Below are positions 1 to 64,000 of a stretch of DNA of 64,000 nt, in pieces. The DNA is taken from the NCBI GenBank assembly GCA_008501765.1, contig QQUE01000014.1:62001-126000 (forward strand), written 5' to 3'. A model generated the notes under the pieces. It was not told the origin of the DNA and made no database searches. It worked only from the letters and a program-made list of their open reading frames with translations. Origin of the DNA: Calditrichota bacterium. Its GTDB lineage: Bacteria; Zhuqueibacterota; Zhuqueibacteria; Zhuqueibacterales; Geothermadaptataceae. The position numbers were made by a program, and so were the translations under genes. Position 1 is the first letter of the stretch. Each line of letters begins with the position of its first letter.

Positions 1-57
1 TTGAGTAATTGTTAGATTTATAATTGATTCACCAATGCCCCTTTGTAGAAGTTGTCG

Positions 58-1506
58 CTATAATTTGAGGGATAACATATTTCCTGAGATATTGTCAAAA
101 TAAAATATAGAGAAAATATGTGTGCGCAGGTTGGCGCTCAACACTGTTTTGAATTCTCCTTTCATCCACTCTATTTCTATTTCATATTGAGAATCGCCTG
201 GTGTTGTTGATATTTCGCCATCGAATGCGGAGTATGTATTTCGGAATCGCATCAAATTATACAACTTTATTAATACAGGTCGACACAGATTTTTTTCGAT
301 TTCTTCGCGATTATAATAATGCCTGTTTATATTTCGTCCGGTTTTGGTCTCTTCAAGCAATTGGATATCGTTCTCGCCCGCAAGCAAACCAACATAATAT
401 ATTTGAGGGATCCCAGGAGTAAAAAATTGTATTGCCCGGGCCAGCAAATAGGCATCATCATTATTCAGAGCCGAGTAAAATGTGCAGTTGATCTGGTAAA
501 CATCTAAGTTATTATAGGCTTCTGTGCTGTATATTTTTTTTACATTCGCTCCTTTGGAATACAAAGCCGCTTTCGTTTCCTCTATCTCGTCATCGTCAAG
601 CAGGCCTTTTACATCGACAATCCCGATGCCATCGTGGGTATCAAGCGTGGTAAATTGTTTGCGTGGACAAATATGAAGCCAGTGAATCAGGCGTCTGCTA
701 TCCCCACTATATAACGCATGAAGGACCAGCATTGGCAGGGCAAAATCATAGACCCAATAGCCTTTTTCTGCCAATTTCATCTGGATTGAATAATGTTCGT
801 GAATTTCAGGGAGCAGTTCAACTCCGAGGGGCTCCACTATATTTCGCGCAAAATCAAGCAATTCCCAGACTTCGGGCTCGATAAAAAAACAAGATGTATC
901 CGGTTTTTTTATTGCATACGCAAACGCATCCAATCTAATTATGGATGCCCCTTTAGCACAGAGATTTTGCAGGTTACTCTTGATAAAATGGCGCGTTTCT
1001 ATTTTTGAAACATCGAGATCAATTTGTTCTTCATCAAATGTACACCAGATTTTTTCTGTGCTTCCATCTAAAAATTCGGCATCAATATAAGGGGCGCGTG
1101 GTTTCCTTTTATAGATTGAATCGGTTTGTTTTTGTGTTGGCTCTCCCTCAGGCCAAAATTTGTTATAGCGAATAAAATAATCTTTGTACAGCGAATCTTC
1201 CTTATTTTCAAGAAAATCCTGGAACCATTCGGATGAGCGAGATATATGATTAATCATGAAATCATACATCAAAAAAAAATCATTATTCAGTCGATGCAGG
1301 TCATTCCAGTTTCCAAAAGCCGGATCGACTTTCTCATAAGTTATTGGTGCAAAACCACGGTCTGCCGAAGAAGGGTAAAACGGCAGCACATGGACGCCTA
1401 CAATAACGCCACGGAAATATTCCGCTAAAATAGTAGATAATTCGGCGAGATTATTGCCCATGCTATCCGGGTAAGTGATCAGCATTATTTTATTGCCAAT
1501 ATTCAT
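58..1506 (-). CDS. Sucrose phosphorylase (GH13 subfamily 18)
   Basis: Splits sucrose with phosphate into alpha-glucose-1-phosphate and fructose in the cytoplasm, saving one ATP compared with hydrolysis. The 482-residue (beta/alpha)8 protein carries the GH13_18 catalytic set: nucleophile Asp193 in IIRLDAFAYA, acid/base Glu234 in LLPEIHEHY, and stabiliser Asp289 in TLDTHDGIG, at almost the same numbering as the Bifidobacterium enzyme (192/232/290, family knowledge). The LDVYQINCTFYSAL segment matches the active-site loop with the Tyr-Gln pair. The ATG start follows AGGAAA. It is the last gene of the sugar locus, after a fructokinase that would use its product. Related GH13_18 enzymes act on sucrose-6F-phosphate, glucosylglycerate or glucosylglycerol; the fructokinase and Na+/sugar symporter next door favour free sucrose, but specificity is inferred. 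Confidence 0.9.
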   Translation of the reverse strand: MNIGNKIMLITYPDSMGNNLAELSTILAEYFRGVIVGVHVLPFYPSSADRGFAPITYEKVDPAFGNWNDLHRLNNDFFLMYDFMINHISRSSEWFQDFLENKEDSLYKDYFIRYNKFWPEGEPTQKQTDSIYKRKPRAPYIDAEFLDGSTEKIWCTFDEEQIDLDVSKIETRHFIKSNLQNLCAKGASIIRLDAFAYAIKKPDTSCFFIEPEVWELLDFARNIVEPLGVELLPEIHEHYSIQMKLAEKGYWVYDFALPMLVLHALYSGDSRRLIHWLHICPRKQFTTLDTHDGIGIVDVKGLLDDDEIEETKAALYSKGANVKKIYSTEAYNNLDVYQINCTFYSALNNDDAYLLARAIQFFTPGIPQIYYVGLLAGENDIQLLEETKTGRNINRHYYNREEIEKNLCRPVLIKLYNLMRFRNTYSAFDGEISTTPGDSQYEIEIEWMKGEFKTVLSANLRTHIFSIFYFDNISGNMLSLKL

Positions 1507-1573
1507 TTATTTTTCCTGAAGAATTACAATTCTTGTTTGGATACCTGTTTATGAAAATGAATGGTGTAGGGAT

Positions 1574-1615
1574 AAAAAAACATGGATTTCTACTCAGAAT
1601 GAATTGAAATCCATG
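1574..1615 (-). terminator. Intrinsic terminator between fructokinase and sucrose phosphorylase
   Basis: A perfect 10-bp inverted repeat, CATGGATTTC (1581-1590) and GAAATCCATG (1606-1615), is followed on the minus strand by seven T residues (1574-1580). It lies about 70 nt before the sucrose phosphorylase start, so that gene needs either readthrough or its own very short promoter region. Confidence 0.75.
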
Positions 1616-1736
1616 TCGATTGGATGAATGATCATTTGAATACTGAAAATTATTTTTAGCATTCTATCCTGCAAAGTTCAATCATATAAAAAAAGCCTGG
1701 ATTATCTGCTCTCTTATTTTCTCCTGGTTAGCCGGC

Positions 1737-1822
1737 GTAACTCGCACGCAGAGTCACTGCGATCGCCAAGTTTTGTTCTTTTAAATCTTTTCATTGCGGC
1801 CTTTGCGACTATGCGTGAGAAT
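1737..1822. repeat. Degenerate palindromic interspersed repeat
   Basis: Between fructokinase and sucrose phosphorylase lies an imperfect inverted repeat. The left arm begins CTCGCACGCAGAGTCACTGCG and the right arm, read from the other strand, begins CTCACGCATAGTCGCAAAGG, separated by an AT-rich centre. It resembles the 'CACGCAAAGACGCAAAG' non-coding repeats seen in many environmental bacterial genomes (recalled, not searched). No open frame fits it. With the terminator it fills the 345-bp gap. Confidence 0.45.
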
Positions 1823-1851
1823 TAATCAGGGTAGATAAAAATTATCTATAT

Positions 1852-2748
1852 TCAAATTACAGAATCTGTTATGCCACTCACTTTTTGTAAAATTTCAGGT
1901 GAATACAGAGGAACTGCACCTGATCTCGTTACAACAAATTCGGCGATGGTATTGGCAAATACAGCGCTTTCCCGTAATGAGTATCCATGATTATAAGCAT
2001 GCAGGAAACCGGCGCTAAAACTGTCTCCAGCACCGATTGTATCCTTTACCTCAACTTTGTTTGCGCTGACAAAATCATCGTGAGCTGGTGTATAAATGTA
2101 GACACCATCGCTGCCATAGGTAATAATTAACACCAGAATATTGTATTTCTCACACAAAACATGCGAAAAATTGTGACGATCTAATTCTTTGTGCAGCATT
2201 GTTCGCGAGATAATCCGCGCTTCTTCATCATTCATTTTTACAACAGTGGACTGCAAAAGTGACTTCACAATAATCGATGAATCATAGTAATTTTGACGTA
2301 GGTTTAGATCACAAAAAATATGCTTCCAGTTTCCGGTGGAAACCAATTCATCAAGTGTGTTACGATTCATCGCGGACCGTTGTGCCAATGTACCAAAATA
2401 TAAGATACTTTGTTCATCACAGTTTTGCAGGGATTCCTTTTGGAATGCAATATGATCCCAGGCAACATCAGTAGCAGTTTCGTACTCAGGAATACCATCC
2501 GAGAGAATTACCTTAACTGTTCCGGTGGGATTTTTTTCGGTGATTTGCATATAATTTGTGCTCAAATTCAATCGATTCATTTCAGCACGGGCGGCTTCAC
2601 CCAGCTGGTCGGCACCAACACTGGAGATAAAATTTACATTATTTCCCATTTGGGCCAAGTGTGCAGCAAAATTGAAAGGAGCGCCACCGATATATTTATT
2701 TTCACCAACCAAATCCCACAGGATTTCCCCAAACACCACAACGTGCAT
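1852..2748 (-). CDS. PfkB-family fructokinase
   Basis: Phosphorylates a sugar at the expense of ATP, most likely fructose to fructose-6-phosphate, the second product of the neighbouring sucrose phosphorylase. The 298-residue protein has the two PfkB/ribokinase signatures: the N-terminal sugar-binding glycine motif YIGGAPFNFAAHLAQMG (19-35) and the C-terminal DTIGAGDSFSAGF (236-248), whose Asp242 is the catalytic base and whose GAGD forms the anion hole. AGGAAAA precedes the ATG. It sits 95 bp after the SSS symporter. The family also holds ribokinases and adenosine kinases; length and context favour fructokinase. Confidence 0.85.
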   Translation of the reverse strand: MHVVVFGEILWDLVGENKYIGGAPFNFAAHLAQMGNNVNFISSVGADQLGEAARAEMNRLNLSTNYMQITEKNPTGTVKVILSDGIPEYETATDVAWDHIAFQKESLQNCDEQSILYFGTLAQRSAMNRNTLDELVSTGNWKHIFCDLNLRQNYYDSSIIVKSLLQSTVVKMNDEEARIISRTMLHKELDRHNFSHVLCEKYNILVLIITYGSDGVYIYTPAHDDFVSANKVEVKDTIGAGDSFSAGFLHAYNHGYSLRESAVFANTIAEFVVTRSGAVPLYSPEILQKVSGITDSVI

Positions 2749-2843
2749 GGCTTGTTTTTCCTTTTTCTAATGTTGACAAAGGTGAATGAACTGGAAAATA
2801 TCCGTTTTGCTGCCAATCAATTCTGTTTGTTTAATAAGAAATA

Positions 2844-4427
2844 TTACCACCAAAACGATAACATTACCCCCGTTATCAAAATTAAAAGCACAGACAAAGT
2901 ACGGTAATTTTGATACCACGGAAGCTGCTGCATCTTCATTGATTCATCGTGATAAAATGCACGCGACCATGTGAGCCCTTCATATTTTTCTGCAAGCGGC
3001 GCAGGTGTAAGCATGCTAACAATTGCGATAATTGGTATGGAAAAAATAAACAGCAGCATCGCCACATAAAGGAAGTGAATTTCAATAGTTGCTGTCACTT
3101 CATTTAATATGAATAGCGTAATTCCTAAAATAAGTCCGGCAATTATCCCAGCCATGGCACCTTGAGCGTTTGCTCTTTTCCAGAATATACCCATAATAAA
3201 AAGACCGACGATTGGAGGAACCGCATATGACAGGACTTTTTGTAAATACTGAAAGAGTGAGCCAAAATTTTCAATATACGGTGCCCACATTGCTGATAAA
3301 ATCATGAAAAAAGCCGTGACCCCACGACCGACCCACATCAATTTGTTACTATCAAATTCCGGGCGCCATTTGCGTACAAAATCCATTGTTACCAATGTCG
3401 AGGCTGAGTTAAGCGTGGAATCAATTTGGGACATGAGGGCGGCAACAAATCCTGCCAAAACAATTCCCAGAACACCGATTGGCAGCATGTCGAAAAGTAA
3501 AGTCGGGAAAACGAGATCTGCTTTTGGAAGATCAGGGTAAAGTACGCGCGCCATTGTGCCCGGAAGCACCATAATAAAGAGCGGTAGCAGTTTCAAAAAT
3601 CCTGCGAAAAGCGCACCCCAGCGGCCATGATTTTCGTTTTTTGCGCTGAGAATTCGTTGCGTCATAAATTGATTTGTGCACCAGAAATAAAATCCGAGCA
3701 ATGGCACACCGGTTAGCAATCCCAACCAGGGCACCCCGGGGTCATCCAATGGCCGCACCAGACTTAACATTTCAGGTGGGGTTACTGCTGTAACAGCTTC
3801 CCAGCTCCCGATCTTCATGAAAGCGGTGTAGGTTATGATAACGGATCCGATCAGCAATAATACAGCCTGTATCAGATCGGTATAAATGACGGCTTCCAAT
3901 CCACCGGCCACGGTATATATTCCAGCGAGAAAAGACATAAGTGCGATTGTTTGCCACATCGGTATTTCCGGAAAGACAAGCTTCATCAATAATCCACCGG
4001 CATAGAGGCTACCGGCTGTATCGACGACAATATTCAGGAATAGTGTAAGAATGGAAAAATATGTGCGTGTATGGCCGTTGTACCGCTTTTCTAAAAATTC
4101 CGGGATGGTATATATTTTAGAACGCAAGTAAAATGGCAGGATAAAAATCGAAAAGAAAACAAGCACGACAACAGCCATCCACTCATAATTAAACACCGAT
4201 ATGCCAGTGTTATATGCTTCTCCCGCCAACCCAACGAGCGTCGTGCTCGACATGTTGGAAGCAAGCAATGAAAAACCGATAAGAGGCCATGTAATCGATC
4301 GGCCGGCTAAAAAATAATCCTCGGCGGTATGGTGTTTTTTGGCTATGCGAAAGCCGAGATAAATAACAAAAATCATGTATATCGCAACGATACCCAAATC
4401 TATAGGGTGTAAATTAAAATCCGGCAT
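2844..4427 (-). CDS. SGLT-type sodium/sugar symporter (SSS family)
   Basis: Inner-membrane Na+-coupled sugar importer of 527 residues with many hydrophobic helices. The N-terminal GFRIAKKHHTAEDYFLAGRS is typical of the family. GGLEAVIYTDLIQ (175-187) and TNQFMTQR (251-258) resemble the sugar-binding segments of the Vibrio galactose symporter vSGLT. SQIDSTLNSAST (333-344) contains the Ser/Thr pair of the conserved Na2 site. It lies between an outer-membrane receptor and fructokinase/sucrose phosphorylase, so sucrose is the likely substrate, inferred from context. A terminator-like hairpin separates it from the receptor gene upstream, suggesting lower expression than the receptor. Confidence 0.85.
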   Translation of the reverse strand: MPDFNLHPIDLGIVAIYMIFVIYLGFRIAKKHHTAEDYFLAGRSITWPLIGFSLLASNMSSTTLVGLAGEAYNTGISVFNYEWMAVVVLVFFSIFILPFYLRSKIYTIPEFLEKRYNGHTRTYFSILTLFLNIVVDTAGSLYAGGLLMKLVFPEIPMWQTIALMSFLAGIYTVAGGLEAVIYTDLIQAVLLLIGSVIITYTAFMKIGSWEAVTAVTPPEMLSLVRPLDDPGVPWLGLLTGVPLLGFYFWCTNQFMTQRILSAKNENHGRWGALFAGFLKLLPLFIMVLPGTMARVLYPDLPKADLVFPTLLFDMLPIGVLGIVLAGFVAALMSQIDSTLNSASTLVTMDFVRKWRPEFDSNKLMWVGRGVTAFFMILSAMWAPYIENFGSLFQYLQKVLSYAVPPIVGLFIMGIFWKRANAQGAMAGIIAGLILGITLFILNEVTATIEIHFLYVAMLLFIFSIPIIAIVSMLTPAPLAEKYEGLTWSRAFYHDESMKMQQLPWYQNYRTLSVLLILITGVMLSFWW

Positions 4428-4460
4428 GTGATCATTCCATTTTATTTAGAGATGACAAAT

Positions 4461-4494
4461 AAAAGCGCCACGTACGATGTGCATACGTGGCACT
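4461..4494 (-). terminator. Terminator/attenuator hairpin between TonB receptor and symporter
   Basis: On the minus strand AGTGCCACGTA pairs with TACGTGGCGCT (11 bp, one G-U) around a 9-nt loop, and the 3' arm runs into TTTTATTTG. It lies 12 nt past the receptor stop and about 35 nt before the symporter start, a usual place to set a high outer-membrane to inner-membrane transporter ratio by partial termination. Confidence 0.65.
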
Positions 4495-4505
4495 TACGCC
4501 TGTTT

Positions 4506-7151
4506 TTAGTTAAAATTATATCCTAAGCTAAGGCTGATGGAACGTCCCATAATCGGTCGTGCGCGCACATAATTCACCTGGTTGTCGACAATAGCGCCTT
4601 CTTCGGATTCAGTGATTCCGATAGCATCAAGTATATTGTTTCCATTTACAGATGCAAATAATTTATCTGTCACCTGATACTTAAAAAACGCGTTGACAAA
4701 CATATAGGCCGGCATAACAAGTTCGTTGCTGTCCTGCGCGTAGGCTTTGGTCTGGCCAATCAAACTCAAACCAGCCGTGTGCTCACCAAGTGCAACAGTG
4801 GGAATAAGATTATACATAACTGATGGTTGACGGCGCGGAGTATTGCCATCATTTCCTCCAGAAGTGATCTCGGCTTTCGTGTAAGTCACACCCCCGCGAA
4901 GATCAATTGTGCCAAGATCATAGGCACCTTCGATTTCAAGACCAATGGCATTATAATCATTCTCGATGATTTTTTGCGTCGTAGCCTCATAACCACCCTC
5001 TTCCGTTGTGTTCGCCATAAAACCAGTCACGAATAAACCACCTTTGCTAAAGAGATGTTTATAACCAAATTCTGCCTGATCAATCATATCCTTGGCATTT
5101 AAGGTTGTGCCGTCAGCATAGGGCAACCCGGAAAAAAGCAGGCGATCGGCTTTTGCAGCGCCACCGCGGCTGTAACGGGCAAAAACAGCTTTATTTTCGT
5201 TTAGCTGATAATTTCCACCAAAAGAGAATGAAACATAGTCATATTCGTAATCGACCGGTGTGGTGTTGGCATTATCAATTGCGGAAACACTTTCCTCATT
5301 CGGTGAAATTACACCATCGTTGTTTACATCGTATTCTGTTTGAACGGCACCCGCAAAATGGCCGTTTACCTGGCCGTTATCAAGGCGAACACTCAGATCA
5401 ACATTCAATGCTTCACTCATTTCAACGTCGGCTGCGAAGTACGGGGCCATCGTCAAATAGTCAGCATCATAATTCCGCTGGCAGCAATTACCCCACGCAG
5501 GCACACCATAGGCATAGAGACCATTTTGGCTGAATTTTGTGCCATCAGCGGCATAAACATCCACCATTTTTGCATCTTCACCATTTACATCTGTGAGGTA
5601 AGAATTCCACAGCCAGGACATGGAAATTGATTGTTGTGACAAGTAGTAACCAACAGCCATTTTCATTTTGCCAAAATCTTTGGAAACTTTAAAATCATTG
5701 ACAATATTATTGAAATTATTCAATTCCGTATCAAACATATGAATTCGCAGAGCCAGTCCATTGCCAGCATTCCCGCTTCCAAAGGCAGTACCATCGGCAT
5801 ATCGCAGGGTAGCACCGGCGCCGGCGATGGATTCAGCCAATCCTTGTGCTGTGCCTATTTCTGCTGGAAATGGTGAAATAAAACGCCCGGAATTCAGAGC
5901 CAGTCTGGCACGGTTATCAAGCTGCCAGCCATTACCAAGTTCGCGGGAGAATTCAAATCCAAGAGCTTTTGAGATTGGATGCATGCCATCTGCAACATCA
6001 GCACGGCGCAGCCCTCCATCGGCTCCAAGACCCAGGTTTTGCAGCAAATATGGGCTGTGCATCGTACCGGAAGTGGCTTCATACCCATTAATGGAACCCC
6101 AATCAGGAGAATCGTTCGTTCCTTCTACTTTTAATGGCATCGGCATATAGGCAATAGCGCGATCATCCAGAAATTTGAAGTAAACACGGCCATAGCCACC
6201 ATCAAATGATTTGGTGATATTCATTTTCAACTGACCGCCATAATTGGCTGTGTAACCGGCTGTTCGTGGGCCTTCTCCCTGACGAAAAAAACCACCGATA
6301 TGGAAACTCAGGTTGTCACTCAATGGCGAGCCATATTCAAAATCCGTACGATTGCTCTTATAATCCAGGCCTGTTGTGGTGCTAACACTCCCACCTTCTA
6401 TAGCGCCGGTTTTACTGATAAAGTTAATGATACCAGCAGGAGAATTACTTGCTAATGTTGAGGCAGAACCACCGCGAATCGCTTCGATGCGAGCGAGATT
6501 ATAATCCGCTCGCAAGAAGATATCAGCTGTAGCAAAAGCAATATCGCCGAATTGAAAAACCGGCAATCCGTCTTCCTGCAACTGCAAGTATTTTGAGCCA
6601 CCTGCTGAAATAGGAACACCACGGACAGTTATATTTGTATTGCCATCACCACCGGAAGCTTCGGAACGAATACCCGGAATTGTGCGGAAAATTTCAGCAG
6701 TTGTGCGTGGCGCTGATTTCTCTGCATCCCGCATATTAATTGTGGAAATAGAAACACTGGATTCGATTTTTGAAACCGGATTGACAACACCTGTAACGAT
6801 GACTTCACTCAATCCCAATACGTCTGATTTGAGTGTGAAATTTACAGTTGCAATTGCACCAGCAGCAACCGTTACTGCTTTTTCATCGCCTTTGTAGCCG
6901 ATATATTGGGCAACCAGAGTGTAGCTGCCAGGTGGAACTGATTTAATGCTATAGGAGCCATCGTTAGCCGTAGCAGCTCCCATCATCGTTCCTTTGATGT
7001 AGACATTCGCGCCGATTAAAACGGCACCATCCGTGTCAACTAAATTACCCTGGATTTTGCCGGTATTTTGTGCGTGAACGCTGCCAAATACACAAAAAAG
7101 CAACAACACCATAATTGACACAACCATTGATTTTGTCATGCGATACTTCAT
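4506..7151 (-). CDS. TonB-dependent outer-membrane receptor, probable sucrose uptake
   Basis: Outer-membrane active transporter of 881 residues. Order: signal peptide (1-27, ending VHAQ), carboxypeptidase-regulatory-like beta-sandwich (about 32-112), a candidate TonB box LSEVIVTG (114-121), plug domain (about 140-250, with IRGGSASTLASNSPAGIINF), then a beta-barrel ending in an aromatic-rich strand SLGYNFN. Unlike the larger receptor at 10.4-13.4 kb it has no STN signalling domain, so it probably transports without signalling. The two receptors are paralogues: both have the plug segment LQEDG(L/F)PVF. AAGGAGGAAATTTT precedes the ATG, a strong ribosome site. It follows the second FecR and precedes the sugar symporter. 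The substrate is inferred from context only. Confidence 0.85.
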   Translation of the reverse strand: MKYRMTKSMVVSIMVLLLFCVFGSVHAQNTGKIQGNLVDTDGAVLIGANVYIKGTMMGAATANDGSYSIKSVPPGSYTLVAQYIGYKGDEKAVTVAAGAIATVNFTLKSDVLGLSEVIVTGVVNPVSKIESSVSISTINMRDAEKSAPRTTAEIFRTIPGIRSEASGGDGNTNITVRGVPISAGGSKYLQLQEDGLPVFQFGDIAFATADIFLRADYNLARIEAIRGGSASTLASNSPAGIINFISKTGAIEGGSVSTTTGLDYKSNRTDFEYGSPLSDNLSFHIGGFFRQGEGPRTAGYTANYGGQLKMNITKSFDGGYGRVYFKFLDDRAIAYMPMPLKVEGTNDSPDWGSINGYEATSGTMHSPYLLQNLGLGADGGLRRADVADGMHPISKALGFEFSRELGNGWQLDNRARLALNSGRFISPFPAEIGTAQGLAESIAGAGATLRYADGTAFGSGNAGNGLALRIHMFDTELNNFNNIVNDFKVSKDFGKMKMAVGYYLSQQSISMSWLWNSYLTDVNGEDAKMVDVYAADGTKFSQNGLYAYGVPAWGNCCQRNYDADYLTMAPYFAADVEMSEALNVDLSVRLDNGQVNGHFAGAVQTEYDVNNDGVISPNEESVSAIDNANTTPVDYEYDYVSFSFGGNYQLNENKAVFARYSRGGAAKADRLLFSGLPYADGTTLNAKDMIDQAEFGYKHLFSKGGLFVTGFMANTTEEGGYEATTQKIIENDYNAIGLEIEGAYDLGTIDLRGGVTYTKAEITSGGNDGNTPRRQPSVMYNLIPTVALGEHTAGLSLIGQTKAYAQDSNELVMPAYMFVNAFFKYQVTDKLFASVNGNNILDAIGITESEEGAIVDNQVNYVRARPIMGRSISLSLGYNFN

Positions 7152-7294
7152 AAAATTTCCTCCTTACCATGTTAAACATGGAATCCGTTAAAGAATAATT
7201 TCATCTCTTGTTTACCAATTCTCTACAAGGTAGAGTTCTAGGAAAACAACTTAAATCGCTTCACTTCTAAATCTTCCTCCTTTTGTTTATATTA

Positions 7295-8344
7295 TTATTG
7301 ACCTAAAATGATTTTATTTTCAGTGAACACAACTGGTACCTGTAAAACATTACTCAATGCCTGGATGATAACATGCAAATCTGTATTTTCGATGGAACCT
7401 GATATTTTTTGTTCCAACAATTCGGCGTTTAAAATGACCACGGCAACATCGTAGGTTTCTTCGATTCTTGCGATTATTTCACGCACAGGTGTTTTATTAA
7501 AAATGAGTCGATCCGTGAACCAGCAAGTATAAACTTCACTCACCACAGATTGTGGGATCAAAATCCGGTCATTTTTATAAAAGTGGACCATGTCGCCCTG
7601 GTTTAATTCGATGGCAACAGGTTTATTGTTCTCCTCCCCCGCCGGTAATATTCCTACACAGCCCTCATTGACAACAACACGGGTTCCGTGATCCCGCTCG
7701 TGCACATTAAACCGGGTTCCGAAAACATGCACTGTGCCATCCTTTGTTTTTACTCTAAAGGGTTGTCTGGAATTATCGCGTGGAGCTACATGAAAAAACG
7801 CCTCGCCCGTGAGAGTGAATTCAGTTGCAGGCGGTTCGCCGGAGTAACTTAAATGCGAGTTGGCGTTTATGATAATCTGCGAACCATCTGCTAAATTGAT
7901 GGTTTTGCGTTGCCCAAAATCTGTGCGAACATGTATATAATTATCAGAAATATTATGGGTAACATAGATCGCAATCAAGATGACAAATGCTGTCACTGCA
8001 AAGATTGGGTATCTTGGACGAATATAATTTTTCAGTATTGCGAAATTTGTGCTGATATTTGCGAGAAATGTATTTCTTTTCGAGACTCGTGTCACAGATT
8101 TCGCAGCCTTTCCAAGACCCAAAACTGACTCAAGTTTTTTTAATTCGATATCAGCATCCGGTTTCGGCAATTCGATAAATTGTGCTGCGCACCAAAGTTT
8201 CCTGGCGGCAGTATATAAATGCAGGTGGCGCGTATCAGCCGACAACCATGTGTCCCATGATGCTTTTTCTTCAGACGTCGCTTTTCCGGCAAGCCAACGC
8301 TGAAATGACTCATCTGTCAATATTCTTATTATATCCTGTTGCAT
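7295..8344 (-). CDS. FecR-family anti-sigma factor (second copy)
   Basis: Inner-membrane regulator that holds or activates an ECF sigma factor in response to an outer-membrane receptor. The 349 residues comprise an N-terminal cytoplasmic domain (DESFQRWLAGKATSEEKASW), one membrane helix (about 112-130), a periplasmic FecR beta domain (about 137-235, with LADGSQIIINANS and GEAFFHVAP), and a C-terminal DUF4974/STN-like domain (about 275-348) with SGSIENTDLHVIIQALS. It lies downstream of the sigma gene and upstream of the STN-less receptor. It is paralogous to the FecR at 9.3-10.3 kb: the SGSIEN(T/S)DL stretch is nearly identical. Which of the two FecRs controls the single sigma factor cannot be told from sequence. 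Confidence 0.88.
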   Translation of the reverse strand: MQQDIIRILTDESFQRWLAGKATSEEKASWDTWLSADTRHLHLYTAARKLWCAAQFIELPKPDADIELKKLESVLGLGKAAKSVTRVSKRNTFLANISTNFAILKNYIRPRYPIFAVTAFVILIAIYVTHNISDNYIHVRTDFGQRKTINLADGSQIIINANSHLSYSGEPPATEFTLTGEAFFHVAPRDNSRQPFRVKTKDGTVHVFGTRFNVHERDHGTRVVVNEGCVGILPAGEENNKPVAIELNQGDMVHFYKNDRILIPQSVVSEVYTCWFTDRLIFNKTPVREIIARIEETYDVAVVILNAELLEQKISGSIENTDLHVIIQALSNVLQVPVVFTENKIILGQ

Positions 8345-8691
8345 ATATTTTTAACTCTTTATAACAAGGTGATAAATTTAAAACCGGGGTGTGCCGCTTC
8401 TCAGTCTCACTGTCAGGCATAAAAAAAAAGTGTCTTTCAGTGCCCTGGAAACGAAGAATTGTATTAAATCCGAATAACTCCTGACTGTGCACCTGTAAAT
8501 TGGTTACAGTGGAATCAATTTCTTTCACTCTTATAGAGGCGAAACGAGAGAAGTGTCATGTAATTTTTTTTAATTATTTTTTCGGTGGGTAAATATTTTC
8601 AATGGAATAATAAGGCTTTATAAGCCAGATGAGCTGAAGGTGGGGATATGAATATAGCAAGAAATGGGTTGGATATCTGTTGTTGCAAGGC
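8345..8691. other. Intergenic gap between sigma factor and second FecR
   Basis: No convincing gene, terminator or canonical promoter was found in these 347 bp. A T-tract on the minus strand near 8421-8430 is not preceded by a stable hairpin. A 72-codon open frame here has no ribosome site and no recognisable sequence. A sigma-specific promoter for the downstream FecR/receptor pair could lie here but cannot be recognised without a consensus. Confidence 0.4.
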
Positions 8692-9264
8692 TTAAACATC
8701 AACAATTTGCCGAAGCCTTTGAAATGCTTCAGAGATATAATTGCGCGCAACACCGGGAGTAATTTTCATTACTTCCGCTATTTCATTGTAGGATAAACCA
8801 CTATATGTTTTTAGATAAAGTGCCTCATATAAACGCGCCGGGATTTGTGGCAGGGCTGTTTTCAATTTTTCTTTTTTAGCAGCATTTTCCTCATTCATTA
8901 TCATCAAATCTTCAATCGGGAAAGCCGTATTCGGATATTCCTGGTGCATCTCTTTGCTGGCTTTATCCATTCTTTTTTGTTTTTCCAGAGTGGTCAATAG
9001 ATTGCGTCGTAAGGAAACCAACAGATATGCAATAACTGAATTCGCCTGGGACAAGGATTTTCTATTTTGCCAAATATAGGCAAATACTTCCTGAATTGCG
9101 TCTTTAACCAACTCCTCCCGTTGTGTGAGTTTAATTCCATAGTCAAACATCGCACCGTAAAATTGGCGAAATAAAGCTGCCAGCGCATGTTCATCACCCG
9201 CTTTTAATTTCCGCCACATTAAGTTATCATTAGTACAATCGATGTGTTTTTGAGCACTATTCAT
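8692..9264 (-). CDS. ECF-type RNA polymerase sigma factor
   Basis: Directs RNA polymerase to a small regulon, here probably the sugar-uptake genes. The 190 residues hold sigma region 2 (about 28-100, with DAIQEVFAYIWQNR) and region 4 (about 130-187, with the helix-turn-helix GLSYNEIAEVMKITPGVARNYISEAFQRLR), with no regions 1 or 3. The start codon overlaps the stop of the upstream FecR gene as ATGA, so the two are translationally coupled. That order, FecR before sigma, is the reverse of the common fecI-fecR arrangement. A second FecR follows after a 347-bp gap. Confidence 0.92.
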   Translation of the reverse strand: MNSAQKHIDCTNDNLMWRKLKAGDEHALAALFRQFYGAMFDYGIKLTQREELVKDAIQEVFAYIWQNRKSLSQANSVIAYLLVSLRRNLLTTLEKQKRMDKASKEMHQEYPNTAFPIEDLMIMNEENAAKKEKLKTALPQIPARLYEALYLKTYSGLSYNEIAEVMKITPGVARNYISEAFQRLRQIVDV

Positions 9265-10304
9265 TTTTCAAGTTTCGATTCCAGAACGATTGTGTTGCCG
9301 GTTTGGGTATATTTCACTTGCAGCGCTTTGGCCAATGCTTCAATGATTATTCTTAAATCTGAATTTTCAATGGACCCGGATACCTTTTCCTGCAACAGAC
9401 TTTCGTCTTTGACAACGATTTCCACAGCAAAGGTTTCTTCAATTCTTTGCACAATTTCTTCAAAGGAGGTTTCATCAAAAACGAGATTGTCAGAAGCCCA
9501 GGAAGTATGGACCAAAACATTCGTTTTTCGGGGAGCCCCATTTATTTGACCTTTGTGGAAATTGATAATATTCCCATTTTTTAATTCAATCAAATCATCT
9601 GAGCTTTCAAAGACTTCGACCTGAACGACGCCTTCTTCAACAACCGCTTTTGTGCCATCCCCCCGGCTATGCACGACAAATTTTGTACCGACAACATGAA
9701 TTTTGCCATCAACTGTCTTTACTGTAAACCGCCGGTTACTTGCCGGAACAACCTGAAAACAAGCCTCTCCTTTTAGCACAAACTGATAGTGCGCAGGCGA
9801 AGTACTACCTTTTAAAACTGTGTTCGCATTTAATCGAATTGTCGAACCATCAGCCAGGGAAATGCTCTTGTGTTCACCATAATTTGTCTGTGCAATTTCG
9901 GTTAGTTGATTCCCGGAATGAAAGATGTTCCAAGTGACAATTATAAGCGCAATTGTGGCAGCGATCGCAGCATATCTAATTCCCCGCTTACTTGTTTTTT
10001 GTTTGTAATTCCAGAACAATTTTAATGAAGGAAACTTCAGAACCGTAGCGCGGGAGGCTGGATCAGCATGTAATCGTTTTCGCAGCTTTGCCAATTCTTT
10101 TTCAATATTTGGTGCCGGGACGGAGCGAAATTGCGCTGTCTGCCAAAGTTCTTTTGCTTGCCTGTAGAGCATACTATTGTCCCTGTCGTCCTGCAACCAG
10201 GCAATCCAATGTTTTTCTTCAGAGGCTGATGCTTTATTATCAAGCCAACGCTGAAAAGATTCATCAACTATTAAATCTTCTATTTTTAAATGAGATTGTG
10301 CCAT
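9261..10304 (-). CDS. FecR-family anti-sigma factor (first copy)
   Basis: Membrane anti-sigma/relay protein of 347 residues with the same layout as the copy at 7.3 kb: N-terminal domain with DESFQRWLDNKASASEEKHW, a single membrane helix (about 105-122), a FecR domain with LADGSTIRLNANT and KGEACFQVVP, and a C-terminal DUF4974 domain containing SGSIENSDLRIIIEALAKAL. Its 3' end overlaps the sigma gene by 4 nt. It lies 121 bp after the STN-containing TonB receptor. Receptor with STN, FecR and sigma are the three parts of a classical surface-signalling relay. Confidence 0.9.
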   Translation of the reverse strand: MAQSHLKIEDLIVDESFQRWLDNKASASEEKHWIAWLQDDRDNSMLYRQAKELWQTAQFRSVPAPNIEKELAKLRKRLHADPASRATVLKFPSLKLFWNYKQKTSKRGIRYAAIAATIALIIVTWNIFHSGNQLTEIAQTNYGEHKSISLADGSTIRLNANTVLKGSTSPAHYQFVLKGEACFQVVPASNRRFTVKTVDGKIHVVGTKFVVHSRGDGTKAVVEEGVVQVEVFESSDDLIELKNGNIINFHKGQINGAPRKTNVLVHTSWASDNLVFDETSFEEIVQRIEETFAVEIVVKDESLLQEKVSGSIENSDLRIIIEALAKALQVKYTQTGNTIVLESKLEK

Positions 10305-10425
10305 TTTATTTCTCTTTGTAAATCAATGTAAAGTAACAATCAAACTAAATAAATGATAAGAAATCAGATTAAAATATTCAGCTTTTTCTGCGGATAAATT
10401 TAATATTTAGTCCTGGTTTCATTTT

Positions 10426-13371
10426 TTAAAACGTATATTTCAAAGACAATTTAAAAGCCCGACCAAGTATAGGTCGCGCCATAAAAAAATAATTGTTTGG
10501 ATCCAAAGTATTATCTACGCGTGGATTTCCCTCGGTTAGCCCAATAACATTAGTCAAATTGGAACCGTTTAATGCCAGTGTGGTATGGCCAATGGCGTAT
10601 TCCAATCCCGCATTGTAGGCAGTGTATGCCGGTAGTACACCTGTGTTGGCGTCATCTGTAAATCGATTGCCAATGTAGCGAATATTCCCAAAAAACTTGA
10701 TTTTTTTTAGTATATATGCCGGCCGCAATTCATAAAATACCGTAGGAATTCGCCTGACACGGTTATGAGAAAAATCTTCCTTGCGTCCAACAAATTCATA
10801 GTTTAAATAGCGTGGATCCTGTACCGTTGCAGTGATGTCAAGGTTCCAGTTGCCAAGTTTAGCGACGGCTTCTATTTCTGCTCCGATTGTCCGGCTGTCT
10901 GCAAATCGAAATGCCCGGACAATTCTGTCGGTATCCGGGTCGACAACTTCATCAGCAAAGGGTAGATTGTTAAATAAATTCATAAAAATTGAACTAAAAA
11001 AAGCAAAGTGCTTGGTTGAATACTTCAAGCCACTTTCCAATTGATAAATATGTTCCAGTTTGTATGAACCCGATTCGAAAAAAACGAAATGCTGATCATC
11101 TGGTGTTCGAAATCCCTTACTGAGCCGAAGATAAGTGGCAAGTTTTTTATTTATTAATAAATTAGCACCGCACGAAAAGGCAAGTTGAGTATAATCGTAT
11201 TCAAAAAGCCTGGATGTTCCATCCCCATAATTAACATTATCATCAGCCAAAGTTGTGGAATCACCCAAATCATATCCAAACTCGACCGGATTACCGTCAT
11301 TGTCCGTGATAATTTGGCCATTATTATCAAATCTGTTTTCAGTGTAATTGTTTTCAACGTAGCCGCTGTAACTGCCTTTTTCAAAACGGATACCCACATC
11401 AAAGCTCAGACGATCGGAATATTTGTAGTCATCCACCAGACGAAATGCATTGACAAGGCCGTCCATTCTAAAATTCAAGTAATAACTTCCGAAGCGTGAA
11501 AATCCATTTTTCGTGTATGAAATATTTGTATCCAGATCGATCAAATCGATTCTTTTTGGATTGTCAGAAACATCCAAAAGAATATTTTGCCAAAACCAGG
11601 CAGGTTTGGTTGAATAATCGCTAATATAATAAGCGGCTGAGAGACTATGCTTACCCAAATTCAGGTAAACTTCGGAGTAATTTGCAAAATTGAACATTGG
11701 CATTTTTACAGACCACCAGCCCACTTCAGCTATGAGCCCATTATTATTAAGATTTTCCGGCACCTCAATTAATTCATTTGAATTGGTGTATTGATAACGC
11801 CAATTACTGAACCGGGCAATATCCTCCGCAAAAGTATTGGTAAAATAAGGATCGTTCAACGAAAAGATTGCATTAAATTTATGTTTTATTGTCGTATAGC
11901 GAAAAGAATTTTTTACAACCAAATTTTTAAGAAAAGTATAATTTATTTCACCACCAAGAGATTTCATGTTCGGATGAATTCCTTCATCCAGGGACTCTTC
12001 AAAATGCTCGCCCTTCGGTGTAGTCAGGCTCAAATAATTGGCATCGTCTGATGTTAAAGTACCATAATTAGGATCAAATCCTGGGATGCCACGGGGATTT
12101 TCTTTATCTTGCAGGGGGATTGGTTGATAAAAAACATTGCGGTCATCAAGAAATTTTGCATAAAATCGTAAAGAGCCATTTTCCAGCAAATGCGTGATAT
12201 TAAGTTTTACCTGCCCGCCTCGGTTCGCAGGAAATCCCGGGGAGCGAATTCCATCATCATAGCGGTAAAATCCCCCAATATTGAATCGCCACTTTTGACT
12301 GAGCGCGCCACTAACATTTAAATCTGTGCGGAAATGATTATAATCACCAATGGAAGTTTTTACGATACCCTCCAGTACATCTCCGCCAACTTTGCTGATA
12401 AAATTGATAATTCCACCAGGCGCATTGCTGGCGTAAATTGATCCTGTTCCACCGCGAACCCCTTCAACATGATCAAGAGTTTCATCAACTCTTACAAAAA
12501 TGTCGGCATTGGCAAACATCAATTCGCAATCTTCAAATACAGGGAATCCATCTTCCTGTAATGACACATATCGATAGCTGCCATCAGAAGGAATTCCCCG
12601 GGCAAATAAATTATTCCCGCCTTCCCCACCCGAACTTTCTACATAAAATCCTGGAATGGCTTTGAGTAAATCAGCTGTATTTTGTGGCGCTCTCTCTGAA
12701 ATTTCTGCAGGATTTAAAGTCGTTATCGCGATGCTCGTTTTAAGCTTGGGCAGCGGTTTCCGGATTCCGGTTACAACAATGCTCTCATAATCAAGCACAT
12801 CCGCATCCAGGACGATATTCAATTCATTTTTTTGGCCAGGAGTAACATATAAATTTCTTTGCCAGGTTTTAAAACCAATATATTTTATGGTTAAATTATA
12901 AGTGCCGGTCGGTATATTTACAATCGTAAAATAGCCATTTTTATCGGTAGATGAACCTAAAGTTGTTCCTTCAAGATAGACATTTGCATTTTCTAAGGCT
13001 TTTTTAAAACGGTCAGACACGACTCCGTGAATAATGCCTTTATTGGCAAGTTTCATTGGAATGATGACAAATGTTTTACTGCCAACCAATTCATATGTCA
13101 ACGATAATTTGGACAAGAGAACATCCAGGTCTCTGTAAATGTTGTTGGAAATCTGAAAAACCGGGACTCCCTCTTTTTCACGGATTAAATTTTCCTTGTA
13201 TACAATATTTATATGATAGTTTCTTTCAAGATTGGCAAATGCTTCAGCAAGAGAGATATTGGTGAATAGGTTTTTACCCTGGACTCCTTTATTCATTTTT
13301 TCTTGCCCGAAAACTGGTATCAGGCAGATACCAAACAAGAAAAGAAGAATAAATAGGTTGAGTCGCAACAT
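10426..13371 (-). CDS. TonB-dependent receptor with STN signalling domain
   Basis: Outer-membrane transducer of 981 residues, taking the ATG at 13371 because a signal peptide (MLRLNLFILLFLFGICLIPV, then FGQ) begins there; the frame stays open upstream without another signal. Order: signal peptide, STN domain (about 33-105, with NISLAEAFANLERNYHINIVY), carboxypeptidase-regulatory-like domain (about 112-195), plug (with GGTGSIYASNAPGGIINFISKVGG), and a barrel ending LSLKYTF. In this family STN contacts the periplasmic part of FecR and reports ligand binding. It is the first gene of the regulatory set and a paralogue of the 881-residue receptor. Substrate is inferred to be sucrose or a larger sucrosyl sugar. 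Confidence 0.87.
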   Translation of the reverse strand: MLRLNLFILLFLFGICLIPVFGQEKMNKGVQGKNLFTNISLAEAFANLERNYHINIVYKENLIREKEGVPVFQISNNIYRDLDVLLSKLSLTYELVGSKTFVIIPMKLANKGIIHGVVSDRFKKALENANVYLEGTTLGSSTDKNGYFTIVNIPTGTYNLTIKYIGFKTWQRNLYVTPGQKNELNIVLDADVLDYESIVVTGIRKPLPKLKTSIAITTLNPAEISERAPQNTADLLKAIPGFYVESSGGEGGNNLFARGIPSDGSYRYVSLQEDGFPVFEDCELMFANADIFVRVDETLDHVEGVRGGTGSIYASNAPGGIINFISKVGGDVLEGIVKTSIGDYNHFRTDLNVSGALSQKWRFNIGGFYRYDDGIRSPGFPANRGGQVKLNITHLLENGSLRFYAKFLDDRNVFYQPIPLQDKENPRGIPGFDPNYGTLTSDDANYLSLTTPKGEHFEESLDEGIHPNMKSLGGEINYTFLKNLVVKNSFRYTTIKHKFNAIFSLNDPYFTNTFAEDIARFSNWRYQYTNSNELIEVPENLNNNGLIAEVGWWSVKMPMFNFANYSEVYLNLGKHSLSAAYYISDYSTKPAWFWQNILLDVSDNPKRIDLIDLDTNISYTKNGFSRFGSYYLNFRMDGLVNAFRLVDDYKYSDRLSFDVGIRFEKGSYSGYVENNYTENRFDNNGQIITDNDGNPVEFGYDLGDSTTLADDNVNYGDGTSRLFEYDYTQLAFSCGANLLINKKLATYLRLSKGFRTPDDQHFVFFESGSYKLEHIYQLESGLKYSTKHFAFFSSIFMNLFNNLPFADEVVDPDTDRIVRAFRFADSRTIGAEIEAVAKLGNWNLDITATVQDPRYLNYEFVGRKEDFSHNRVRRIPTVFYELRPAYILKKIKFFGNIRYIGNRFTDDANTGVLPAYTAYNAGLEYAIGHTTLALNGSNLTNVIGLTEGNPRVDNTLDPNNYFFMARPILGRAFKLSLKYTF

Positions 13372-13542
13372 TGTAAAACATACCTTTATTTCATTTTCCA
13401 ACAGTTTCGAAAAGTCTACCAATATTCCAGAATAAACACAAGCGAAATGTTTTTTTAATGTAATGATTTGTAAAGAGTTTGCAATCATAAAAAAGGGAGA
13501 AAACGGGTAGGATATTTTTTAGGAGAATTGTGAAAATCAGTT

Positions 13543-14334
13543 TTAAAGTGGGGTGTTTTGAATACCCAATTTGAGCAGATGCTGCTGCAGGCGGTATGAG
13601 CGAGGTATCTCGATAAATCTGTTTAATTTGTGGTAATCTAATTCATCACAACGCATTGATTCTATTATTTTTCCATTTTCCATCAGCCACAACTCATCGA
13701 CTGTCCGCAACAGAAAATCGAGGTCATGAGAAATTATCATCAGTCCTCTGTTTGCAGATTTTAACTTCACACCGAGTGTTTCTTTAATTTTTTTTATCCC
13801 TACTGCGTCCAACCCGGAAGTGGGTTCATCGAGCAGCAGCACAGGTTTTTGCATCACGAGAATCCCCGCCATCGCTACTCGCCTTTTTTCTCCCTGACTC
13901 AATCCACGAATTGATTTCATCAGAAATTCGTTATGGACGAGGCCAACATCAAATAGGGCGTTGGCGATTTGCTGCTTAATTTCTTGATGGTCCATTTTCA
14001 TATTTTGCAACCCAAAGGCAATATCGTCACCAACAGTTGGTTCAAATATTTGCATTTCTGGGAATTGAAAACAGACGCCAAATTGATTTTTGTACTCATT
14101 CTTTGCAGATTTATCTTTGGAGATATCGCGATCATCAACCAATATCATTCCCGAATCTGGATCAATCAGTCCGGCGATAACTTGCAACAAGGTCGTTTTC
14201 CCGGAGCCGCTTAAACCAACGATGCCAATTTTATCCTCAGTTGAGAACTCCCACGATAAATCCAGTCTAATCTTGCCGGCATTTCCAGATGCCGGTTCTG
14301 CCAAAACCTGAATATCTTTGAGTTGGATTTTCAT
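13543..14334 (-). CDS. ECF-type/CbiO-like ABC transporter ATPase
   Basis: ATP-hydrolysing subunit of an ABC importer. All nucleotide-binding motifs are present in 263 residues: Walker A GLSGSGKTT (40-48), Q-loop Gln90, signature LSQGEK (145-150), Walker B VLLLDE (165-170), D-loop SGLD and switch His203. The stretch after the Q-loop, FPEMQIFEPTVGDDIAFG, is typical of energy-coupling-factor ATPases (EcfA/CbiO). No EcfT or substrate-binding S component is nearby, so partners must be elsewhere. Its ATG directly follows the TAA of the dGTPase gene (TAAATG), implying coupled translation. The transported substrate is unknown. Confidence 0.82.
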   Translation of the reverse strand: MKIQLKDIQVLAEPASGNAGKIRLDLSWEFSTEDKIGIVGLSGSGKTTLLQVIAGLIDPDSGMILVDDRDISKDKSAKNEYKNQFGVCFQFPEMQIFEPTVGDDIAFGLQNMKMDHQEIKQQIANALFDVGLVHNEFLMKSIRGLSQGEKRRVAMAGILVMQKPVLLLDEPTSGLDAVGIKKIKETLGVKLKSANRGLMIISHDLDFLLRTVDELWLMENGKIIESMRCDELDYHKLNRFIEIPRSYRLQQHLLKLGIQNTPL

Positions 14335-15639
14335 TTACTGCCGAATCCAGATAGGTTGCACAGATTCAATATTAACTTCCCGGGCAATTGCATTGTCCTG
14401 CTTCAGTATACAAATTTGTTCGATGGCATAATTATCCGTCATACCAGCGATATGGTCACAAATAATTCTGGCAGCCAGAGCGTCCGATTCGCTGTCCAAA
14501 ACTTGTTTTTTGGTGCTCGCAGGCAGGGTTGCAGGATCGGATCTGTAAATTTTGAACAGAGCCAGCACCAGTTGAGAAATTTGTTCATCGCCACTTTGTA
14601 CCTTTGGAACAAAAATTATATTCTGATAAATAAATTTATTTAACTGATTTTGCAGCGGTGTTATCTCTTTACTAAAATCGATAATTATTTTTCGAATGGG
14701 GTAGCTTGCCCCGCCAGCTTCGTGATATTTTGTCAGTTCAGCGAGGGAATGATAAATAACGTCGCCTACGAGTAAATCGACCAACCCGGCGATAAGTATA
14801 TTGCGATATTGATAAGAATCTTGTGCTGATTTTAGGTTCAAATCTGAACTCTCATCAAGAAACTTCACAATGTCGAGTCTTTGCACATTTTCGACATCAG
14901 CGAATCCGGCACGGATGCCATCTTCCAAATCATGCGTTCTTTGTGCAATTTCGTCGGCGATTGCTACGATCTGCCCTTCCAAAGTTGTGGCAAAATCATG
15001 ATCGAAATATAAATTTGCATAATTGAAATCAGGATATTTAATCAGACTTTTTTTCAATCTCGTATGTTTTAAAATCCCCTCCCGCACTGGGCCGCTCAAA
15101 TTCAATCCGTTATACGCATATTTCTGTTCCAACAAATCGAGTACCCGCAACGATTGGTAATTATGTTTAAATCCTCCCAAATTTTCGGGCGGAAATTCTG
15201 CATGAGCTGCATGTTTACCCAGTAATATGTCATTGAGCACAACTTCACCCAAATGCCCAAAAGGAGTGTGTCCAACATCGTGGCCAAGCGCGATGGCTTC
15301 CGCCAAGTCCTCGTTCAGACACATAGCGCGGGCCATTGTCCGGCTAATTTGTGCGACTTCCATCGTGTGTGTCAATCGTGTGCGATAGTGGTCGCCGACG
15401 TTCACAAAGAAAACTTGCCGTTTATGTTTCAGGCGTCTAAATGTACGGGAATGGATAATGCGATCCCGGTCGCGCTGTAAAGCAGTGCGGTATTTGTGGC
15501 CAGGGGTTGGGTGTTCACGTAAGTTTTCAGCAATTCGGCCGTCGAAAGCATATTCTGAAAACATGCCCTGTTCAATGCGGTAGCGCTCATCACGCGAGCA
15601 AAATTTGAACATTATTTTACCGTTTTTAGAATCATTCAT
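14335..15639 (-). CDS. dgt: dGTP triphosphohydrolase-like HD-domain protein
   Basis: Probable deoxynucleoside triphosphate triphosphohydrolase, releasing triphosphate from dGTP or other dNTPs. The HD metal site is visible: RTRLTHTMEVAQISRTMA supplies the first His, ALGHDVGHTPFGHLGE the His-Asp pair, and IADEIAQRTHDLEDG a later Asp. The region FRRLKHKRQVFF is the usual N-terminal substrate segment. The frame opens at 15678, but translation from MNDSKNG (15639) or MFKFCSRD (15612) fits better; neither has a strong ribosome site. It is translationally coupled to the downstream ABC ATPase. The family also contains broad-specificity dNTPases, so the preferred nucleotide is unknown. Confidence 0.87.
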   Translation of the reverse strand: MNDSKNGKIMFKFCSRDERYRIEQGMFSEYAFDGRIAENLREHPTPGHKYRTALQRDRDRIIHSRTFRRLKHKRQVFFVNVGDHYRTRLTHTMEVAQISRTMARAMCLNEDLAEAIALGHDVGHTPFGHLGEVVLNDILLGKHAAHAEFPPENLGGFKHNYQSLRVLDLLEQKYAYNGLNLSGPVREGILKHTRLKKSLIKYPDFNYANLYFDHDFATTLEGQIVAIADEIAQRTHDLEDGIRAGFADVENVQRLDIVKFLDESSDLNLKSAQDSYQYRNILIAGLVDLLVGDVIYHSLAELTKYHEAGGASYPIRKIIIDFSKEITPLQNQLNKFIYQNIIFVPKVQSGDEQISQLVLALFKIYRSDPATLPASTKKQVLDSESDALAARIICDHIAGMTDNYAIEQICILKQDNAIAREVNIESVQPIWIRQ

Positions 15640-15741
15640 TTGCATAATATAAAAATAATTCCAATAAAAAACCCTCATTTTGCAGATGCTGAAAGGGAAT
15701 TTAAATTATTATTATTTAGAGGAATACAAGAATTTCAATTC

Positions 15742-16155
15742 TCAGGTGCGGGTTAAATTAGATTGGTTGGTTGAAAGATATTTTTGAGCTTGTTCAACTA
15801 AATCTTCTAACAGGAAGGGTTTGGTGATCAATGTAGTTTTCGGCAATTTCAGGGCATCTACTAAACGCTCAGAATCCCGGTAGCCGGTTAAGAGAATGAC
15901 AGGTATATTCGAATATTGGGCATCCGCTCGCAATTTATGGAGAAAATCAATGCCATTCATTACCGGCATCACGACATCGAGAAAGATGAGGTCAGGAAAT
16001 TTGTGAGCCAATAAATCAAATCCTTCTTTTCCATTTCCAGCCTCTGTAAAATGCACATTCTTTAAGTTTCGCAGAGCAGATTTTACCAAAAAACGGATTG
16101 AAGGATCATCATCTATGATTAGTATCGATCGATCTTTTAGTTTCTGTTTTGACAT
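15742..16155 (-). CDS. Single-domain response regulator (CheY-like receiver)
   Basis: Phospho-acceptor signalling protein of 137 residues made only of a receiver domain. The acidic pocket IIDDD (13-17), phosphorylation site Asp60 (LIFLDVVMP), Thr90 (ILLTGY) and Lys112 (TKPF) are all in place. There is no DNA-binding output, so it must act through protein contact or in a phosphorelay. AAGGGA precedes the ATG. No histidine kinase is adjacent; the nearest kinase-like gene is at 20.8 kb and lacks a clear ATP-binding domain. Confidence 0.9.
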   Translation of the reverse strand: MSKQKLKDRSILIIDDDPSIRFLVKSALRNLKNVHFTEAGNGKEGFDLLAHKFPDLIFLDVVMPVMNGIDFLHKLRADAQYSNIPVILLTGYRDSERLVDALKLPKTTLITKPFLLEDLVEQAQKYLSTNQSNLTRT

Positions 16156-16244
16156 TCCCTTGCCACAGAATTATAGTACAGTTCTTAAATTTATAGTTTT
16201 ATATAAATTATTTAAAATCAATATAATCAGTTACTTTAACGATA

Positions 16245-16574
16245 TTATGATACAGATGGTATTCGGGACTTCCGAATGCTGTAAACAAACGGCACCCAAA
16301 AAAATGCATGTTCAGAAAGGCCGATTTCAGATAACTTTGAATAAGCTATTTGTGTGAAAAGTGAAATAGATTCATAATTTATAGTTATATTTATAAATCC
16401 GGCATATTGTAATCCGAGAACGAAAAAGAACAAAACAATGAAAAAGAATAATAGCATTTTGGTGATAAAACGAAACATTCTTCCAATGATAAATCCTGAT
16501 CCGACTGTTATCAATAAAATAACAGCCTGTTTGTCTCCCATGATTTGTTCAATCAGCGCTGCTGTGTTTTCCAT
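16245..16574 (-). CDS. FUN14-like small membrane protein
   Basis: A 109-residue membrane protein of unknown function. The first two-thirds resembles prokaryotic FUN14-family proteins: a glycine-rich helix GSGFIIGRMFRFITKMLLFF, a second hydrophobic helix, then LQYAGFINITINYESI, which matches the family's 'LQYxGxIxVNYD' stretch. The usual last helix (Gly-rich GFxxGF) is missing. The frame instead ends FWVPFVYSIRKSRIPSVS after a run of seven T residues on the minus strand (A7 on plus, about 16299-16305). A one-base slip there would continue as AFFGCRLFTAFGS to a stop near 16210, so a frameshift or sequencing error is possible. AAGGTATTGGA precedes the ATG. Confidence 0.5.
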   Translation of the reverse strand: MENTAALIEQIMGDKQAVILLITVGSGFIIGRMFRFITKMLLFFFIVLFFFVLGLQYAGFINITINYESISLFTQIAYSKLSEIGLSEHAFFWVPFVYSIRKSRIPSVS

Positions 16575-16793
16575 TCCAATACCTTGCCCAAGTGTGATTC
16601 CGTATGATTGAACGCCAGTTACATACTTAGGTTTGTCGGAATGTTAAAACGGCTTTTTTGTTATCTTTACAACAATGTAAATAAATTTATTACGAGAACA
16701 GCATTGTCAAATTATTTAATCCAGAAATTGTAATTATCAGGGCAACTCATTAGGCAAACAAATTTTCATAAATCTGATATGAAAGTTCTGCTA

Positions 16794-17465
16794 TCAGGGA
16801 TTTTTCACCATAATCTCATCCAGCTTTTTTTTGTTTAAAACAGGAACCGTAGCCTTAGCCGCCGGATATCCCACAGGCAGAAGCATAAATGCTTTTTCAT
16901 TTTGAGGGCGCTTCAAGATTTCCTGTAAAAATTTCATTGGGCTCGGCGTGTGCGTCACCGTAACCAAGCCTGCGTTGTGGATTGCAGCGATCAACATGCC
17001 TGTTGCAATTCCGACAGATTCATTGACGTAATAATGCTTAATTTTCTGGCCACCTGCATCAATGCCATAATCGATTTTAAAAATAACGATAAGTACTGGT
17101 GCAGATTCAAGATAAGGTTTACTGAAAGTAGTTCCGAGGTGCGCCAGATCATCCAGCCAGCGTTGTGGAAATCGTTGCTCGTAATTGAGTTTTTCCTCTT
17201 TTTCAGCAGCGATGCGAATGGCCTTTTTAATCATTGGTTTTGTAACGACGACAAATCGCCATGGTTGCATATTGGCACCGGATGGGGCTGTTCCTGCCGA
17301 TATTATGAGATCTTCGATGATTTTTTCCGCTACCGGCCGGCTTGAAAAATCCCGTACCGATCGTCTTTTCTTCAGCAGATCGCAGAATGTACTCGAACGT
17401 CTCGCCTGCTCATCCGGGGAGATTTCCTCAAAGACATATTCCTGTCTTAGCGATTTTTTATCCAT
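16794..17465 (-). CDS. Iodotyrosine-deiodinase-like nitroreductase
   Basis: FMN-dependent member of the nitroreductase superfamily most like iodotyrosine deiodinase (IYD), which reductively removes halogen from halotyrosines. Evidence, numbered from the ATG at 17465 (223 residues): FMN-binding RRSVRDF (34-40), AGTAPSGANMQPW (57-69), GLVTVTHTP and LLPVGYP. The three residues that chelate the amino-acid zwitterion in human IYD (Glu157, Tyr161, Lys182) align with Glu91, Tyr95 and Lys116 with identical spacing. The C-terminus KKLDEIMV also matches. The human TPLNCG stretch is replaced by TPSPMK. A TTG at 17480 could extend it by five codons. It lies directly after an AhpD-like gene. A general flavin reductase role cannot be excluded. 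Confidence 0.75.
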   Translation of the reverse strand: MDKKSLRQEYVFEEISPDEQARRSSTFCDLLKKRRSVRDFSSRPVAEKIIEDLIISAGTAPSGANMQPWRFVVVTKPMIKKAIRIAAEKEEKLNYEQRFPQRWLDDLAHLGTTFSKPYLESAPVLIVIFKIDYGIDAGGQKIKHYYVNESVGIATGMLIAAIHNAGLVTVTHTPSPMKFLQEILKRPQNEKAFMLLPVGYPAAKATVPVLNKKKLDEIMVKNP

Positions 17466-17480
17466 CAAAGATTCCCGCAA

Positions 17481-17843
17481 TTAAATAGACGCCATTCGTT
17501 TTTCTTCAAAAAGTTTTTCCATCATTTCAACGGCAAAACGCAAATGCGGAATTACGATGGTTCCACCGATTATTAATGCGATATTCATGGCTTCGTGGAG
17601 CTCTTCTTCGGTCACACCCTCGTCAACACACCGATTTAGATGATAAAAAATACAATCGTTGCATCGCAAAACCATGCTTCCAACAAGACCCATCATTTCT
17701 TTATAAGTTGCAGGAATCTTGCCATCTAAATAGGCTTTGTGATCGAGGGCGAAAATTTTCTTATAATCTTTGAAACCGCTATTCAGTATTTTATCATTCA
17801 TCGCTGAACGATAGGATTTCATCTCTGCAATACTTTTTTCCAT
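17481..17843 (-). CDS. AhpD-like carboxymuconolactone decarboxylase-family protein
   Basis: Small all-helical protein (120 residues) of the CMD/AhpD family. The redox motif is complete: Glu49, Cys61-x-x-Cys64 and His68, with the same spacing as Glu118/Cys130/Cys133/His137 of mycobacterial AhpD, so a thiol-disulfide or peroxide-linked role is likelier than lactone decarboxylation. It lies 16 bp after radC and 15 bp before the deiodinase-like gene, probably one transcript. Whether it supplies electrons to the flavoprotein or protects against peroxide is unknown. Confidence 0.8.
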   Translation of the reverse strand: MEKSIAEMKSYRSAMNDKILNSGFKDYKKIFALDHKAYLDGKIPATYKEMMGLVGSMVLRCNDCIFYHLNRCVDEGVTEEELHEAMNIALIIGGTIVIPHLRFAVEMMEKLFEEKRMASI

Positions 17844-17859
17844 AATCCGATGTTTAATC

Positions 17860-18546
17860 CTAAATCAATTGATCGTCTGCAAAACTGTAATAAACACCAT
17901 CGCCTATTATAACATGATCAAGAACGTTAATTTCCACTGCTTTACATGCAGCAACCAACTTTTCGGTGATAGCATAATCCGCCTTGGATGGCGAAACTTC
18001 TCCGCTGGGATGATTATGAAGAAAGATAACACTTGCGGCTCCATTTGCAAGTATTTCTCGTATCACTTCGCGTATACTAACCATGCTTTCGGTGACACTT
18101 CCTTCAAAAAGAACCTTCTCAGCAATAATTTTGTTCCGGGATGTAAGAAAAACGATACTAAATTTTTCGCGCTTTAAATCACGGTATTTAAGATGGAAAA
18201 GGTCAAAAATATCCTGACTTGAAGTAATCAAATTTCTCGTTTCTGAGTCCTGGCGTGCCAAGCGCTTTCCTATGGCAATTGCTGCTTTTATCTGCGCAGC
18301 TTTTGCGACGCCAATCCCCTTCAGCGCAGTCATGTCGCGGACATCCATTTTATCGATGCCACGAAATCCACCACATTGCTGCAAAATATAACGAGCCAAA
18401 TCGACCGCACTTCTATTCTGAATTCCAATCCGTAAGATAATGGCCAGCAGCTCGGCATCGGATAAAGCATCAGCACCCAATGTAATTAACTTTTCTCGCG
18501 GCCGGTCATCCTCGGGCCAATCCGCAATTTTCGTGCGATAATCCAT
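17860..18546 (-). CDS. radC: RadC/JAB-domain protein
   Basis: The 228-residue protein has the full RadC layout: N-terminal MDYRTKIADWPEDDRPREKL, a helix-hairpin-helix-like DNA-binding part (about 70-90, MTALKGIGVAKAAQIKAA) and a C-terminal MPN/JAB metal-binding domain with LHNHPSGEVSPSKAD (about 176-190). The start at 18546 is chosen because GGGAGGGAACT lies just upstream; the frame is open to 18609. The family's biochemical role is unsettled despite its historical name in DNA repair. It heads a short operon with the AhpD-like and deiodinase-like genes. Confidence 0.93.
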   Translation of the reverse strand: MDYRTKIADWPEDDRPREKLITLGADALSDAELLAIILRIGIQNRSAVDLARYILQQCGGFRGIDKMDVRDMTALKGIGVAKAAQIKAAIAIGKRLARQDSETRNLITSSQDIFDLFHLKYRDLKREKFSIVFLTSRNKIIAEKVLFEGSVTESMVSIREVIREILANGAASVIFLHNHPSGEVSPSKADYAITEKLVAACKAVEINVLDHVIIGDGVYYSFADDQLI

Positions 18547-18641
18547 AGTTCCCTCCCAGTTTATAACGATAGAAATTTTGCATGCAGCCATTGGGCTTGG
18601 TCCATGCACATAAAATGGGAACTGAAATCAAAATAAACAAT

Positions 18642-18674
18642 AAAAAAAAAGCCCCCGGAAATCTGGGGACTTTA
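18642..18674 (-). terminator. Intrinsic terminator after the SSS symporter
   Basis: Minus strand reads AAAGTCCCC, an 8-nt loop, then GGGGGCTTT running into a long T-tract (18642-18650): a stem of about 10 bp with one G-U pair. It ends transcription from the symporter gene (stop at 18706) before radC. Confidence 0.85.
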
Positions 18675-18705
18675 ACGATCACTACAATTCGTTTGCGAGG
18701 AAATT

Positions 18706-20505
18706 TTAGCTGGTCATCTCAACTTTTGTTGAAAGGTGTCTGTACCATTTAAAATACAATCCGATGGACAAAGCAACCAGGATTGCGAAAAGCCAGACAA
18801 ACTGATCCCACCTCTGAGTCATAATTGCCATTCCGGTTAAAAAAAGCACCAATTGCCATGGAACGGCCATAAAGGTTGAAATAATATCCCGGCGGTTTTC
18901 TGAATTTATCTTGGCCATAATTGTCTGAGAGATGGTTTCACGAACCGGTTTCCAGAAACCAAACGGTCTTGTACGACTATAAAATTCTGTCAACACTTTT
19001 TTGTCTGTTGGTGCAGAAACAAGCGTGCCTATTACCATGCCAACGAGAGACGATACTGTGGTAATCGAAAAAGCATAATATTCCGGGATATCTGGTAGAA
19101 AAATGCGCTGCAAAACTGCGGCAACCATTCCAGCCACAGTTCCCGCTGCAAACCCATAGCCGTTCATACGCCACCAGTACCAGCGTGCCAATGTTGGAAT
19201 AAGCAATCCTGCACCAAGACTGGAGGTAATCCAGCCCCAAATTTCATTAATATTATTAATTAAAAGTGTGCAGCCTAAACCAATTACGACGATTGCAACT
19301 GAGGCTAAACGGCCATGAATCATCAACTGGCGGGCTGAGGCTTTGGGATTTAGATATGCCTGGTAAATATCTTTAACCCAATACGCAGCCCCCGCATTAA
19401 CGGTTGAATCAAAAGTTGACATGCCAGCAGCCATCAATCCTGCGACAAGCAATCCTTTTGCGCCCATGGGCACGAGTTCATTGATGACACGGGGAAGAAC
19501 GGCTTCGGGATCTTCAATATTACCAAGGGAAATGCCGAGGATAGCAATCGCCATAATGAATGGCCAGCGAAAACCGAGCAACACAGTCCACAGCAACGAG
19601 AGTAATCCAGCCTCGCGGTCGCTGCGTGCAGCGAAAAATCGTTGAATCATATATTGGCTGGTACCACCACTACCCTCAATTGTCACTTTCAGCAGATAAA
19701 ACAAAATGGCAATGCCAAACAAATTATAAATTGAATAAGCGGATCGCTCATCGAGGTCAAGCGTCCAGCTGGGGATCATGCTCGTCCAGGCATCGCGGGT
19801 GGTTTCGACAGCCATGAATCCACCCTCGCGCAGAGGCATGGACACATTAAAAGTCTCCGGTAACGAATAGCCCGTGGCAAGAACACAAATATAAATTATC
19901 GTTCCAAAAATAATAATACCCTGAAAAACATCTGTCCAGACAACACCATAGAGACCGCTGGCAACAGTATAAATCATTGCTAACACAATCATCAAAGTTG
20001 CTGCCCAAAACTGCGGTTCAAGACCCCAAAATTCGGGGATACTCAAAAATTCAGCAACAAATTTTCCGGAGCCAATTGCAAAATAAGTGATCATCGCGAT
20101 AGTGACGACGAGAATCGAAATGGCAGCGATGAGTCTGGCAACGTCGCCTTGCTTGTCTTTTCCAAAACGAAAATGCATCCATTCCGCCAAGGTCATCACT
20201 TCAGCCCGTCTGTTCCATTTACCCTGAAATACCATCAGAAAAGCCATAATCAGCGTGACGCCGCCGCGAATTTCGATAAATAATCCACATGCGCCAAGGG
20301 CGAAAATGAATGCAGTATTAATCATTGTACCGCTGATATCCAAATTAGAGGCCATGCCTGAGGAGCCGAGCACCCACCATGGAATTTTTCGGCCACCCAG
20401 GAAGTAAGAATCAATTCCTGCGGAAGCCCTTTTCTGCATTATGAGACCGACAATGACCATTGCTAAAATGTAAACGATTACGATGCCGAAATCCAAAGTC
20501 GACAT
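18706..20505 (-). CDS. SSS-family sodium/solute symporter, substrate unknown
   Basis: Inner-membrane Na+-coupled transporter of 599 residues. Family features: N-terminal IDSYFLGGRKIPWWVLGSSGMASN, ASGLYGVVWTDVFQG, GGTSQYMIQRFFAARSDREA, and AAGMSTFDSTVNAGAAYWVKDIY, which holds the Na2-site Ser/Thr residues. It is longer than the sugar symporter at 2.8 kb and differs in the central loop (about 225-250), so the substrate probably differs. GGGAGGAAGTTT precedes the ATG. It is a single-gene transcript by layout, with a TATAAT element about 60 bp upstream of the start and a strong terminator behind it. Confidence 0.82.
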   Translation of the reverse strand: MSTLDFGIVIVYILAMVIVGLIMQKRASAGIDSYFLGGRKIPWWVLGSSGMASNLDISGTMINTAFIFALGACGLFIEIRGGVTLIMAFLMVFQGKWNRRAEVMTLAEWMHFRFGKDKQGDVARLIAAISILVVTIAMITYFAIGSGKFVAEFLSIPEFWGLEPQFWAATLMIVLAMIYTVASGLYGVVWTDVFQGIIIFGTIIYICVLATGYSLPETFNVSMPLREGGFMAVETTRDAWTSMIPSWTLDLDERSAYSIYNLFGIAILFYLLKVTIEGSGGTSQYMIQRFFAARSDREAGLLSLLWTVLLGFRWPFIMAIAILGISLGNIEDPEAVLPRVINELVPMGAKGLLVAGLMAAGMSTFDSTVNAGAAYWVKDIYQAYLNPKASARQLMIHGRLASVAIVVIGLGCTLLINNINEIWGWITSSLGAGLLIPTLARWYWWRMNGYGFAAGTVAGMVAAVLQRIFLPDIPEYYAFSITTVSSLVGMVIGTLVSAPTDKKVLTEFYSRTRPFGFWKPVRETISQTIMAKINSENRRDIISTFMAVPWQLVLFLTGMAIMTQRWDQFVWLFAILVALSIGLYFKWYRHLSTKVEMTS

Positions 20506-20721
20506 AAACTTCCTCCCGCTGTAATTCCTGATCCGAAATAAATGAAGTGAGTATTTGAACTAATTATATGTGTTGCTGAGTTTAAAACTTATCGAAAATT
20601 TTATACTTAATCAGGTGATCAATTCCCGGGGCAGATTGAGAATCATGCACTCCTCACTATTGTAAATTTTGCTGAATAAATTTCAATCGGCAGCGGAAGT
20701 GCTTCCACTATGTGCCAAAAT

Positions 20722-20743
20722 AAAACCGAACGCAGGGTTCGGC
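20722..20743 (-). terminator. Intrinsic terminator after the histidine-kinase-like gene
   Basis: Minus strand: CCGAAC, a 5-nt loop, GTTCGG, then TTTTATTTT. It is a compact perfect 6-bp hairpin 80 nt past the stop at 20823. The remaining 317-bp gap to the symporter holds only a TATAAT-like element near its start. The sequence AAAACCGAACGCAG recurs in the terminator upstream of porV (48970-48983). Confidence 0.7.
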
Positions 20744-20822
20744 AATAAATCAAGTGGCCATCAATATAATTTATCGATTAAAGAATTGCAAGAATATTCA
20801 GACCAGCTCATTTCAATTCAAA

Positions 20823-21530
20823 TTAGATACTGAAGGTGAGATGGCATTGCCCGCCACGATTTTCAAATAATAATTTGATCTGATTTTCGCTGCACATATT
20901 TTGAGATAATTTTATAAAATTCCTTTTCTCCGGTGGCAAGAACTCAGGCTGAAAAAATTGTATTTCATCAACACTCCCGGTGATCGATAACAATTTTTTG
21001 GGAATGAAAAAGGGTGAGGCGACTAATTGGATAATTTGTGCGGGATTATTGATCAATCGAACGACTTCTTTTTTGAATTCATGTTGATTTTGTGGTGGAT
21101 GATCTTTGATCGTCTGATGAAATATTTCAAATACAGTATAATAAAAAATTAAAATATCCTGATTCGAAATGGCCCAATTTGCACTAAACGTAAAATCATC
21201 TGCTTGCAAATGCCCAAGAATCCGCCTGAATTTTACCTGCATCAATTTGATAAGCGCATTAATATTCGACGCTAAATTCTGATGGTAATTCACTTCGGTT
21301 GCCTGAACCAGTAGACGGCCACAGGCGCTTATTTCCAATATCTTTTTAGTAATTTCTTCAATCTCGGTGTAATTCGCAGGTGAAAGCAATTCATCATCCG
21401 GCTCTGCTGACGAATAAATAAATTGATAGGCTTGCAGCGCTGTCAGTGGATTGTTGAGGTCATGCAAAAAATAAGGAAAAAGCTCCCCTAACATCTGATA
21501 AAAAGCGGCTTTTTTATCAGGATTATTCAA
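20823..21530 (-). CDS. Histidine-kinase-like protein with degenerate ATPase half
   Basis: A 235-residue protein not assigned with certainty. Residues about 18-32 (FPYFLHDLNNPLTAL) match the H-box of HisKA-type kinases, where the His would be phosphorylated. The following helical stretch fits a dimerisation/phosphotransfer hairpin. The C-terminal half (about 110-235) has no recognisable N, G1 or G2 box of a HATPase domain, so it may be a phosphotransfer or pseudokinase protein. No sensor or membrane helix is seen. The start is uncertain: TTG at 21530 directly after an in-frame stop, or ATG at 21494. A lone receiver gene lies 5 kb away. Confidence 0.5.
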   Translation of the reverse strand: MNNPDKKAAFYQMLGELFPYFLHDLNNPLTALQAYQFIYSSAEPDDELLSPANYTEIEEITKKILEISACGRLLVQATEVNYHQNLASNINALIKLMQVKFRRILGHLQADDFTFSANWAISNQDILIFYYTVFEIFHQTIKDHPPQNQHEFKKEVVRLINNPAQIIQLVASPFFIPKKLLSITGSVDEIQFFQPEFLPPEKRNFIKLSQNMCSENQIKLLFENRGGQCHLTFSI

Positions 21531-21645
21531 TTTTTTGTCTCAGATTTTAAGTGTTCCATCGGTCGGTCAGCTAAGTAAATTTAAACTTGACTTTATTTCG
21601 ATCTCGATTGAGAGTAAACTCTAAGGACTTTCCATTGAACAGACA

Positions 21646-22473
21646 TCAATGGGCTGAATTGCTTTTAACAAAAAAATATAAGCTAAAACCGAAACTTACT
21701 TGCAATGCACCAAAGGCAACTGTCGAAAGGCGGTCGTATTGCTCGGCTTTATCAAAAAGCGTATCCATTTTCTGCGGATCGATTTCTGATTTATAATCTT
21801 CATAATATTTATCTGCACGATTTTTTAGCCAAACAGCACTCACACCAGAAGCAAGACTGAGTGCGGTCGACAAATAAGTGTATTTTTTTCGCCGGCTAAT
21901 TTTTGTTTTAATTTTGCGTTGCAGAATTTCTTGTTCAATCCAGTAATCATCATCGGCTTCCAGAACAACTTTTATCAGATGTTCTCCCATTGGTTTGCAA
22001 TCGACCACTTGGGAAAAGTAACCTTTTTTCTCCAAAACGAGACGGTTATTTTCTGACTCGTCATATTCGAGAACAAGAGGTGTTTCACCCTGAAATACCT
22101 CATTATTATAAACCATCGCGCCATATGGTTTGGATTGAATATGATACGTCAGCCGGAATGCCGGATGCAGCACCAGCGAATCACCCGGCTCGACATCATA
22201 TGTTCCAGTCCAATCGGAGGCAAACCAACTTTGTTTATTAATTCGCTGCACCGTGACTTTGTGTTTCCCGGCTTTTACCGGATGGGCAAAAATGGGCGTC
22301 GTGCCAACACTATCATCATTAATTATAACCAGGCTTCCTAAATTCTCAGTCACCACGGTTATCGATGCCGTGTCACCCGGCCCGACTACATATTGGGCCA
22401 AAATATTAAGGGGATAACTCAGAAATAAAACAATCAACAAGGAGCCGAATTTTGCCATGCTGAAATTTCTCAC
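21646..22473 (-). CDS. PEGA-domain envelope protein
   Basis: Exported protein of 275 residues: signal peptide (about 1-26, ending NILAQ), a PEGA-like segment (about 40-75, with LVIINDDSVGTTPIF), a second PEGA repeat (about 112-155, SKPYGAMVYNNEVFQGETPL), then a basic stretch and a C-terminal part with two hydrophobic segments (about 200-218 and 253-270). The start is GTG at 22473, overlapping the stop of the upstream gene as GTGA, with AAGGAG seven bases before it. PEGA repeats usually occur in surface proteins; the exact function is unknown. It is translationally coupled to the BamB-like lipoprotein. Confidence 0.72.
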   Translation of the reverse strand: MRNFSMAKFGSLLIVLFLSYPLNILAQYVVGPGDTASITVVTENLGSLVIINDDSVGTTPIFAHPVKAGKHKVTVQRINKQSWFASDWTGTYDVEPGDSLVLHPAFRLTYHIQSKPYGAMVYNNEVFQGETPLVLEYDESENNRLVLEKKGYFSQVVDCKPMGEHLIKVVLEADDDYWIEQEILQRKIKTKISRRKKYTYLSTALSLASGVSAVWLKNRADKYYEDYKSEIDPQKMDTLFDKAEQYDRLSTVAFGALQVSFGFSLYFFVKSNSAH

Positions 22474-23618
22474 TTCTGGCTCCTTTCCGCCGCATGCTCG
22501 AAAACATAGACATATTTATTTTCCGAGCCAACGAGCAAATAATCACCGCTAACTACAGGATTTGTCCGCACCCTGCCCCGCAATTCTGCTTGCCAAACGG
22601 GGTTTCCATCCGCGAGGGTAACGGCATAGATAAAATTGTCAGCGCCGCCAAAATAAATAAGATCGTCAACTATCACAGGACTTGTGCCGATTGGCGCTGC
22701 AATAGAATGAATCCATAATTCTGCTCCATCCCGGGTATTTAACGCGTAAATCTTGCCATTGGAAGATGTCACGATCAGCGTAGTATCTTTTAATGCTGGC
22801 GTTCTCCAGGACCCGCCATCAATCATACGCGACCACTCAATAGTGCCATTCTCAGGATTTAATGCCGTTACTGTATTTCCAACAGATGAAATATAGATTG
22901 TGCGGCCGTCAAAAATAGGCGCGTTATAAATAGGGCCTTTCAATTCGGTTTCCCAGGCTGCTTCGCCATTTTTTCGAAACAAAGCTTTTACTTTCCCTTC
23001 GTCAGTCCCAAATACAACCAGATCATTGACAATCCCGGGGGTTGTGTGTGCAAAACTATCGGTACGTTTTTTCCACAGCCGCCTGCCACTCGCCAGTGAA
23101 TAGCGCGAAGCATGTTTAAACCGGCTAATAACATAAACGGAGGAATCAGCCACCAGCGGAGCACCACCCTGCAATCCAGCGTTAACTTTCCACAGGTATT
23201 TGCCGCGAATCAAATCGTAGCATTGCAGTGTTTTTTGCGCCAATTTCAGGGCAAAAATCAAGTAACGATCGTTATGCAATGTGGCAAATCCTTCGGAATT
23301 GTTTTCCAATTTCAATTTACCACGGATTTTTTTCCCATTAATTCTGTTCGCATAGACCCGGCCATTTTTGGTGACCATCACGACGGATTCGCCGATTGCA
23401 AATATGTTTTCAATTGGCGCTGCAGTCAATGAAATGCGATCGATTTCCTGAAGCGGTAATTCGGGGCCTTCATGGAAAAAATTATGATTGGATATATCGA
23501 GATATTCCGGTGAGCCAAAATCGTCTGTGGGCGTTGGTTTGGCAACTTTAAAGGAGCTGCATCCGGTCAAGAAAAAACTTAAAAATAATACTGCCGCTAA
23601 ATATCTTTCGAGCTTCAT
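22470..23618 (-). CDS. BamB/PQQ-like beta-propeller lipoprotein
   Basis: A 382-residue lipoprotein with a signal peptide and lipobox (LFLSFFLTGCSS, Cys near residue 20) followed by repeated PQQ-like beta-propeller blades: recurring Trp motifs such as LWKVNAG, LWKKRTD, AWETELKG, EWSRMIDGG, LWIHSIAAP and VWQAELRG, with intervening VYANR, IYALNTRDG and YAVTLADGN. The fold is that of BamB, a barrel-assembly scaffold, though many family members have other roles. The ATG at 23618 with AAAGGA six bases upstream is preferred over starts further upstream. It follows the Peptidase-MA/barrel gene by 20 nt. Confidence 0.8.
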   Translation of the reverse strand: MKLERYLAAVLFLSFFLTGCSSFKVAKPTPTDDFGSPEYLDISNHNFFHEGPELPLQEIDRISLTAAPIENIFAIGESVVMVTKNGRVYANRINGKKIRGKLKLENNSEGFATLHNDRYLIFALKLAQKTLQCYDLIRGKYLWKVNAGLQGGAPLVADSSVYVISRFKHASRYSLASGRRLWKKRTDSFAHTTPGIVNDLVVFGTDEGKVKALFRKNGEAAWETELKGPIYNAPIFDGRTIYISSVGNTVTALNPENGTIEWSRMIDGGSWRTPALKDTTLIVTSSNGKIYALNTRDGAELWIHSIAAPIGTSPVIVDDLIYFGGADNFIYAVTLADGNPVWQAELRGRVRTNPVVSGDYLLVGSENKYVYVFEHAAERSQK

Positions 23619-23638
23619 TAAAATCCTTTTAGGCATAA

Positions 23639-26542
23639 TTAAAAATCCCAACCAAAGAAGAACTGCCGCCACCATTTATTCGGGAATGAAAATGTGTCTG
23701 GTCCCAGTCCGGCGTCAAGTTCGTTGACAGAAAATCGCCGCCCGACATCGTAGCGGAGAACCAGAAATCCGCCAAGGCGCAAACGCGCACCAAAGCCATA
23801 ACTGCCGCGAATATCTTCCAGAGAATCGTTCCAGGCATTGCCGGCATCGACAAAAAAAGCACCGCGTATGGCGTTGAATCCCAGGCCGCCAAACGGAAAT
23901 GAGACCGAAAATCGATCGATAAACGGCACCCGTAACTCCTGGCTGACAAGAAACAGTTTGTGACCCCAAATCGTCCAACGGGGGTAAAGACGTAAATCCC
24001 AACTGCCGCCCATAAAAAAGTCACGCGCTTCTTTTCCACGGTTCATGGCTGTGTATAAACGGGCTGCGTAAGAAACCCGATTCGAGATACGCAAATAACG
24101 ACGGTAATCAGCCATTATCGTATAAAAATTTACATTGGAATCGCGGATATCGACCGTATTCCCCAGCGTAAATGAAAAACGCTCGCCATCGACCGGACCA
24201 CTGGGGCCCCAGAGAGAATTATCTTTTGTCCAACTGACAAAATTAGAGACGAGCAATCCTTTAATTTCTTCCGAGCCAAATCGCGTTTTATCCGATTGGC
24301 GAATATTTATTGAGGCTTCCGCCCGTTGAAAAATTGACAGCGGGTAACTCAACGATGCAAAACCGCCGAACCGCCGCTCATAAAAAAAGCTTTCCGAGCG
24401 ATTGTAATAATTTCCGGCAAAATGATACAGCCCATAAGCTGTGTTCATGCGGTGGCTCAAATCGATTTTTGTAACCGCGACATTAAAACTTTTCAGCATT
24501 TCATCCCGTGTTGTCGCCGTATTGTAGATCAAAAAATAATATTTATGATTCCCGAGCATATCACTCATGGCGAGCTGGGCGCCGCCTGAAGTGCCAAAAA
24601 GTGGATCCTGGGTTACCTGGCTCTGGGCAATATCCAGGGAGAATTTCTTCTGATAAGCCAGGCTTGAAGTCGAGGCCACGGCGGAAATCTTCGTTGGTTG
24701 CCAGCGGCTCGCCACTTTGTGCAATTTATCCGGTTGCTGAATTTCAGCATCTTTTAATAAAACATTGATGTCTTCAATTTTCCTTAACTGGAATGAAAAT
24801 TTTTCAAAACCGGTAAAAAGCAACGAATTATCGCCCATCCATTCGGGATCGAATGCGCCGGTGATATAATCTGTGACTTTTTGTAGACGATGATCGGCGT
24901 CGACAGCGCTCGGGAAAGGGGCCTGCGGTAGTTTGAACACATCACCATTAGACAAATTAGAGGCGAGTTTCAGGCTCTCGTCTGGGATTTGCAGCAACCA
25001 AATATTAAATGCCCCGTCCCGGTCAGAAGTAAATGCAATGGACAGTCCATCGGGTGACCACGCAGGCGTCATATCGTTTGATTCACTATTGGTTATGTAA
25101 GAAATATCCCCTGTACGTACATCGTACATAAATATATTATACAGCCCGTTCTGGCCCTCGGGCGCTCGATCCGAGCTAAACGCAATAAATTTTCCATCCG
25201 GTGACCAGGCAGGATCACGATCATCGTAAAAATCATTGGTTAATTTTTGCAGGTCCTGACTGGCAAAATTATAGGTGTACAAATCACTCTTGCCACTAAA
25301 ATTCACCCCGGTAAAAACAACACTTTCATCATCGGGATGCCAGTTCGGGGAGAGAATGGTTACGATATTGTCGAACTGCAAACGATTTTGTATTTTGCCG
25401 TTATCGAGATCACACTTATAAAGCGCATCTTTGCCGTAACTCTTGGCAACAAATACCAGCTCCCCATGTTGATTGGCATCTATTTTACTTTTTAGCAGAT
25501 TAAACGCTTCAAATTTACTCGACCTCTCCCCTTTTACGACTACTTCGAGATTTTTGCCTTTCCCCTGCGAAGTCGCATCGATGGAGTAAATATTGGAATA
25601 GCCAATCCTGTTTGAGACAAATGCAATTTTCTCTTTGCCATTATAATTGCAATAGGTTGGCTTCGTGTTAATGCCCTTCTTTGTCAAACGGTCGGTTACC
25701 ATACCCGGCATATCGTTTTCATCAATTATCGGGTATTTTGATTTTTTCAGAGAATAGAGCCATAATTCGTCAAACTTTTCATAATCCACGCCCAAAGTGT
25801 ACTTCATCACCTCGGAAAAACTTTCAGACATCCAAACATTTTGCATGAGCTGCAGAAGCTTTTCTTCGCCAAACCTCTGGCTGATAAACCGGCAAACAGC
25901 CTGGCCTTCCTTGTACATCAAAAATGTACCAAAAATGCGGTACATCCGCGACAACGGCACGATATACCCGGTGATGACGGCATCACGGATAAACATTTCT
26001 GCTTCGGTATCCCAGCCTTCCGACCAATATTCTGCGATGCCTTCGGTAAACCAAAGCGGCAGGCCCGGGTAGTTCGTTTTGCGATGATCTTTCAGGGTAC
26101 GGTTGATCAGGCTGTGTGTAAAAACATGCACCAGTTCGTGGTTTATAACATGCCGGAATTTATAGAGCGAACCGTCGGATGGAATGACAACGCGACCTTT
26201 CATGAACTCAAAAAAGCCGCCAACTCCATGGGGAATGAGATTTGGGATCGTGTTGGTTTGTTGAAAATGAAGATGATTGGAGTAAAAAATTAACGGGATG
26301 CGACGTGGAACATTTTGATTGTATTTAATCATCAACCGGTCGTACGCATTTTCAGCATACGAAGCACCGATCTCCGCCAACTCCTGCATTTCAGGATAAT
26401 AATAAATATCAAAATGTTCTGTTTTTAGAATATGCCAGTCAAAATCATCATATTGGACTTTGTTTCTTCCAAAATAATATTGAGCATCGGCATTGTGAGT
26501 AATTCCGGCTGCAAGCAAAATCCATAAAAAAATACGCCTCAT
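23639..26542 (-). CDS. Peptidase-MA / TolB propeller / outer-membrane barrel fusion
   Basis: A 967-residue envelope protein in three parts. After a signal peptide (1-20) comes a gluzincin-like peptidase domain (about 30-260) with zinc motif HELVH (135-139) and downstream Glu167 in WFTEGIAEYWSEG. Next are TolB/WD40-like propeller repeats (about 280-570) of the form 'WSPDGKFIAFSSDR'. The C-terminal third (about 640-967) looks like an Omp85/surface-antigen beta-barrel, with GGLGFNAIRGAFFVDAGNAWNDS and a final aromatic FFFGWDF. This would anchor a periplasmic or surface protease to the outer membrane. A paralogue with the same order lies at 41.3-44.3 kb. Substrate unknown. Confidence 0.75.
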   Translation of the reverse strand: MRRIFLWILLAAGITHNADAQYYFGRNKVQYDDFDWHILKTEHFDIYYYPEMQELAEIGASYAENAYDRLMIKYNQNVPRRIPLIFYSNHLHFQQTNTIPNLIPHGVGGFFEFMKGRVVIPSDGSLYKFRHVINHELVHVFTHSLINRTLKDHRKTNYPGLPLWFTEGIAEYWSEGWDTEAEMFIRDAVITGYIVPLSRMYRIFGTFLMYKEGQAVCRFISQRFGEEKLLQLMQNVWMSESFSEVMKYTLGVDYEKFDELWLYSLKKSKYPIIDENDMPGMVTDRLTKKGINTKPTYCNYNGKEKIAFVSNRIGYSNIYSIDATSQGKGKNLEVVVKGERSSKFEAFNLLKSKIDANQHGELVFVAKSYGKDALYKCDLDNGKIQNRLQFDNIVTILSPNWHPDDESVVFTGVNFSGKSDLYTYNFASQDLQKLTNDFYDDRDPAWSPDGKFIAFSSDRAPEGQNGLYNIFMYDVRTGDISYITNSESNDMTPAWSPDGLSIAFTSDRDGAFNIWLLQIPDESLKLASNLSNGDVFKLPQAPFPSAVDADHRLQKVTDYITGAFDPEWMGDNSLLFTGFEKFSFQLRKIEDINVLLKDAEIQQPDKLHKVASRWQPTKISAVASTSSLAYQKKFSLDIAQSQVTQDPLFGTSGGAQLAMSDMLGNHKYYFLIYNTATTRDEMLKSFNVAVTKIDLSHRMNTAYGLYHFAGNYYNRSESFFYERRFGGFASLSYPLSIFQRAEASINIRQSDKTRFGSEEIKGLLVSNFVSWTKDNSLWGPSGPVDGERFSFTLGNTVDIRDSNVNFYTIMADYRRYLRISNRVSYAARLYTAMNRGKEARDFFMGGSWDLRLYPRWTIWGHKLFLVSQELRVPFIDRFSVSFPFGGLGFNAIRGAFFVDAGNAWNDSLEDIRGSYGFGARLRLGGFLVLRYDVGRRFSVNELDAGLGPDTFSFPNKWWRQFFFGWDF

Positions 26543-26802
26543 CGACTACCTCGGTTTCCTGATTCTCGCAGGTGTGCATGTTTAAATAATTTAAATATAA
26601 TTAAAAGGAGATCAAGTAAATTATTCCTGACCCAAGTCGATAAATTCAATAGAATTTTCTGGTTCTGCAGGTTGGCAAAATCATATGAACACTTCCATCT
26701 CATCGTTCATTTTTTTGAATCGACTTTTAAATTTTAAAACTTGATGCAAGAGATAAAATAGTAAAATCTTATAATAATTCAGTAAAGTTCAATTGATAAT
26801 TG

Positions 26803-27930
26803 ATGAAAAATTTCGACTCAGATCAGACACTCATCGAAACGAATAAAGAATTGACGCAACACTTATTCGAACTCCACAATATCTTTAAAGTTTCGGCTGA
26901 GCTTACATCTATCATCGATGTCGCGAAATTAAAATATACTTATCTCGTAAACGTGATTGGAATTTTGCGAGCCAGTGGGGCAATTTTGCTCCTGCCAACG
27001 AATGTTCATTCAAAAAACCTCAAGGTCTCTCTCTATCGCGGGTTTGAAAAATCTTTCTTGGATGCAATAAGTATACCCATCTATCCAATCGTGCAGAATT
27101 CACTGCAAGAATACAGCGGGACATACAATATTCTTGATATCGAAAACAAAAACTCCCGGCTATTATTACAAGAGCACTACGATTCCTTAAAAAAATCAGG
27201 TATCAAACTGATCGCGCCGTTGACACATCTGGATGATTTCATCGGCCTTATGCTTGTTGGTGAATCGATCAATCCGAACGGTTTTAGGCCAACAGATTAT
27301 GACTTGTTTTCTATTTTGAACAACTTTTTTTCAACGGTTCATTCCCATGCATCACTAATTAATAAATTAAAAAACCTGAGCTCGACTGATTACCTGACAA
27401 ATTTGTTGAATCGCAGAGCATTCAACAGCGCACTTGCGAGTGAGATTTCCCGCTCAGTTCGCCACGGCCTGGAGTTCAGTCTTGTGCTTGTCGATATCGA
27501 TCATTTCAAACAATACAACGACAACAATGGCCATTTAGCCGGGGATGCGGCGTTAAAAATATTCGCCCGATTGCTGCGCCATTGTGCCCGGTCCAGCGAT
27601 ATTATTTCCCGTTTCGGGGGCGAAGAATTCGCAATTATTTTGATCGGCGTCGATAATGAAGGTGCGCTGCCCTTCTGCGAAAGGCTGCTGAAATCCATTA
27701 ATACTTACGCATTTGAAAATGCACAACAGCAGCCGCTGGGGTGTGTAAGCGCCAGTATCGGCACGGCCTACTTTCCCGGCAATGCACAATCAGAAAAAGA
27801 ACTAATTACGTGTGCTGATCTGGCGCTCTATCAGGCAAAAAACGCAGGTAGAAACTGCATCCGTCAATTTGAAAACAATTTATATGATAATTCAGACAGC
27901 AATCCCGAAAAAGCGTTCAGCAATGAATAG
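26803..27930 (+). CDS. GAF-GGDEF diguanylate cyclase
   Basis: Makes cyclic-di-GMP from two GTP. The 375-residue protein has an N-terminal GAF-like sensor region (about 25-185) and a GGDEF domain (about 200-360). The active-site loop is RFGGEEF (about 270-276), the Mg2+-binding DIDHFKQYND is intact, and an inhibitory I-site R-S-S-D sits five residues before GGEEF, so product feedback is expected. There is no membrane segment, so sensing is cytoplasmic. The ATG at 26803 is used; a TTG immediately precedes it. It lies 26 bp upstream of a processing protease. No PilZ or EAL protein is in the window. Confidence 0.9.
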   Translation: MKNFDSDQTLIETNKELTQHLFELHNIFKVSAELTSIIDVAKLKYTYLVNVIGILRASGAILLLPTNVHSKNLKVSLYRGFEKSFLDAISIPIYPIVQNSLQEYSGTYNILDIENKNSRLLLQEHYDSLKKSGIKLIAPLTHLDDFIGLMLVGESINPNGFRPTDYDLFSILNNFFSTVHSHASLINKLKNLSSTDYLTNLLNRRAFNSALASEISRSVRHGLEFSLVLVDIDHFKQYNDNNGHLAGDAALKIFARLLRHCARSSDIISRFGGEEFAIILIGVDNEGALPFCERLLKSINTYAFENAQQQPLGCVSASIGTAYFPGNAQSEKELITCADLALYQAKNAGRNCIRQFENNLYDNSDSNPEKAFSNE

Positions 27931-27956
27931 CGCCCGGCCAGGAGAAAGGTAAAATA

Positions 27957-29585
27957 ATGAAAAAAATACTGCTCTCATCCTCCTTCACCATCGCGATCGT
28001 ATTAACATTGGTTACCATAATCGGGGGGCAGCATACGCAATCGGTGCTCGCATATGGCAACTCCATCAGCGAAAAGATGGAAATTTTCAGACTTATTCTC
28101 GACACTGTGCAACAGCGCTATGTTGAAGAACATTCAAGTGAGGAACTTTTGGAATACGCCATCAACGGCATGCTTTCAAAGCTGGATCCGCACACGTCTT
28201 ACATGCCTGTCGACAATTTCAAGCGCTGGAACAAGAACTTTGAAGGATTTCAGGGAATTGGCATCCACTACATTTTTATCGATAAAGCGCCAACGATTAC
28301 CGGCTTCATTGCAAACTCCCCTGCTAAGGATGCGGGGGTTGAAATTGGTGATCAAATTCAGGAAGTCAATGGTAATTCAGCAATTGGCTTGTCACGATTT
28401 GAAATCGCCAATATTATTAACAACTCTCCCTATTCATCACTTTCTCTTCGAATTTGGCGGCCGCAAGAGCGGCAGGAGCACATATTCAAAATCCGCAGAA
28501 CCCATTTAAATCTGAAAAGCGTGCAAATCAAAACTATGCTTCAGAATGGCATCGGCTATATTAATATTGACCGGTTTTGCAGCAATACAGCTTTTGAACT
28601 TGATTATGCGCTCGAATCATTGACGCGCCAGGGAATGCGCAGTCTGGTGTTGGATTTGCGTGATAACGGTGGCGGCTATTTGTCATCGGCTGTTGAAGTA
28701 GCCGGGCGGTTTTTACCCCCCGGAAAACTCATCGTTTACACGATGGGCAAAGATCCGGCATCGTACCAGGAATACCGCTCATCCCGCGACTCCCACTTTT
28801 CGGATTTGCCAATTACAATTTTAATAAACCATGGTACGGCAAGTGCGGCCGAAATTGTCGCTGGTGCATTGCAGGATTGGGATCGGGCGCTCATCGTTGG
28901 GGAAACCAGTTTTGGCAAAGGATTGGTGCAAAGCCAATATCGATTTAAAGATGGCTCTGCCCTTTTGGTGACGACAGCAAAATATTACACGCCGTTAGGC
29001 AGGCTGATTCAAAGGAATTATTATAACCGCACGAAAGATCAATACTATTACGATGCCTACGATGAAGAGGCGCGGCAACCAGGCCAAAACAAACATGAGA
29101 AACAAACTTTCATTACAGAACGCGGCCGAAAAGTTTACGGCGGTGGGGGTATTACCCCGGATATCTGGATTCGCAACAAGGAAGCAGCAGTTTCTGATGA
29201 ACTGCTCGATCTCTACTTAAACAACAATGAACAGGTGCTGAAATTTGCCCTTGGTCTGGCTGCCAACCGGCCGGCTCTCAAACAGTTGCCTGCTCATAAA
29301 CTCAGCAAAAGTATTATTTTGCACGCGTCTGAAATGCAAAAACTCCGTTCGACGCTTGCGGAAATTGATTTAAACTATACGACTGCATTTTTCAATAAAA
29401 ATGAAAAGGATATTCGGTTTTTGCTGAAGCGGGAAATTGGTTATTTAAGCCAGGGGCTATTGGGACGCTTCAGCATTGCAAAAGACCGCGACAAACAGCT
29501 CAAAATTGCCGTCGCCAGCGAAGCACGAGCAGAAGCGTTGGTGCAGTTTCAGCTGTCCCACGCTGGAAAAGAGGAGACTGAGTAG
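27957..29585 (+). CDS. C-terminal processing protease (S41, CtpA-like)
   Basis: Periplasmic serine protease that trims or degrades proteins at their C-termini. The 542 residues comprise an N-terminal membrane anchor or signal (about 8-32), a PDZ domain (about 95-175, with GIGIHYIFIDKAPTITGF), and the S41 catalytic core (about 190-365). Ser296 (HGTASAAEIVAGAL) and Lys321 (GETSFGKGLVQ) form the Ser-Lys dyad with the usual 25-residue spacing. The PGGITPD-type motif appears as GGGGITPDIW. AGGAGAAAGG precedes the ATG. Residues about 405-542 form a helical tail longer than in the shortest family members. Probably cotranscribed with the cyclase. Confidence 0.92.
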   Translation: MKKILLSSSFTIAIVLTLVTIIGGQHTQSVLAYGNSISEKMEIFRLILDTVQQRYVEEHSSEELLEYAINGMLSKLDPHTSYMPVDNFKRWNKNFEGFQGIGIHYIFIDKAPTITGFIANSPAKDAGVEIGDQIQEVNGNSAIGLSRFEIANIINNSPYSSLSLRIWRPQERQEHIFKIRRTHLNLKSVQIKTMLQNGIGYINIDRFCSNTAFELDYALESLTRQGMRSLVLDLRDNGGGYLSSAVEVAGRFLPPGKLIVYTMGKDPASYQEYRSSRDSHFSDLPITILINHGTASAAEIVAGALQDWDRALIVGETSFGKGLVQSQYRFKDGSALLVTTAKYYTPLGRLIQRNYYNRTKDQYYYDAYDEEARQPGQNKHEKQTFITERGRKVYGGGGITPDIWIRNKEAAVSDELLDLYLNNNEQVLKFALGLAANRPALKQLPAHKLSKSIILHASEMQKLRSTLAEIDLNYTTAFFNKNEKDIRFLLKREIGYLSQGLLGRFSIAKDRDKQLKIAVASEARAEALVQFQLSHAGKEETE

Positions 29586-29756
29586 GTTTGAGGGCAGGTA
29601 TGATACCGACTATTAATATCTTGAAAAAACACAAAACCAATTTTTAAATGAAAAATGAGAATGTTATGTGAAACAGTTGCTGTACATGTAATAAATTTTA
29701 GACTTATGTGAGTTTATCCTCGGTGCAATCGAAAAGTAAAGCGGTACAAACGGCAC

Positions 29757-29780
29757 GCTCCGGATGTTTGCAGCCGGAGC
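29757..29780. repeat. Inverted repeat between convergent genes
   Basis: GCTCCGG and CCGGAGC form a perfect 7-bp stem around a 10-nt loop, between the protease gene and the convergent DABB-like gene. It lacks a T-tract on either side, so a termination role is uncertain. Confidence 0.4.
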
Positions 29781-29800
29781 CACCTTCGCGATTATAAAAT

Positions 29801-30451
29801 TTATATTGCCTCTCCAATAATAAAATTTAAATCGCTCAACGATTCATCTCTTAAAGGAATTATTTTTTGCATTCTTCGATCACTTCCCATTTGTTGCAAG
29901 CCTTCCATAGAATCGAAATAAAACCTATGGATTTCATCAGGTTGTTTAAAATCGCCTTTTATTCCTGTGGGAAGCAGAAATCGTTCAAAATGAGTTCCAA
30001 ATTCCGGCATTATTTCGCATGCTTGTGCATGATAATCCCCAAATAGCTTTTCATATTTTTTTCCCGAATTGTAATTAAGGAATGCAATACCATAGGTTTT
30101 TGATTTATCTCCAATTTCTCTGTCGAATTTAAAATCAGATAATTTGGAAGGAATTACGATTAATTTTTCTACAGAAGGATTGCGTAATTCGTCTATGATT
30201 TTTTTATAGTCAACGTCATTGTTTACCGCATCCATGCTTGCTTTACTGTCAAATTCTGCAAAATGAATTTCGTTTGGCAACTTTATATTACCCTTTGCCA
30301 GCATGGTTGGTTTGATAATTTTTTCAATTCGCGCATTATGTCTTTCAAGGATGCTTCTGGCTTTAGATCTGTATTCTTCAAACAGTGCTTGCTTTCCTTC
30401 CTTAATGTAGATTAACGCTGTAACATAAATTTTACTCTTTTCTGTGTTCAT
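29801..30451 (-). CDS. Tandem DUF1330/DABB-like protein
   Basis: Uncharacterised cytoplasmic protein of 216 residues. It appears to hold two dimeric-alpha/beta-barrel (ferredoxin-like) units: the first (about 8-100) with YVTALIYIKEGKQALFEEYRSKA and IHFAEFDSKASMDAV, the second (about 118-210) with YGIAFLNYNSGKKYEKLFGDYHAQA and IHRFYFDSMEGLQQM. This pattern of a small barrel with a 'P(N/D)EIH' strand resembles DUF1330-type proteins. Such folds bind small ligands or act as monooxygenases, but no catalytic residue is evident. GGAG precedes the ATG. The next gene upstream is an AraC-type regulator, a plausible controller. Confidence 0.5.
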   Translation of the reverse strand: MNTEKSKIYVTALIYIKEGKQALFEEYRSKARSILERHNARIEKIIKPTMLAKGNIKLPNEIHFAEFDSKASMDAVNNDVDYKKIIDELRNPSVEKLIVIPSKLSDFKFDREIGDKSKTYGIAFLNYNSGKKYEKLFGDYHAQACEIMPEFGTHFERFLLPTGIKGDFKQPDEIHRFYFDSMEGLQQMGSDRRMQKIIPLRDESLSDLNFIIGEAI

Positions 30452-30583
30452 AATTCAAACTCCATTTTGTTTTTTTTGCAGTAATCTGTTTTTTCGTTGC
30501 TGCATGAAGCTATCAAAATAGCCATCTGCTGACACAACAAATATACGATCAGAAACAAATAGAATCTTGTCGATTTAGTTCAA

Positions 30584-31456
30584 TTATTTGTGGATATGGT
30601 TCAATTTATATTGGGAGGGAGAAAATCCGTAGGTTTCTTTAAATAATTTTGAGAATTGGGAAGAATCATTAAAACCACATTGGTATGCGATTTCGGTTAT
30701 TGATTCTGATGAAATTTTAATCAGGTTTGCTGCTTTATCCAATCGCTTAAGACGGATATATCTTGCAGGTGTCTCATTATAATTTTTTTTGAACACTCTT
30801 TTAAAAGTTGATGTACTCATGTTGGCAAGTTGAGCAAATTCCGTGATACTTAAAGTTGAAAACACATGCGCATCTATTATCTCACGAAATGCGTAAGTCG
30901 CCGTGTTAAATAAATTTGATAAAATAACTTTAATTACAGGTGCATTTTCTGTTTGTTTAAGTAAGAGAATAATTTCTTTCAGTTTAAGAATTAATAGTTC
31001 TTCATTGACCAAACTTGGATTTTCAAAATATAACAAAATGGTTTCGAAGTATTTTTGAATCAGCACATCATTGTTTATTTTACCCATTCTTGAATCATTA
31101 GAATTTTCACTATGCTCTTTGAGGAACTTTGGTATTTTATTCTCATAGATTTTTTTTAAAATGCCTGGGTAAAAATGTACAGCAACGGCTTCATATCTAT
31201 TTAATGAGTTAGCAGCATACATTTGAGAAAGATAATTGCCGCATTTCATCAAAAGCGATTCTTCTGCTTTCACTTTTACTTGCTCTTTTTCAGAAATGGA
31301 GTTGTATTCTCCAGCCTTAATATATAGAAAACAAGCTTCATTAGGCATGGGGTTCAGTTTCTTGAATGGAGGGGCCAATATCACTTTTTCAAAAAGCATT
31401 TCTCCGAATAAATCTATTGTTTTGTATTCAATAATCATTGGATGATCCTGTTGCAT
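30584..31456 (-). CDS. AraC-family transcription regulator
   Basis: DNA-binding regulator of 290 residues. The C-terminal domain (about 190-288) has both AraC helix-turn-helix motifs, ITEFAQLANMSTSTFKRVFK and ITEIAYQCGFNDSSQFSKLF, and ends with the family signature GFSPSQYK. The N-terminal part (about 1-185) is a probable ligand-sensing cupin-like domain of the ExsA/unclassified type. An ATG at 31438 with AGGAT seven bases upstream may be the true start, since the first ATG has no ribosome site. It precedes the DABB-like gene on the same strand. Effector unknown. Confidence 0.88.
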   Translation of the reverse strand: MQQDHPMIIEYKTIDLFGEMLFEKVILAPPFKKLNPMPNEACFLYIKAGEYNSISEKEQVKVKAEESLLMKCGNYLSQMYAANSLNRYEAVAVHFYPGILKKIYENKIPKFLKEHSENSNDSRMGKINNDVLIQKYFETILLYFENPSLVNEELLILKLKEIILLLKQTENAPVIKVILSNLFNTATYAFREIIDAHVFSTLSITEFAQLANMSTSTFKRVFKKNYNETPARYIRLKRLDKAANLIKISSESITEIAYQCGFNDSSQFSKLFKETYGFSPSQYKLNHIHK

Positions 31457-31658
31457 TCAACATAGATATTAACTGACAATATTTTTCCAGTTTTTACAAC
31501 GGGCTTATCGTCGTTACAGATGCTAATTTAAGGTTAAATTATAAATGATTTAACACAATTTAATAAGAGAAAAGTTATACTTTACTAAGCGATAAATATT
31601 TCTGCGGTAGTACGGGGGCTAATAAACCGCAAACAAAATCATCCTGCCCCTTCCTCTT

Positions 31659-31754
31659 TTAAATTCGGCTAAACCTATAGCGGTGCAGTTCATTAAATTG
31701 GGATATATAGATGCGGGATTTGTGGCCGTCAAGATTGGTGAACAGGCACAATTC
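31659..31754 (-). pseudogene. Degenerate copy of the 3' end of the AIR-synthase-related gene
   Basis: Downstream of mgtE a 93-nt stretch plus stop matches the 3' end of the gene at 35879 (82 of 93 bases identical by eye). Its translation keeps LCLFTNLDG, KSRIY, ELHRYRFSR and the stop codon, with 25 of 31 residues the same. Upstream of this stretch the frame no longer resembles the gene. It is in the same orientation as the full copy, so the 4.1 kb between is flanked by direct repeats. The rest of the 342-bp gap holds no other recognisable feature. Confidence 0.8.
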
Positions 31755-31798
31755 AGGGCGCAGAAAAACTGCTCGCAAAAGCAAAATCGAATACATAT

Positions 31799-33115
31799 TT
31801 ATGCGCTACCAATGATGCCTGCGAACAATGTCGCCAGCCCCAGGAAACTAATAAAACCGACGACATCAGTGACAGTAGTTAATATAATCGATGAAGATTG
31901 CGCCGGATCCTGGCCAATCGCCTTCAGCATAATAGGAATAACAGCTCCGGAGAGGCCGGCAACTGCCATTGAAATCACCATGGCTACTGCTATTACTGCG
32001 GCCAGAGCAATGGATTTTGCCCAGATTAAGACAATAAGTGATGTGGTAAGGGCAACAGCACATCCGTTCAAAAATCCGACAATTATTTCCTTGCGCGCTA
32101 CCTTGAACCAGTGCCGGGTGCGTATTTCCCGGAGCGCCAGTCCGCGCATTGTAACCGCCAGTGCCTGTGAGCCGGTATTCCCTGACTGTCCCGCAACCAC
32201 CGGGAGGAAGACTGCCAGGATCGTAATTTTCGCAATTGTTTCTTCAAATAATCCGACTACTGCGGCCGCTAAAAACGCTGTTACCAGGTTTATTTCCAGC
32301 CACGGTAGTCGCTTGCGAATGGCAAGAGAAACTTTCGACAGCGCCCGCTCATCCCGCCCGGCGCCAAACATGGCTTGTAAATCTTCGGTCACATTCTGAG
32401 CGGTTGCTTTTATCATGGCGTTGTGACGAATGATTCCTAAAAGTCTGCCATCGATATCGACAACCGGAAGACTGATCAGTTTTTTTTCTTCCAGGAGCTG
32501 TACAACGTCATCCCGGGGAGACATTGCCTGGATAGCAACAAACGGCGCCCGACCAAGATTTCCAAGCCGCTCCTTTGGCTGGGAAACTGCAATTTCTTCC
32601 AAGGGCACGATCCCTTCAAGTTTACCATCCTCATCGACAATATAGATGTGTAAAATACGCCGATCACGGGTGTTGCGAATTGTCTTTAGCGCTTGTTCTA
32701 CATTGTCATCAATATGAAATGTTAGCGCGCGGGGTTCCATCAGATGGCCGGCAGTTCCCGCCGGATACTGCATTAATTCTTTTATTTCCCGTCCGATATT
32801 TTCCGGCAACAATAAGAGCTGTTTCTCAATGATTTCATTATTTAACCGAGCTAATAATCTGCCCGCCAGTGACGGATCAATGGCTGTAAAAAGCTGACGA
32901 AAAAACGAATCATCCATGGACTCAATGATGTTTGCAGCTATGTCGGAATTTAGACGAGTAAATATCTGTGCAGATTGAGCGATTTGCAGTGTTTGCAAAT
33001 AATTTACGGTCTCTTCAGCAGAAAAAGTTTCCAACAGTCTCGCGGCTTCTCCCGGGTAAAGCTCAAAAAAACTCCGAATCAAAGTTTTGGCAGCAGTTGA
33101 AGTTTTATTATTCAT
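31799..33115 (-). CDS. mgtE: MgtE-family magnesium transporter
   Basis: Mg2+ channel/transporter of the inner membrane, 438 residues. Order: MgtE N domain of helical repeats (about 10-130), paired CBS domains (about 140-260), then five membrane helices (about 280-438). The pore signature FLPVVAGQSGNTGSQALAVTMRGLALREI and the final IILTTVTDVVGF carry the conserved residues that bind Mg2+ in the Thermus structure (family knowledge). It is the last gene of a three-gene set, 12 bp after a shorter MgtE-like protein without membrane helices. In this family the N and CBS domains close the pore when cytosolic Mg2+ is high. Confidence 0.93.
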   Translation of the reverse strand: MNNKTSTAAKTLIRSFFELYPGEAARLLETFSAEETVNYLQTLQIAQSAQIFTRLNSDIAANIIESMDDSFFRQLFTAIDPSLAGRLLARLNNEIIEKQLLLLPENIGREIKELMQYPAGTAGHLMEPRALTFHIDDNVEQALKTIRNTRDRRILHIYIVDEDGKLEGIVPLEEIAVSQPKERLGNLGRAPFVAIQAMSPRDDVVQLLEEKKLISLPVVDIDGRLLGIIRHNAMIKATAQNVTEDLQAMFGAGRDERALSKVSLAIRKRLPWLEINLVTAFLAAAVVGLFEETIAKITILAVFLPVVAGQSGNTGSQALAVTMRGLALREIRTRHWFKVARKEIIVGFLNGCAVALTTSLIVLIWAKSIALAAVIAVAMVISMAVAGLSGAVIPIMLKAIGQDPAQSSSIILTTVTDVVGFISFLGLATLFAGIIGSA

Positions 33116-33127
33116 GTGGCGTTCTCG

Positions 33128-33970
33128 CTAATTATTTTTTTCTTCTGATCGGCGCTTCAATGGTTCAGCAGCGCTTCTGATAAGCCCTGAAAATCCTATC
33201 TTGTACAATTCGCCCAATGCCAAACTTGCGGCTAAAGAATGGTGGGGTTGACGGTTCTTTTCGCCTTCATTCTTTATTTGGTTAAGCGATTTATATCGAA
33301 TCATTCCCAACAATATTCCATCGCTATCAACCACAGGCAGGGCGTGATATTCGTTCCAGGCTTTATGTGAAAGAATAGCTTGAAATCCAAGTTCCGCATT
33401 CAGTTGAACCAGATTTTTATTCATAACAATTGAAACCAATTCATTTGATCGAGCTAACATCAATTCCCGCATGTTTAAAACACCGACAAGCTTTTGCTGC
33501 CGGTTTATGATGTATAAGTAGAAGATTGATTTTTCCGGATACTTTTTCAACGTCCGCAAGGCCTCTTTTACCGTACTATTGTCGGGGAGTGTGAGCACGA
33601 ATGGATCGGCCAGGGCGCCGGCGCTGTCAGGTGGGAAACTTAGCATCCTCTTGATCGGGATGGATATCTCTTGCGGTATTCCGATTAAAATTGCTTCCCG
33701 CAATTCACTCCTTACCTGGCGCAGGAAAACAGATGCGATTTGCATGGGGAGATTTTCGATGATTGCAGCGGATTGTTCGGCGCTCAACATTTCCAGGCAC
33801 TTCACGGCTGAATTACGTTCTAAATAATTGAATATAGCCACCGCCTGTTCGTTAGGAATTTCTTTCAAAAACAGAACGATTTCCTCTATTTTTAAGCGCT
33901 CCAGTATAAGTGCTGCATCCGCAGGATGCTGAGTGATAAACGTGTGCAAAATGGCTTGATCGGATTTCAT
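33128..33970 (-). CDS. Soluble MgtE-like regulator (N domain plus CBS, no channel)
   Basis: A 280-residue protein that matches only the cytosolic half of MgtE: N-domain helical repeats (about 5-120, with HPADAALILERLKIEEIVLFL and LSFPPDSAGALADPF) and a CBS pair (about 130-245, with YLYIINRQQKLVGVLNMREL and LPVVDSDGILLGMI). The membrane part is absent and replaced by a short basic tail. Its start overlaps the CmpX-like gene stop (ATGA), and the complete mgtE follows 12 bp later. A role as a regulatory partner of the channel, or of the neighbouring mechanosensitive channel, is inference; it could also be a decayed duplicate, although the frame is intact. Confidence 0.78.
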   Translation of the reverse strand: MKSDQAILHTFITQHPADAALILERLKIEEIVLFLKEIPNEQAVAIFNYLERNSAVKCLEMLSAEQSAAIIENLPMQIASVFLRQVRSELREAILIGIPQEISIPIKRMLSFPPDSAGALADPFVLTLPDNSTVKEALRTLKKYPEKSIFYLYIINRQQKLVGVLNMRELMLARSNELVSIVMNKNLVQLNAELGFQAILSHKAWNEYHALPVVDSDGILLGMIRYKSLNQIKNEGEKNRQPHHSLAASLALGELYKIGFSGLIRSAAEPLKRRSEEKNN

Positions 33971-34800
33971 GCCTTCCTTCCTTCTCTTTTCAGCTGTGTG
34001 GATGAAACTTCACTAAACTGTTTAGCCGGTATAGTCACTTTTCCTTCTTCTGTTTCAATTATCACCGCTGAAGCATTGATCTCGATAATTTCCCCTTCAC
34101 TATTTCCTATCTTTATAAATTGGCCTTCTTGATAACAGCTTTGGAGATAGTATGATGCAAGAATATTGCTAACCGAGGTCCTGGCGCCAAGCCCAAAAGC
34201 CAACGCGGCGCCAAACAGAATAGCTGCCAAAACAATATCGATTAGCCGTGTTAAAATAGTTATTTCGATCCCGACCTGATCCACGGCAATTAAAATTGTA
34301 ATCCAGAGAATGGTATATTGTACGATGCGACCCAAAATATTTCCGTATTGCATGCCCGTGGTTGCAGTTGTAGCCGCAATCAGGTCGTGCAGCAACCTCC
34401 CCCCGATGAGGCCTAAAACAACAATAATTGCAGCTATTAATATATTTGGCAGATAGCGTCCTAATCCGCTCAACCAGGTAGTTATGATAGGCAGGTCGAG
34501 AATCTCGGTAGCCGCAGTCAGGAAGAAAATAACTATGATCCAAAAGACGAGTTTACCCACAAGTTGACCGGATTTTCCCAACCGACTCTGTTTAAGTCCG
34601 CGTTTTAGTTTCTGGCTGGATACAAGTTTATCAATGTTTTTAAGTAAACGATTAACTAAAGCTTGAGAAAGACGGGCAATCAGGATTCCTACTAATATTA
34701 TAAAAATTGCAAAAACAAGCTTTGGCATAATTGCAATTAAATTCACTTTGAACTGAAGAAACAAGTTCCAAACTTCGTCCAGTGGTTGTGTTGGACTCAT
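33967..34800 (-). CDS. MscS/CmpX-like mechanosensitive channel-family protein
   Basis: Inner-membrane protein of 277 residues with about four to five hydrophobic helices, including the 'conserved TM helix' repeats (PKLVFAIFIILVGILIARLSQALVNRLLKN and LPNILIAAIIVVLGLIGGRLLHDLI). Then FGLGARTSVSNILASYYLQSCYQEGQFIKIG and a small beta domain (about 225-270) with IEINASAVIIETEEGKVTIP resemble the MscS pore-lining and upper beta region. AAAAAGGAGTGATGCT precedes the ATG. It heads the operon with the two MgtE-type genes, suggesting a joint ion or osmotic role. Gating behaviour is not predictable. Confidence 0.78.
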   Translation of the reverse strand: MSPTQPLDEVWNLFLQFKVNLIAIMPKLVFAIFIILVGILIARLSQALVNRLLKNIDKLVSSQKLKRGLKQSRLGKSGQLVGKLVFWIIVIFFLTAATEILDLPIITTWLSGLGRYLPNILIAAIIVVLGLIGGRLLHDLIAATTATTGMQYGNILGRIVQYTILWITILIAVDQVGIEITILTRLIDIVLAAILFGAALAFGLGARTSVSNILASYYLQSCYQEGQFIKIGNSEGEIIEINASAVIIETEEGKVTIPAKQFSEVSSTQLKREGRKA

Positions 34801-34833
34801 AGCATCACTCCTTTTTCTCTGAGTTTAGACACA

Positions 34834-34861
34834 AATATAACACACTTTTTATGAATCACAA
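34834..34861 (-). promoter_or_regulatory. Candidate promoter of the CmpX-MgtE operon
   Basis: Minus strand: TTGTGA (34856-34861), a 16-nt spacer and TATATT (34834-34839), about 34 nt upstream of the ATG at 34800. It matches the sigma-70 pattern only in part. Confidence 0.4.
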
Positions 34862-34927
34862 ATTCCATTCATGATCTTACAACTGAGAGTATGAACCATT
34901 CCTTCTGTGTACATGGCGCTATAATAA

Positions 34928-35530
34928 TCAGCGATCATTTAATCCGATTCTGTCAAAAATTCGCGGGATACATTTTTCAATCCGGGATTCCCGCGTTTTA
35001 GATTGTTTTGGTTGAGCAAAATAAAGAAGGTAACCCCTTTGCCGCCCAGGTGTTAATGACTCAAAAGCACTTCTCAAGGCATGGTTTTCATCCAAAGCCC
35101 TTTGAAATTCCTCCGGTATCGTGAATTCTGAAGTCTTTTTGAACTCGACTTTCAACCCGGCCTTTTCCACTTCAATGCCTTCATTAATATAGTCCTTCAG
35201 AAGAGGCTCCATCGCAGCTATTTCCTGAACATTGCTGAATCGAATCTGACGTGCTGCCTGGACATTCTCTGTCTGTTGGATTAGAATACCTTTAACATCT
35301 TTTAGCAATGCACCTTTGGGAAAGAGCAGTGCACAGTATTCTTTAAATCCATGAATTAGAACAATGTTATTGTTCTGAAACGTGTAGCATGGAACACCCC
35401 ACTTCAATTCTTCGCTTAGCCCACAGCCAAGAATAATCGATCTCAGTGTCTTAAATTCTTCCTGCCATATTCCGGCTTTTTTGAAAAAAAACTCAACTTT
35501 TGGATTCATTCTATTGTTTAAATTTTCCAT
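34928..35530 (-). CDS. YdeI/DUF1801-family protein
   Basis: Small cytoplasmic protein of about 200 residues. The N-terminal part (about 1-115) fits a DUF1801-type iron-chaperone-like domain (LSEELKWGVPCYTFQNNNIVLIHGFKEYCALLFPKG), and the C-terminal part fits the YdeI/OmdA domain, with IPEEFQRALDENHALRSAFESLTPGRQRGYLLYF and the tail ESRIEKCIPRI. The ATG at 35530 is chosen because AAGGAAAAC precedes it; the frame opens at 35572. It lies about 130 bp upstream of the mechanosensitive/magnesium operon on the same strand and inside the repeat-flanked block. Function unknown; the family is often linked with peptide or stress resistance. Confidence 0.8.
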   Translation of the reverse strand: MENLNNRMNPKVEFFFKKAGIWQEEFKTLRSIILGCGLSEELKWGVPCYTFQNNNIVLIHGFKEYCALLFPKGALLKDVKGILIQQTENVQAARQIRFSNVQEIAAMEPLLKDYINEGIEVEKAGLKVEFKKTSEFTIPEEFQRALDENHALRSAFESLTPGRQRGYLLYFAQPKQSKTRESRIEKCIPRIFDRIGLNDR

Positions 35531-35572
35531 GTTTTCCTTAAATTGCTGCCACCACGGCTGATGTGCATGCAT

Positions 35573-35878
35573 TTACCCGGCCGCGTCGAGTTGCTCGATT
35601 TGCAATACCTTCGTGTAGCGGTGAATATGAACTCACGCATTCGATAGACTACGAAGCGGACTGGTGGTGGAATATAGATAATTTCCTAAAATAATTACCG
35701 GTTTACAATGCAGGCTTTGGCTGAGAGTATATAATAATAATTAATGTAAATCACAATTTATTATCGAGTAACGGTATTTTATCTGAGCCAGGAGTTCCGG
35801 ATTTTTCCACAAGCATTCAAGTCTATTGTTGGACTCTAAAAAATCGCAATGTAAAAAACTCAGGACATTTCTCAGGTA
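35573..35878. other. Intergenic gap downstream of the AIR-synthase-related gene
   Basis: In these 306 bp no gene, clear terminator or canonical promoter was found. A weak inverted repeat (CTTCGTGTAG and CTACGAAG, about 35613-35660) is present. Confidence 0.35.
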
Positions 35879-36919
35879 TTATAGCCGGCTAAAACGGTAG
35901 CGGTGCAGTTCATCAAATTGGGGTTTATAGATGCGGGATTTGCGGCCGTCAAGATTGGTGAACAGGCACAAATCATGGCTGTCCGTGGTTTCCCCGATAA
36001 GCGTTGCAGCAACCTGATTTTGGGTACAGGTTGCAAGAATGGATTCCGTCTGTTCTGCGTCAATAAATAGCAGTACGCTGCCGGTAGAATCGATGCACAG
36101 CGGATCGAGGCGGAACAAATCGCAGAGTAATTTGGCTGGCACATGCATTGGCAATGCTTCCAAATCGAGCTCAATGCCCAGGTGGTTTTGGGCGCTAATT
36201 TCATAGCAGCAGCGGGAGATGCCCCCTTCCCCCAAAAGAAACAAACGACTCTGCTTCAACACGGCGCGCCGCAGACGCATTAGGGCACGGATCGACAGGT
36301 TTTTCTCTAAACTTACCTGGGTGCACAATTTCAGAAAAAGGGGATCAAAAACATCGGAAATTTTATCTGCATATAATTCGGTTAAAAATCGTATTGGCAC
36401 AGCCGCAAGGGGATAAATGAGTATGATTTGCATGCCTGAATGCACCTGGGTGATTTTCTTTTCTGCCTCTTTTCTCCTATTCCCCGAAAGCGATAAAAAG
36501 AGAATGGGATCGGTAATCCCGGGATAGGATTGGATGTCGAGTGGTTTTAGCTGGAGCTTAAAACGTGTGGCCAATGTTTCCAGATCGGCCAACACATTAT
36601 TGGTTAAAAGGGAATTTTTCACCCCGGCAGCCGGCACCAGCACATGCCCCTGCAACAAACGTGGTTCCAACTGTTGCAGTAAAAATTTATTGTGCAAGCG
36701 GTGAAATGCAATGCTGCCAAGCTCGTTTACCGGGTATGAGACGGTCTCAGAACAAGCGACAGTTTCCGCATCCCGTTGCGTGACGATTTGCGTCGTTGGA
36801 GTCACTTTCACGCCTGCATCAATGGGCGTTTGTGGCCACTTGATTCGCTCGACCGGATCGTGTTTTTCAAGCTCGAGGTCTTTAAAAATATGTGCGAGTT
36901 GAATCTTGGGAGTTTTCAT
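35879..36919 (-). CDS. AIR-synthase/HypE-related protein
   Basis: A 346-residue protein whose C-terminal half resembles the AIR-synthase-related C domain found in HypE, ThiL and SelD: GEGGISRCCYEISAQNHLGIELDLEALPMHVPAKLLCDLFRLDPLCIDSTGSVLLFID follows the pattern with an early Gly-rich turn, 'GI.l.l..(I/L)P' and 'lDPL...s.G.ll'. The N-terminal half (about 60-190) is divergent and lacks a clear ATP-binding DDAAV motif, so activity is doubtful. No hydrogenase maturation gene is nearby. The last 31 codons recur as a decayed copy at 31.66-31.75 kb. The true substrate, if any, is unknown. Confidence 0.55.
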   Translation of the reverse strand: MKTPKIQLAHIFKDLELEKHDPVERIKWPQTPIDAGVKVTPTTQIVTQRDAETVACSETVSYPVNELGSIAFHRLHNKFLLQQLEPRLLQGHVLVPAAGVKNSLLTNNVLADLETLATRFKLQLKPLDIQSYPGITDPILFLSLSGNRRKEAEKKITQVHSGMQIILIYPLAAVPIRFLTELYADKISDVFDPLFLKLCTQVSLEKNLSIRALMRLRRAVLKQSRLFLLGEGGISRCCYEISAQNHLGIELDLEALPMHVPAKLLCDLFRLDPLCIDSTGSVLLFIDAEQTESILATCTQNQVAATLIGETTDSHDLCLFTNLDGRKSRIYKPQFDELHRYRFSRL

Positions 36920-37036
36920 TCTTCGTTTGCAACTAAAGTGGTCAATTTAAATTCGGAGAACGGGCTGTTATAAAGAACGTCCGCAAAAAAAACAAAGCAA
37001 GAAAAAAGTGAGTTTTTTTATGAATAATTCAAATAT

Positions 37037-38059
37037 TTATTGAAAAACGTAGGTGTGCCGCAGGCGAATTTCATTTTTGCTGGTAGGAATTATGCCAAAG
37101 TTTTTCCATTTGCGGATTTTCGACAGAATTTTTTCCTCGAAAGGTTTCGAGCCCAGGGTCGAATGGATCACTGTTGCGTAGGTTACCTCCCCGGCTGGGT
37201 TCAGGACGAAGCGCAGGGACAGTTTGCCTGCCAAATCAGGATCGATGAACAGATATTGCCGGTAACATTCCTGAATTACCGGGTTATGCGAATAGAGAAC
37301 TTCTTTCAGATATTGAATATTTTCAGCCGGTAACTGGTCCTGAACAGCGGCTATTTGTTCAGCCGCGTCAGTGGCCGTTTCGTCCATTTCAAAAATAAAT
37401 CCGGGGATGCTCTCAAAGCCCTCGGAATGGCTATATTTGACGCCCGGACGTGGTACCTCAAAAGTATCAAAACTTTCACGTTTTTGATCAAGATTGAGAG
37501 ATGTGCTGTCGAGATAAGCATAAAAACTTTGCACATCGGCGGAAGAGCTGGCTTTGCCGGAATTTATCACGCCCAGGAGTCCGATATGACTCACATTTCT
37601 AACCAACCGTTGATTTTCAGAAATGCCGCCATCCGCTGATCCATTTTTAGGAGATGCAATGGGCATCTTTTTCGAAATGAAATCATTTTTAACAAAACTA
37701 ATCGCATGATAATTATTTTCTTTGTTCGGGTAGATTTTATCCGCTGATGAATTGAAATATCCTAAACTGCTGTTATTTTTCATTTTGAAATTTTCAATTC
37801 CTGTTAGATATTTTTTTGCAAACCGGCTTTGGGCTTGTTTCACCAAAACAGGATTTGTTTTTGCAGGATAATTCTGAAAAAGATAAATAATACTAAATGC
37901 GTGGATTAAAATGGAGGCTGTTGCCAGCATCAGAAACTTCCAATCGGTGGAACGCAAATAATCACGCTCAAATTCCTTTGGAAAAACGCTCATTGGGTTC
38001 GATTCCACGTTTTGCGCTGATTTCCGTATGCGAATTTTTTTAAAAAATGAAAGTGCCAC
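37037..38059 (-). CDS. TonB/AgmX-like energy-transducer family protein
   Basis: Inner-membrane anchored periplasmic protein of 340 residues. One membrane helix (about 41-62) is followed by a long low-complexity linker. The C-terminal domain (about 245-340), with PVIQECYRQYLFIDPDLAGKLSLRFVLNPAGEVTYATVIHSTLGSKPFEEKILSKIRKWKNF, has the TonB-like pattern seen in AgmX/PglI/GltJ proteins (a Cys-Tyr near the start and a final Trp). These proteins couple or bridge inner and outer membrane machinery. No ExbB/ExbD gene is adjacent. The annotated start is GTG; an ATG at 37993 is an alternative. It could energise the TonB receptors, but that is inference. Confidence 0.7.
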   Translation of the reverse strand: MALSFFKKIRIRKSAQNVESNPMSVFPKEFERDYLRSTDWKFLMLATASILIHAFSIIYLFQNYPAKTNPVLVKQAQSRFAKKYLTGIENFKMKNNSSLGYFNSSADKIYPNKENNYHAISFVKNDFISKKMPIASPKNGSADGGISENQRLVRNVSHIGLLGVINSGKASSSADVQSFYAYLDSTSLNLDQKRESFDTFEVPRPGVKYSHSEGFESIPGFIFEMDETATDAAEQIAAVQDQLPAENIQYLKEVLYSHNPVIQECYRQYLFIDPDLAGKLSLRFVLNPAGEVTYATVIHSTLGSKPFEEKILSKIRKWKNFGIIPTSKNEIRLRHTYVFQ

Positions 38060-38163
38060 GTTTGGAAGTTTATTTCTGATTAAATGTCAAAAGTTGCAGA
38101 AGTATGAGAATTTTACCATAACTTTACCACGAATGCGGACGCATAAAATTTACCCAGCTCAAT

Positions 38164-39075
38164 TTATGCTACTCTGTTGGACACCGCTGCCCAGTATTCA
38201 AGGTTTTTTAAACAGGGTAATTGCTTTGTTTCGACAATGGAATTGAGTTTATCAATAGTCAATGACAAATCCCGTGGCCGGGCTGGAATCTGCTCAATCT
38301 CACACAACTGCGATTCAATCAAGTGCTTTTCACCCAATTCAAATGCCTGACAAACATATTTCCCGAACTGCAGTCGGTTCAATCGTTCGGGCCCACCCAC
38401 ATGAACGATACCACAATAATCGGAAAAAAGCAGTTCAAACAACAGCGAAACGAGTTCATTCACACTAATCGGCGTTCGAAACTGATCTTTAAATAGTGGT
38501 ACTGTTTGATTTTTATGGATGCGAGATAAAATCCAGGTCAAAAAAGAACTCCCGCGATCCGGCGCCAACGGGAGGCCATAAACCAACGCGATGCGTGCAA
38601 TCACCGCATGCGGATTTATTTTTTGAATACCGCTTTCGGCTGCAAGTTTGGCTTTGCCATAAAGACTCAGCGGATTGGTTGCATCGGTTTCGCTGTAAAA
38701 TCCATCGCTCCCGTCAAAGACCATATCACTGGAAATAAACAAATAACGAATGTGATTTTGTGCACAAATTTGTGCGAACAAAATTGGTGCTTCGGCATTA
38801 ATACGCCAATTTTCATATTTATTTTTCTCACACCAATCGAGGCTACTTTTGGCGGCACAGTGAATAATATGTGTCGGTTCGATTTCAGAAATTAAAGTAT
38901 GAATTGAGTTTGGATATTGTAAATCGAGATAATAATAGCTGTAATTATCAACCGCAGGTTTGACTGTGTAGTAGGTGCCGACAACATTTTCCGGATCACA
39001 GGCATAAAGCAGATGGGTTCCAACAAGCCCAGTTGCCCCGGTGATAAGAATTTTTTGTTGGTTATTTTTGCTCAC
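38164..39075 (-). CDS. RmlD-like NAD(P)-dependent sugar-nucleotide reductase
   Basis: Extended short-chain dehydrogenase of about 304 residues most like dTDP-4-dehydrorhamnose reductase (RmlD). It has the N-terminal nucleotide-binding GATGLVGTH, SSDMVFDGSDGFYSETDATNPLSLYGKAKLAAE with the catalytic Tyr-x-x-x-Lys, and IARIALVYG. No ATG is available at the likely start: GTG at 39075 (VSKNNQQKILITG) directly follows the rpiA stop; TTG at 39078 is the alternative. No other rhamnose gene is nearby, so another 4-keto or 6-deoxy sugar step is possible. It ends the operon beginning with the Peptidase-MA gene. Confidence 0.78.
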   Translation of the reverse strand: MSKNNQQKILITGATGLVGTHLLYACDPENVVGTYYTVKPAVDNYSYYYLDLQYPNSIHTLISEIEPTHIIHCAAKSSLDWCEKNKYENWRINAEAPILFAQICAQNHIRYLFISSDMVFDGSDGFYSETDATNPLSLYGKAKLAAESGIQKINPHAVIARIALVYGLPLAPDRGSSFLTWILSRIHKNQTVPLFKDQFRTPISVNELVSLLFELLFSDYCGIVHVGGPERLNRLQFGKYVCQAFELGEKHLIESQLCEIEQIPARPRDLSLTIDKLNSIVETKQLPCLKNLEYWAAVSNRVA

Positions 39076-39083
39076 CAAAATAA

Positions 39084-39767
39084 TTAGCCATAAATTTCCT
39101 GAACCGTGCCATCTGCGTGTGAAACCAACAGCAAATCGCATAAACCACAGAAAAGGCCGTTATCAACAACAGCGGGGATAGCGTTGAGTTTGTCATGCAA
39201 GATGCGTGGATTTTCAATGCGTTCGAAGCAGCAGTCCAAAATGTAGTTCCCATTATCGGTAACGAACGGTGATTCGCCAACCATTCGAATGTTAATTTCT
39301 GCAGGATTGAGTTCTCGAATTAGACGTTCGGCGTTTTTCCAGCCGAAAGGGATAACTTCCACTGGTAATGGGAAGGCTCCGAGATGGGATTTTAACTTTG
39401 TGCTATCGGCGATAATTATGACCTGGTCACTCATGGAAGCAATTATTTTTTCACGCGTTAATGCGCCGCCCCCGCCTTTTATCAAATTCAATTCAGGGGT
39501 TGCTTCGTCAGCCCCGTCAATCGTTAAATCGAGGTGAGTTATGTGTGCCGGATTTTCAATTATTGGAATACCGAGATCATGCGCCATTTGGGCTGTTTTA
39601 ATCGTTGCGGGAACACCGGTAATTTTCAGGCCCGCATCCTGGCGCTCTTTAATAAAATGTAGTGCATATTCAAAAGTCGATCCGAATCCAAATCCTACGA
39701 CCATGCCATCTTCAATAAATGAGACAGCCTCTTTTGCAGCCCACTTTTTCTGCTGTTGTAAATCCAA
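39084..39767 (-). CDS. rpiA: Ribose-5-phosphate isomerase A
   Basis: Interconverts ribose-5-phosphate and ribulose-5-phosphate in the pentose phosphate pathway. The 227-residue protein shows the phosphate-binding loop GFGFGST (about 25-31), the active-site motif TIDGADE (about 87-93) and KGGGGALTREKI (about 100-111) with the catalytic Glu and Lys, and the typical C-terminus GLFCGLCDLLLVSHADGTVQEI. The start is a TTG with GGAG eight bases upstream. It follows the DUF5683-like genes by 13 bp, though its product is unrelated to the envelope. Confidence 0.95.
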   Translation of the reverse strand: MDLQQQKKWAAKEAVSFIEDGMVVGFGFGSTFEYALHFIKERQDAGLKITGVPATIKTAQMAHDLGIPIIENPAHITHLDLTIDGADEATPELNLIKGGGGALTREKIIASMSDQVIIIADSTKLKSHLGAFPLPVEVIPFGWKNAERLIRELNPAEINIRMVGESPFVTDNGNYILDCCFERIENPRILHDKLNAIPAVVDNGLFCGLCDLLLVSHADGTVQEIYG

Positions 39768-39780
39768 TTTGCAACTCCGG

Positions 39781-40503
39781 TTAAAACGACACCTTCAGAT
39801 TTAAGACGCCCCCTTTTAGACGCGAAACCGGCCGAAAAGCTAGGACATAATTTTTTTGAATCGAGGCTACTTTGCCTTGTTTGCGCTTCAGCCACAACGC
39901 ATGCAAAGCACTGACAACATGATTGGTGATCACACCCGCAACGGCAAACTGGCTCCATGTTTTTGCCTTGTCGCTATCAATGCGCATTTCGCGGTATTTT
40001 TGGGCATTTTCCAGATCATCCCACTCCCAAAACTCGCCGCCATCCGGATCGCGCAAATTATCGAGGCTGCGACGGCGCAACCAGCTTTCGTTGTATTCAT
40101 AAACCGAAAGATAATCACCGATATCTGCCCAGAAAACAGCATCTTTTCCAGCCGGTTCGGCTTGCGCGTGCGAAGATGCAAAAGCGATATAATCATCCTG
40201 CAGCCAATCCTGATAGGTTGAAAAACCGATGGCAGAGCCTAATAATATTGCCTCTGAAATGAGAAAATTGCGTTTGGCTTTTTTCGCTCCCAACGCGTGC
40301 TGCCCCCAGCCCGGAAATAACAGCGATTTGAAAAATACCGCGCCGCCACCCGGTGATTTCTGGCCTGAAAATTCAGATTGAATTTCCTGATTTGCACCCG
40401 CCACGATCCGTTGCTTTTGAAAAGAATTTTCCAAAGTCTGGGCATTAATAATAATGGGCACAATTGCCAATAATAGGCCGAACTTTATTTTTGATTTTAC
40501 CAC
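39781..40503 (-). CDS. DUF5683-like envelope protein (second of a pair)
   Basis: A 240-residue exported protein of unknown function: signal peptide (about 1-22, ending IINAQ), the motif SLLFPGWGQHALGAKKAKRNFLISEAILLGSAIG (about 59-92), a charged middle with Tyr/Trp-rich helices, and a second hydrophobic stretch (about 183-200) FAVAGVITNHVVSALHALW. The 'LFPGxGQ' motif is typical of DUF5683-type proteins in the FCB group. The GTG start overlaps the end of the upstream paralogue by 7 nt, with GAGG before it. It forms a translationally coupled pair with that paralogue. Confidence 0.65.
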   Translation of the reverse strand: MVKSKIKFGLLLAIVPIIINAQTLENSFQKQRIVAGANQEIQSEFSGQKSPGGGAVFFKSLLFPGWGQHALGAKKAKRNFLISEAILLGSAIGFSTYQDWLQDDYIAFASSHAQAEPAGKDAVFWADIGDYLSVYEYNESWLRRRSLDNLRDPDGGEFWEWDDLENAQKYREMRIDSDKAKTWSQFAVAGVITNHVVSALHALWLKRKQGKVASIQKNYVLAFRPVSRLKGGVLNLKVSF

Positions 40504-41285
40504 GATAACCTCATCGAAAGTGCAGGAACAAAATCGTTCGCGCCTGTTTTTTGGGGGACTATTTTCATGGAAGCCTGCAATCCGTTGTTTTGTTTGTGAG
40601 CCGTGTAACCGGCCTCGAGTGCACTCAAAACATGGTTCACCATCACGATGGAAATGGCCATTCCGGCCCGGTTGAAAGCATCGTTGCTGTCCTTGCGGAT
40701 AAATGTGTATTCTTCCCGCAATTCACTGTCGCGGCCAAAATCGGATAAGGCGTCATCCCAGCCGGAATTGAATTGATCGTATTTACCTATATTTTCGTAG
40801 TAAGTCTGGTTTCGTCTTTCAGGCAAATGGTGGCTCCAGCGGCCGGATTCATATTCACGCAGGGCTTCCATATCGCTTCTTTTCTCGCCAGAAACCGCAG
40901 CCAATGCGTCCCAGTAACGGGATTCGACCCAATGGTTATCGGCAAATGTTTCGTAAAGGGCTTCGTACTCATTGCCTTTGTCATTTTGATCAATGTAATA
41001 AAAAATACTCGCCAACTCGACCGCAAAAAAAGCCAGTCCACGATACTTGTTTTTATTATACAACTGTCCTGTTCCCGGAATAATTGCAGAAAAAAGGAAG
41101 GCTTTTAAAGCGCGATTATTTCCAGTAAAGCCCTGTTTTTCTTGCGGCAAATTTGTACTCGGATTTGCAGAATTTATACGAAATCGCCTGGGTGCTCCTT
41201 CTCCAGGCAATTCCCCGCCAAAGCAATTACCTACGCTCATCGCAAGCAGGAAAATAAAAACAGTTAAAATTCGTGCTGATTTCAT
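40497..41285 (-). CDS. DUF5683-like envelope protein (first of a pair)
   Basis: A 262-residue exported protein with a signal peptide (about 1-22) and the same architecture as the next gene: FLFSAIIPGTGQLYNKNKYRGLAFFAVELASIFYYI (about 68-103), a middle of YEALYETFADNHWVESRYWDALAA type repeats, and AGMAISIVMVNHVLSALEAGY (about 205-225). The two share the 'PGxGQ' and 'NHVxSALxA' motifs, so they are paralogues. AAGGGCACGGT precedes the ATG. It lies 15 bp after the Peptidase-MA/propeller/barrel gene, so the two small proteins may act with that large protein; function is otherwise unknown. Confidence 0.65.
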   Translation of the reverse strand: MKSARILTVFIFLLAMSVGNCFGGELPGEGAPRRFRINSANPSTNLPQEKQGFTGNNRALKAFLFSAIIPGTGQLYNKNKYRGLAFFAVELASIFYYIDQNDKGNEYEALYETFADNHWVESRYWDALAAVSGEKRSDMEALREYESGRWSHHLPERRNQTYYENIGKYDQFNSGWDDALSDFGRDSELREEYTFIRKDSNDAFNRAGMAISIVMVNHVLSALEAGYTAHKQNNGLQASMKIVPQKTGANDFVPALSMRLSW

Positions 41286-41300
41286 ACCGTGCCCTTTTGT

Positions 41301-44300
41301 TTAATCAAAATAATCGAAAGTAATGCCAAAATAGTAGCGCCATTCTTTGCCATAAGTTATACCGCGGTTTTGAAATTCATCCAGGCCGTAGGCGGCATCA
41401 AAAAACAGTTTTGTTGGATAGCCGTAAAACGAAAACATTTCCAATCGCAATTGGGTTCCAACCGACCGTTTGAAGTCTTTAAGTTCGATTGAATCTTCAA
41501 CAAAGGCGTTGCCATAGTCGGCAAAAATGCCAACATAAAATTTATCGAAATAAATCTGTGCCAGTGATTTGTCAATGTTCCAAAAGAGCGGCAAGCGATA
41601 AGCGAGCGTGGTGAGAATACTTTTTCGCCCTTCGATTGAATAAAAAGGGTAGCCGCGATTGCCATCCAGGCCGCCATTATAGAGATTGTAAAAACTGTCT
41701 ACTTCACGATCGATAAAGCCGCCTTTAAATCGCAAATAGAGAGAATGCTTTTTCCACAGCCCGAGGTATTCCTTCCAATCAATATTAATCTCATTATAAT
41801 TATAATCTGTGTACACTTCCTGTACCGTGCCAAAGCTAGAATTCACTTCAAAACCATCGATGAACGAATTGGATTGCGCGCGGTGCATCAAAGTGACGGC
41901 GCGTCCCGCCCGTGGGTTAGCCGAAGCATCGATAGCCGGTGCGATGCCGAAATATTCATAACGCGTTTGAATCCCACGGCCAATGTGATAAGTGTAGCCA
42001 AATGAATAAGGTTTTGCATCTTGGGTATATGAATTAATTTTTGCATTGTACTGACCGTAATTGAGGGCGACTTCAAGATTGTGACCGGGAAATAACCTAT
42101 GCCGCATACCCAGGTAAATTTCAGTTAAGTTGTAACGGAATTTATCTTTTTTATCCCGCAAACTTGGGTAAGGATTATTCTCTTCGGTATTTCGGCGCTG
42201 GTTGTAGGCCTCAAGAAATAGCGTTGGACCAAATTTATTGTAATTAACCAAACCAAACGCGTCGAGATCAAATTTTGAATTGACGCCGAAGCCACCCAAA
42301 ACATTGTAATTATCTAACAAATCGCTGGAGAAAAAATAAGAGCCTAGTTTGGTGGTGCCGTAATCCCGCACGACGCGGGGAATCAGACTAAAAGCGCTAT
42401 AGCGGTTTTGATAGGGTTTAATCTCAGCAGCCGGCAATTTCTTATCATCATAATTTGGCGCAGCGATCCCGTTCAAATTCATTGCGGCAAGCTGATCGGT
42501 GAGCAATTCTGTAGCCGGTTTTGAGCGAAACTTTTGGTAAGTTGTCAGGCTCTTTTCGATGGGCTGCGGCTTGTTTATCTTCGCAATTTTATAGCCATCT
42601 GCGACGAAAAGCGAATAAATCAGTATTCCGTCGGCACTGATGTCTGGCATGAAAGCGCCACCGACGACATTGGTGAGTTGAGCTATTTCGCCGGTCTGCA
42701 AGTCTTTGCTGTAAATATTAAAAATACCACTGCGGTCCGAGGCAAAATACACTTTTTTGCCATCGCGCGCCCAGATGCCATCACGATTATCAGGGCCGGT
42801 AGCCGCGATTATTTCGACTTTTTTATCGGCCAAGTGCATGACTCGCAGGCTGCGACCTTCACCCGGGGTAAACGAAAAAAGAATCGACATCCCGTCCGGC
42901 GACCAGCGCGGGTAATAAACTTGTTCCCCATTTTTAAACTGCGTCAGCCGCTCGACTTCTTTTGTTTTCAAATTTATAACAGCGAGATTTTGCGTGCCAT
43001 CACCATTTATAACAAAGGCGGCTTTTTTTGCATCAGGTGAAAAAGCTGGGCTGTGACCGCGCAACTTTTTCGTGAGGCGGGTATTTTTCTTTTTATTTAA
43101 ATCGTATAAATAGAGATCAAACAGGCGTGAACCATGTTTTGTTTTATTTTTCTGGCTGGAATAAATAAACGAAGTGCCGTCTTTTGACCAGTCAAACGCC
43201 TGATTAGCACCGCCGGCCAATACTTTTTTCTTGTTTGTAACCATGTCGCGCAGCACCAGTGAAGACAGCGAAATGTAGTCGCTTCCTCCGGTTGAAATAT
43301 ACGCAATTGTGCGCCCGTCATCCGACCAGCGGGGATAAAAATTTCCGATACCATTCGGCTCAATAATTTCGCCTTCAACTTTATTTTTATTAATAAATTG
43401 CAGGCTGTTAGCATAATGTTTTTCAAGATGGATTTTCCACTCGTCATAAAGTGTTTGCCCGTCTTTCCCGGTGGCCACTTTCAATGCCCGTGAAAAAGAA
43501 TATTGCGTTTTTTTCGCCATGGCATCTGTGGCTTTTTTTAACGACTCAAGGCCATAATTTTCTGCAAGATACGTGGAAAACGAGAATCCCTGATTGTAAG
43601 CTCTTTCGTTGCCAATGCTGTTCTTGCCGAAACTGCTCATTTGGCCCAAAGTCAAAATCTTTTTGTCGACTGCGGCTGTGCGTAGAAGCATGTCGCGGTG
43701 GCTGTCCCAGTGCTCGTATTTCAGGCCGGGAATTTGATATTGCGCCACGCCTTCTGCAAACCAGCTCGGCATCACAGTGAAGGCAATGGGATAGGAAACG
43801 ATGGTATTGGGGTAGCCGTAAAGGACATCCGGGCGTTTTTCTTTTTCGTAGCCGATCCACTGCAGATAAGCTGCCGGCACTTTGCGCGAAAATTTGCGTG
43901 CAGCCTGCAATTGTATCATGTGGGTGTACTCGTGGGTTATGACGTTGCGCAGCCAGTCGTGGGTGCCACGCAGTTCAAAAGACATCGAGCTGGCCCAGAT
44001 TTCAACTTTATTGTCGTAATAATAAGCTGCGCCGTTGGAATAATCATCGTGGTCACGCACGATAAAATTTGTTTTTTCCGGTGGAGTAAATCCATAAAGT
44101 GCAGTGATTGGCCCGTGCACGTCTTCAGCGACTTTGGCGATCACTTTGGCAGTTCGTTCGGCACCTTCGTGATAATGGAGAACAAAATGCTCGGTTTCGA
44201 AAGAATACCACTGCAATTCCGGGTGGTTGTGCACTTCCCAAAAATATGAGGTGAGATGAGAGTGGTTTTGATGGGCAACCTGGGCACCGGCAAAACTCAT

Positions 44301-44333
44301 ATTTAAAAAAAGAAAAACTAAAATCCGTTTCAA
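41301..44333 (-). CDS. Second Peptidase-MA / TolB propeller / barrel fusion
   Basis: A 1010-residue envelope protein in the same order as the one at 23.6 kb: signal peptide (about 1-17), gluzincin-like domain with zinc motif HEYTH (134-138) and Glu194 in WFAEGVAQY, TolB-like blades (about 330-600, for example WSPDGMSILFSF and SPDAKKAAFVINGDG), and a C-terminal barrel (about 660-1010) with GFGVNSKFDLDAFGLVNY, GLDGNRGYPFY and the final aromatic YYFGITFDYFD. The start is TTG with AAAGGA eight bases upstream. It heads an operon with two DUF5683-like proteins, rpiA and an RmlD-like gene. The active-site residues appear intact; substrate unknown. Confidence 0.74.
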   Translation of the reverse strand: MKRILVFLFLNMSFAGAQVAHQNHSHLTSYFWEVHNHPELQWYSFETEHFVLHYHEGAERTAKVIAKVAEDVHGPITALYGFTPPEKTNFIVRDHDDYSNGAAYYYDNKVEIWASSMSFELRGTHDWLRNVITHEYTHMIQLQAARKFSRKVPAAYLQWIGYEKEKRPDVLYGYPNTIVSYPIAFTVMPSWFAEGVAQYQIPGLKYEHWDSHRDMLLRTAAVDKKILTLGQMSSFGKNSIGNERAYNQGFSFSTYLAENYGLESLKKATDAMAKKTQYSFSRALKVATGKDGQTLYDEWKIHLEKHYANSLQFINKNKVEGEIIEPNGIGNFYPRWSDDGRTIAYISTGGSDYISLSSLVLRDMVTNKKKVLAGGANQAFDWSKDGTSFIYSSQKNKTKHGSRLFDLYLYDLNKKKNTRLTKKLRGHSPAFSPDAKKAAFVINGDGTQNLAVINLKTKEVERLTQFKNGEQVYYPRWSPDGMSILFSFTPGEGRSLRVMHLADKKVEIIAATGPDNRDGIWARDGKKVYFASDRSGIFNIYSKDLQTGEIAQLTNVVGGAFMPDISADGILIYSLFVADGYKIAKINKPQPIEKSLTTYQKFRSKPATELLTDQLAAMNLNGIAAPNYDDKKLPAAEIKPYQNRYSAFSLIPRVVRDYGTTKLGSYFFSSDLLDNYNVLGGFGVNSKFDLDAFGLVNYNKFGPTLFLEAYNQRRNTEENNPYPSLRDKKDKFRYNLTEIYLGMRHRLFPGHNLEVALNYGQYNAKINSYTQDAKPYSFGYTYHIGRGIQTRYEYFGIAPAIDASANPRAGRAVTLMHRAQSNSFIDGFEVNSSFGTVQEVYTDYNYNEINIDWKEYLGLWKKHSLYLRFKGGFIDREVDSFYNLYNGGLDGNRGYPFYSIEGRKSILTTLAYRLPLFWNIDKSLAQIYFDKFYVGIFADYGNAFVEDSIELKDFKRSVGTQLRLEMFSFYGYPTKLFFDAAYGLDEFQNRGITYGKEWRYYFGITFDYFD

Positions 44334-44682
44334 AAGAATTGATCCTTTATTCTGTAAAGATGAAAATAAAAAAAGCGTTACTGTTTAGTACATTCGTTTT
44401 GAAAATGGAAAATCCGAGCATCCTGAGTAGCCGCGGATGCTTTCTCCGGGGCGTATCGAAGGGGCGGTGAATACTCCGACGTCCGCACTCCTCAATACAT
44501 CCCACCAAAAACCGGTGGGACACTCGGAATGCGCCAAGCTTATATTTCAAGCTAATCTGTTACACAAATACTCCTTTTGCATTCGCTGCAACAAATCACA
44601 CTGACTATAGTCGAAATTCCTGGATACCTCAGAGCGCACATATTCCCATGTCCGGTTTCGACTTCGCTCAACCTCCGGGAGG
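44334..44682. repeat. Intergenic region with degenerate palindromic repeats
   Basis: This 349-bp gap holds no gene. At 44414-44469 is a GC-richer imperfect palindrome (GAGCATCCTGAGTAGCCGCG, later CGTATCGAAGGGGCGG). At 44599-44673 is a second imperfect pair, CTATAGTCGAAATTCC and GGTTTCGACTTCGCTCAACC. Both resemble the 'GAGCGAAGTCGAA' and 'CATCCTGAG' dispersed repeats common in environmental FCB genomes (recalled, not searched). They may contain the 3' end signals of the M6-like gene. Confidence 0.4.
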
Positions 44683-47600
44683 TTATTTTATAACTGAAAT
44701 CTTGAATATAGCAACGCCGTTTTTACTGCTGCTTTTCGCTTCAATTCGCGCCATGTAAACGCCATTCTGTATTCCGCTCACATTCCATTGCACCTCATTA
44801 TCCACATCGCCATTGCCAGTACCCGGAAATTCATCCACCAGATCACCAGCCAGATCAAATATTTTGATTGAAATAGTGGCATCTTCCGCTAGCCGGTAGC
44901 GAATTGTCGTCAAACTGCCTTCAGTTGGGTTGGGATAATTGTAAGCATACTTTTCTGGCAACAAATCTCCGTCAATATTTTGGGGAGTTCGTTGAATTGT
45001 ATTTGAGCGTGTATGGTGACGATTGCCGCCGTAATTTAACCAGGCATGGTCACCGTCTTTGGCTACGCCTGAAATGTCAAATGCGTGCAGAAATCCATCA
45101 GAAGAAACGGCCAGAATTTCCAGCTCACCGTCGTTATCGATATCGCCGGCTGTCGGGCTTTGAATTACCCCCCCGGCGAAAGCAACCGGAAAACCATCGA
45201 TGATAGCGCCGTTGTCGATGCCCCACAAATCGTCTTCAGCTCCAACAATAAATATTTCCTGCGCTGCGTCATTGTCTATATTTAACAAAAGAGGTTCTGC
45301 ATCATAGATTAAACCAATGGATTCCAGCAACAGCTTTTTTGATGAGGCAGGGAAGCTGCCGATTTTTAAGGGGAAATTTTCTATTACTGCACCGGTATTA
45401 TTAAATGCTGTTATGTAATTGCCCGTAGTTAATACAACGTCGTGGCGGCCATCCCCATCGACATCACCGATTGCGATTCGACTCTCAGCAAATTTTTCGT
45501 CCAATTGGACTGATATTTCATCATTTTCATTTAGAAAAAACAGTTCACTGTCTGTGTTAACGGCCAAACCAAAAGGCCCACTGGCGACACTTCTTCCTGG
45601 GCCAGAAAAAGAAAAAACAAAGCTATTTGCATCGTGGAGCATTTCGTCGGAAAGCAAATAAAATGATGTATTGGCATGCGCTAAATCGACGACTTCATCT
45701 TGCAATGTAAGCGAACTGACGACGTTTCCAGCACCATCGATGGTGATCAATTTATCTGTGGCAAAATGGATATTTCCATTAACAAAAGTCAGCGCCGATG
45801 AAGTTTTAAATCCCAAGTTCAAATCCCATAAAACATCAAATTGATTATCGCCATTCAAATCCTGGGTTTGATAGGCTTTTAAAGCACCGTTCGATGAACA
45901 GAAAATAAATTCGTCCCGCCCGTCAGCATTCAAATCGGCAACGACGGGATAGCTGAACGGTCGATCATTTAAAACCAGAGCTTCCGGAATTTCATAAACG
46001 CGCTGCTCATTGCCTGGTGATTCAACGATAACTTGTTTCGTTGTATTCAGCATCGGTGAACCATCGCCATGCCAGGCTAAAACCTGGTTTTCATTTGTAA
46101 AAACCAATGTTTCCTCACCAATATAAAGCGGATCGAACTCACCAACGACTGGCGGAAAAATGGCCGTGCCGGAAAATGCCGGAAATCCAGTTACATGCAA
46201 ATCGCGGCTGAGGGAAAATGACATAATCGGCTGAATCGCACTGATATCATCAATCACGATACCGGAGTTTGCCATGGAATTGCTGCGGGATGATGGCCTG
46301 GTATTAGGGCCAAACTGAATTTTATCATTATCATTTGCTTCTAAATTGACTGTATTGCTATCGAACCAGGCATCAGCCCACCAGCCGTTTTCCGTGCCGG
46401 AACCAGGATGGAGAAAATCATAAAAATAACCAAAATCCTGCGCGACATCCGCTTCTTCGAGATCGACTCCGCGATTATTTCGATCTGCGTTTATGCGATT
46501 TTCAGCGATTTTATCACGAATAACTGCATCGTTTATGTGCCAAATCAAAATGCCAGAACCCGGAAGTCCAAAATCGTACTCGTCGACTGAAGTGATAACA
46601 CCGATAACTTCGTTGGAAACAAGCTGTCCGTTCAAATTAAATTCAACCCGATTTCCATTGCTGTCAAATCCGATGGCGATGCTGTCGCGGTTGACATCCT
46701 GCTGTCTGTTTTCAACAAGAAAATACTCATCGTTTGTGATTGGAATTTTATAAATCCGGTTAGGAAAATCAGCCCTTGCCGCCCCAACCTGGAAATTCGT
46801 TCCTTGTTCGATGACGATCGGTTTTTCCCAGCCCATAAAAACTTTTTCCCAGGCATTCGGCTCAGCCGGCAGCAAACCGACGGCGTTGCCGGAACCCTGA
46901 TCCATCAAACCCCAGCGGCCGATTCCTGTGCCGCCCGTTTCAGGATCGAATAAGCTGGGCAGGCCGAGCTGGAAACCCATCATTATTGTCATCGTTCCCA
47001 GCAGGCCAATTTCAAAACCTTCCTGGCTTTCAGTTTCTGGTAAAATCAAGCCATTGCGAATAAAATAGGCGCCATTATTCACACCAATTCCCTGATAGGT
47101 GGCATCTTCAGGGCCGAACTCCTTTTTTAAATCTTCAAAGCGCAAAAAAACTGAGGTGATGTCATTGGGTGTCGGATCGAAATCAAAATTGATGTCATTC
47201 CCTACCCCGGCGTGAAAAAGGATGAAACTGTCATAGCGGCTGAAATCGATGGATTCATTTTGATCAGCCTGTAAAAATCCGTCACGAAATAATTCTGCTA
47301 ACCGCGTATCCACCAACGGGGAACCGTCGTTGGGTGCGTAATAGAGAATATCGTTGGATACTTTAAAGGCATCGTTTGTATTTGATGGATAAACATCCCA
47401 GGTCAAAATTTGCTTGTTGTTGGAGACAGTTTTATAATAATTGGCTAATGCTTGCAGTTGATCTTCAAAATAGGTGCGATCGTGGGGGGAAGGATCCACA
47501 GTTGGCTCCGCAGGCGAGGATAAATCAAACGAACCGTCGCCGGTCGTCGCGCTTAAGGTATCCGGTTCAAATTCAACTCGAATTGCTAAAATTCGCAGTG

Positions 47601-47778
47601 TATCGGCTTCGGCCAGAGTTTCAGGATTTGATGTGTAGCGATAATAATTTTGCAGAACGACGTGCGATTCCGGCATGCCACTTAATTTTAATGCACCACT
47701 TTTAACAACATTGTCTTGCGCTCCGCTGCTGTTGAATATAGATGAACTCAAAAACATCAGAAAAAAAAGTTTTTTCAT
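44683..47778 (-). CDS. M6 metalloprotease-like T9SS substrate lacking the zinc motif
   Basis: Secreted 1031-residue protein. Order: signal peptide (1-20), M6-like domain (about 60-420), FG-GAP/integrin-type calcium-binding repeats (about 600-930, with ADLNADGRDE, GDVDGDGRHD and GDIDNDGELE), and a C-terminal type IX sorting domain (about 950-1031, YNYPNP to the terminal KISVIK). The M6 fold marks are clear: LGLPSLFDPE then GTGIGRWGLMDQGS. But the HExxH zinc site that should precede LGLP is I265-M-M-G-F269, so both His and the catalytic Glu are missing and the protein is unlikely to be a protease. PorV, the T9SS shuttle-type protein, is encoded just upstream. A binding or structural role is inferred. 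Confidence 0.8.
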   Translation of the reverse strand: MKKLFFLMFLSSSIFNSSGAQDNVVKSGALKLSGMPESHVVLQNYYRYTSNPETLAEADTLRILAIRVEFEPDTLSATTGDGSFDLSSPAEPTVDPSPHDRTYFEDQLQALANYYKTVSNNKQILTWDVYPSNTNDAFKVSNDILYYAPNDGSPLVDTRLAELFRDGFLQADQNESIDFSRYDSFILFHAGVGNDINFDFDPTPNDITSVFLRFEDLKKEFGPEDATYQGIGVNNGAYFIRNGLILPETESQEGFEIGLLGTMTIMMGFQLGLPSLFDPETGGTGIGRWGLMDQGSGNAVGLLPAEPNAWEKVFMGWEKPIVIEQGTNFQVGAARADFPNRIYKIPITNDEYFLVENRQQDVNRDSIAIGFDSNGNRVEFNLNGQLVSNEVIGVITSVDEYDFGLPGSGILIWHINDAVIRDKIAENRINADRNNRGVDLEEADVAQDFGYFYDFLHPGSGTENGWWADAWFDSNTVNLEANDNDKIQFGPNTRPSSRSNSMANSGIVIDDISAIQPIMSFSLSRDLHVTGFPAFSGTAIFPPVVGEFDPLYIGEETLVFTNENQVLAWHGDGSPMLNTTKQVIVESPGNEQRVYEIPEALVLNDRPFSYPVVADLNADGRDEFIFCSSNGALKAYQTQDLNGDNQFDVLWDLNLGFKTSSALTFVNGNIHFATDKLITIDGAGNVVSSLTLQDEVVDLAHANTSFYLLSDEMLHDANSFVFSFSGPGRSVASGPFGLAVNTDSELFFLNENDEISVQLDEKFAESRIAIGDVDGDGRHDVVLTTGNYITAFNNTGAVIENFPLKIGSFPASSKKLLLESIGLIYDAEPLLLNIDNDAAQEIFIVGAEDDLWGIDNGAIIDGFPVAFAGGVIQSPTAGDIDNDGELEILAVSSDGFLHAFDISGVAKDGDHAWLNYGGNRHHTRSNTIQRTPQNIDGDLLPEKYAYNYPNPTEGSLTTIRYRLAEDATISIKIFDLAGDLVDEFPGTGNGDVDNEVQWNVSGIQNGVYMARIEAKSSSKNGVAIFKISVIK

Positions 47779-47811
47779 CGCGTAGTCCCGCTAAAAATTG
47801 ATGGCGATATG

Positions 47812-47844
47812 AAAAAGGGTGAATCTTGTTTCATATCACCCTTT
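47812..47844 (-). terminator. Hairpin between porV and the M6-like gene
   Basis: Minus strand: AAAGGGTGA, a loop of about 13 nt, TCACCCTTT, then TTC. A perfect 9-bp stem with a short T-run lies 34 nt past the porV stop and about 35 nt before the next start. It may partly terminate porV transcripts or stabilise their 3' end. Confidence 0.55.
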
Positions 47845-47877
47845 ATCGATTTCGCATCATTTATACATGGTAATTTA

Positions 47878-48945
47878 TCAGAAGTTAAAAGCTAGAGAAA
47901 ACTGGATCGTATCAGCGAGTGGGTGGCCTTCTTCCAAAGGTGAAATATAGGCAGCATCGATAAACAGACTGGCGTATTTTAGACCGGCGCCAAAAGTCAA
48001 ATAACGAACCTTGCCGATGTCGTCATGATGGAATCCCGTGCGCATTGCAATCATATCACCGTACCAATATTCAGCACCAATATTTGCGATGACCCGCTTC
48101 AATTCGGTGTTCATATCTTCATCAAACAGTGACGAATAAATAGCTTTATAAAAGGGATCCGACTTGGTTTCGTCATTTTCATCCTGATAGCGGCGGACGA
48201 GTAACTTGTCAAACTCGACTGCCAGGCTTAAACGATTGAATTCGTCATCCAGCACTTTGTAGGAAAGTCCAACGCGCAAATTGGTTGGAAGTGGGTCTGC
48301 CTGGGCTTTGTCGATATATGTTACTTTTGGTCCCATATTGGCGATATTGATGCCAAAATTCAGGCGATCGAAGAGCAAATCCTTGTAAAGATAGCCAATG
48401 TCGAAGGCAAAGGCGTTGGCAGAACCATCTCCTTTTTGAGAAGTATTATTAAGCTCCGGAGCAAGGTTACTGCGAATATATTTCAGTTGCAGGCCGATGC
48501 CAGAACTTTCCGTGAGCATCGTTCCAAATGAGGTAGAAATTGCAAATTCACTCGAAACAAATGTGCCGGTCGGAATCGGGCTGTTTTCACTTGTGATGGC
48601 TTGCTCGCCAAGATTGAGATATGTTACGGAAGCGCCAAAGGTTCCAAGTCCTTCAATTTGTTGAATATAGGTTACGTAGTCATAAAAGAGATCAGAAGCC
48701 AGTTGTGGCAACCAATTGGAGTGCATAACCGAAATTTGACGTTGTTTTTGGAACGCAAGGCCTGCAGGATTCCAGTAAGTGGCAGTCGCATCATCTGCGA
48801 TAGAAACGAATGCTTCGCCCATGCCTGTAGCGCGCGCGCCGGGTGTAATCAGTAGAAACTGTACTGTCGCTTCGCTCTGCGCGAAGAGATTTTGAGATGT
48901 GATAGCTCCTGTTAGCATCAGGATAAGAGCTATTCCTTTTTTCAT
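47878..48945 (-). CDS. porV: PorV/LptO-family outer-membrane protein
   Basis: Outer-membrane beta-barrel of 355 residues of the PorV/PorQ family. In type IX secretion PorV receives cargo leaving the translocon and delivers it to the attachment complex (family knowledge from Bacteroidetes). Signal peptide (1-22), then the hallmark N-terminal FLLITPGARATGMGEAFVSIADDATATYWNPAGLAF (about 30-65). The C-terminus FGAGLKYASLFIDAAYISPLEEGHPLADTIQFSLAFNF is typical. GGAGGTAAATA precedes the ATG. It sits directly upstream of a T9SS substrate. Some members are general FadL-like porins, so a dedicated T9SS role is likely rather than proven. Confidence 0.85.
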   Translation of the reverse strand: MKKGIALILMLTGAITSQNLFAQSEATVQFLLITPGARATGMGEAFVSIADDATATYWNPAGLAFQKQRQISVMHSNWLPQLASDLFYDYVTYIQQIEGLGTFGASVTYLNLGEQAITSENSPIPTGTFVSSEFAISTSFGTMLTESSGIGLQLKYIRSNLAPELNNTSQKGDGSANAFAFDIGYLYKDLLFDRLNFGINIANMGPKVTYIDKAQADPLPTNLRVGLSYKVLDDEFNRLSLAVEFDKLLVRRYQDENDETKSDPFYKAIYSSLFDEDMNTELKRVIANIGAEYWYGDMIAMRTGFHHDDIGKVRYLTFGAGLKYASLFIDAAYISPLEEGHPLADTIQFSLAFNF

Positions 48946-48962
48946 TATTTACCTCCAGTAAT

Positions 48963-49009
48963 AAACAAAAAAACCGAACGCAGTGAATAAGTGTACTGGC
49001 ATTCGGTTT
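48963..49009 (-). promoter_or_regulatory. Terminator-like hairpin in the porV leader
   Basis: Minus strand: AAACCGAATGC (48999-49009) pairs with GCGTTCGGTTT (48971-48981), 11 bp with one G-U, followed by a T-tract ending at 48964. It lies between the candidate promoter and the porV start and 18 nt before that ATG, so it may act as an attenuator. A decamer identical to part of its 3' arm, CGAACGCAGT, also lies upstream at 49122-49131 and could pair with the 5' arm instead. Alternatively it simply terminates gcvH transcripts. Confidence 0.5.
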
Positions 49010-49162
49010 GAATATACAACACTTATATTACGTTCTTTTGGGATTTTGGACAATGTACTTCGAATTTGTATCAAAGCACACGCGATATTTTTAAAATTAA
49101 TTTATCCAGTTAAATCCGTATCGAACGCAGTATAGGCAATCTCCATAAGGTTAATAATTTTG

Positions 49163-49191
49163 ATAATATACAAATTCACTAAAAATGTCAA
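49163..49191 (-). promoter_or_regulatory. Canonical sigma-70-like promoter upstream of porV
   Basis: Minus strand: TTGACA (49186-49191), a 17-nt spacer, TATTAT (49163-49168). Transcription would begin near 49156, giving a leader of about 210 nt before porV. The 430-bp gap between gcvH and porV has no gene. Confidence 0.6.
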
Positions 49192-49375
49192 GTATAAATC
49201 AGGGACTCACATAACTTTCTATAAATATCGTCACATTCGCTGCCATTGATTAATACAATGTTATGAATCATAATGACAGCAAAGTAAATTCTCAGCATAT
49301 ATATAAACACTAAACTGGATTGCAGAAAACTTAGTAAACCTTACCACATAATTTCCGCTAAAGTTCCTCGAGATA

Positions 49376-49756
49376 TTAGCCATCAATCATTTCAGAATAG
49401 GCTTCAGCTGTGAGCAAAGTATCCACTTCGCTTTCATCACTCATTTTAACTTTGATCATCCAACCGCCACCGTAGGGATCGGAATTAATGACTTCCGGTT
49501 CATCATCAAGCGCGACATTTATCTCCAGAACTTCGCCGGAAACAGGCGCCAATAGATCAGATACCGCCTTTACAGCTTCGATGGTACCAAAAGGCTCACT
49601 CTGGGCAGTTTCCGAGCCTTCTTCAGGTAATTCAACAAATACAATGTCACCAAGTTCACTTTGAGCGTAATCCGTGATGCCAATCGTAGCAATTCCATTT
49701 TCTACAAGAACCCATTCATGGTCATCTGTGTATTTTAAATTACCAGGGACGTTCAT
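49376..49756 (-). CDS. gcvH: Glycine cleavage system H protein
   Basis: Lipoyl carrier of the glycine cleavage system, shuttling the aminomethyl group between P and T proteins. The 126 residues include the lipoylation site Lys63 in [13 protein letters not shown] and the typical flanks HEWV and PVSGEV. GGAGGAAAA precedes the ATG. It is placed last in the efp-accB-accC set, 51 bp after accC; gcvP and gcvT are not in the window. No glycine riboswitch is visible, and the gap before it is too short for one. An alternative role as lipoate relay for other enzymes is known in some bacteria. Confidence 0.95.
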
Positions 49757-49807
49757 TTTTCCTCCAGATCGAATTTTACCAAGATATAGTTAGTAGATTA
49801 TACTCGC

Positions 49808-51142
49808 TTACAATTTTTCCGTTTCAAGAAATGTTGTATCAAATTTCCCCGCACGAAATGCTTTATTTTTCATCACTTTTTGATGGAATGGAATCGTAGT
49901 TTTTATGCCTTCAACTATAAATTCATCCAGGGCACGCTGAGCTCTGTCGATGGCTTCTTGCCGATCTTTTCCATGCACGATCAACTTTGCAATCAAACTA
50001 TCGTAATATGGGGGTATTACATAGTGTGCGTAAGCGTGTGTATCGACACGAACTCCGGGGCCACCAGGTACGTGAAAAGTGGAAATTTTTCCCGGACTCG
50101 GACGAAAGTTGTGCTCCGGGTCTTCGGCATTTATCCGGCATTCAATCGCATGACCACGTAACTTCATTTTTCCTTCATGAAAGGAAAGTTTTTTCCCATC
50201 AGCCACCAGAATTTGTTCTTTTATCAGGTCAATTCCCAAAACAGTTTCCGTTACCGGATGTTCAACCTGAATTCGGGTATTCATTTCCATAAAGTAAAAT
50301 TTATTATCCTGAAATAAAAACTCTATTGTTCCGGCACTTTGATAATTAACTTTTTTTGCACCCCGAATGGCCGCATCGCACATTTCTTCCCGTAATTTTT
50401 CGGAAACTGCAGGAGATGGTGATTCCTCGATCAATTTTTGATGTTTGCGTTGAATTGAACACTCACGCTCACCCAGGGCCATCACATTTCCGTGATTGTC
50501 ACCAATAACTTGAACTTCAATATGGCGGGCATGGGTAAAATATTTTTCTAAATAAACGCCTGGATTTCCAAAGCCGGCAAGCGCTTCTTGCTGCGCCTGG
50601 TTGAACATCTTTTCCAGATCGGATTTTTTTCGTACAAGACGCATACCGCGACCACCACCTCCAGCTGTCGCTTTGATAATCACTGGGTAGCCAGCTTCAT
50701 CGGCCAGTTTTTCGGCTTCTTTCACACTTTCAACCAGGCCGTCACTGCCGGGAATTGTCGGCACTTTGGCACTTTTCATTGAGTGCTTGGCAAATGCTTT
50801 GTCGCCAAGTTTGCGTATCATGTCTGGCTCGGGGCCAATAAATTTTATATTGCAGGATTTTGTCACTTCAGCAAATTCCGCATTTTCAGCGAGAAATCCA
50901 TATCCGGGATGGATGGCATCGGCATTGGTGACCTCCGCTGCAGAAATTATCCGCGGGATAAGCAGGTAACTCTCACTGCTTTGCGGTGGGCCGATACAAA
51001 CAGCTTCATCGGCGAAACGGACATGCAACGAGTCTACATCCGCTTCCGAATATACTGCAACCGTTTTAATTCCCAGCTCTTTACACGCTCGTATTATTCG
51101 TAGGGCAATCTCACCACGATTAGCGATTAGTACTTTTTTCAA
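49808..51142 (-). CDS. accC: Biotin carboxylase subunit of acetyl-CoA carboxylase
   Basis: ATP-dependent carboxylation of biotin on AccB, the first half-reaction of fatty acid synthesis. The 444-residue protein has the N-terminal [17 protein letters not shown], the ATP-grasp glycine loop [14 protein letters not shown] (about 157-170), and the catalytic core [16 protein letters not shown] (about 286-301). Its length is normal for AccC. The start is a TTG with AAAGG eight bases upstream; no better start is seen. It lies 34 bp after accB, in the common accB-accC order. The carboxyltransferase genes accA/accD are not in this window. Confidence 0.95.
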
Positions 51143-51176
51143 ATTGTAGCCTTTCCGAAACCAGATTTATTAATCA

Positions 51177-51677
51177 CTACAAGCGTTCAACTATAAACAG
51201 TGGTTGATTGTATTCTACTGGTTGTGCGTCATCGTTGACAATTTTAATAATTCGGCACGGAAATTCCGCTTCAACCTCATTCATTAATTTCATTGCTTCA
51301 ATTATGCACAAAACCTGACCTTCCTTCACCGTGTCGCCGACACTAACGTATGGCGGGGCTTCAGGTGCCGGGGCGCGATAAAACGTGCCAACCATCGGTG
51401 ATTTTACCTGTTCACCTTCAGTCTCCGTAGGAGTGGGGTTCGCTTCTTCGGGTGCTGCCGGTATTTCATTTATTTCAGATGCGGCAGAATGCCCTGGTGC
51501 GGGAGCGGGCGTCGAAGTCTGCAGTTGTATTTGCGCAGGTTGCGGCATAGCCGCCATCCCCGCATTCGTGGGATATTTTGATATTCTTACTTTTCGTCCC
51601 CATTTTGAGACTTCAAGTTCAGCAATATCTGCCCCTTCAACCATTTTTATCAATCTTTGGATCTGATCCTCTGTCAT
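51177..51677 (-). CDS. accB: Biotin carboxyl carrier protein of acetyl-CoA carboxylase
   Basis: Carries biotin between AccC and the carboxyltransferase. The 166 residues show an N-terminal helical part (1-40), a Pro/Ala/Glu-rich flexible linker (about 44-90) and the C-terminal biotinyl domain (about 91-166). The biotin attachment Lys130 is in CIIEAMKLMNEVEAE, and the 'thumb' region is present as APAPEAPPYVSVGD, which is typical of AccB. GGAGGAAAA precedes the ATG. It is 28 bp after efp. Confidence 0.95.
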   Translation of the reverse strand: MTEDQIQRLIKMVEGADIAELEVSKWGRKVRISKYPTNAGMAAMPQPAQIQLQTSTPAPAPGHSAASEINEIPAAPEEANPTPTETEGEQVKSPMVGTFYRAPAPEAPPYVSVGDTVKEGQVLCIIEAMKLMNEVEAEFPCRIIKIVNDDAQPVEYNQPLFIVERL

Positions 51678-51705
51678 TTTTCCTCCAACTTATTTGTACC
51701 GGATT

Positions 51706-52269
51706 TTATGATTTAACTCGTTCGATGTACGCTCCGGTTCGAGTATCGACGCGGATCATTTCACCTTCAGAAATAAAAAGTGGTACTGTAACAACAGCCC
51801 CGGTTTCCAGTGTGGCCGGTTTGCCGCCACCCGAAGCCGTGTCCCCCTTTAATCCAGGGTCGGTTTGTGTGATTTGCAATTCAACTGATATGGGAAGCTC
51901 CAGTGACACCGGGTCCGAATGGACTTGCAAGATATCAACTGTGTCCCCTTCTTTCATAAATTTATCTGCATCTCCGACAAGGTCGGAAGATACTTCGATT
52001 TGTTCGTAAGATTCATTGTCCATAAAAACGAAATTATCATCTGAGCGATATAAAAATTGCATCTTATGACGCATAACCATAACGTCCTGAACTTTTTCCC
52101 CGGAACGAAATGTCTTTTCCTGGACACGTCCGGTTTTTATGTTCTTAATCTTGGTGCGATAAATCGCTCCACCACGCGCCATTTTAACGTGTTGGAAATC
52201 GATAATGGACCACACACCGCCATCCATTTCAAATGTAAAACCGGTACGAAAATCTGCAGTACTTGCCAT
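51706..52269 (-). CDS. efp: Translation elongation factor P with Arg at the tip
   Basis: Relieves ribosome stalling at polyproline. The 187 residues have the three beta-barrel domains of EF-P: N-terminal KOW-like (1-65), OB (about 66-128, with GEKVQDVMVMRHKMQFLYRSDDNFVFMDNESYEQ) and the C-terminal domain with GDTASGGGKPATLETGAVVTVPLFI and the end RVDTRTGAYIERV. The functional loop reads K29-M-A-R32-G-G-A, against the usual KPGKG. The tip residue that is lysylated (Lys34) in E. coli, or rhamnosylated (Arg32) in Pseudomonas, is here Arg32, and the normal Pro is Met. No EarP, EpmA or EpmB gene is nearby. It heads the operon with accB, accC and gcvH. Confidence 0.93.
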   Translation of the reverse strand: MASTADFRTGFTFEMDGGVWSIIDFQHVKMARGGAIYRTKIKNIKTGRVQEKTFRSGEKVQDVMVMRHKMQFLYRSDDNFVFMDNESYEQIEVSSDLVGDADKFMKEGDTVDILQVHSDPVSLELPISVELQITQTDPGLKGDTASGGGKPATLETGAVVTVPLFISEGEMIRVDTRTGAYIERVKS

Positions 52270-52374
52270 TTACTTCCTCTATGGATTATTATAACTCTAT
52301 AATTTTATTTAAATTGAGCACTCCCCATCGAAGCATGAGAAGCTCCCGGCCTGGATTTGAGTACAAAGCTGATG

Positions 52375-52403
52375 AATATAAATGAAAATGCTAAAAAAGT
52401 CAA
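52375..52403 (-). promoter_or_regulatory. Canonical sigma-70-like promoter upstream of efp
   Basis: Minus strand: TTGACT (52398-52403), a 17-nt spacer, TATATT (52375-52380). Transcription would begin near 52368, about 100 nt before the efp ATG, and could cover efp-accB-accC-gcvH. The rest of the 308-bp gap holds nothing else recognisable. Confidence 0.6.
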
Positions 52404-52577
52404 CTTCTTACTGTTGGTTCATAAAAATCAAAATTCGGAGCGGCACATAATCTGGCTAATTGATTTCAAAATAATTTACAAAATCGTACGTGGGAAATGG
52501 TTGATTGCTGCTGCGCGGATCACTGATCAACAGTTTATTTTTATAATTTGTGAAGAAGTGAAAGACTGTTACAGCTT

Positions 52578-53381
52578 TTATTTCACCAGTGATATTAGTT
52601 TTTGCTCCCGTTGGGAACCTGATACAGCCAGGACAACATAAGTCCCTGTTGTAACGCTACGATTGGCGAAATCTCTTCCGTCCCAGTTTGCGAGAACAGA
52701 TGATTTTCCCAAGTGATTGGACTCATCCATCCAAATAAGCCTGCCACGAATATCGTAGATGTACACGCGAAGCTCAAATTTTGCAATAGAATAAATTGGG
52801 ATCGTTAAATAATCATGGTGGGATGCAATAAATGGATTGGGATATGGATTGCCGAGTTGCTGAATTTTTAAATTGGGAGAATCATCAGATTGCACAAAAT
52901 CTCCATCAACCACAGTGGGAATATTTGGATCACCCAAAATTGAATTTTCACCAATGTAAATATACTCGAGCGACGAATCTGCAGTGAGATGAAATTCCCC
53001 AAGATTTATTATGCGCGATTCATTGTTGTTAATTATCAAATATGAGGTGAATTTACAATGCGAAATGCTGTTTTCGATTTCAAGGGTGAGTGTATCTTGC
53101 AAAACCAGATTTTCAGAGGAGAGCCAAAATATACCCAACTCATCGTTGAATCCGCATCCGAAACTCTGTAGCTGTAATATACCGCTCGAATCATCCTGAC
53201 TGTAAAGTTTTAAATCAAACTCAGCTGTTGTTGCAAATTCATTCTTCTCATTGATTATTTTTCCCCAAAAAATTACAGGAGATTGTGCGAAAACGGGAAC
53301 AGAAAAAAGCAAAAGAAAAACGGAAAGAAACGCCCTTGGTAGAAAAATCCTTTTAAAGACTTTCAAATAATTCATTATCAT
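52578..53381 (-). CDS. Secreted protein with T9SS C-terminal sorting domain
   Basis: A 267-residue exported protein of unknown function. It has a signal peptide (about 1-33, ending VFAQS), a middle part with WGKIINEKNEFATTAEFDLKLY and few conserved marks, and a type IX sorting domain (about 183-267), with LGNPYPNPFIASHHDYLTIPI, YDIRGRLIW, NWDGRDFANRSVTTGTYVVLA and the final EQKLISLVK. T9SS substrates are recognised by this last domain. The ATG at 53375 has AGGA better placed than the first ATG. It would be exported and anchored or released at the cell surface; the role of the unique middle region is unknown. Confidence 0.7.
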   Translation of the reverse strand: MIMNYLKVFKRIFLPRAFLSVFLLLFSVPVFAQSPVIFWGKIINEKNEFATTAEFDLKLYSQDDSSGILQLQSFGCGFNDELGIFWLSSENLVLQDTLTLEIENSISHCKFTSYLIINNNESRIINLGEFHLTADSSLEYIYIGENSILGDPNIPTVVDGDFVQSDDSPNLKIQQLGNPYPNPFIASHHDYLTIPIYSIAKFELRVYIYDIRGRLIWMDESNHLGKSSVLANWDGRDFANRSVTTGTYVVLAVSGSQREQKLISLVK

Positions 53382-53559
53382 CCTGATAATTCATTTGCTA
53401 AAGATTAGCGAATTCATGTAAATTGATTGTGATAAACAATTTGTGGTTCCAATGGCAATATGCATTCCAAATAAACTCTCAACTCTAAGCATAGGCAAAT
53501 CTATCGGATATCTTTGATCAAATTACACTTTTGTTTTTGCAATTGTAAGCCTGTAATCA

Positions 53560-54834
53560 ATGCTCTCATTTTTAATTAAAAAAACCATGAATACCAAAGA
53601 AAAACTACGCCAACTGCATAAATCAGTTCAAAAAAAACCGGTCACAAAATTTGTGAACAATCCGGTGGATTATGAAAGGACAGCTCTTGAGTTGGGTGGT
53701 GAAGTTATAAATTTAGAAAATGGCCGTTTTATACGAATCATTAAAAAACAAAAGCTCAGTGAAAACTACGGTACGATAAAATTAAATGGAGTCGAAAAAA
53801 TTCCCGGTGCCACCATCACGATTTTATCGAAGAAAAAGGTAGACGGCCATTTCTCCTTCCACTCTGCCCTGTTCATCGATACGGAAACCACCGGGCTTTC
53901 CGGCGGTAGCGGCACCTATGCTTTTCTGGTTGGGCTGGGTTACTTTTCAGATCAGCATTTTGTTGTTGAGCAACTCTTTATGCCGGGACTGAATGATGAA
54001 GTTAGTGTTCTCTCCTATCTTGAAAATAAACTCGCGGAACACAGCGGTCTTGTCTCGTTCAACGGCAAGTCCTACGATATTCCTCTTCTGACAGCTCGAT
54101 TTATCCAAAACAGAATCCGGCCAAGTATTGACTTGCATCAAAATTTTGATGTTTTGCATGCTTCCCGCAGAATTTGGAAAAACGACTTCGGCGACTGCAC
54201 ACTCATCACACTCGAAAATAAACTATTAAATCTCGCTCGGCAAGGCGATGTGCCGGGGGAAGAAATTCCCCAAATTTTCATGGATTACCTTCAAACTAAC
54301 AACACGAAGCAATTGAAAAAAGTGATATACCACAACCAGATGGATATTATCTCGATGGCTGCTATTATTCAAATTCTGCATCAGGCAATAAAACAACCTG
54401 AAAAATCAAGGATGGCTGTCCAGCCGCAAGAAAAACGTGTCGCGCAACTATTCAAAGACAATAATGAAATCAATCCAGCCATCGACCGCTACAAAATCCT
54501 GATCGACTCGGAGAATATTTCGCAAGAGGATAAAAGTGATTTACTATTCGATTTAGGCTTGCTTTATAAAAAAACAAAGCGCTTTCAAGAATCAGAAAAA
54601 GTATGGTTAAGGCAAATCAATGAAGTTGAGTTTTCAATTAGAACGGCCATTGAATTAGCCAAATATTATGAACACAAAGAAAAGAATTTCTTACGCGCAA
54701 GCGAGTTCACCAACAGAAGTCTGGATGTATTGAAAATTCGACAGGAATTAGGTGCAGTTATTAACCCGGAGTTACATCGGGCGCTGTTCAAACGACGAGA
54801 AAGATTGTTAAAAAAAATAGCCCGGACCGCATGA
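53560..54834 (+). CDS. YprB-like ribonuclease-H-fold exonuclease with TPR tail
   Basis: A 424-residue cytoplasmic protein. The N-terminal half (about 95-270) has the DEDD nuclease pattern: FIDTETTGLSGGSGTYAFLVGLG (Asp107, Glu109), a middle SFNGKSYDIPLLTARF and HNQMDIISMAAII. This is the YprB-type domain, similar to Cas4/RNase H-fold exonucleases. The C-terminal part (about 285-424) has two or three TPR-like helix pairs (FKDNNEINPAIDRYKILI, DLGLLYKKTKRFQESEKVW, ELAKYYEHKEKNFLRASEF), probably for protein contact. Neither possible start (53560 or 53587) has a strong ribosome site. It is divergent from the T9SS protein at 52.6 kb and convergent with the next gene. Confidence 0.75.
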   Translation: MLSFLIKKTMNTKEKLRQLHKSVQKKPVTKFVNNPVDYERTALELGGEVINLENGRFIRIIKKQKLSENYGTIKLNGVEKIPGATITILSKKKVDGHFSFHSALFIDTETTGLSGGSGTYAFLVGLGYFSDQHFVVEQLFMPGLNDEVSVLSYLENKLAEHSGLVSFNGKSYDIPLLTARFIQNRIRPSIDLHQNFDVLHASRRIWKNDFGDCTLITLENKLLNLARQGDVPGEEIPQIFMDYLQTNNTKQLKKVIYHNQMDIISMAAIIQILHQAIKQPEKSRMAVQPQEKRVAQLFKDNNEINPAIDRYKILIDSENISQEDKSDLLFDLGLLYKKTKRFQESEKVWLRQINEVEFSIRTAIELAKYYEHKEKNFLRASEFTNRSLDVLKIRQELGAVINPELHRALFKRRERLLKKIARTA

Positions 54835-54851
54835 ATTCATGAGATCCGGGC
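54811..54851 (-). terminator. Minus-strand terminator overlapping the end of the plus-strand gene
   Basis: GCCCGGA (54820-54826) and TCCGGGC (54845-54851) enclose the 12-bp palindrome CATGAATTCATG (54830-54841). On the minus strand the hairpin is followed by a T-tract (CTATTTTTTTT, 54811-54819). It ends the T9SS gene at 54864 while its sequence codes for the last residues of the plus-strand nuclease gene. On the plus strand it could also serve that gene, but no T-tract follows there. Confidence 0.75.
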
Positions 54852-54863
54852 GCATATTTCAGG

Positions 54864-57422
54864 CTACTTTGTCAATGTCATTTTTTGTTGTAAAACAGTG
54901 TTTCCAGTCACCAATTTGTAAATATACAGACCTGAGGGGACGCGCAATCCATTTTGATCCATACCATCCCAGGTAATCGAGTGATATCCAACCGCATAAT
55001 TTTTTGCAGCAAGTGTCCGAATTTTTCGACCGAGCACATCATAAATGGCCAGGTTGACAAATGCTTTTTGCGGAACCGCAAACATGATTCGTGTGGAAGG
55101 ATTAAATGGATTCGGGTAATTCTGTTTGAGTTCAAACGATTGCGGAATCTCAGCGGCAAAAAGCTCATCAACGTTTGTTAACGAAGCTTTAACAGCGACA
55201 GATCGTGTGGCATTGCCCGCATCGTCCAATAAAACGGCGATGTAGTAGCTATTCGCATCGCCTGCCGTATCAAAGAATGAGTTATCTTTGACGGTAGCGA
55301 TCAAATTGCTTGCGTCTGGAGAAAAATTAGCGGTTGTGCCACGATAAACCCGCACAGCAGCCAGGTCAGGCGTATTGTCGAGCAGCCAGGCAACCAGCAC
55401 GCCGCTGTCTTCCAGATAGGCGCTGAGGCCGGCAAATTTTGGAAACAGATTATCCACAGAATATCCGCTATCTGGAAAACTGAACCAGTTATTTTGCGAC
55501 CACGCCGATTGCGCCGAGACACGAAAATGCGTCCAGCCGGGGCCAAATGCCGTTGAATCACGCAAAGTTGGAGCGACGTAGGAATAATGCGGCTGCCGCA
55601 CAGCAGGAATTGTAACGATAAAATCCCACAACCAATCGCCATTTTCATCAAAAATTCGGTCGCCGTTTTCTGAACCTTTGGCCATTGCAGCTTGTAAATT
55701 GGCCACTTTCAGAATTTCTTGACCATCGTATTCGATGTAATTTCCATCACCACCATCGTAGGGTACCTGCGGTCCACGGCGCCAAAGATGGTAGTTGCCG
55801 ATTTCTTCACCCCAGGAATTGCCGAATTCATCGACAAAATCTCCAGCACTGCCACGAAATGTTACGCGTACCTGTTTCCCCTGATCACCACGAATATCGT
55901 GGATTGAAACAATTTCAGGATCTTCGGGGGGTGCTTCACGCCGAATCAAAATAAAATTGACTGAGTCATTTCCGGCAGAAACGACGCGATGAGGGTCTCC
56001 TTCCACCATCAGATCGTGTGGCATTGACCATTCATCCAACCAAACATCCCATGGATCTGCCTGGGAACTGACACGCAACCAAAAATTACCGCCGCCATCT
56101 GTCCATGCCTCAGACCATCCGCCCTGATGCGATTTTGCTTCGATGCGAACACATTCTACCGGGCCTTCATCGCGAATCCAGACCTGGCCTGCGATAAACG
56201 AGTCCAGTTCGAGCAACATAAAATCAACTGTGATCGTCGCATTTTCAAAAATTTCAACAAATTGGGGTTCCGGATGCAAAAAGCGGTCTCTCAAATGACC
56301 AACGCCAATACCGTATTTCCCGGGTAAGACGTCGAGAACAAATGTGCCACCAACGGTATTTGTATGCAATTCCGGCCCGGGACCGGGACCATCATCATTC
56401 CACGCAAATACTTCAACTTCCAATGGATTTCCGAAGAAATCAAGCAGTGGATTTCCGAACTTATCAGTGACAGTCCCAACAATTTGTGAGTTTGTCGGGA
56501 TGTACTGAAAATCCGCATCCAGCGGGGGGCTTTGCAGCGAAAATTCGATCGGTGGAGGTGGAAAAAACCCTGTTAAAACACCAAATTCATCAAATGTCCC
56601 AAGCATCCACCGCTGCTCGATCGTTGCATCATTTGGAAGTGGAATAGAAAATTCGCCATTTTCATCGGTACGAGTGGCAAAGAACATATAATCCTTGTCA
56701 CCATCATCGTCATTCCCGGGATCGTAGCCACACCAGGGGCCATCATTGGGATCGTCATCCTGCTGGGCACCAAAAATCTTTTCCGCCTTGCTTTGCAGGA
56801 GGGTTTTCAGCTCTTTGGGTGTTGCACTATTTGCAACTTTCCCCAAACTCAAATTGCCAATCGCACTATTGGGTGGAACGTTGGACGAATCGCCATTGTC
56901 ATCCCAATATTGCGGCTGAGCGAACACAAAAATATTTTTAACACTATCCGGAACACTGACGAAACCGGCAACAACCGTATTTGAAGGCTTGTGTTCCTGA
57001 GCTAAAATTGCACTTGCCGAAGCCCCGCTTTCCTGGGTGCAAACGAAAATAAATTGAGCAGGAGCTACCTCGAAAAACTCATCGATGAGAATGGTCAGCT
57101 GGCCATCACGGGCGCCATCGTCATCATTGAAACCTCCATCTACGAAGAAATCTTCCTCTCCCTCAGAATGGAAAATCAGAATATCTGCTGCCGTTGCTGC
57201 GCCGTCATCATCGGCATCAAGAAATACTTCGACAGTGAAAGCCGTATCACTGCCAGTGAAGGTATACAAAAGTTCTAAAGAATCACCGACTGTTGCCTGG
57301 TGATTTGTTTCGCCATTAATTGTAAATGTTTGTGCTCCCAAAAATGCTGAGCCAAACAGCAGGAACAGCAAGCCGAGAAACAGCCTGACTCCCACAGTTC
57401 TGGTAAAAAAATGTTGTCTCAT
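54864..57422 (-). CDS. Large secreted T9SS substrate with Cna/CarboxypepD-like repeats
   Basis: A 853-residue exported protein. It has a signal peptide (about 1-31, ending FLGAQ) and an acidic, Asp/Gly-rich region (about 65-130). A carboxypeptidase-regulatory-like or Cna-B-like stretch (about 310-440) contains NSQIVGTVTDKFGNPLLDFFG and VLPGKYGIGVGH, followed by a fibronectin-like portion. The end is a type IX sorting domain (about 775-853, YPNPFNPSTRIMFAVPQKAF, YDVLGRKIRTLAAK, WDGMDQNGLRVPSGLYIYKL, final LQQKMTLTK). No catalytic motif was found, so a structural or adhesive role is likely. The ATG at 57422 with AAGGAGAGCTAC upstream replaces an earlier open-frame start at 57491. Confidence 0.75.
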   Translation of the reverse strand: MRQHFFTRTVGVRLFLGLLFLLFGSAFLGAQTFTINGETNHQATVGDSLELLYTFTGSDTAFTVEVFLDADDDGAATAADILIFHSEGEEDFFVDGGFNDDDGARDGQLTILIDEFFEVAPAQFIFVCTQESGASASAILAQEHKPSNTVVAGFVSVPDSVKNIFVFAQPQYWDDNGDSSNVPPNSAIGNLSLGKVANSATPKELKTLLQSKAEKIFGAQQDDDPNDGPWCGYDPGNDDDGDKDYMFFATRTDENGEFSIPLPNDATIEQRWMLGTFDEFGVLTGFFPPPPIEFSLQSPPLDADFQYIPTNSQIVGTVTDKFGNPLLDFFGNPLEVEVFAWNDDGPGPGPELHTNTVGGTFVLDVLPGKYGIGVGHLRDRFLHPEPQFVEIFENATITVDFMLLELDSFIAGQVWIRDEGPVECVRIEAKSHQGGWSEAWTDGGGNFWLRVSSQADPWDVWLDEWSMPHDLMVEGDPHRVVSAGNDSVNFILIRREAPPEDPEIVSIHDIRGDQGKQVRVTFRGSAGDFVDEFGNSWGEEIGNYHLWRRGPQVPYDGGDGNYIEYDGQEILKVANLQAAMAKGSENGDRIFDENGDWLWDFIVTIPAVRQPHYSYVAPTLRDSTAFGPGWTHFRVSAQSAWSQNNWFSFPDSGYSVDNLFPKFAGLSAYLEDSGVLVAWLLDNTPDLAAVRVYRGTTANFSPDASNLIATVKDNSFFDTAGDANSYYIAVLLDDAGNATRSVAVKASLTNVDELFAAEIPQSFELKQNYPNPFNPSTRIMFAVPQKAFVNLAIYDVLGRKIRTLAAKNYAVGYHSITWDGMDQNGLRVPSGLYIYKLVTGNTVLQQKMTLTK

Positions 57423-57680
57423 GTAGCTCTCCTTTTTACGGTACGATAAATTTCGCATGCCTGATAATTTTATTAACTGCAAGCATCTCATTTATTCATT
57501 ATCGCACAGAACAAGCAAAGTCTGAACTTCACAAATATGATATTTTCTTGAAAAATACGAATTTGAGATAACAAATTAAGGTCTTGTTTTTATATCAATT
57601 AAAATATTAAGTAGGGAGATTACCAGGTAGAACTGAGTGTGCATGTGTCACTGAAGGAAAATTGATGAATGAAATTAAAA

Positions 57681-58085
57681 TTATTTTTCATTGTAACCCG
57701 GTGTTTCAGCCAGCGAAATTTTACTGCGCACAAAGATTCCATTGCCACGCGCTATTTCATTGTTATGACTATCGTAGGCAATAGATTCAGCAATAAACTG
57801 GCTTTTCGTGCGGTTGACAACCCGGCCAACCGACCGGATTAATCCAGTTGAAACGGGGCGAGTCAGGTAAGTAGTGAAGCTCGTTGTTAAAACAAAGACT
57901 TCAGTTTCGAGGGAGTTAGCGGCAAAAAAAGCGGCATCATCGAGCATTTTAAAATAGACAGAACCGTGCACAGCGCCTGCGGCATGGAAAAAATCCCTTT
58001 TTATGGTGACCGATATTTCAGCTTTACCCTGTGAAATTTGGATTTCAGGCTGAAAAAATGCATTTATCGGTGCAGATAAATACAT
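57681..58085 (-). CDS. Hotdog-fold thioesterase (PaaI-like)
   Basis: A 134-residue single hotdog protein, probably a CoA thioesterase. The helix and its flanks AVHGSVYFKMLDDAAFFAANS (about 38-58), with the conserved His-Gly and Asp, match the PaaI/YdiI pattern, and SFTTYLTRPVSTGLIRSVGRVVNRTKSQFIAESIAYD is the usual strand arrangement. It stands alone between the T9SS protein gene and the parvulin gene on the same strand, with 165-190-bp gaps on each side. The acyl-CoA substrate is unknown. Confidence 0.8.
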   Translation of the reverse strand: MYLSAPINAFFQPEIQISQGKAEISVTIKRDFFHAAGAVHGSVYFKMLDDAAFFAANSLETEVFVLTTSFTTYLTRPVSTGLIRSVGRVVNRTKSQFIAESIAYDSHNNEIARGNGIFVRSKISLAETPGYNEK

Positions 58086-58250
58086 GTTTTCCAGCCGTTC
58101 GAAATGTTTGGTAATAACTGAGTCGATAGGATTTTACCTCAACAGAAATTGGGCAGACGCCTTAATTAAACAGCAACGATTGCTAAAATTTCAAAGATTC
58201 AAATTTGTCAATTGCTCAAGTTGAATTGCTGGCAGCCATTCAACTAAAAA

Positions 58251-58802
58251 CTATTTAATTCTTTTAAAAATATGGTACCGGCCACCCAGGCTAACAACTT
58301 CAGAAATCTGTCCTGGTTTTAATAGCTTGATCGCATCTTCAAATGCCGGCGCAAAGTCACCGGGATAAAATTCGCCTAAATCGCCACCGCGCGCACCACT
58401 CACTTTATCAGCAGATTTTTCCTTCGCCAACTTGGCAAAATCTGCTCCGCCACGAAGCTGGCCGAGTATGGTATCTGCGCTGGCTTTGTCGGAGAGGACA
58501 ATCATCGACGCCTGCAATGCAGGACCTTTTAATTGATTGATATCGCCTGTTACAGCGGATTTGAGAAGATAGCCCGTGATTGCGACTTTCAACCAATCAT
58601 TTTCCTCCTCGACTACTATCATCGGGGTGCCTTTGACGATTTGGGTCACCGTTTTCCCCGTGCTGAAGGGCTGCGATAAAACAGAGCTTTTGGTGCTCAA
58701 CAGATAAACAATTTTACCCTGAAAAAAGGTTTCTTGCGCAAGCCCGACAAGCGTGCCTGCTAAAAACACACCTGTCACCAAACCCCAAACATACTTTTTC
58801 AT
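58251..58802 (-). CDS. Exported parvulin-type peptidyl-prolyl isomerase with SH3b-like domain
   Basis: A 183-residue exported protein. A membrane anchor or signal (about 1-23) is followed by a short SH3b-like beta domain (about 30-85, with STKSSVLSQPFSTGKTVTQIVKGTPMIVVEEENDWLKV) and a C-terminal PpiC parvulin domain (about 95-183, with ASMIVLSDKASADTILGQLRGGADFAKLAKEKSADKVSGARGGDLGEFYPGDFAPAFEDAIKLLKPGQISEVVSLGGRYHIFKR). The ATG at 58802 is used because GGAGGTAGGAAGG precedes it. Probably a periplasmic folding catalyst. The carboxypeptidase gene upstream ends 29 bp before the start, so the two may be cotranscribed. Confidence 0.82.
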   Translation of the reverse strand: MKKYVWGLVTGVFLAGTLVGLAQETFFQGKIVYLLSTKSSVLSQPFSTGKTVTQIVKGTPMIVVEEENDWLKVAITGYLLKSAVTGDINQLKGPALQASMIVLSDKASADTILGQLRGGADFAKLAKEKSADKVSGARGGDLGEFYPGDFAPAFEDAIKLLKPGQISEVVSLGGRYHIFKRIK

Positions 58803-58831
58803 CCTTCCTACCTCCAACAACATCTATCAAA

Positions 58832-60163
58832 TTAATGGGTCGCATCCAGCTGGCTGCTTTCTTCACGCATTAAAAAGACAGTCAATTCTGTAACTTCATC
58901 TTTTTGGACTTGAATCTCCGGCATAAATTGCGGGCAATAACCTTTTGCCAGAATCGTTAAATTATAGCGTCCCGGCAACATCAGCCGTTCAAAACGGCCG
59001 AACATTTCCTCCGAATTCCGTTCGGCGATGAAACTCGCTTCCAAACCTTCGACCAAAATTCGTGCGACTACAGGTTTTCCGGTTTGAAAATCAACAACGT
59101 GCCCGCGTATCCCGGTATGCAAGATATTTTGCAGAAAAAACATAACACTTTTCCGGGTTTGATGCAAAACTTTATTTACTTCTTTTTGATCCGGGAAATA
59201 CTCTGTTCCAAGTTCAAAAGTGAAATCTGCTGCACGCAATTGTCCAAGCATCCAGTTTGAGCTTTGTCCGGCAAGGCCATCCAGCATGCCGATATCATAG
59301 GTATCACGCCCATCTTTTTTCTCCAAACGATTGGCAATTCCTTTCGCCCATTCATACAATATATCCTGGTCCGGCGACGTATAATAATTGCCCCACGGAA
59401 ACAGAACTAATTCGCCATAACTATGAAATGTTGCGCCGGCCAATATATTTTCCCGCAAAGCCAGCTTCTGCATGGCCTGCACCTCTGCTTCAGAAGCTGC
59501 CGATTGTCCGCGGTAGTACCAGCTCGAAGGTGTGTCCCCACCACCATTTTTCCAGTTAAAATTATAATTGCGATTGAGATCGACCCCAAGCCCCATGTTG
59601 CGTTTGCGTGTGTAATAATTGCGGATATTTTTCCGCCACCATGGGAAGGTTTTTGTATGCTGAAACATATATTCATAGCCGTCCGGATTGACGACTGGAA
59701 CAACCCAAATACTTAAATTATTGATCAATTCCTGCGCGATGGGATTGCTGTTGTAAACCCGGGTGATTTCTTCCAGAAAATGCAAAGTGAATAGCACGCC
59801 AATCGCTTCACGAGCATGATGCAAACTTGAAAACAGGACAGCCGGTTCATCTTCACTCCTTTCAGGATTGTCGCTGAGTTTTAAAGCCCAAATTGGTTGC
59901 GCTTTTGTGGAACTCACCCCTATTTGCTCTTTATGCAGGATATGCGGATACTTCGCGCACAGCGAATCCATTTTTGCATAAATTTCTGTGAGATTGGGAT
60001 AAAATTCCGGAATTTTTTTGTCGTCAAATTCCAGTTTTTCAGCATGAGAGTTGGGATTCCCGGGTGATGCCAATAGGGAAATAGAGAGATTTGGGGAGAA
60101 ATAAAATCCGGTGATGATAAATATTAGCAAACGTTTACTGGAGGAAATTGTTGGGAGAATCAT
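58832..60163 (-). CDS. Exported M14 zinc carboxypeptidase
   Basis: Removes C-terminal residues of peptides, outside the cytoplasm. Of 443 residues, the first ~32 form a signal peptide. The zinc ligands are His116-x-x-Glu119 in LHHAREAIG and His247 in GATFHSYGEL; substrate-binding Arg188 is in DLNRNYN and catalytic Glu317 in DFTFELGTEYFP. All core M14 residues are intact. The last ~90 residues (about 350-443) form a carboxypeptidase-regulatory-like domain (IRGHVVDFQTGKPVVARILVEGL, then LPGRYNLTILAKGYCP). No type IX sorting tail is seen, so export is by the general route. Residue specificity is not predictable. Confidence 0.92.
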   Translation of the reverse strand: MILPTISSSKRLLIFIITGFYFSPNLSISLLASPGNPNSHAEKLEFDDKKIPEFYPNLTEIYAKMDSLCAKYPHILHKEQIGVSSTKAQPIWALKLSDNPERSEDEPAVLFSSLHHAREAIGVLFTLHFLEEITRVYNSNPIAQELINNLSIWVVPVVNPDGYEYMFQHTKTFPWWRKNIRNYYTRKRNMGLGVDLNRNYNFNWKNGGGDTPSSWYYRGQSAASEAEVQAMQKLALRENILAGATFHSYGELVLFPWGNYYTSPDQDILYEWAKGIANRLEKKDGRDTYDIGMLDGLAGQSSNWMLGQLRAADFTFELGTEYFPDQKEVNKVLHQTRKSVMFFLQNILHTGIRGHVVDFQTGKPVVARILVEGLEASFIAERNSEEMFGRFERLMLPGRYNLTILAKGYCPQFMPEIQVQKDEVTELTVFLMREESSQLDATH

Positions 60164-60292
60164 TAGCTGTGCACCTCATTTCAATTCGCGCTATTTTCGA
60201 TCATCAAATCCCGTTGTAAAACAACCAGGCAAAATTGAGCTAATGAAAACGAATGCAGGTCAAAACTTTTTCAACTTAATATTCGTGTTTCT

Positions 60293-61783
60293 TCATTCAA
60301 TATTTTTTATCGTGTGTTCCTGACCATCAAACACAAATCGGACTTGTTTTTCCCCAAGAATAGATTCAAGATTAACAGGGCGGTTCCAGATGGTGAAAAG
60401 ATTTTTCAGAGTGTCTTTCGCTTCATTGACATTTAAATCAATACCCTCGTGCCGGTGGCGCAGCAACAACTCACCCCTGTTTAAAAAATTTCCATCTTCA
60501 ACAAAGATAAAAGGTTGGCCCCAATTTGTCAGACCTTGCAAAAGTTTATGTTTTACTTGTTTGAATTCCCGTTCAGATATTTCATAATGACCGCTTGTTG
60601 CGTTATGGGCATAAGTGAAAAGCAAATGTTCGCTCACAAACTCCGGGGTTAAAAACGCATCGATAAACATAACGTCATTGTATAACCTTCGCACTTCAAA
60701 TATTTTTTCCCGGCCCAGACCGAGCTTTTTATCCCAGCTTTTCTTTTCGAGATAATCGTCGCACTCGTCATAATCTTTACCAAACTTGCCTTTGTTCCAG
60801 CGCTCCTCGATGTCTTTCAGCAATTCGACGCCCAAACGATAAGGATTCAATTGGCCGGGAGAGGCCGCCACTGTGCCGGAGTGATGATCCGCATAATCAA
60901 TTATTTCAGCATCGGACAGGACTTTTGTGGTCATAATTTTCGAATGCCAGTAGGTTGCCCAACCCTCATTCATAATTTTCGTCTGCCCCTGCGGCGCGAA
61001 ATAATAGGCTTCATCACGAATTATGGAAAGTACATCGTATTGCCACTGTTCCAAAGGGGCATACTCGAGTAAAAATGCCAGTACATCCTGCTGCGGTTCA
61101 ACAGGTATCTTTTTCTCTGTCAGGTCTTTTTTATCCTTCCACTCTTTTCTTTTGCGTGCCAGAACATCCGGCGGATTGATAAAACTTTCCAGGTATTCTT
61201 TTTCACTGTGGAATCGAAAGTGATGGGAATTTGCCTTTTTACCTGCTTGATTTTCATCCGGAAAATCCTGTGCGGAGACATTAAAAACAGAGTGAGGGTC
61301 GATTAAATTTTCAATCGATAAGCAGGCATCGATGAAATTCTCCACATTTTCAGCGCCGTAACGGTCGATGTGCCGTTCCACCCGCGTGGCATGATTGGCC
61401 ATGTTGTCGATCATCTTGCGGTTGGTTTTGGAGAAATACATATTATTTTTGAAAAAATCACAATGGGCGTAAACATGGGCCATCACCAGCTTCTGGTCGA
61501 CCATTTGATTGCTTTTCATCAAATAGGCATAACAGGGATCATTATTTATCACCATCTCATATATTTTCGATAACCCGTACGCATAGCTTTTGGACAATTC
61601 CTCGTATTGCATTCCAAAACGCCAGTGAGTATACCGGATAGGAAAGCCGCCATAACTTGCGATGTAATTTATCTCTTCGTAGGTTATCAGTTCAAAAATG
61701 GTTTCAAAAAAATCCAGGCCATATCCCTCAGCATATTCCTGAATTTCATCTTTCCACTTTATATATTCTGATGGTAAATTCAT
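60293..61783 (-). CDS. spoVR: SpoVR-family protein
   Basis: A 496-residue cytoplasmic protein of the SpoVR family, named after a Bacillus spore-cortex gene but common in non-sporulating bacteria. Recognisable features are the HExxH-free N-terminal half (GFPIRYTHWRFGMQYEELSKSYAYGLSKIYEMVIN), VMAHVYAHCDFFKNN, DVLAFLLEYAPLEQWQYDVLSIIRDEAYYFAPQGQTKIMNEGWATYWHS and a C-terminal region with ELLLRHRHEGIDLN. Biochemical function is unknown. It is third in the conserved prkA-yeaH-spoVR set (yeaG-yeaH-ycgB in E. coli), 3 bp after yeaH, with AGGGAAG before the ATG. Confidence 0.92.
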   Translation of the reverse strand: MNLPSEYIKWKDEIQEYAEGYGLDFFETIFELITYEEINYIASYGGFPIRYTHWRFGMQYEELSKSYAYGLSKIYEMVINNDPCYAYLMKSNQMVDQKLVMAHVYAHCDFFKNNMYFSKTNRKMIDNMANHATRVERHIDRYGAENVENFIDACLSIENLIDPHSVFNVSAQDFPDENQAGKKANSHHFRFHSEKEYLESFINPPDVLARKRKEWKDKKDLTEKKIPVEPQQDVLAFLLEYAPLEQWQYDVLSIIRDEAYYFAPQGQTKIMNEGWATYWHSKIMTTKVLSDAEIIDYADHHSGTVAASPGQLNPYRLGVELLKDIEERWNKGKFGKDYDECDDYLEKKSWDKKLGLGREKIFEVRRLYNDVMFIDAFLTPEFVSEHLLFTYAHNATSGHYEISEREFKQVKHKLLQGLTNWGQPFIFVEDGNFLNRGELLLRHRHEGIDLNVNEAKDTLKNLFTIWNRPVNLESILGEKQVRFVFDGQEHTIKNIE

Positions 61784-61786
61784 TCG

Positions 61787-62890
61787 TTACTTCCCTTTAC
61801 CCAGGAATTCTTTTATCGAATTATAAATCGCCTCTTTATCGGCTATTTCTGAAAGTACCAATTTCTCTTCTTCCGGAAATTTGCCTTTTAAATCTTTTAT
61901 AAATTGCCCGCTGCCATAAGGGCTCTCAACCTGTCCATAGCAAAACAGGTTAGCCGCAGGCAGTAATGATTCTTCGAGAATTGAAAAACAGGTGTTGGTG
62001 TCAGATTCTCCCCAATTGTCGCCATCGGAAAAGTGAAACAAATATATATTCCATTCATCGAGCGGGAACTCAAGTTCGATCATCTCCTGTGCCATTTTAT
62101 AAGCAGAAGAAATGATCGTCCCACCGCTTTCACGGGTTGTGTAAAAAGTCTCTTTGTCAACCAAATGAGCCACAGCATCGTGAATAATATAGCGCGTTTC
62201 AAGATTTTTATACTGGCGCTGCAACCAGGTATCGATCCAAAATGATTCCAGCCGCACAATTTCTTTCTGCTCCTCGCCCATGGAACCGGAGACGTCCATC
62301 ATGTAAATTATCAGCGCTTTGGCAACTGGTTCATCTTTCACTTTCCAGGTGCGGTAGCGGCGGTCCTCGCGGACGGGCACAATTATGGGATTTTTGGGAT
62401 CATAAGTTCCCGCAGAAATATGACGGCGCAATGCTCTTTTAAAAGTGTGCTTGAAATGGCGGAGTGACTCGGGGCCTGCCTGACTGATGCCGGTATAAAC
62501 TTTTTTATCGCTCTCAATATTCTTTTGCCCCTTTGGTTGAATATTCGGCAGCTCCAATTCTTCAGCAAGCATATCCGCCAGTTCATCGAGTGACACGTCC
62601 ACTTCGAGGATGTGCTGCCCGGGTGCGGCGCCAGCTTGCCCTTGCCCTGCCTCGTCGGCTTTCCCGACGGGCGTGCCTTTTTCGCCTTCACCCTGACCAA
62701 CGCCACCACTCTTTTGCGGATCATGACGAAATTTGGGGATATTTACCTGGTGGATTGGAATCGAGACAAAATCTTTGCCTTTTTTCCCAATGAGCTCGCC
62801 GTGGGTTATATATTTTTTAAGATTCTTTTTCACCCGGCCACGAATAATACTGCGAAACCGTGCCTGGTCTTTTTCAATTCGTTTAGACAT
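61787..62890 (-). CDS. yeaH: YeaH/YhbH (DUF444) family protein
   Basis: A 367-residue protein of the DUF444 family with a von Willebrand A-like domain. N-terminal [21 protein letters not shown] is typical. The metal-binding [26 protein letters not shown] (about 189-215) is a MIDAS motif, and [20 protein letters not shown] and [12 protein letters not shown] follow. A Gly/Gln-rich insert (about 60-95, [11 protein letters not shown]) lies before it. It is cotranscribed with the kinase gene upstream and spoVR downstream. In E. coli its partner is the YeaG kinase, a stress-response module; the molecular task is not established. Confidence 0.92.
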
Positions 62891-62914
62891 ACAAAACCCA
62901 TATTTTTTTCGCTA

Positions 62915-64000
62915 TCAAGAATTTTCAGTATTTTTTACATCGCCACGGGCAAAAATACTGGCTACATAATTGAGCACATCTGTCGCGCTTTCATCGTTGT
63001 AACCATAATATTTAATCATTCTTGATTTTACGACATCAATTTTTTCCTGGGTTTCTTTGTCAACAACATTTGAAATGAGTGTCGTGAGTTTAATCGAATC
63101 TTTTTGATCTTCGAAGAGTTTCAGTTCCAAAGCTTTTTGCAGCCGTTCATTTGAGCGATAATCAAATGTTTTGCCTTCCAACGCCAAAGCACCGATATAA
63201 TTCATAATTTCCCGGCGAAAATCTTCTTTTCGGCTTTCCGGAATTTCGATTTTCATTTCGATCGAACGCATTAGCATCTCATCCGGCTCTTCGTCGACAC
63301 CGGTGTAGACATTTTTTACCTTTTGCTTTTGCGTGTAGGCATTGACATTATCGATGTAATTGCCACACAAGCGTTTGAGGGCATCTTCGTCCGCCGCGAT
63401 GGCGCGCTGCACTTCATTTTTCACAATGTCCGTATACTCATCTTTGACGATGGAAAGCAGTTCGCGGTAACGCTTGCGCTGGTCTTCGCTGCGAATGAGA
63501 CTGTGGTTTTTCAAGCCATTTTCCAGTTCGTTCAACACCATAAATGGATTGATCGAACGCCGTGTGGTTTCATTCACCAGTGCATTGGAAATTTTATCCT
63601 GAATGTAACGGGGTGAGATTCCTTCCATGCCTTCATGAATGGATTCCGTGCGCAATTCTTTTATATTGTCCCGCGTGAAACCGGGCAAAGATTTGCCGTT
63701 GTAGAGCTTCAATTTCTGCAGGACCGAAAGCTGGGCTTTTTTTGGTTCTTCGAGCCGGGTTAAAATTGCCCACATGGCGGCCATCTCGATGGTATGCGGG
63801 GCAATATGCATCCCGCGCACTTTTTTCTCATAAAAATCTTTTTTGTAGATTTTGATTTCATCATCAAGGCGGGTTATGTACGGTATATCGATCTTAACCG
63901 TCCGGTCACGCAGCGCCTCCATGAATTCGTTGGACTGCAATTTCCGGTATTCAGGTTCATTGGTATGCCCGATGATGACTTCATCGATATCCGTTTGGGC
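62915..64000 (-). CDS. prkA: PrkA serine protein kinase, C-terminal portion
   Basis: The 3' part of a PrkA/YeaG protein kinase gene that continues past the right edge of the window; about 361 residues are seen. The first residues visible, [37 protein letters not shown], belong to the AAA-like part of the family. The C-terminal kinase-like domain follows (for example [80 protein letters not shown]). The Walker A motif lies outside the window. It is the first gene of the prkA-yeaH-spoVR set. Confidence 0.93.

Follow-up and report, generated by a model that had tools for sequence, protein, structure and literature searches.

A porV-linked M6 metalloprotease-like protein without its zinc site, a possible surface subunit of type IX secretion in Calditrichota

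The gene directly downstream of porV in a Calditrichota bacterium encodes a 1031-residue protein, here M6i, which has the fold of an M6 metalloprotease but lacks both HExxH histidines, the catalytic Glu and the Asp ligand. The site is gone in all class orthologues aligned, and the surrounding domain, the C-terminal sorting domain and the place after porV are conserved. We give about an even chance to the reading that M6i is a dedicated non-catalytic surface subunit, held by PorV, of the PorU-PorV module of the type IX secretion system (T9SS). The window, which means the whole 64,000-nucleotide stretch that was analysed, comes from a genome of 5.9 Mb whose nearest named relatives are KSB1 and Caldithrix. 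The features of the locus, in the order of transcription and in coordinates of the window, are as follows.

49163..49191, minus strand: promoter-like TTGACA-17-TATTAT upstream of porV (consensus match only; the count of such sites is not above that in shuffles)
47878..48945, minus strand: porV, T9SS outer-membrane shuttle upstream of M6i, 355 aa (NF033710 268.2 bits, cut-off 250)
about 47814..47844, minus strand: hairpin between porV and M6i, 9 bp stem and 13 nt loop (-26.7 kcal/mol, z -3.1)
44683..47778, minus strand: M6i, pseudo-M6 protein, T9SS cargo or component, 1031 aa (NF052323 588.4 bits, TIGR03296 72.5 bits, Por_Secre_tail)
46189..47631, minus strand: M6/InhA2-like domain, residues 50-530 (AlphaFold model and match to 4yu5/4yu6)
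46972..46986, minus strand: degenerate HExxH, IMMGF, residues 265-269 (alignments)
46945..46968, minus strand: LGLPSLFD, residues 271-278, with Ser275 in place of the Asp ligand of HExxHxxGxxD (alignments)
46903..46926, minus strand: GIGRWGLM, residues 285-292, Met-turn region (alignment)
45067..46206, minus strand: beta-propeller region with FG-GAP repeats, residues 525-904 (Pfam match and whole-length model)
44683..44964, minus strand: type A T9SS C-terminal domain (CTD), residues 939-1031, with the stop codon (Pfam and NCBIfam profiles)
41301..44333, minus strand: MA2_PD40, gluzincin-type HEYTH and WFAEG with a TolB-like propeller, next after M6i (profiles, motif)
40497..41285, minus strand: DUF5683 protein, after MA2_PD40 (PF18935, 34.9 bits)
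39781..40503, minus strand: second small conserved protein, labelled DUF5683b by its position in the block only (no Pfam match)

A conserved M6 fold without its zinc site

A sequence-only reading of this DNA had described IMMGF where HExxH was expected, intact LGLPSLFD and GIGRWGLM, FG-GAP repeats and a T9SS sorting tail, and all of these were found again in the 1031-aa open reading frame. The FG-GAP match (33.1 bits, cut-off 22.1) and the type A CTD (Por_Secre_tail PF18962 36.1 bits, cut-off 27; TIGR04183 34.2 bits, cut-off 23) were both above the profile thresholds, the start of the protein resembles a signal peptide, and Met292 of GIGRWGLM was invariant in an alignment of 101 sequences.

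A fold search with the whole-length model (pLDDT 76.9), in which the propeller at 525-904 dominates, returned mostly propeller matches and was uninformative on the M6 part; its top Foldseek match was PorZ (5m11), with poor superposition. So the M6 domain was modelled alone with AlphaFold from 55 sequences, which gave a pLDDT of 92.6 and a pTM of 0.92. The best solved match was the InhA2 zymogen 4yu5 (Z 23.3, 372 residues, 3.6 A), which indicated the fold of peptidase family M6, and matches beyond 4yu5 and 4yu6 had Z of 9.5 or less. The N-terminal half of M6i shares with the InhA2/M6 peptidases the fold, the Met-turn and several structural motifs, but HExxHxxGxxD is replaced and a propeller and a T9SS CTD are fused to the domain. 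Judged from the model, what M6i has lost is protease chemistry, and the structure is kept.

We take M6 peptidases to carry the HEXXHXXGXXD pattern, at which M6i reads IMMGF..LGLPS; the third zinc ligand, the Asp of GLPD, is thus also lost (Ser275), which goes beyond the earlier reading. HEXXHXXGXXD is described as the Asp-zincin pattern (PMC3890501). The TIGR03296 score of M6i is below the 110.8 bits set for an active M6 protein, and a second M6 protein of the same genome, serving as internal control, reads HEFGHALGLPD. HExxH and the Asp ligand were missing in M6i and in 20 of 20 aligned class orthologues, two congeners included, so the loss is lineage-wide, as the alignment proposed earlier was meant to find out, and indeed far wider than the lineage. 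Among these 20, the first two motif positions were hydrophobic or neutral throughout and Gly268 was invariant, and the last position was Phe, Tyr, Ser, Asn or Ala, with His still present in some.

Sequencing or base-calling error and pseudogene formation were rejected as causes of the loss, because the frame is open, the site state is common to the congeners and no other segment of the protein is as well conserved. Local sequence error beside intact close homologues, named earlier as the refuting case, is therefore ruled out, and intact homologues at the locus were found only in other phyla. We consider it very improbable that M6i remains an enzyme working by an unusual mechanism or metal site. 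In favour of this, hardly any sequence departs from His189 or His414, and some homologues without the site retain one or two of the old histidines. Against it, the two conserved residues are not part of the HExxH site and are matched by counterparts in the intact M6 protein of the same genome, and at the former ligand positions hydrophobic and small residues replace one another freely.

Mean pairwise identity within the class was 67% for residues 255-320 around the dead site, the top segment of the protein, and was 56% for residues 51-420 of the M6 domain, 52% for the CTD and 24-32% for the propeller. By alignment, the M6 domain is plainly under strong selection. The CTD is conserved about as well as that of PorU (52% vs 50%; the catalytic part of PorU gave 46% in ten relatives), a comparison that is rough because the genome sets differ, and the paralogous cargo CTDs of the M6i genome average 37%.

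Gene order and the type IX secretion genes

The gap between porV and M6i is 99 bp and contains the hairpin, in agreement with the earlier description of a gene that follows porV with only a hairpin between, and the hairpin may be a terminator splitting the two genes. The arrangement is widespread: porV stood directly upstream of the M6 gene, on the same strand, in 184 of 191 sampled loci from many lineages of the FCB superphylum, and in all 20 class loci. A genome-contig scan gave 80 M6 loci labelled KSB1, Ignavibacteria, Kryptonia, Marinimicrobia, Zixibacteria, Gemmatimonadota, Delongbacteria, Balneolales, LCP-89, Eisenbacteria and others. Every one of the 20 class loci has the order porV-M6-gluzincin-DUF5683, as do most of the 80 whose contig is long enough. 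Outside the class of M6i the usual order is porU-porV-M6, and in all five loci tested, which include two from Zixibacteria or Eisenbacteria, the ORF upstream of porV was PorU (523-976 bits). Within the class, accB-accC-gcvH usually stands upstream of porV and porU lies elsewhere in the genome. At one locus (L061, G049:C1:176329-178179) the M6 orthologue is split by a single in-frame TGA.

The M6i type is already covered by an NCBI-curated family, NF052323 T9SSA_dep_M6i ("T9SS-dependent M6-like inactivated metalloprotease"), with which M6i shares the architecture, the M6-like domain without HExxH and the type A CTD. The match had an E value of 2.8e-176, but its 588.4 bits were below the cut-off of 600, so M6i is formally not an equivalog; by locus and tree it is orthologous to this type. 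Matches to NF052323, mostly long or full-length, occurred in 82 of 82 genomes of the phylum, 26 of them over the cut-off. Most same-locus orthologues of the phylum thus fall below 600, and automatic annotation will miss them. In an even draw from the phylum of a Balneolales locus, 110 of 296 genomes were over the cut-off. A full-length copy was absent from most Bacteroidota genomes sampled, which means that T9SS as such needs no M6i.

The genome of M6i encodes PorU (845 bits), PorV, SprA (738 bits) and PorZ (269.5 bits, a separate gene at G000:C14:174289-176562), and together with the type A CTD this supports, by sequence, the proposed secretion by type IX. The genome also has 21 PorV/PorQ-family proteins over the cut-off. 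PorZ (5m11, NF052228) resembles M6i in combining propeller and CTD and is part of the surface T9SS complex, but it has two propellers and no M6 domain, and a profile search with M6i gave no match to NF052228 (PorZ threshold, more than 260 bits). Replacement of PorZ by M6i was rejected, since PorZ coexists with M6i in its genome, passes the cut-off in 44 of 60 relatives, and does so too in many Bacteroidota genomes that carry the M6 protein as well. Replacement of PorU was rejected as well, with PorU above cut-off at another locus in 54 of 60 relatives. In several relatives (G035, G038, G057, G008 and G012), two PorU genes that each exceed the sortase cut-off lie near one another.

M6i might instead be an ordinary abundant surface protein or adhesin, which PorV only delivers and whose pseudo-cleft binds an outside ligand. 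FG-GAP propellers are known in adhesins and lectins, lectins were among the profile matches, and the genome encodes many further type A CTD proteins. However, ligand-binding adhesins are usually fast-diverging and mobile, and the M6 gene stays after porV across many FCB lineages; the propeller, presumably the outer module, is also the least conserved part of M6i. So we regard the adhesin reading as rather doubtful. Conservation of the porV-M6 pair across many FCB lineages is easier to explain if M6i is a dedicated subunit or partner than if it is one of many cargoes that happens to be abundant.

Intact relatives and the neighbouring gluzincin

An M6 gene of the M6i type was found in nearly all of 132 genomes from the phylum of a Zixibacteria locus (G083), and every locus taken from these genomes that aligned at the motif read HE[FY][GS]H...D. 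These Zixibacterial proteins occupy the same place and have the same domains as M6i, and are orthologous to it by tree and gene order, but their zinc site (HEFGH...D) is intact and no gluzincin gene is adjacent. The intact site also occurred in Eisenbacteria, in Aegiribacteria and in three records whose titles name no phylum. The earlier view of M6i as a former secreted protease is thus well supported by the M6/InhA2 fold, the absence of catalytic residues and the intact same-locus relatives in other phyla. The motif is HQFAH or HQFGH in two KSB1-like records and KLFGH in one further record; these are possible intermediates and, as such, would suggest an early loss of the catalytic Glu.

Some loci of the sample are of unusual build. 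At L292 (G206:C1) the motif was unaligned, the ORF has about 1500 aa with an N-terminal part that is not M6-like and resembles another enzyme, and a search for porV upstream of this ORF found none. The PorV ORFs of some Zixibacteria loci (L169:3061-5820; L223-L302) have about 900 aa, and that of L169 has a LysM domain and a Reg_prop repeat in addition to PorV, which would fit a shuttle attached to peptidoglycan.

The gluzincin MA2_PD40 was found directly after M6 in 93 loci lacking the zinc site by script, or 94 counting L159, which the script missed since its overlap was barely above the script limit. It was absent from all 73 informative loci where M6 is intact; there, M6 usually runs straight into DUF5683. 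Five or six loci without the site had no adjacent gluzincin (L142, L147, L178, L313, L315 and L321, the flank of L142 being short), and HExxH was intact in every gluzincin copy inspected. Fisher's test gave p 2e-40, a value that we do not count as evidence, since the loci compared are related to each other and one or two changes suffice on the trees. In the mixture-model tree of 48 domains, a branch with support 74 has all sequences lacking the site on the same side; the simpler tree of 93 domains needed two changes because two Gemmatimonadota sequences were set apart. Mutual exclusion of intact M6 and an adjacent gluzincin is therefore suggestive, not proof. Elsewhere in the window, 23639-26542 (minus strand) encodes a second gluzincin-propeller protein, whose layout resembles MA2_PD40 and whose Omp85-type C-terminus is over the Pfam threshold.

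These counts bear on another reading, in which M6i is a pseudo-protease that serves the neighbouring gluzincin as regulator, chaperone or substrate adaptor, catalysis having been lost when the gluzincin joined the operon. The gluzincin neighbour at 94 loci and the intact gluzincin site speak for it, but the loci lacking both the M6 site and an adjacent gluzincin do not fit, and because the site was lost independently only once or twice, the loci are not independent observations in a statistical sense. We consider this reading unlikely.

A possible role at the cell surface

In Porphyromonas gingivalis, PorU, PorV, PorQ and PorZ form a 440 kDa complex, in which PorV and PorQ anchor the CTD proteins PorU and PorZ (PMC5562754). 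Proteins with a type A CTD are picked up by PorV; for type B cargo, the gene is often a neighbour of the gene for its own shuttle (PMC12618676). By analogy, when the gene for a CTD protein lies immediately downstream of porV and is retained in many lineages, its product is probably a lasting PorV partner. Under the subunit reading, an ancestral M6 (InhA-type) metalloprotease would have shared one operon with the sortase PorU and the shuttle PorV, then lost its zinc site and been kept as a non-catalytic surface protein. M6i would be exported via Sec and then through SprA by its type A CTD, captured by PorV, and retained at the cell surface with its CTD in place, like PorU and PorZ. The conserved pseudo-active cleft suggests that M6i binds a polypeptide, which may be a partner or a secreted one, and the propeller would be a variable outer module. 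Retention, binding and subunit status are what we infer from the fold, the CTD, the gene order and the conservation. Against the subunit reading, gene order could reflect co-regulation of one favoured cargo; the position of porU in the M6i class, the lack of a full-length copy in most Bacteroidota genomes sampled and a terminator between porV and M6i would point the same way. A surface binding or structural function, as first proposed, is plausible, and the further idea of a major PorV client lies outside what sequence can show.

A broader version is tentative: M6 would be an FCB-wide T9SS surface (PorU-PorV) subunit, catalytic in Zixibacteria and a few relatives, and in the main FCB branch proteolysis would have passed to the recruited gluzincin-propeller neighbour, M6 staying as scaffold or substrate receptor. 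Literature searches on T9SS with M6, InhA or these lineages, covering open-licence papers, returned nothing on the porV-M6 pair, and the porU-porV-linked M6 gene in many FCB lineages, its intact form in Zixibacteria and the gluzincin exclusion appear to be new here.

T9SS was worked out in Bacteroidia, and if the subunit reading is true, the surface end of the system has a component that may be missing from most model organisms, and the role of the M6 pseudo-protease before the loss can be read from its intact form in Zixibacteria. HEFGH, HQFGH, KLFGH and IMMGF make up a natural series of metalloprotease site loss, in which the rest of the domain remains strongly constrained.
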